Shown piece by piece: positions 1 to 20,832 of a stretch of DNA of 20,832 bases. This DNA comes from a virus: positions 1-20,832 of the IMG/VR virus record IMGVR_UViG_3300021373_002313; one strand, given 5' to 3'. The notes under the pieces are model-generated. The model worked only from the letters and a program-made list of their open reading frames with translations, was not told the origin of the DNA and made no database searches. The translations under genes and the position numbers were made by a program. Numbering within the stretch: the first letter of the stretch is position 1; each line of letters opens with the position of its first letter.

Positions 1-1515
1 AGGATTTAATATCTTAGCATAGAACTCTGCACTATTACCTGTAGGATATGCCCAACCTGAAGTAATCCCAGGAAGAGGAGCAACGACAGGTGCGGAAACG
101 GCAGGAGGTAATAAAGCAGGTACACTCGGTATTGACACTGAAGCAACTGCCGGACTATATCCTCCATTATAAGATACAGGACCTGAAGGTAATGGTGCAC
201 CTATTGTTGTAAAGTCACCTCTTGTTGCCGCGACTGATGTAGCAATAACCGACGGAGAATTCACAACAGTGCTTGAAGTAATTGCGCCTGAGTTAATAGC
301 AGTTGTATTGAATACTCCTGTATGAGATGTAGTGACTGAAGCAATTTGCATGGAAGGTGTTGTTAAGCTCCATCCTGGCGTTGGCACTGATGTTCCTGTT
401 AATAATGTAGGAGGTATTAAACCACTTGCTAGGTTAATAATATTTGAAGCAGCATTATGTATATCACCTGGTGTAGATAATTTAATTGCTTTGGTACAAA
501 ATACATCAAAAGTATTTAATGCTGTATTTTTAATATTCTTGGCAACGAAGTTTAATTGATTGGTTGCTTCAAACTGTATTTCTTTTTTACCAAATACAGT
601 CATAATACCTTGTCCTGCTTCGAGCTTAACATCAGCTCCTCTTAACTGAACTTGGTCACTTGCATTTAAATTCATTTGTCCACCAACACCAAACTCGGCA
701 TTGCCATGAACAAGCATTTTATAATCGCCTTCGATTTCTTCTGTCTTATTTCCTTTTACATATACATGAGCATTACCGTTAATCGTAACTACACTATGAC
801 CTGACGATTCATGTTTTGTTCCAATATTAACTTCATAACGATCTGCTTCTGCTCTTTCAGTAACTGTACCTTTACTATCAATTTGAATGTATGCACCTGA
901 GTCATGGTGAATCATAATTCTTTCACCACCAGGAGTATCATCTATTTCAATACTATGTCTCTTAGATTTAATTACTTTATTATATGGATATTTTGCTGCG
1001 TAAGCTGGTGGAGGTTCAGACCAAGTTTCATCCATGTCGGCAATTCTTTGGTCGTGAATTCTATTTGCTGCTTGCTCTAAAAGATATGTTTCATTTAATA
1101 ATTCACCACGAGCTAATTTATCAGGACCTCCTCCTGCATTAAAATCTCTAGGGGCATAACCATTTGCTAACAATTCAGCATTCTTTGATGGAATGGTACC
1201 TACTTTATCTTTTGTAGGATCCATTTCTTTATTATATAATCCAGGTATCATTCCAAGAACAATAGGATGCTGTGCCATTCTTCCATCCATCATCATACCA
1301 TATACATAAGCACCGATAGGTGGAGGAGGATTATTAGGATCATAATTACCTGAAGCACAAATGGCCCAAGGCAAATCAATTTGCTCAATTTCAGTATTAT
1401 CTCCGTGCACACCAAAAGCACGAACTTGTACTTTTCCTTCGTGTGTTTTGTCGTCGTTATTTTCAACGACTCCTAAAAAGAAAAACGGATTACTTACTCC
1501 ACTACCATCTATCAT
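1..1515 (-). CDS. gp5-like baseplate hub/spike protein, 3' end cut by window edge
   Basis: I translated this frame by hand from ATG at 1515. It stays open to the left edge (505 codons), so the C-terminus is missing. Residues about 10-100 look like the OB-fold domain of T4 gp5. Residues about 180-215 read like the gp5/VgrG signature (DDTPGGERIMIHHDSGAYI), and residues 215-350 hold the short alternating beta repeats expected of the triple-stranded beta-helix spike. The tail beyond 370 is low-complexity, rich in Ser, Thr, Pro and Val. T4 gp5 carries a lysozyme domain between OB fold and helix. Here only about 80 polar residues (100-180) lie between them, so the lysozyme appears absent. The ATG overlaps the stop of the gp27-like gene (ATGA), with AAGGTG as ribosome binding site. 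Family assignment is fairly secure; the end of the protein is not visible. Confidence 0.8.
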   Translation of the reverse strand, partial: MIDGSGVSNPFFFLGVVENNDDKTHEGKVQVRAFGVHGDNTEIEQIDLPWAICASGNYDPNNPPPPIGAYVYGMMMDGRMAQHPIVLGMIPGLYNKEMDPTKDKVGTIPSKNAELLANGYAPRDFNAGGGPDKLARGELLNETYLLEQAANRIHDQRIADMDETWSEPPPAYAAKYPYNKVIKSKRHSIEIDDTPGGERIMIHHDSGAYIQIDSKGTVTERAEADRYEVNIGTKHESSGHSVVTINGNAHVYVKGNKTEEIEGDYKMLVHGNAEFGVGGQMNLNASDQVQLRGADVKLEAGQGIMTVFGKKEIQFEATNQLNFVAKNIKNTALNTFDVFCTKAIKLSTPGDIHNAASNIINLASGLIPPTLLTGTSVPTPGWSLTTPSMQIASVTTSHTGVFNTTAINSGAITSSTVVNSPSVIATSVAATRGDFTTIGAPLPSGPVSYNGGYSPAVASVSIPSVPALLPPAVSAPVVAPLPGITSGWAYPTGNSAEFYAKILNP

Positions 1516-2909
1516 AATACACCTTTTTGCCAATCGTATTTTATTACGTCAACATGAGTCTCTAATTCATTTTCTTCCATCATATGTCTTACCGACTCAA
1601 TTAAATATTTACCACTTAATCTTTCATTCATATCGGTAGTTAATTCAATTGAAGGATCTGTCGTAATTAAATTAATTACATCTCCTGGTATTAAATCTAA
1701 TCTACCCGTCATTGTCATTTGTACTTTTGAATTATTTAAATGGTGTTTATATGCTATTCTGTTTTGTATAATTTCAACCATCTTTTGAGGAGGTCTTGGT
1801 TGTTGTTCTGGTTTTTGTGACATACCATCATCTTGCCAATCTCTATACACTACATGCTGTTTTGCATTTTCTTCTGTAAATGTATCGTCTATAAATGTAT
1901 CACTATGTACTGCTCCTGCATTAGAAGTCCTTGGAGCTCCATCCATTCCTGCATACTTTTTTCTTTTTTCTTTATAGTTGTAATTATAGAGAGTCCTACT
2001 GTGATTCACTAAATCAATTTCTAACACTGCATTTGTATATGCACCACTTACTAAATCTGAACCTGTATCAACGTGATCTGAATTTTGAAATGAAGTTATT
2101 GTTCTTGTAATTAAATCTGCATATAATGGATTTTGTTCTGTATAGTTTAAATAATAAAAATCTTTTATTTTACTCTTATCAACTTGTGCTCTTTTTAATA
2201 ACCATTCGTCAGTTACCCAATAATACCCATCAAAAGTTTCAAAGAAACGAAACATATTTGAAGGAGATTCAGAACTTGCTAATGATTTTGCTCCTAAGAA
2301 AGTCATTGTCTGATGAGGATTATAATCAGGAATAAGAACTCTTAATTGTCCTTTTGAATCTTCAATATAAAAATGTCTACCACGGTCAACTAAACTATAA
2401 ACATTTGATTTTACTGGCATAGGTTTATCAGCCGTATTTAATGGTGGTAATAATTCCTTTCCTTGATTAAAGTATTTCTTAAATATTTTCTTTGCGGCAA
2501 AAGATCCTGTTTTGTTTCTGAATGCTGTAATTACATTTCTCAAACCTGCTTCGTATGAGGTGCGTGTTGTAAAATGTAATGAATAGAAATATCCATCACC
2601 TTGTGTATTTTTACTTACATCATTAATTTTTGTTATTTGTCCATTGACTGTGATTTCAGTTTGTAGGTCATGACCTTTTAAAGTTAATTTTAATCTTTCT
2701 TCACCACGCAGTGGAAAATTATGTAATAGTCCTACAGAATCAAATACCTTAATAACACCAGATATCCCAGAAGAATTTAATGACTGAGTAAAAGTCACAG
2801 AATATATTAATGCTGTAATGCTTTCTTTTTGCTGTTCTCGTCCCGGAGCTGGGTGTGCAGTAACTGTTGCCTCTTCAATTGTGCAAAATCCGGGGTTAAA
2901 GGTTTCCAT
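1512..2909 (-). CDS. gp27-like baseplate hub subunit
   Basis: 465 residues, somewhat longer than T4 gp27 (391). In T4, gp27 trimers form the torus that links the gp5 spike to the tail tube. The N-terminal 150 residues are beta-rich with alternating hydrophobics, resembling the tube-like domains of gp27. The C-terminal part (PGDVINLITTD, then SGKYLIESVRHMME) is typical of hub proteins of contractile tails (gp27 / gpD type). Position supports the call: it directly precedes and overlaps the gp5-like gene by 4 nt, as expected for proteins that assemble in equal numbers. Its ATG follows the stop of the 86-residue gene with a 1-nt gap and no clear Shine-Dalgarno, so translational coupling is likely. 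I see no odd features. Confidence 0.75.
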   Translation of the reverse strand: METFNPGFCTIEEATVTAHPAPGREQQKESITALIYSVTFTQSLNSSGISGVIKVFDSVGLLHNFPLRGEERLKLTLKGHDLQTEITVNGQITKINDVSKNTQGDGYFYSLHFTTRTSYEAGLRNVITAFRNKTGSFAAKKIFKKYFNQGKELLPPLNTADKPMPVKSNVYSLVDRGRHFYIEDSKGQLRVLIPDYNPHQTMTFLGAKSLASSESPSNMFRFFETFDGYYWVTDEWLLKRAQVDKSKIKDFYYLNYTEQNPLYADLITRTITSFQNSDHVDTGSDLVSGAYTNAVLEIDLVNHSRTLYNYNYKEKRKKYAGMDGAPRTSNAGAVHSDTFIDDTFTEENAKQHVVYRDWQDDGMSQKPEQQPRPPQKMVEIIQNRIAYKHHLNNSKVQMTMTGRLDLIPGDVINLITTDPSIELTTDMNERLSGKYLIESVRHMMEENELETHVDVIKYDWQKGVL

Positions 2910-2910
2910 A

Positions 2911-3171
2911 TTAATCTGTACTTATTGCGTTTCTAAATTGATTTTTTAATTGGCCTAAGTATGCGTTATCGAATAAAAAGATTTCTTTCTTATTATCATT
3001 AATTTCTGTTTCGTATTCGTAAATACGATAAGGTACCCAATCCTCAGGAACGATTCTTTTAATAATAATCTTTTGCCCACGCTCAGTACGCATAATAACT
3101 CTGTCTTCTCTACGAAGATAAATTGTTCGGAAAGATTCCGGGGCTAATACTATGTCGTCTACTGCTGCCAT
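2911..3171 (-). CDS. small conserved-looking baseplate-operon protein, function unknown
   Basis: 86 residues, ATG at 3171 with TAGGA as a plausible ribosome binding site. It sits between the gp53-like and gp27-like genes with gaps of 9 and 1 nt, so it is almost certainly cotranscribed with baseplate structural genes. The sequence is charged, without membrane segments or cysteines. Short beta-type stretches (RTIYLRREDRVIMRTERGQKIIIKRI) are followed by a WVPYRIYEYE segment. I do not recognise the family. A minor baseplate component or assembly factor is a reasonable guess from position only. Confidence 0.6.
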   Translation of the reverse strand: MAAVDDIVLAPESFRTIYLRREDRVIMRTERGQKIIIKRIVPEDWVPYRIYEYETEINDNKKEIFLFDNAYLGQLKNQFRNAISTD

Positions 3172-3180
3172 TTGCTATTC

Positions 3181-3561
3181 CTATACTGTTTTGATATAAT
3201 ATAAAATGTTTTCATCAATTGTTGGATCTTTTGTCCAATCTATTACTGCTTCACCAACTTCACCTGACTGTTCTTGATATTTTGCGACGAGGTAATCGTT
3301 AAACGTTTGAGCATCCATAGGCCACTCGTAATACGGGTCTATAATATTATTTGCCATATACACCAACCAAACATAACTCACTGAACCATAATATGAATCA
3401 GCAATGTCTTCTGCTCTTTCACCTTCTTTTACTGTATAAGGATAATACAATAAAGGATTATTTGATATTGCTCTAACAAAAGCAGCACGTCGAGTAATGT
3501 CTCTTACCTTTCTTCCTTGGTAAGTTATAACTGGAAAATCTTCAAAATATTTTTGTGCCAT
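3181..3561 (-). CDS. gp53-like baseplate wedge protein
   Basis: 126 residues (T4 gp53 is 196). The segment YYPYTVKEGERAEDIADSYY followed by SVSYVWLVYMANNIIDPYYEWPM matches the LysM-like fold region of gp53: a GE..EDIA..YYG pattern, then a W.LVY.AN turn. In T4, gp53 clamps neighbouring baseplate wedges together around the hub. The upstream gp48-like stop is 1 nt away, and AGGAA lies 7 nt before the ATG. The shorter length suggests a compact form with the LysM-like core kept and the C-terminal part reduced. Confidence rests on this motif plus its position in the baseplate operon. Confidence 0.8.
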   Translation of the reverse strand: MAQKYFEDFPVITYQGRKVRDITRRAAFVRAISNNPLLYYPYTVKEGERAEDIADSYYGSVSYVWLVYMANNIIDPYYEWPMDAQTFNDYLVAKYQEQSGEVGEAVIDWTKDPTIDENILYYIKTV

Positions 3562-3562
3562 C

Positions 3563-4579
3563 TTAATTCCTAAAATCTTCTGCGGTTTGTATTTCTATTT
3601 CTTTACAGCTTATACCCAATTTAACGCCTTGTGGTACACCACCCTCTGCGATAACAACTTCTCCACTTGGTCCGTAATTAATATCTATACTGTCAATCAT
3701 AACAGGTTTAAATCTTGGAAACGCAGATTCGTCAACGCCAAGTAAATTGATATAAACAACAGAAGGATATGTTAAGAATGCACGATTAAGAATGGAACTT
3801 GTATTACCTGCGAAGCCTCCATCTAATCCACCGCCTTCTGAATCCGCACCAAAAACTGTTTGAACTGAAGGTAATATATTTCTTTTTATGAATCTTACAA
3901 TTTGTTTAATATCTTCAGCTTCCTTTGCACTATCTGGATATAAAGTCCAATCAAGAGTAAAGGATCTCATATTTACACCTTCAAATGCTAAAGTTGCATT
4001 TGGGTTAATTGCTGCACCTGCAGATGCTCCTAAAGATTTTCCTAATCCTGGTACCATTGAGTCTAATGTATTTCTCATAAAGTATGATAATACTTTTGCT
4101 CCGCCACCTAACGCATCACTGGCATTACCAGCTGCCTTTTTAGGATCTGTTAGGACAGACTGAACAGCAGATGTAATTCCTTCCGCTGTACTTTTACCAA
4201 CATTTTCTCCAAGTTCAAATAAATTCTTTAATACTGTTCCTGGTCCACCACCTTCACCAAAGGTAGGAGCCAAAGTATCTGTAAGGAAAGTTTCAATAAA
4301 TGTTCTTTCCATTGAATTAATAACTAATCCTGTTGCGTCTGTTAAAGCGGTTGGCATTGGTAATTCAATTGCTCCGACTGCATCTTCTTGAGCAGCACCT
4401 TGTGTGGAAGCATGCTTTATGCCAAACCCAGAACCGGTCTGACGATTTTGAATCATCTTTTCGTAATTGTATTTTTTAAAGATTAATTGAATGCCATGAG
4501 GAAACGGTGCAGCAGGAAAGAAAAGTCTTTCAATACCGTCTGTGTTTTTGCTTCTCATTGATTGGTCTGGTCTTGCCAT
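3563..4579 (-). CDS. gp48-like baseplate tail-tube cap protein
   Basis: 338 residues, close to T4 gp48 (364). In T4, gp48 caps the hub and, with gp54, starts tail-tube polymerisation. The middle (residues about 85-200) is low-complexity, rich in Gly, Ala and Ser. The C-terminal third contains MRSFTLDWTLYPDSAKEAEDIKQI, which lines up with the FTWDLTPRSTEDL region I recall from T4 gp48, then a final GPSGEVVIAEGGVPQGVKLGISCKEIE strand pair like the tube-protein fold. It is the first gene of the minus-strand late operon; AAAGGAAA precedes the ATG and a TATAAATA late box lies about 60 nt upstream. gp54 is the main alternative but fits the gene at 5750 better. Confidence 0.75.
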   Translation of the reverse strand: MARPDQSMRSKNTDGIERLFFPAAPFPHGIQLIFKKYNYEKMIQNRQTGSGFGIKHASTQGAAQEDAVGAIELPMPTALTDATGLVINSMERTFIETFLTDTLAPTFGEGGGPGTVLKNLFELGENVGKSTAEGITSAVQSVLTDPKKAAGNASDALGGGAKVLSYFMRNTLDSMVPGLGKSLGASAGAAINPNATLAFEGVNMRSFTLDWTLYPDSAKEAEDIKQIVRFIKRNILPSVQTVFGADSEGGGLDGGFAGNTSSILNRAFLTYPSVVYINLLGVDESAFPRFKPVMIDSIDINYGPSGEVVIAEGGVPQGVKLGISCKEIEIQTAEDFRN

Positions 4580-4612
4580 TCTTGTTTCCTTTGATTCGTC
4601 TCCGACAAATTC

Positions 4613-4621
4613 TAATAAATA
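4613..4621 (+). promoter_or_regulatory. possible late promoter for the gp4-tape measure operon
   Basis: The plus strand reads TAATAAATA, one base off the T4 late box, about 50 nt upstream of the gp4-like ATG. A late promoter is expected here because six rightward genes begin at 4670 and no better box is visible in the intergenic region. This is weaker than the minus-strand box at 4641-4648. Confidence 0.35.
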
Positions 4622-4640
4622 TGTAGTACGGATAATAGAT

Positions 4641-4648
4641 TATTTATA
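4641..4648 (-). promoter_or_regulatory. T4-type late promoter for the gp48-gp53-gp27-gp5 operon
   Basis: The minus strand reads TATAAATA, the exact T4 late-promoter box used by the gp55 sigma factor with gp33/gp45. It lies about 60 nt upstream of the gp48-like start codon, inside the 90-bp divergent intergenic region. No -35 element is expected for this class. Confidence 0.65.
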
Positions 4649-4669
4649 ACAGTAGACGGAAAGTATATA

Positions 4670-5131
4670 ATGGCATATAAGGGTAGATTTAAACCAAAAC
4701 ATCCCGAAAAGTATAAAGGTGACCCTACTAAGATTATTTATCGGTCTTTATGGGAGTTTAAGGTATTTAAATGGATGGATTTACACAATGATGTAATGTG
4801 GTGGCAATCCGAAGAAGTCATTGTACCTTATAGGTCTCCGATTGACGGAAAGATTCATAGATATTTTCCGGATGTGGTAGTACATAAAAGAGATGGTTTA
4901 GGTAATCCTCAAACGATTATGATTGAAATTAAACCAAGCTCTCAATGTAGACCACCAGATCCGAAGAATAAAAATAAAACAAAGACAGGTAGAATATCAA
5001 GAAGATATTTAAATGAAGTTAAAACATGGGGTGTTAATGAAGCAAAATGGAAAGCAGCAAAAAACTTTTGTGCTGACCGCGGATGGCATTTTACAATTAT
5101 GACCGAAAAACATATTCCAGGAGCTCGATAA
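4670..5131 (+). CDS. gp4-like head completion protein (PD-(D/E)xK nuclease-like)
   Basis: 153 residues, almost the length of T4 gp4 (also called gp50; 150). In T4 it acts on packaged heads before tails join. The sequence keeps a TnsA/PD-(D/E)xK-like core: E29 in YRSLWEFKVFKWMD, P67-D68 in RYFPDVVV, and E86-I-K88 in IMIEIKP, in the order expected for a metal-dependent nuclease. The N-terminus (MAYKGRFKPKHPEKYKGDPT) is basic. GGAAAG upstream of ATG serves as ribosome binding site. It is the first gene of the rightward late operon; its TAA abuts the next gene's GTG. Nuclease activity is inferred from the motif, not shown. Confidence 0.85.
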   Translation: MAYKGRFKPKHPEKYKGDPTKIIYRSLWEFKVFKWMDLHNDVMWWQSEEVIVPYRSPIDGKIHRYFPDVVVHKRDGLGNPQTIMIEIKPSSQCRPPDPKNKNKTKTGRISRRYLNEVKTWGVNEAKWKAAKNFCADRGWHFTIMTEKHIPGAR

Positions 5132-5746
5132 GTGGCAACACTATTTTCAGATATATTAGCAAAAGGTGTAAGGCGTGGAGAAATACCTGCTAGGACACAA
5201 ACTGCTAGAGAGTGGTATCGTAAACAAGCAAAGACAGCAGCAGGTAAAGAAATTACATCTGAAGCTTTGTTAAGCAGTAACGAAAAGGGTAGGTCAAGAG
5301 CTCAATTAACTGGTGATACAGTATATGGTTCAATGTACTATTTTGAATACGATCCTAAACATAAAGATACTTTGCCTTATTACGACAGGTTCCCTCTTAT
5401 ATTCCCAATAAATAAAGTAAAAGGTGGTATACTTGGATGTAATATGCATTACTTACCACCTAAGATGAGAGCTGAATTAATGGACGCTCTTTATAGTGTC
5501 GCAACTGATGATAAGTACGACGAGCAAACTCGTCTTAATATTAATTACAAGCTTTTAAACAGTGCGGCAAAATTTAAATTATTTAAGCCTACAGTAAAAA
5601 TGTATTTAGCAAAGCATGTAAGAAGTAGGTTTATTAAAATTAATTCGTCTGAATGGGACATTGCATTGTTTTTACCAATTCAATCGTTTCAGAAACAAAG
5701 TCAGACATCTGTTTGGGCAGATTCAAGAAGGATTGCTAGAGGATAA
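5132..5746 (+). CDS. conserved T4-type phage protein, probable head/tail morphogenesis role
   Basis: 204 residues starting at GTG, directly after the TAA of the gp4-like gene, so translation is probably coupled. The N-terminus is basic and helical (FSDILAKGVRRGEIPARTQT). The core TVYGSMYYFEYDP, then LPYYDRFPLIFPI and MHYLPPKMRAELMDALYSVA, looks strongly conserved, and the C-terminus has FIKINSSEWDIALFLPI. I recognise this as a type of protein common in large T4-like phages but cannot assign it safely. T4 gene order near gene 4 would allow gp2 (DNA end protector) or gp3 (tail terminator), yet I see no decisive match. No membrane segments or cysteine clusters. Confidence 0.65.
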   Translation: MATLFSDILAKGVRRGEIPARTQTAREWYRKQAKTAAGKEITSEALLSSNEKGRSRAQLTGDTVYGSMYYFEYDPKHKDTLPYYDRFPLIFPINKVKGGILGCNMHYLPPKMRAELMDALYSVATDDKYDEQTRLNINYKLLNSAAKFKLFKPTVKMYLAKHVRSRFIKINSSEWDIALFLPIQSFQKQSQTSVWADSRRIARG

Positions 5747-5749
5747 TAA

Positions 5750-6529
5750 ATGGCATTTAATATAAGCGAATTTAAAACTCAAATTGAGCGTTATGGTGGT
5801 CCTGCACGTACGAACCTTTTTGATGTACAATTATTAACACTTCCAAAGAATATGCCTGTTAACGCAAATTATGATTATCAAAGAGGTGTTAATTTATTTT
5901 GTACTAAAATGTCAATGCCTGGTGTTGCTTTTAATACAGCAGATGCAAATTATGTAGGTCAGCTTGGAAAGAAATATCCAACCGTTATGCAAAATCCTGG
6001 ACCTATCACAGCAACGTTTCTTGTAGATTCAGATCATAATTTATTATCGTTCTTTCATTTATGGTCAAGACAAATAGTTAACTATACGAAAGGTAATAAA
6101 CCCTTTGCTGAATTGAGTGGCAAGCTTCCACATGAAGTTGGGTTTAAAGATGATTATGCATGTGATATGATAGTGAAACATTATACAACAGATAGTTTCC
6201 CTAATTCGTATTATGAAGCAAAATTAATTAGATGCTATCCTACATCAATATCTTCACTTGATATGTCGTGGGATGGTTCAAATACTTTCCTTACATTGGA
6301 TGTTCAATTTCAATTAGAGGATATTGTATTTAGTTCAGACAATACATTAAAAACAAATAATCGTTCACGAAGAGGTGGAGGGTTATTGGATATTCTTGGA
6401 GATATCGCAGGGTTTGCCGATACTGTAAGAGGAACAATTAAAGCAGGTAAACCTACAAGCATTCAAGATGCTATCAATAGATTAGATAGATTAGGGAATG
6501 CGATTGATAACATTAATGACAATATTTAA
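5750..6529 (+). CDS. gp54-like baseplate tail-tube initiator
   Basis: 259 residues (T4 gp54 is 320). It has the tail-tube-protein fold pattern: N-terminal FKTQIERYGGPARTNLFDVQL, then LFCTKMSMPGVAF, then PITATFLVDSDHNLLSFFHLW, and a closing strand pair CYPTSISSLDMSWDGSNT followed by TLDVQFQLEDIVF. This series is shared by gp54 and gp19; the length and the position next to hub genes favour gp54. In T4 it sits on gp48 and templates tube growth. Residues 205-259 form a Gly/Arg-rich linker and a short amphipathic tail. AGAGGAT precedes the ATG, 3 nt after the previous stop. Confidence 0.75.
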   Translation: MAFNISEFKTQIERYGGPARTNLFDVQLLTLPKNMPVNANYDYQRGVNLFCTKMSMPGVAFNTADANYVGQLGKKYPTVMQNPGPITATFLVDSDHNLLSFFHLWSRQIVNYTKGNKPFAELSGKLPHEVGFKDDYACDMIVKHYTTDSFPNSYYEAKLIRCYPTSISSLDMSWDGSNTFLTLDVQFQLEDIVFSSDNTLKTNNRSRRGGGLLDILGDIAGFADTVRGTIKAGKPTSIQDAINRLDRLGNAIDNINDNI

Positions 6530-6546
6530 ATTATTAGGAGTATATA

Positions 6547-7248
6547 ATGGCATTACCAAAAATTGATTTACCAATCTCGGAAATTATTTTACCGAGCAAT
6601 GGTGAAAAGGTAAAATACAGACCTTTTTCTGTAGCAGAAGAAAAAGTATTATTAGTTGCTCAAGAGAGCGGTGACGCAGAACAAGAAGTTTTGGCAATGA
6701 AACAGATTATTAATAACTGTTTGATTGATAAAGATGTTGAGGAGCTTGCATTATTTGATTTTGAATATGTCTACTTAACATTAAGATCCAAATCAGTTGA
6801 TAACGTAGCACAATTTGTTATTACTGACCCGGACACAAAAGAAAAGGTTGAATTAGAATTAGATTTACAAGAAATTGATTTTGTAAGAGATGAAAGGCAT
6901 ACAAAAGAAATAAAAGTTAATGATGAATATACATTAATTTTAAAGTATCCAACAATTAACGAATTCATCAAAATTATTGGAATGGATAATGAAGATCCTT
7001 TAGTGAATTACTTTATGATGGTGTCTTGTTTAGATACGTTGGCATCGGAAGATGAAGTACATTATTTTAAAGATTATAGTGATAAGGAAGTTGAAGAGTT
7101 TATGGATGGTCTCACAGGAGAAGTAGTTCAACAAGTAACTACGTTCTTTGAGACAATGCCTAAATTAAGAAAAGAGATACATTACGAAAATAAAGAAGGT
7201 AAAAAACAAACGTTCGTTGTAGAGGGAACGCGTAGTTTTTTTATCTAA
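6547..7248 (+). CDS. gp26-like baseplate hub assembly protein / tail assembly chaperone (zero-frame product)
   Basis: 233 residues; T4 gp26 is 208. The start MALPKIDLPISEIILPSNGEKVKYRPFSVAEEK is typical of T4-type gp26 proteins (conserved I.LPS.G..V..RPF...EEK). The body is acidic, with an FDFEYVYLTLRSKSV segment and a helical C-terminal half ending RSFFI. TAGGAG gives a good ribosome binding site. The last codons contain T TTT TTT in the correct phase for -1 slippage, followed 6 nt later by a hairpin. A shift would replace the final Ile with 58 further residues, giving a 290-residue product. The next full gene is the tape measure, where lambda-type phages place their frameshifting chaperone genes. 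Confidence 0.8.
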   Translation: MALPKIDLPISEIILPSNGEKVKYRPFSVAEEKVLLVAQESGDAEQEVLAMKQIINNCLIDKDVEELALFDFEYVYLTLRSKSVDNVAQFVITDPDTKEKVELELDLQEIDFVRDERHTKEIKVNDEYTLILKYPTINEFIKIIGMDNEDPLVNYFMMVSCLDTLASEDEVHYFKDYSDKEVEEFMDGLTGEVVQQVTTFFETMPKLRKEIHYENKEGKKQTFVVEGTRSFFI

Positions 7249-7272
7249 GCCTTAGTCATATTACGCTAAGGC
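7236..7272 (+). promoter_or_regulatory. programmed -1 ribosomal frameshift signal
   Basis: Slippery heptamer T TTT TTT at 7236-7242, phased so that both TTT codons of the zero frame can re-pair after a -1 slip. A 6-nt spacer (7243-7248) contains the zero-frame stop TAA. Then comes a perfect stem GCCTTAG (7249-7255) / CTAAGGC (7266-7272), extendable by one T-G pair, with an 8-10 nt loop. All three parts match the usual -1 frameshift layout. The -1 frame is open from here to 7418. Function is inferred from this layout. Confidence 0.7.
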
Positions 7273-7283
7273 ATTATTACAAA

Positions 7284-7418
7284 ATGTTATTCTCTATGGC
7301 ACAGCACCATAAATGGTCCATTGCTGAAATGGAAGCAATGTTGCCGTATGAAAGAGATTTATATTTTGGAATGCTCGTTGCGTGGATTGAAGAAGAAAAC
7401 GAAAAAAGGAAGAGCTAG
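7284..7418 (+). CDS. 44-residue frame, probably the -1 frameshift extension of the gp26-like protein
   Basis: ATG at 7284 to TAG at 7416-7418 encodes 44 residues containing KWSIAEMEAMLPYERDLYFG, then an acidic/basic helix (AWIEEENEKRKS). The frame is open upstream with no stop back through 7242, adding 14 residues (YLSLSHITLRHYYK) that join seamlessly to the gp26-like frame by a -1 shift. Independent translation is possible from AAGG (7268-7271), but the 12-nt spacing is long and the hairpin's 3' arm covers it. A tryptophan- and acid-rich short helical tail of this kind resembles C-terminal extensions of tail assembly chaperones (GT, P2 E'). It lies 2 nt before the tape measure ATG. Confidence 0.6.
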   Translation: MLFSMAQHHKWSIAEMEAMLPYERDLYFGMLVAWIEEENEKRKS

Positions 7419-7420
7419 AA

Positions 7421-9268
7421 ATGGCAGAACAGAAGAACAATACATTGAGTCCTGAAACACAAGCAATTGTAGACCGCTTAGTGGCAGAAGGTAAATTGCT
7501 CCGACAAGATGGGACCAACTCAATTAAGTCAGTAAAGGAAACTTTATTGGATAAGTTCGCGCCTGCATTTGAAGCAATATCTGTTAATACCGAACAAACT
7601 GCTAAAGCTTTAGGTACAATGGAAACGTACTTTACAGGAAATACCGAACAGCTTGATGGTCTTCAAGCAGAAATTTCCAAAATGAATGAAACTGATAAGG
7701 CGGCTCTTGAAGCCAAACTTAAAAAGGATCGTGAAGATGCAAAAAAGGCAAAAGAAGATGCACGTGAAGGTGGAATGATTGACGGGTTTAAAGATATAGT
7801 AAAGAATCTTAAAACTGGCTTTAATGGAATGTCATCAAAGTTATCAGATATATCAAAACCTGGTAACTTACTTAAAATAGGTAAGTGGGCATTACTTTTA
7901 CCAATTATCGGTGGACTTGTAAAAGGAACCATTGAAGGATTCATGCCTGTATTTAGTTCGTTTATAAAATTTGTTGGTGAACATCCGTGGGCAACTTTAG
8001 GTACCGCACTAGTAGCATTCGCAGGTATTAAGTGGGCAACAATGTACGCTTCAATGATGATGGCTGCAAAAGTTATGGGTGTAAAGAATACTGGTGGTGG
8101 ACCAATGGTTATGGGAGGTCCTGATGGTCCTGATGGCAAGGATGGTAAAAAATCAAAAAATCCACTTAAAGGTTTAAGAGGCAAAATAGCTGGATTACTT
8201 AAAGGCGGAGTTGGTAAAGGATTAGCTTTATCTGTTATTGCTGGAGGAGGTCTATTACTTTTAGGTAATAGCGGTGATGAAGACGATGTTGATTTAGAAG
8301 CAGAGATGGAAGCAATCAACAGAGAGGTTGGTAAAAAAGAACAAGCAGCTAAAGATGAAATGCTTTTAAAATATGAAAATGAAAGAAGTGGTCTTGGTAC
8401 TATTATAACAAGTACATTAACAGGAGCGGCAGTAGGGTCAATTGGAATGTTGCCTGGAGCAATATTTGGAGCAGTGACTGGATTCTTTACAGGAGTAGGA
8501 CAAGTTGCTTACGAAAAGTTCAACGATATTAAACATGATCTTGATGAACTTCCTAACGCCTTAGAACAAGAATTAAAAAATGAAGAATACAATCAATTTA
8601 ATAGAAATCAAAGAGGACGCTCTACAGGTAAAAAGACCGATGCTGAAATTGAAGATTTAAAATTAAAAACCGATGAAAAGATTAAATCTATTCGTGATGG
8701 TCTTAGAGAACAAATATTTGGTAAAGATGGACAGGGTGGTATTCAAGGCGATTTAGAATCAATGCAAGCCCTTTTAGAAGAAGGTCCTAATGCAGAATTA
8801 ACTAAGACAGGCAGAAGAGGCAGAAAGGTAACAGTTGCTGCATACGAGTTTGGCGGAAAGAAATATACAGAAGAAGAATACAAGAAGTTAATTGAAGACC
8901 AAGAAAGAGAAAGAATATTAAGAGAAAAGCAACTCAAAGCAACGGAAAGAGTATTAGAATTAAGAGGTGTCGAAGCGGAGAAGATTGAAGCAGTTAATGA
9001 ATCAACAGAAAAACTTGCTCTTGCCGAAGATGATGCTGCAGAACAAGCCAAAAAGATTAATCCTCAAACATCTGATAGAGAAAGAAAGCAAAGTGTTGCC
9101 TCAGGTGGATTTGCATTGAATGTTACGAACAACTATTACAATAAAGGTGGTGATACTGTAGTCAACCAAAAATCTGATAACAGAGTTGCTTCAAATAAAA
9201 ACACTGGTATTGTAATGGGTGGTCCAGGTGGTGGTGTTACTGGTGGTTGGTTACCAAACGGAGCATAA
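7421..9268 (+). CDS. tail tape measure protein (gp29-like)
   Basis: 615 residues; T4 gp29 is 590. Residues 1-120 are charged and helical with a coiled-coil-like KKDREDAKKAKEDA stretch. Three hydrophobic segments follow: about 154-210 (WALLLPIIGGLVKG, then an ATLGTALVAFAGI segment), 264-284 (VGKGLALSVIAGGGLLLLG) and 325-362 (a Gly/Ala-rich TGAAVGSIGMLPGAIFGAV type). A long charged helical region spans 370-540. The C-terminus is Asn/Gly-rich. Hydrophobic glycine-rich stretches inside a helical protein are typical of tape measures, which span the tube, set tail length and may enter the membrane during injection. AAGGAAGAG precedes the ATG. It is the last gene of the rightward operon. Confidence 0.75.
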   Translation: MAEQKNNTLSPETQAIVDRLVAEGKLLRQDGTNSIKSVKETLLDKFAPAFEAISVNTEQTAKALGTMETYFTGNTEQLDGLQAEISKMNETDKAALEAKLKKDREDAKKAKEDAREGGMIDGFKDIVKNLKTGFNGMSSKLSDISKPGNLLKIGKWALLLPIIGGLVKGTIEGFMPVFSSFIKFVGEHPWATLGTALVAFAGIKWATMYASMMMAAKVMGVKNTGGGPMVMGGPDGPDGKDGKKSKNPLKGLRGKIAGLLKGGVGKGLALSVIAGGGLLLLGNSGDEDDVDLEAEMEAINREVGKKEQAAKDEMLLKYENERSGLGTIITSTLTGAAVGSIGMLPGAIFGAVTGFFTGVGQVAYEKFNDIKHDLDELPNALEQELKNEEYNQFNRNQRGRSTGKKTDAEIEDLKLKTDEKIKSIRDGLREQIFGKDGQGGIQGDLESMQALLEEGPNAELTKTGRRGRKVTVAAYEFGGKKYTEEEYKKLIEDQERERILREKQLKATERVLELRGVEAEKIEAVNESTEKLALAEDDAAEQAKKINPQTSDRERKQSVASGGFALNVTNNYYNKGGDTVVNQKSDNRVASNKNTGIVMGGPGGGVTGGWLPNGA

Positions 9269-9269
9269 T

Positions 9270-9294
9270 AAAAAAGGGATCCCGAAGGATCCCC
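9270..9294 (-). terminator. UUCG-loop intrinsic terminator ending the leftward operon
   Basis: On the minus strand a perfect 7-bp stem GGGATCC / GGATCCC closes a TTCG tetraloop and is followed directly by TTTTTT. This is a classic strong intrinsic terminator for transcripts arriving from the peroxiredoxin gene. On the plus strand the hairpin lacks a T run, so the tape measure operon is probably not stopped by it in the same way. Confidence 0.85.
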
Positions 9295-9349
9295 TAAAAA
9301 CGGCCGGGCTGGGTGCAACTTTATCAGTGTTGTCCAACGAGGATTGTTT

Positions 9350-9859
9350 TTATTGTTTTAAATAAGCAAGAACAGTTTCAGGCGAAGATTCACCATAAGG
9401 ATCTGTCGGACAATCATCTTCAAATCCAGGTTCAACAAACATCTTTTCAACAACACCGTCTTCTACGACAGCAGCATATCTCCAAGATCTTTTACCGAAA
9501 CCAAGATTATCCTTTGCGACTAACATTTCCATACCTGCTGTAAATTCACAAGATCCATCAGGAATGAATTTAACATTCTTGACTCTAAGATCTTCAGCCC
9601 ATGCATTCATAACGAATGTATCATTACAGGATACGCAATATACTTCATCAATACCTGCTTCAATAATTTGGTCATATAGGACATCGAATCCTGGTACTTG
9701 ATTATTAGAACAGGTTGGTGTAAATGCGCCAGGTAATGAGAACATTACAACTCTCTTACCACCAAAATAATCATTGGTTGTTGGATGTTGCCATTCAAAA
9801 TCACCTGTGTCTACATTTCTGCTTCTTACTTTGAAAGTAACGTTAGGTACTTGTTTCAT
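9350..9859 (-). CDS. peroxiredoxin (Prx5 / AhpC-TSA type)
   Basis: 169 residues from ATG at 9859. I chose this start because AAAGGAAA lies at the right distance; an in-frame ATG at 9889 would add 10 residues but sits inside a hairpin. The catalytic motif PGAFTPTC places the peroxidatic cysteine at C50, with the conserved RSWRYA (R124, R127) downstream. These identify a 1-Cys/atypical 2-Cys peroxiredoxin of the Prx5 group, which reduces hydrogen peroxide and organic peroxides in the cytoplasm using thioredoxin or glutaredoxin. Other cysteines at 75, 78, 104 and 150 could serve as resolving residues. It is the last gene before the terminator, 54 nt after Hsp20. As a phage-carried stress gene it may protect the infected cell's redox state. 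Confidence 0.9.
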   Translation of the reverse strand: MKQVPNVTFKVRSRNVDTGDFEWQHPTTNDYFGGKRVVMFSLPGAFTPTCSNNQVPGFDVLYDQIIEAGIDEVYCVSCNDTFVMNAWAEDLRVKNVKFIPDGSCEFTAGMEMLVAKDNLGFGKRSWRYAAVVEDGVVEKMFVEPGFEDDCPTDPYGESSPETVLAYLKQ

Positions 9860-9879
9860 AATATAGTTTCCTTTTAGTT

Positions 9880-9900
9880 GGGAGGCCATTGCGACCTCCC
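9880..9900 (-). other. hairpin between hsp20 and peroxiredoxin genes
   Basis: GGGAGG / CCTCCC arms (6 bp plus a T-G pair) with a 7-nt loop. On the minus strand it hides a GGGAGG sequence and an ATG (9889), leaving the better-spaced start at 9859. There is no following T run, so it is not an intrinsic terminator. It may be an RNA processing or stability element. Confidence 0.4.
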
Positions 9901-9913
9901 GGATTAAAATAGA

Positions 9914-10363
9914 TTAACCTTTGAGAAGTTCTTTCTCAGTTTTAATCTTAATTTTACGTGCTTTCTTTGCCTCAGGAATAATTCTTTCCAATGAGACAGT
10001 TAAAAGACCGTTTGCGAAGTTGGCGTCAATTACTTCAATATCGTCCGCAAGAGTAAAGCTTCTTTTGAACTTCTTGAAAGAAATACCACGGTGAACATAC
10101 TCACCGCCGCCATTGAAGTAATCACCTGCTTCATCCCATGTGGAACGAATGGTTAATACATCTTCTTTTACTTCGATTTCTACATCATCAATATCAAGTC
10201 CTGCCAAAGCAAGGTCAATATAGAACTTGTCTTCGTCTCTTCTGATATTGTAAGGCGGGAAGCCTTGTGATTGATGTACTTGAGGGAACTCCACCAATCT
10301 GTCGAAGACTCTATCGAATCCTACAGCAAAAGGGTGTAGTTGATTTATATTTAATCCAGTCAT
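9914..10363 (-). CDS. Hsp20 / IbpA-like small heat shock protein
   Basis: 149 residues from ATG at 10363, chosen because AAAGGAG stands 6 nt upstream; the frame extends 18 codons further to an upstream ATG pair. The N-terminus (HPFAVGFDRVFDRLVEFP) matches IbpA-type proteins. The alpha-crystallin domain spans about 36-127 (YIDLALAGLDIDDVEIEV) and ends in the signature ANGLLTVSLER (117-127). KIKIK near the C-terminus supplies the I-x-I motif used in oligomer assembly. It is an ATP-independent holdase that binds unfolding proteins. Hsp20 genes are a known accessory of marine T4-type phages. An early-type and a late-type promoter lie in tandem upstream, so it may be made throughout infection. Confidence 0.92.
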   Translation of the reverse strand: MTGLNINQLHPFAVGFDRVFDRLVEFPQVHQSQGFPPYNIRRDEDKFYIDLALAGLDIDDVEIEVKEDVLTIRSTWDEAGDYFNGGGEYVHRGISFKKFKRSFTLADDIEVIDANFANGLLTVSLERIIPEAKKARKIKIKTEKELLKG

Positions 10364-10450
10364 TTTTATCTCCTTTAATAAGCTAGATATTATTATTCGA
10401 TGGTTATTACCCATCACCTTTTGTAAAGCCCTTACGGCACCTTACTAAAT

Positions 10451-10458
10451 TATTTATA
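10451..10458 (-). promoter_or_regulatory. T4-type late promoter upstream of hsp20
   Basis: TATAAATA on the minus strand, beginning just downstream of the TATAAT of the early promoter. A start around 10445 would give an 80-nt leader before the hsp20 ATG. Confidence 0.55.
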
Positions 10459-10459
10459 T

Positions 10460-10488
10460 ATTATATACTAGTTTGATAAGAATGTCAA
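10460..10488 (-). promoter_or_regulatory. consensus sigma-70 promoter for hsp20-peroxiredoxin
   Basis: Minus strand TTGACA (10488-10483), a 17-nt spacer and TATAAT (10465-10460): a perfect match to the bacterial housekeeping consensus. It begins one base after the RegA stop codon. Confidence 0.8.
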
Positions 10489-10893
10489 CTATTCTTTTTT
10501 ACCAATATTATATTTAACTGTTAAATCCCATTCATTCTTTTCTTTAAATGAAATGATTTTTATTTGATTTAGAGAAGCAATTGGATCCGCTGATTTTGAA
10601 GGATCCACAATCTTAACAAGTTCCCATTCTTCTAATAGGTTCACAATCGTATTACGACGTGAAATGTCTTCTTCTGTTAATGTATTGTGCTTACCGTCTA
10701 AAATAAACAATTCTTTAAAATGTAGGATAGCATATCTTCCTTTCTTATGAAGGATGTGACAAGATTGATAAAGTTTCTTTTCTTTGCGACTCGATATACC
10801 GATACGAGTCAATGTTTCTTTAATCTTGAGGAAGCTATCTTGTGTGGGGAGTTCGACTTCTACGCCAACTCCTTTGAAAATATCTGTGTCCAT
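10489..10893 (-). CDS. regA: RegA translational repressor
   Basis: 134 residues; T4 RegA is 122. Blocks such as FLKIKETLTRIGIS, LYQSCHILHKKGRYAILHFKE, LTEEDISRRNTIVNLLEEWEL and the closing KIISFKEKNEWDLTVKYNIG closely match T4 RegA as I recall it. RegA binds the start-codon region of early phage mRNAs and blocks ribosomes. A short N-terminal extension (MDTDIFKGVGV) distinguishes it from T4. AAGGTG lies upstream of the ATG at 10893. As in T4 it sits beside the clamp-loader genes, directly downstream of gp62. A late box lies about 60 nt upstream, which may keep it expressed late. Confidence 0.96.
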   Translation of the reverse strand: MDTDIFKGVGVEVELPTQDSFLKIKETLTRIGISSRKEKKLYQSCHILHKKGRYAILHFKELFILDGKHNTLTEEDISRRNTIVNLLEEWELVKIVDPSKSADPIASLNQIKIISFKEKNEWDLTVKYNIGKKE

Positions 10894-10951
10894 GATTTAT
10901 ATTCACCTTATTAATTATTTTTAGTGGCATGGTATATAACCATATAAGATT

Positions 10952-10959
10952 TATTTATA
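10952..10959 (-). promoter_or_regulatory. late promoter upstream of regA
   Basis: TATAAATA on the minus strand in the 77-nt gap between gp62 and regA. Between box and start codon lies a 5-bp inverted repeat (ATGGT at 10929, ACCAT at 10943). No TTGACA-type -35 is present. Confidence 0.5.
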
Positions 10960-10970
10960 AAAATCATATC

Positions 10971-11363
10971 TTAACCACCTTCATTTAATTTTTCATGGAC
11001 AACTTCAAGTTGTTCTTTTGATAGAACTTTAAGATATTGTTTTGCTACGGTACGATTACATTGATATACTTGTTGGATTGCGTCAAGATTTGTATCCTTT
11101 TCGGCTTTAGGCCATTTGGAAAATCTTTTACGCTTTCTTAGAACAGAACGATAATAATCAAACTGAGCTCCATCAAATAAATGATGTCGCATATTCATTT
11201 CGTTTGCATGTAATATCGTATCTTCAAAATTAACGAAGCCACGGTTCACGATAAAGGCGTTGTACATCTTTTCAGTATGTTCAGGTATATCTGAGTTACG
11301 AATAATATCTTCCTTTGTAAAGGATGCAGCATTCATAAAATCAAATGGTGTTAGGTCTTTCAT
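10971..11363 (-). CDS. 62: gp62-like clamp loader small subunit (short form)
   Basis: 130 residues from ATG at 11363, preceded by a strong AGGAGGT; a TTG one codon earlier is less likely. T4 gp62 has 187 residues, so this is a short version. The start (LTPFDFMNAASFTKED) and middle (HHLFDGAQFDYYRSVLRKRKRFSKWPK) resemble gp62. It stands in the T4 gene position: after gp44 and before RegA. With gp44 it loads the gp45 clamp onto primer junctions. The gene begins inside the zinc-ribbon gene, overlapping it by 23 nt. The final 30 residues (QQVYQCNRTVAKQYLKVLSKEQLE) look like a small helical domain. Confidence 0.8.
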   Translation of the reverse strand: MKDLTPFDFMNAASFTKEDIIRNSDIPEHTEKMYNAFIVNRGFVNFEDTILHANEMNMRHHLFDGAQFDYYRSVLRKRKRFSKWPKAEKDTNLDAIQQVYQCNRTVAKQYLKVLSKEQLEVVHEKLNEGG

Positions 11364-11523
11364 CAAGTACCTCCTGAAGCTCTTTTGCTAATATGTCAAA
11401 GTCTTTACCACAAGATTCACACAAAGTAACTTTATGCTTACCTTCCGAAGTATTCATTTCAACAGTATATGCTTTCTTTTTTGTCGTTGTTGTATTACAG
11501 TTAAAACATCTTGTCTTTAACAT
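11341..11523 (-). CDS. small zinc-ribbon protein embedded in the clamp-loader operon
   Basis: 60 residues. Two CxxC knuckles, C6-F-N-C9 and C35-E-S-C38, separated by 25 residues, suggest one structural zinc site. The C-terminus is an acidic helix (DILAKELQEVLDE). The ATG overlaps the gp44 stop (TAATG), and the 3' end overlaps gp62 by 23 nt, so its translation is tied to both clamp-loader subunits. I know no T4 equivalent between genes 44 and 62. An accessory factor of the loader or a small transcription-linked zinc protein are possibilities; function is unknown. Confidence 0.75.
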   Translation of the reverse strand: MLKTRCFNCNTTTTKKKAYTVEMNTSEGKHKVTLCESCGKDFDILAKELQEVLDERPNTI

Positions 11524-12476
11524 TATACATACTCACATTCAATCATAACCTCAGTTAAGAATGCAACCATATTAATTTCTTGGTCAGCAACTAAACCTGA
11601 CTTGTACATATAATCAGCTAATGTAACTATAAATCCAGCTTGTGATTGTAAAGTTACCTTTTCTGAACACATATCGTAGATACGACGAAACATTTCATTC
11701 ATATCTTGGTCAGAATTCTTTGCTACCCATTTACGCATATCGGTAAATTGTTTACCTTTTAATAAACGAAATAGGTCATCAATAGATTCTTGTTTCAGAT
11801 TAACAAAGATACCTTCGTCAATTTTACCTGAAGCTGCATATGATTGTAGTTCAGTTAATACACGACGGAAATCAGGGAAGTGTTTTTCAATTACTTTAGC
11901 AACTACCTTAGGATCATATTGAACTTCTTCTCGGTCAAGAATTGCCTTAACACGTTTGAAGAATGCCATTGCCATCATTGGACGATCTTCGGTATCAATT
12001 GAAAAGTCAACTTCAGATAGTCTTGAACGTAATGGACTGATAATACGATTCTTGAAATTACAAGTAAAGATAAATCCACAGTTAGAGGAATATTCTTCAA
12101 TAAAGTTACGAAGAGCAGGCTGAACATTTGCTGCGTTCAGATAATCTGCTTCATCAAAAATTACATACTTACGACCTGTACCTGTTAGAGAAACAGCAGA
12201 TGCGAAAGTAGAGATATCGTATCGGAGAGTATCAATATTAACATTAAGAGAACCATTCTTTACGATATAATCGCAACCAAGTTCTTCAAGCATTGCCTTT
12301 GCGATTGTAGTTTTACCTACACCAGGACCGCCTGTTAATAATAGATTTGGAACACTGCCGTCTGATACGAACTTACGGAATGTTTCTTTTGTCTTATCAG
12401 GTAGAATAGTATCAGCAACTACTTGCGGACGATATTTCTCAACCCATAAGACTTCGTTTGATTTTGCATCAATCAT
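11523..12476 (-). CDS. 44: gp44 sliding-clamp loader ATPase
   Basis: 317 residues against 319 in T4. AAA+ features in order: Walker A GGPGVGKTT (49-57), Walker B VIFDEAD (105-111), sensor 1 TCN (138-140) and the S-R arginine-finger region (R152 in PLRSRLS), then the C-terminal collar domain. Four gp44 with one gp62 open the gp45 clamp using ATP. The start ATG lies in AATTATGATTG, close to the RegA target of T4 gene 44. A 7-codon frame (12492-12469) overlaps the start. A terminator-like hairpin precedes the gene, so transcription from gp45 may be attenuated here. Confidence 0.95.
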   Translation of the reverse strand: MIDAKSNEVLWVEKYRPQVVADTILPDKTKETFRKFVSDGSVPNLLLTGGPGVGKTTIAKAMLEELGCDYIVKNGSLNVNIDTLRYDISTFASAVSLTGTGRKYVIFDEADYLNAANVQPALRNFIEEYSSNCGFIFTCNFKNRIISPLRSRLSEVDFSIDTEDRPMMAMAFFKRVKAILDREEVQYDPKVVAKVIEKHFPDFRRVLTELQSYAASGKIDEGIFVNLKQESIDDLFRLLKGKQFTDMRKWVAKNSDQDMNEMFRRIYDMCSEKVTLQSQAGFIVTLADYMYKSGLVADQEINMVAFLTEVMIECEYV

Positions 12477-12508
12477 AATTCACCATAAACATAATATAAA
12501 AATTTGAG

Positions 12509-12537
12509 AAAAAGTTGAGGGCGTTTGACCACCCTCA
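12509..12537 (-). terminator. probable intrinsic terminator or attenuator upstream of gp44
   Basis: Minus strand stem TGAGGG / CCCTCA (6 bp) with a 10-nt loop, followed by AC and TTTTT. It lies between the 95-residue gene and gp44. The short stem and modest T run suggest partial termination, which would lower gp44 relative to the clamp. Confidence 0.55.
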
Positions 12538-12560
12538 CTTCTCGAGAAATGAGTTATTGA

Positions 12561-12848
12561 TTACTCAACAACTTTATCAGCTAAAGGAGCACCTTCAGTT
12601 ACTGATGTATCAACATTGGCATCCTGTTCACCAAGACTTGCGTCTTGCTGAGGTCCTTTCTGTCTTAAAAATGCTTCGATTTTATTTCTTAGCATTCCTA
12701 TTCCAGCAAGTTCCTGTCCTTGGAATCCACCACGCTGAGAGACTACGTCAATAATCTGCAACACAGTTGATAGGTCTCCAAGATTGATAACCACTTCTTG
12801 TTCTTGGCCTTGTTGTTGACCAAAGTTACCTTGTACTGGTTCATTCAT
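12561..12848 (-). CDS. small acidic Gln-rich protein between gp45 and gp44, unknown function
   Basis: 95 residues, ATG at 12848 preceded by AAAGGTG. The N-terminus is Gln-rich (GNFGQQQGQEQE). The centre VVINLGDLSTVLQIIDVVSQ, then GMLRNKIEAFLRQKG, looks like two amphipathic helices, and the C-terminus is acidic and disordered. There is no catalytic motif, cysteine or membrane segment. It starts 4 nt after the gp45 stop and ends just before a terminator hairpin, so it is cotranscribed with the clamp. T4 has no gene here. A clamp-associated or DNA-replication accessory role is a guess from position only. Confidence 0.6.
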   Translation of the reverse strand: MNEPVQGNFGQQQGQEQEVVINLGDLSTVLQIIDVVSQRGGFQGQELAGIGMLRNKIEAFLRQKGPQQDASLGEQDANVDTSVTEGAPLADKVVE

Positions 12849-12852
12849 AATT

Positions 12853-13515
12853 TCACCTTTTATTATAAGTCGACTTTGAATCTATAGCCACATAATATGT
12901 GACACCTTGACCTTTAAATTCTGAGATACCTTTTGAACAAAGCGTAACCTCATAATCCAAAGGCATGAGTTTTAAATTATCAGTTTTAATAATAATTTTA
13001 AACTCGTCGGCAGTATCCCCGATTTCAACGCCAAAGTCATCTGCGCCTTCGTTCGTACTGTCGATTGCTTTCAGATAGCATTTGCCGCCTTCGCCTACAA
13101 ACGCAATCTCTGAAAATTGTAATACCCCTGCTGCTTTGAGCACTGAAGTTAATTCATCATTAGATACATTAACTACAACATCTGCTGAAGGAATAGTAAT
13201 ATCCTTTTCAGGTGGTGTATGTATCATTGATAAATCTGCATAGACATATTTCGTTCTACGCTTACCTTCCGAGATAATAAAGTATTTATCAAAAAACTCT
13301 ACATCTGGGTCATTATATAAAGACAAAATTGATAAAAATCTTGAAAGATCGTATACACATGCATCTGATGGAATTTCATCAGGAATGTCTGCGATAGCAA
13401 TTAATGTCTTCTCCGGAGTGATAGTCTTAAGAACATTACCTTCTTTCATCAAGATTGACTTGTTGATTTGAGTAAAGCTTTTTAAGACCGTCAAAGTTTC
13501 GTTAGAAAATTTCAT
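12853..13515 (-). CDS. 45: gp45 sliding clamp
   Basis: 220 residues against 228 in T4. It starts MKFSNETLTVLKSFTQINKSILMKEG, typical of gp45, and has the two-domain beta-rich pattern of a trimeric clamp (PDVEFFDKYFIISEGKRR in domain one; DEFKIIIKTDNLKLMPLDYEVTLC in domain two). The clamp tethers the gp43 polymerase and, in T4, also activates late promoters with gp33 and gp55, consistent with the TATAAATA boxes here. The start lies in TATATTATGAAA with GGAG upstream, a possible RegA target. It is driven by its own perfect sigma-70 promoter. Confidence 0.95.
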   Translation of the reverse strand: MKFSNETLTVLKSFTQINKSILMKEGNVLKTITPEKTLIAIADIPDEIPSDACVYDLSRFLSILSLYNDPDVEFFDKYFIISEGKRRTKYVYADLSMIHTPPEKDITIPSADVVVNVSNDELTSVLKAAGVLQFSEIAFVGEGGKCYLKAIDSTNEGADDFGVEIGDTADEFKIIIKTDNLKLMPLDYEVTLCSKGISEFKGQGVTYYVAIDSKSTYNKR

Positions 13516-13550
13516 AATATAAGTTTCTCCATTGATATTATTTGTGGTAT

Positions 13551-13579
13551 ATTATATACCATTTACTTGGACTTGTCAA
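13551..13579 (-). promoter_or_regulatory. 45: consensus sigma-70 promoter for gp45, with palindromic -10 region
   Basis: TTGACA (13579-13574), 17-nt spacer, TATAAT (13556-13551). The -35 lies inside the end of the upstream glycosyltransferase gene. The -10 sits in a perfect 17-bp palindrome (13545-13561, arms TGGTATAT / ATATACCA with one central base) that could be a dimeric repressor or activator site. Leader of about 29 nt. Confidence 0.8.
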
Positions 13580-14432
13580 CAGGATTATAAGCTTTCTTAT
13601 TAGATTTAGAATCTGCAGTAGCAGTAACTCCTAGTTGACCTAGAGCACCCATGTCACCCTTAAAGATATAAGAACCAACATGGTTGATTTTCATCCAAGG
13701 ACACATCCAAACTGAAAGACCTGCTTTACGAGCCATCTTACAGAAAAAGTAATCCTCGGATAAGTACCTCTTTGACTCTGGGTCAATGACACAATCAAAG
13801 AAAGCATGAATCTCACGAGTACCGTCAAACTTGTCAGTACGAACATGGTCAGGTTTATATGATAACTCTGGATATGTGTCTCGATATCTTTCGAGAGCAT
13901 CTCTTGTAATTAACATAAACCCAGTTCCACCTTCTGCCACTTCAACAGGGTCGGAGAGTTTAAATTGTCTTATATCCGCAACAGGGTTAAAGACAAAATC
14001 TGATGTATATTGTTCAAGTTCAAAAGGATTTTCCTTTCCAACACCTTGCTGTGCTGCTACAGAAACCTTTTCCCATGCAATTGTTTTCTTTGGATATGGA
14101 CCGCATACAATATCATACTTCTCTGGGTCTGATATTTGTAATGCAAGTAATGCTAATGCATCTCTTGGGTCAAATCCAATATCTGAATCTATAAACAATA
14201 AATGAGTACAGTCAGAACGAAGGAATTCATCAACAATATAATTCCTAGCTCTTTGTACTAAACTTTCGTTAAATAAGAAATAGTATTTCATTGGAATTTT
14301 ATGCGATGAACATAACATACTTAAATCATTTGTTGACTTTGTATATAATCCTGCACAAGATCCACCATACATAGGTGTTCCAATAAAGAGTCGTTGTTTT
14401 TGTAGTTCTTCTGTTTTTACTTCTAATTTCAT
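13563..14432 (-). CDS. GT-A-fold glycosyltransferase
   Basis: 289 residues. The DxD metal/nucleotide-sugar motif is D82-S-D84 in LLFIDSDIGFDPRD, preceded by LVQRARNYIVDEFL. Downstream are EGGTGFMLITRDAL (168-180), the probable acidic catalytic E226-D227 in YLSEDYFFCKMA, and H251 in NHVGSY. This is the order of a GT2-like GT-A enzyme using a nucleotide sugar. No signal peptide or membrane segment, so it acts in the cytoplasm, on DNA, protein or a soluble glycan. The ATG overlaps the dexA stop (ATGA), so it shares the dexA transcript. Donor and acceptor are unknown. Confidence 0.8.
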   Translation of the reverse strand: MKLEVKTEELQKQRLFIGTPMYGGSCAGLYTKSTNDLSMLCSSHKIPMKYYFLFNESLVQRARNYIVDEFLRSDCTHLLFIDSDIGFDPRDALALLALQISDPEKYDIVCGPYPKKTIAWEKVSVAAQQGVGKENPFELEQYTSDFVFNPVADIRQFKLSDPVEVAEGGTGFMLITRDALERYRDTYPELSYKPDHVRTDKFDGTREIHAFFDCVIDPESKRYLSEDYFFCKMARKAGLSVWMCPWMKINHVGSYIFKGDMGALGQLGVTATADSKSNKKAYNPVDKSK

Positions 14433-15067
14433 ACTGTGATTTGCTCCATATCATTTTCAGCTCTTGTGATTGATTGTAATCTCATTACGTCTGCCAATAT
14501 ATCCCAAGCTGAATCATGTGCTTTAAATACAGAATCCCATTTATCTTCATTAGCACAAGGAGGGAATCCATTCTTCTTCAAACCAAAATCAAACTTTGCA
14601 TCAATAAAAGTTCTTGTATCTCTAACTTTCCAATGTTGTAAGTGTGATTGTAAATGATTTACTTTATTCTGAGATTTAAATAATCTTTCCAGAATAACTG
14701 GGTCAAATGAATTAGACCTTGACCACCAAAAATCAATCTTTGGGCTATCAATTAAAAAATCTGTGAATTGTTTTACAAAATCAGCAACAGATAAATCAGA
14801 ACTCTTAGGAGCAATATTCTTTCTTACTTCAGAATCCTGCTGCGACCAAAAGTCCAATGTACCTTTATCAACTACCCAATTGTAATTCTTGACTTGCTCC
14901 GATACATTCAATTTGAATTTCTTCACCTTGAATACATCGCCTAAATTGTATGGATCGTCAGACGTAAACTTGTCCCATTGAAATACCATTACTGACATAT
15001 CAATGACAGCACAATTATGTACGTCTTGACCCATTGTTTCAAAGTCTATTATTAAATCATTTCTCAT
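14429..15067 (-). CDS. dexA: DexA-like 3'-5' exonuclease (DEDDh family)
   Basis: 212 residues; T4 DexA is 227. The DnaQ-type active site is complete: D8 and E10 in IIDFETMG, D122 in SRSNSFDPVILERL, and H184 with D189 in HDSAWDILADV, which makes it DEDDh. DexA is a 3'-5' exonuclease that helps degrade host DNA and trims ends. The ATG at 15067 has no Shine-Dalgarno and follows the TATAAT of a perfect promoter by 7 nt, so the mRNA may be leaderless. It begins a new unit with the GT-A gene. Confidence 0.92.
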   Translation of the reverse strand: MRNDLIIDFETMGQDVHNCAVIDMSVMVFQWDKFTSDDPYNLGDVFKVKKFKLNVSEQVKNYNWVVDKGTLDFWSQQDSEVRKNIAPKSSDLSVADFVKQFTDFLIDSPKIDFWWSRSNSFDPVILERLFKSQNKVNHLQSHLQHWKVRDTRTFIDAKFDFGLKKNGFPPCANEDKWDSVFKAHDSAWDILADVMRLQSITRAENDMEQITV

Positions 15068-15074
15068 GGTGTAT

Positions 15075-15103
15075 ATTATACTCTATTTTTTATTGAATGT
15101 CAA
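15075..15103 (-). promoter_or_regulatory. dexA: consensus sigma-70 promoter for dexA
   Basis: TTGACA (15103-15098), 17-nt spacer, TATAAT (15080-15075), just after the methyltransferase stop codon. The expected start site (15067-15069) coincides with or nearly touches the dexA ATG. Confidence 0.8.
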
Positions 15104-15107
15104 TAGT

Positions 15108-16331
15108 TTATGACATAAATTCTTCAAGAGATGGAGTTGTATCTTTTCCGTTAGGGTCAAACTCCATTAATTGTTTATGATTGTTTTGTCTTAAATAAGT
15201 GGTATCAGATAATGTTAGTTCGCCTCTTAAAAATTTACCAATCTCAGAATGTAAATCTCTTGATGTAGGTACAGGAACATTTTGAGCAATATGATTTACT
15301 TTAGGCAATCCACCTAATAGTTCAAAGTCTTCTGGGAATCCCATCATATGTAGAGCTTCACGAATAGTTAATGACCTATCTTCAGTTGGGTGAATCGTAT
15401 CAACCATATTACGACCAATGACTGCATTCATATAATCACCAAAGACATGTACTGAACCATCCCATACACCTAATCCATCAGCATACTTTTTAATTGCGTG
15501 GTCAGAATACTTAATACCTTTTTCATGTCCTGTCTTATGGAACCATTCGTTTGCTTCTTTCATCCAACCTTTTTTGTTAACATAATTGAGAGTTGTCTTT
15601 ACATCTTCTTCTAACATAATCTCTCTTACATCACGGTTTGTTTTTGTTTTAATAAATGTATAGTAAGGTTCTTCAGGTACATTCTTATTAATAATCAAAT
15701 CGTGTTGTAATGCATCATCAGGAATTTCTTTAAGATATTCGGCAAATGATTTACGATCACGGTTATACCAGTTTAATACAGGAGAAGTACTTGACTTCCA
15801 ACCAATCGCAAACGTTCTATCTCGTCCCTGAGGAACTCCATGATATCTCGTTGAGGTTTTATACAGAGATAAAGAATAACCTCTCTCAGCACAAATTTCA
15901 TACAGTCTATTTGCGACTGGACGACCTTTGTTTGTATATAGTGCAGGAGCGTTCTCAACAATAACAACCTTTGCTCCTAAAACATCAATACCATCTTGAA
16001 AGACCTGATACATAAATTCATTCTTTGCACAACCTGCACCTTTACTCTCTGCGGTCGTACCTGTATTTAATTGAGATAAAGCAGCACAAGGTGGAGTACC
16101 TGATACTACATCTACCTTTTTAATTTTAGGATTGTCTGAATCCAATAATACATAAGGAACATCTCTGCCTTTCGTATTCTGTTGATAATTGACATAATGT
16201 GAATCGTTTGCTTCAAACCCACCATAGGAATAAATTGCTTCAGGTGGTTTACCGAAAGCTTTCTCCGCTCCTAGCATTTGTCCACCAATCAGTGGAATTA
16301 GTGGTGCCCATGTTATTTCTTTTTTACTCAT
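15108..16331 (-). CDS. C5-cytosine DNA methyltransferase
   Basis: 407 residues with nearly all motifs of the family: motif I region PLIPLIGGQMLGAEKAF (10-26), acidic motif II at E40, catalytic PPC (80-82) in VVSGTPPCAALSQ, VENAP (125-129), QGRDR (168-172), target-recognition region about 180-315, motif IX RSLTIREALHMMGFP (319-333) and motif X QNVPVP (350-355). It transfers methyl from S-adenosylmethionine to C5 of cytosine. Motif I is unusual: the common FAGIGG is IPLIGG, losing the first glycine. The catalytic cysteine C82 is kept. The ATG overlaps the stop of the GT-B gene by 4 nt, suggesting a shared task. It could instead be a solitary methylase against host restriction. Confidence 0.9.
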   Translation of the reverse strand: MSKKEITWAPLIPLIGGQMLGAEKAFGKPPEAIYSYGGFEANDSHYVNYQQNTKGRDVPYVLLDSDNPKIKKVDVVSGTPPCAALSQLNTGTTAESKGAGCAKNEFMYQVFQDGIDVLGAKVVIVENAPALYTNKGRPVANRLYEICAERGYSLSLYKTSTRYHGVPQGRDRTFAIGWKSSTSPVLNWYNRDRKSFAEYLKEIPDDALQHDLIINKNVPEEPYYTFIKTKTNRDVREIMLEEDVKTTLNYVNKKGWMKEANEWFHKTGHEKGIKYSDHAIKKYADGLGVWDGSVHVFGDYMNAVIGRNMVDTIHPTEDRSLTIREALHMMGFPEDFELLGGLPKVNHIAQNVPVPTSRDLHSEIGKFLRGELTLSDTTYLRQNNHKQLMEFDPNGKDTTPSLEEFMS

Positions 16332-17587
16332 CCGAAAAAGTCCTCAAGTGTTGCAGCAGTTTTCTTTTCGTATTGTGATATATCAGTGGTGATATAATCT
16401 TCATCCATTGCTGTCATAATTTTATTGTTTAAGAATGTCCCATCATATAGTTCAGGCTTACAGATTAGTTTACGCAATCCTTTTACTACTTGTAAATATT
16501 CTTCCTCGTTGTTTAATAACCTCTCCATTCTTTCTTTGAACTCAGCAGGAGTTTTAGGTCTTAAGAATTCTGGAATAGGTAAATGTTTTTGTTCATCATA
16601 AGATGGATGTAAGAAAGGAACTACTCCTGCATGAATCATTTCAATATACTTTGATGTAACCCAACCTGGTGCGATTGGAATAATAAAAGTAAATTTAACA
16701 TTATTCATTTTTGTCATTACATCGTCAAGATGGATTGAACCTTTGAATCTTGCATCGGTTTCGGTATTAGGATGTTCCCATTTACCATAAATTTCAACAT
16801 CTTCAATATCATCCAATACCCATTCTTTTAATAAGTTATATCTTGAAGGTTTAGCTTCATTTAATATAACCATGAAAGGAACATTTCTTTTTGTATTGAA
16901 CTCTTCTTCATATTCATAGTTGATACAAAAACAAGTTTCCATACCTTCGTATGTAGATTTTACTTTTCGTTCATAGCGATGTTGGTCTTCATAATTACGA
17001 ATACTGCTTACTTCGTATTCATAATCGTATTGACCTAAAGACCTATTTGGTAAATGGAATATATCGCGTGATTGATTCATTACATATCGTGGATCATTTA
17101 CAATCTCAACATAATCAGGCTTTTCTTCATTTAACCAAATAGCAATAGGTGATGTATAGTTCTTAGTCATATCAATTACAGATGCAGGTTTACCATCAGT
17201 GATACCTTCTTTCAAATGTTTCACCTGAGTAATTTTACCTGGGATAGTAACTGTTCCAACTTGACCTACCATCAATACAGTGTAGTCTAACTTAAATCCT
17301 TTTGAATTAAAATAGTCAATCACATGACGATAAAATCTATCATCATCGTTATTCTTAATACCTTTCCAAATATCAATTACATTATCATACGGAAACAATT
17401 CCAATACTTCAGATTCATTTAAAGTACTGAAATCGGATCTTCCGATAATATAAAATGTTTTGTCTGGGTTGTTATTTGCGAGTGCAATAAGTACTGTAGA
17501 TGGTTCGTTGTCTCCACCAATAGGAGAGAAACGATTCCTCTTGAACTTGACCGATTTACCGATCTTTCCGAATCCAATGTTTTTCAT
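16328..17587 (-). CDS. GT-B-fold glycosyltransferase, resembling T4 beta-glucosyltransferase
   Basis: 419 residues; T4 BGT has 351 and AGT 400. The C-terminal half shows a GT-B donor domain: VEIYGKW (264-270), FKGSIHLDDVMTKM (281-294), FTFIIPIAPGWVTSKYIEMIHAGVVPFL (299-326) and FKERMERLL (350-358). This runs parallel to T4 BGT (FFGNA, FTGKI, FITLRVWETMASDAV). The likeness is in pattern, not strong identity. The N-terminal half begins MKNIGFGKIGKSVKFKRNRF. The last bases overlap the C5-methyltransferase start (ATGA). DNA-cytosine glycosylation is the attractive reading; a surface-glycan transferase is the alternative. The start region TATATTATGAAA has only a distant GGAA. Confidence 0.7.
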   Translation of the reverse strand: MKNIGFGKIGKSVKFKRNRFSPIGGDNEPSTVLIALANNNPDKTFYIIGRSDFSTLNESEVLELFPYDNVIDIWKGIKNNDDDRFYRHVIDYFNSKGFKLDYTVLMVGQVGTVTIPGKITQVKHLKEGITDGKPASVIDMTKNYTSPIAIWLNEEKPDYVEIVNDPRYVMNQSRDIFHLPNRSLGQYDYEYEVSSIRNYEDQHRYERKVKSTYEGMETCFCINYEYEEEFNTKRNVPFMVILNEAKPSRYNLLKEWVLDDIEDVEIYGKWEHPNTETDARFKGSIHLDDVMTKMNNVKFTFIIPIAPGWVTSKYIEMIHAGVVPFLHPSYDEQKHLPIPEFLRPKTPAEFKERMERLLNNEEEYLQVVKGLRKLICKPELYDGTFLNNKIMTAMDEDYITTDISQYEKKTAATLEDFFG

Positions 17588-17614
17588 AATATAAAATAAT
17601 TCCGTTCTATGTAT

Positions 17615-18049
17615 CTATTTATCAGAACTGACCACACGTTGTCTAAGCTCTGTTGAACTAAATGAATGTCTTCTTCGATTATAATGAACAGGACATAAAC
17701 CTTTACCGGTATGTTCTTGGTCTTTATATTCTTCACCGACAATTCTTATGTCAGGGTTAATTGTTAAAATCATATCAACGATTTCTTGTTCTGTTGTAAA
17801 AGGTATAACCTCGTCAACGTACTTACAAGATGATACCTGTATGTATCTTTCAAAGGGTGTCTGAACAGGCTTATTCTTTGCGTCAGGACGGTCTACAGTT
17901 GGGTCAATCAATAATCCAACAATTAAATAATCGCACAAGGTCTTTGCTTCTTGTAACATTACAATATGACCTGCATGGAATAAATCAAAAGTAGAACATG
18001 TAAATCCTACTTTAAAATCAGACGGTAATTTTTTTCTGTCTAAAAACAT
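17615..18049 (-). CDS. cytidylyltransferase-family nucleotidyltransferase (TagD-like)
   Basis: 144 residues, the size of glycerol-3-phosphate cytidylyltransferase. HxGH is H25-A-G-H28 in TFDLFHAGHIVML, and RHSFSSTELR (127-136) stands for the RTEGISTT signature. Such enzymes make CDP-alcohols or similar from CTP and a phosphorylated small molecule (glycerol-3-P, ethanolamine-P, choline-P). Some relatives use ATP with sugar phosphates, so the substrate is open. AGGAG precedes the ATG. The start overlaps the GT-A gene by 32 nt. Its neighbour at 18940 carries a small-molecule kinase domain that could supply the phosphorylated substrate. Confidence 0.85.
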   Translation of the reverse strand: MFLDRKKLPSDFKVGFTCSTFDLFHAGHIVMLQEAKTLCDYLIVGLLIDPTVDRPDAKNKPVQTPFERYIQVSSCKYVDEVIPFTTEQEIVDMILTINPDIRIVGEEYKDQEHTGKGLCPVHYNRRRHSFSSTELRQRVVSSDK

Positions 18050-18950
18050 TTTCTTCTCCTAAAATTTCTTCAACCCTTTTAGCATAAACATTATATAAAG
18101 GTTCTTTATCAGTTGGTAAGTAATGTATATATGCAGGGAACGATTTGAAGGATACCTTTTCAGGCATCTTAGTTGTCCAAAGTCGAACATCTCCTTTAAA
18201 TCTTTCAACCTTATAACCTTGCTCAACTAACCATTTATAATAAATTGCATATATGTTTTGTTCTATAATCCAATACTTACCACCCATTGTTCTGTTATTC
18301 TTTGCTGAGCCATATTCAGGTGTATCATATTTGCCATGCTTTTTTCTTTGAGTGTATTTGTGTACTCCATCCATGATAAGTATATATGTATCTTTACAAA
18401 CTGCTCTTTGGAAAAACTCAAGATAGTGTTCGTTTTGTGTATGAATTACTTGTCCTGAGTTCATACTAAAATAAGGTTGGTACCTCATTGTTGAAACATC
18501 AATTAAGTCTTTATATAATGGACCAAGTACTGCTTCTACAAACTTACCCATAACTCCTAAAGCAGATTCATTATAAAATACATATTCATCTTCAAAATAA
18601 TGGTCAAGTGGTTTAAGCAATAGAACATCGTCGTCCATCATCATTGCCTTTTTAATTCCAAGTACTTCATGTACATAAGGAAAGACTAACCATTTAATTG
18701 CCACTCCGTATACTTCAAGAATTCTTTCTAACCATTCTTGTTCGAAGAAATGCTTTGTCTTTTCAATCATATCTGTTGCGTAATGAATAGTTATCAGATC
18801 TGATATACTTTCTACGTTATATGACTGTTTCCTATCATCTAAGATAACATGCAACTTGTGATTTGTATCGACATCATACACATTATAGTAATTAAGTAAA
18901 TTGTGTATTCTTTCTATTTTGTTTGAAACTACAAATATATCATTCGCCAT
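18018..18950 (-). CDS. GT-A-fold glycosyltransferase with DDD motif
   Basis: 310 residues from ATG at 18950 (MANDIF); a TTG two codons earlier is also possible. The metal-binding motif is the D-D-D at 106-108 in KKAMMMDDDVLLLKPLDHY, preceded by an aromatic-rich acceptor-side region (VAIKWLVFPYVHEVLG). Later are QPYFSMNSGQVIH, typical of the acceptor loop in GT8/GT32-like enzymes, and AYIHYLPTDK near the end. No signal peptide or membrane helix. It overlaps the HAD-kinase gene by 11 nt upstream and the cytidylyltransferase by 32 nt downstream, so the three genes are tightly coupled. Donor and acceptor are unknown. Confidence 0.75.
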   Translation of the reverse strand: MANDIFVVSNKIERIHNLLNYYNVYDVDTNHKLHVILDDRKQSYNVESISDLITIHYATDMIEKTKHFFEQEWLERILEVYGVAIKWLVFPYVHEVLGIKKAMMMDDDVLLLKPLDHYFEDEYVFYNESALGVMGKFVEAVLGPLYKDLIDVSTMRYQPYFSMNSGQVIHTQNEHYLEFFQRAVCKDTYILIMDGVHKYTQRKKHGKYDTPEYGSAKNNRTMGGKYWIIEQNIYAIYYKWLVEQGYKVERFKGDVRLWTTKMPEKVSFKSFPAYIHYLPTDKEPLYNVYAKRVEEILGEENVFRQKKITV

Positions 18951-19983
18951 TTTCAATCATATCCAAAAGGTCATTAACACATTGAATAATAAAATCTTTA
19001 TCAGGATGGTACTTATATACACGAATAATTTCAGCAGCAACCAAGGTAAGTAATTCATACTTATCAATCCAATGGTTATATGCTAATAGTGTATTGATAG
19101 AAAGATCTTGGTCGGCAGGTGAATACTTATTAATCATTAAGCTTGCGATAAACTTTGCTATGTCAAGTTCACGACAACCAAAAACATTCGGGATAGGGTC
19201 AATTAAGTACATGTTATGATCATTAAACAACATGTTACGTACACCAAAATCTCCATGACAATATCCATATTCTAATTCAATAGATGCCAATCTTTCAACA
19301 ACATCGTTAAATGCAGGGATATCAGCCAACTGAACGTGACCTACAATTCTTGCGATATAATCATCGAACGTTAAAAACTTTTTCGTAACAGGAATTTCAT
19401 CGAATTCATCAAGTGCTTCTTGAATCATTGCTAATGCTTTATACGGAGAATGCTTAAAGAACTCTTCGTCGTGGTCAATGTAATCCATTGTAATTGTATC
19501 ACCAACAACTCTGTGGATTTCTGGAGTAAATACTGCACTACCAGTTTCTTTATACCATTTTGCCACTTCATGAGCATTACTTGCGGTCTTATGTACTAAC
19601 ATACCATCAGTGTAAATATCAGATCCTGATAGACCACCTTCTAATTCTCGAATATCAGCATATATAAAATCTTCAGGTGTAATACCTTTATCATCAATAT
19701 AGTATGCAGCAAGTGGTTTATCAAAAGACAACATATGATATTTTACATGGTGCTTTTCTAACCAAGACCGTATTTGTTCTCCATACTTTTCTTCTGCTTC
19801 AACTCTACTCCTACAAGAAATAGAACCTCGAGCAGTAAAAATATCAACTTGCCAACCTGCATTATATAATTCATTGCATTTTTCAATCAAAGCAATGTTG
19901 GGTTCTGCGTTTTCCCAATCTCTGTTTGATGTAAATGCTAACGTGTCGTCAAAGTCAAGTACTATTCTTTTATGTAAACTCAT
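18940..19983 (-). CDS. HAD phosphatase - APH/choline-kinase-like fusion
   Basis: 347 residues with two domains. Residues 1-110 are a short HAD phosphatase: nucleophile D10 and acid D12 in LDFDDTL, T50 in FTARG, K89 and the D97-D98 pair in YYIDDKGITPEDF, a pattern seen in capsule-biosynthesis HAD enzymes. Residues about 113-340 are an aminoglycoside/choline-kinase-type phosphotransferase: loop GGLSGSD (116-122), K132, Brenner motif CHGDFGVRN (242-250) with D245 and N250, and metal-binding D262 in YLIDP. One domain removes and the other adds phosphate, so it may act on two different intermediates. The gene begins 2 nt after the small membrane protein with only a weak ribosome binding site. Confidence 0.8.
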   Translation of the reverse strand: MSLHKRIVLDFDDTLAFTSNRDWENAEPNIALIEKCNELYNAGWQVDIFTARGSISCRSRVEAEEKYGEQIRSWLEKHHVKYHMLSFDKPLAAYYIDDKGITPEDFIYADIRELEGGLSGSDIYTDGMLVHKTASNAHEVAKWYKETGSAVFTPEIHRVVGDTITMDYIDHDEEFFKHSPYKALAMIQEALDEFDEIPVTKKFLTFDDYIARIVGHVQLADIPAFNDVVERLASIELEYGYCHGDFGVRNMLFNDHNMYLIDPIPNVFGCRELDIAKFIASLMINKYSPADQDLSINTLLAYNHWIDKYELLTLVAAEIIRVYKYHPDKDFIIQCVNDLLDMIENGE

Positions 19984-19985
19984 TT

Positions 19986-20186
19986 TTATTTCTTAAAGAT
20001 AATAGATCTTGTTAGTGCACCAAAGTGATAACAGAAAAAGAGGAATAAAGGAACAAAGAGAGCAATACGAATACTGTCTTTAGTCATATTGATTGCTTCC
20101 ATAAAAAAGATAACGCCTGAGATGGTGGCAACAATAATGCCAACAAATAAAATACCGTAGGCTAGGTCTGTAATAATTTCTTTCAT
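19986..20186 (-). CDS. small two-helix membrane protein
   Basis: 66 residues. Two hydrophobic segments, about 8-31 (AYGILFVGIIVATISGVIFF) and 40-60 (RIALFVPLFLFFCYHFGAL), are joined by a short polar turn (EAINMTKDSI). The C-terminus is basic (FKK), consistent with both ends in the cytoplasm. Good ribosome binding site (AAGGAAA) and start region TATATTATGAAA. It is the first gene after a perfect sigma-70 promoter and so is probably made early. Function unknown; early membrane proteins of this size in T-even phages include superinfection-exclusion (Imm-type) factors, but I see no specific match. Confidence 0.7.
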   Translation of the reverse strand: MKEIITDLAYGILFVGIIVATISGVIFFMEAINMTKDSIRIALFVPLFLFFCYHFGALTRSIIFKK

Positions 20187-20216
20187 AATATAATTTCCTT
20201 GTAAAATTTAATTACC

Positions 20217-20245
20217 ATTATAACAAAACTCTGAGAGTTTGTCAA
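20217..20245 (-). promoter_or_regulatory. consensus sigma-70 promoter with palindrome in the spacer
   Basis: TTGACA (20245-20240), 17-nt spacer, TATAAT (20222-20217), directly after the dCMP deaminase stop. The spacer holds a perfect 15-bp palindrome (20226-20240; arms AAACTCT / AGAGTTT with one central base) that overlaps the -35 by one base. It could be an operator; its position between the two promoter elements would block RNA polymerase if bound. Confidence 0.8.
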
Positions 20246-20248
20246 TAG

Positions 20249-20701
20249 TTATTGAACACTATTTGTTAAAAATTCATAGTCAATGCCTGCTTCTATAAAC
20301 ATTAATTTTGACTTATGAAATGACTCTGACCATTTTTCTGGAATATCATCAGCCGACATAACAATTCTATTTATGCCTACTTGGATAATTCCTTTTGCAC
20401 AGTCGTGGCAAACTGGTAATCCCCACACATATAAGGTTGCATCTTTGAGAGATATTCCGTTATATGTAGCATTATATATGCAATTCATTTCGGCATGTAC
20501 TACAAGATCATATTTAATACTACGATCTTCATACCGATAAGGTGCATCTTCAATACCTAGTGGAAATCCATTATATCCAGTTGCTAGGATACGACGGTCA
20601 GAGTTAACTGCCACCGCTCCTATTTGTTTTGAAGGGTCTTTACTCCAAGAGGATATCTCTCGAGCAACACGCATAAAGCGTTTATCCCACTTTGAGTCCA
20701 T
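20249..20701 (-). CDS. cd: dCMP deaminase
   Basis: 150 residues from ATG at 20701, chosen because GAGGAA lies 7 nt upstream and MDSKWDKRFMRVAREISSWSKDPS is the usual family start. The frame runs further up, but that part overlaps the upstream gene. Zinc ligands and catalytic residues: H69-A-E71 in HAEMNCIYNA, and C98, C101 in GLPVCHDCAKG. It converts dCMP to dUMP, feeding thymidylate synthesis. T4 Cd has 193 residues. It overlaps the upstream thymidylate synthase/hydroxymethylase gene by 20 nt, as expected for enzymes of the same pool. Confidence 0.92.
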   Translation of the reverse strand: MDSKWDKRFMRVAREISSWSKDPSKQIGAVAVNSDRRILATGYNGFPLGIEDAPYRYEDRSIKYDLVVHAEMNCIYNATYNGISLKDATLYVWGLPVCHDCAKGIIQVGINRIVMSADDIPEKWSESFHKSKLMFIEAGIDYEFLTNSVQ

Positions 20702-20832
20702 CAAGTAATTCCTCAATAAAGTTGAAATGTCTTTCATATACATGGAAGTTTGATGCTGTCCAAATCAGATTACCAACTTCAATACCAAGATCTTCAGCAA
20801 GTTGATTCTGAACATATCTTGCCCAAGCATAA
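20682..20832 (-). CDS. thymidylate synthase or dCMP hydroxymethylase, C-terminal fragment
   Basis: Hand translation of the minus strand from the right edge gives 49 residues and TAA at 20684-20682. They begin YAWARYVQNQLAEDLGI and contain LIWTASNFHVYERHFNFIEE. This lines up with the C-terminus of T4 gp42 (YAWQKYV, then SIIWNVGSLHVYSRHF) and with the HIYxNH region of thymidylate synthases. gp42-type dCMP hydroxymethylases and thymidylate synthases differ at one residue, Asp versus Asn, which should be the codon just before the first Tyr. Only its last base (T) is inside the window, and both GAT and AAT fit, so the two cannot be told apart here. Confidence 0.75.
   Translation of the reverse strand, partial: YAWARYVQNQLAEDLGIEVGNLIWTASNFHVYERHFNFIEELLDGLKVG

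Follow-up and report, generated by a model that had tools for sequence, protein, structure and literature searches.

Does the gp26-like gene of this T4-like phage end where its reading frame ends, or do some ribosomes slip back one base and read on into a second domain? The window, by which we mean the whole 20,832-nucleotide stretch of viral DNA analyzed here, carries a gp26 gene whose last codons, AGT TTT TTT ATC TAA, set a run of seven T in the X XXY YYZ phase. An earlier note on this DNA had proposed a programmed -1 frameshift at this site, and the positions that it gave for the ORF, heptamer, spacer, hairpin and -1 frame proved exact to the base when rechecked (Table 1). A slip would join 232 zero-frame residues to 58 residues of the -1 frame in a product of 290 residues. 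Genes of the G/GT type are organized in this way: a slippery heptamer stands in phase close to the 3' end of a short ORF, and the -1 frame continues open into a second domain downstream.

Table 1. Features of the gp26 region, numbered from the first letter of the window
Feature	Position	Strand	Details and basis
Tail tube-like gene upstream of gp26	5750..6529	+	phrog_45 (E 1.3e-39), PF23849 (E 5.2e-08)
gp26-like short tail-assembly chaperone, zero frame, 233 codons	6547..7248	+	TAA at 7246-7248; PF12322, phrog_150, AlphaFold model
Shine-Dalgarno-like AGAGGGA, candidate upstream stimulator	7221..7227	+	8 nt from its end to the heptamer; sequence and codon bias
Slippery heptamer T TTT TTT	7236..7242	+	In phase; conserved among relatives
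Spacer ATCTAA containing the zero-frame stop, 6 nt	7243..7248	+	Sequence
Downstream hairpin, candidate stimulator	7249..7272	+	Stem 7249-7255/7266-7272; fold z -3.6, pairing in near clade
-1 frame extension, gp51 C-terminal domain of the long chaperone	7242..7418	+	58 codons 7242-7415, stop TAG 7416-7418; phrog_634
Next ORF, 615 residues, presumed tape measure from position	7421..9268	+	No family match

Products of the two frames and their setting

The zero-frame protein belongs to PF12322 (T4_baseplate, IPR024364; E 4.1e-50, 170.9 bits against a curated cut-off of 24.5) and to phrog_150 (E 3.4e-56). The -1 frame, which the earlier note had left unnamed, is gp51, residues 2-57 of its 58 matching phrog_634, the "baseplate hub assembly catalyst" family, with an E-value of 2.7e-20. 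The extension aligns with 61 relatives and with the C terminus of T4 gp51, and in the alignment with the relatives its first 20 residues are among the best conserved. The window is AT-rich and T runs are common in it, as would suit an ordinary T run standing by chance before a fortuitously open frame, but a frame that codes for a conserved family argues against such a coincidence.

The AlphaFold model of gp26 has a pLDDT of 91.7. Its best structural matches, the top three VIA entries, are the known tail-assembly chaperones 3fgx (Z 7.7), HK97 2ob9 (Z 7.3) and YqbN 3klu (Z 6.9), the next entry scoring 4.7; the match is limited to residues 1-93, the N-terminal third of gp26, and Z values below 8 can mean a common arrangement. 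On the HK97 tail assembly chaperone gp13 (2ob9), residues 1-84 of predicted gp26 superpose over 83 residues; gp13 has 107 residues, whereas gp26 carries an extra C-terminal part of about 140. The same structure ranked first in a Foldseek search with the model, at a weak E of 0.2. A PDB sequence search with the gp26 alignment gave no relevant match, and a search of NCBIfam gave no match. The predicted fold supports descent from tail assembly chaperones (TACs) without proving it. The N-terminal domain of gp26 also superposes on PDB 5ir0, ORF19 of a PICI-like element of V. cholerae (Z 4.7), a likeness that is possibly due to chance or to a chaperone mimic of the satellite element.

In the 20.8-kb record, gp26 follows the tail tube-like gene, and profile searches place gp2-, gp4-, gp53- and gp48-like genes close by. 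The earlier note had put gp26 directly upstream of the tape measure gene. An ORF does adjoin it, which we presume from its position to be the tape measure gene; neither Pfam nor PHROGs gave this ORF a convincing match, and phage records gave it none at E 0.001. Comparison with the tape measures of phages Cr30 and phiM12 found no similarity. In both of these phages a nearby downstream gene carries a tape measure-like annotation. Directly downstream of the tail block, the minus strand encodes a Redoxin/AhpC-TSA-like protein (PF08534, 9350-9889) and an Hsp20 small heat shock protein (PF00011, 9914-10417), and on the same strand there follow T4-type replication genes (11523-13515; a clamp loader with Gp44 lid and AAA domains, and the gp45 sliding clamp) and a C-5 cytosine DNA methylase (PF00145, E 1.9e-23; 15108-16331).

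Conservation of the slip site and of the -1 frame

Loci of relatives were located with peptide patterns within gp26, independently of the slip site. Among 224 sequences, 211 gp26 genes lie in loci with one PF12322-type match. A compatible in-phase heptamer of some kind is present in 208 of these 211 genes. Clustering of the single-gene set at 80% left 105 non-redundant relatives, 103 of which have T TTT TTN in phase (last base C in 69, T in 29, A in 3 and G in 2), and in 94 of the 103 the heptamer starts exactly 10 nt before the stop. The slippery sequence of lambda G/GT is different from that of the window. The -1 extension is 52-68 residues long in all complete non-redundant single-gene relatives. 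The 303 other ORFs that reach 150 codons in these loci served as a control, and a single one of them has a compatible heptamer in phase together with a -1 extension of 50 codons or more. From synonymous codon usage one would expect 39 sites with T TTT, against 103 observed in a set of 103 that is conditioned on the site (unconditioned, 103 of 105). The site thus stands far above chance, and this comparison refutes a fortuitous T run, the probability of which is practically nil. An alignment of related phages had been suggested as a check in the earlier note; it gives a heptamer and a -1 frame that are retained and a spacer that drifts, and a programmed -1 frameshift yielding a G/GT-like chaperone pair is, on this comparative evidence, strongly supported.

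The two exceptions, Kuja (CTTTTTC; L044:2200-2250) and TSW001 (ACTTTTC; L042:2200-2280), are distant relatives that both retain the -1 extension. TSW001 has a strong hairpin (aacccctc/gaggggtt) 3' of the stop.

Most database records annotate gp51 as a gene of its own, in the named phages a small one that starts soon after gp26, and by tblastn the gp51 match overlaps the gp26 match, beginning 7 nt before the latter ends, in the records listed in both searches. Coupled re-initiation at a start just 3' of gp26 would yield such a separate protein, with the T run merely encoding Phe-Phe, and an ATG does stand 4-5 codons past the slip point in many relatives (49 of 103); in the window, the -1 frame ATG at 7284-7286 could begin a protein of 44 residues. 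However, ATG is missing from codons 1-15 in 42 of the 103, and in 34 neither codons 1-12 nor the open -1 stretch before them contain ATG, GTG or TTG, although the extension is so well conserved over its first 20 residues. Furthermore, the heptamer is retained beyond the need to encode Phe-Phe and has been lost in T4, whose long copy is read in frame, gp51 holding both parts in one protein. Because 34 of 103 relatives lack a usable start codon close to the conserved first part of the extension, and because of the T4 fusion, we consider a separately initiated gp51 very unlikely.

Candidate stimulators of the slip

Shine-Dalgarno (SD)-like elements occur upstream of some bacterial frameshift sites, as in dnaX. 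Over the SD-like region of the 103 relatives, pairing with the anti-SD has an energy of -6.7 kcal/mol compared with -5.1 kcal/mol in synonymous shuffles (p 3e-10), and GAG makes up 63% of the Glu codons at the SD-like site compared with 29% elsewhere. Judged from this bias, codon choice at the conserved Glu-Gly codons favors an SD-like stretch upstream of the heptamer.

Downstream of the heptamer, the predicted RNA fold of the window forms a perfect 7-bp stem with one additional U-G pair (7256/7265), starting 6 nt past the heptamer, and the local minimum free energy is -11.7 kcal/mol as opposed to -4.5 kcal/mol for shuffled sequences. Across the relatives, the 45-nt downstream segments have a median z of -1.6, compared with -0.25 in gp26 controls (p 5e-7), and 41% of them, against 7% of the controls, have a z below -2. 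Simple stems of 6 bp or more lie in range at 54 of 157 unique sites, compared with 15% in shuffles. This patchy distribution across sites rules out a universal hairpin.

A stem with compensating changes had been another expectation of the earlier note, and it is borne out in part. The stem pairs in 7 of 7 sequences of the window's near clade, and in a 57% identical relative (L060) two stem pairs are changed on both sides, a degree of compensation reached by 12 of 500 shuffles; but the stem is missing from other close relatives, L012 and L055-L059, whose gp26 is 59-63% identical. In the P-SSM2-type stem the covariation is weak, with one compensated cell only, which 37 of 500 shuffles reach. Because L012 and L055-L059 are without the stem, the hairpin would be an optional aid.

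These elements also bear on whether it is the ribosome that slips. A homopolymer T run at the shift site would suit slippage by RNA polymerase, where mRNAs short of one U would give the extension; yet most runs have just six T (TTTTTTC in 69 of 103), which is short for the polymerase, and the SD-like codon bias and the enriched hairpins fit stimulation of a ribosome. We therefore regard polymerase slippage as very unlikely. Very probably, gp26 is the short TAC of this T4-like phage, and a ribosomal slip into gp51 extends it to a long form of 290 residues.

T4 genes 26 and 51 and the probable chaperone pair of the lineage

T4 itself is arranged differently. Its proteins are of the same family as those of the window, but they are encoded by two genes on opposite strands, and gene 26 ends in GAG TTC TTT GAG, without a slip site. 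T4 gp26 consists of PF12322 alone, whereas gp51 has PF12322 at residues 1-201 (E 3.9e-52) and phrog_634 at residues 147-246 (E 1.2e-23); this domain make-up identifies gp26 as the short form and gp51 as the long form, read in frame. T4 gp51 is needed for assembly and is absent from the particle (PMC3004832).

The number of PF12322 genes differs in the same manner between phages. One such gene is found in P-SSM2, phi-ST2, Aeh1, DLP6, phiM12, Astolliot, Kuja and TSW001, the one-gene count for the frameshift type covering five named phage genomes (P-SSM2, phi-ST2, Aeh1, DLP6 and phiM12) and seven contigs; the window has one match in a 20.8-kb fragment. Two are found in the genomes of T4, Melville and Melin, and KPV15 has gp26 and a split gp51. 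The heptamer is absent from the short and the long genes of all intact two-gene representatives, the sole case being AAACCCA in a broken ORF of KPV15. In this Klebsiella phage (L046:578-1916) the PF12322 matches of gp51 lie in separate ORFs, at 125062-125421 and 125424-125666 of the record, and the baseplate hub gene after gp51 is also annotated in two pieces; we propose sequencing errors or decay as the origin of the split genes. The frameshift, T4-short and T4-long sequences form one group each in an unrooted tree. The wording "T4-type" in the earlier note was thus too broad, since T4 and its nearest relatives are without the frameshift at this gene.

Given the chaperone-like predicted fold and the short and in-frame long genes of T4, gp26 and gp26-51 are best read as the G/GT pair of this lineage. 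In lambda, too, a short chaperone is extended in the -1 frame near its 3' end to give a fusion with a separate C-terminal domain, and the lambda frameshift gene adjoins the tape measure gene (PMC5009743), which in the window is presumed from position; the extension of the window is distinguished by its length of only 58 residues. In lambda the tape measure is the partner of G, whether free or within GT, and the tube protein that of T (PMC5009743). In the TAC locus of Vandenendeviridae and Andersonviridae, which are different phage families, there is likewise a -1 extension with a poly-T motif, GTTTTT, of five T; in these phages the extension precedes the tape measure (PMC12846349).

A 2016 review describes the frameshift as conserved in long-tailed phages "except T4" (PMC5009743), and the earlier note had considered it undescribed in the gp26 lineage. 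The latter claim has to be given up on the strength of a study by Vladimirov, Gautam & Davidson (2022, Virology 566:9-15, PMID 34826709), which, according to later papers, identified the tail-assembly chaperones of T4-like phages (PMC10885494, PMC12846349). The study is given as the source for poly-T -1 slippery sequences in their short chaperone genes by a 2025 paper (PMC12846349), and for T4-like phages that do without a frameshift and carry one short gene and one fused long gene by a 2024 paper (PMC10885494). In our literature search, which reached that study only through such citing papers, we found no direct description of the slip site in the present phages. As it is cited there, with a short/long pair, a poly-T -1 signal in some phages and a short plus a fused long gene in others, the frameshifted chaperone described here is a further case of a known type, and the window is a further, uncultured member.

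We infer that the slip takes place, how often it does so, what each stimulator contributes and which partners are bound, as follows. On T TTT TTT a minority of ribosomes would slip by one base into the -1 frame, probably aided by the upstream SD-like stretch and the downstream hairpin, pass the TAA and translate gp51 to give the long chaperone. If lambda G/GT is a guide, the part common to both forms would hold on to the tape measure, and it would be for the gp51 extension to bring in the tail tube protein; with the roles so divided, the slip rate would set the ratio of short to long form. In T4 and its near relatives, the slip would have been replaced by gene 26 for the short form and gene 51 for a short-like domain and the extension in one frame.

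Because of its wide spread, frameshifting would be ancestral by parsimony on the unrooted tree. We lean toward an ancestral T4-superfamily chaperone that was one frameshifted gene with an upstream SD-like element and an optional hairpin, from which a duplication with inversion in the T-even phages gave genes 26 and 51 and moved control of the short to long ratio from slippage to separate expression. Parts of this reading are probably already contained in Vladimirov et al. as later papers cite it; the SD-like bias in codon choice and the changing presence of the hairpin may be new additions. In many records of cyanophages, pelagiphages and other T4-like phages, gp26 and gp51 stand as two "baseplate hub" genes; most likely such a pair is a single gene for a frameshifted chaperone, and since it is recorded as two, the long product is missing from those annotations. 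If the ancestral reading is true, the superfamily would be a natural experiment on why phages retain a frameshift.
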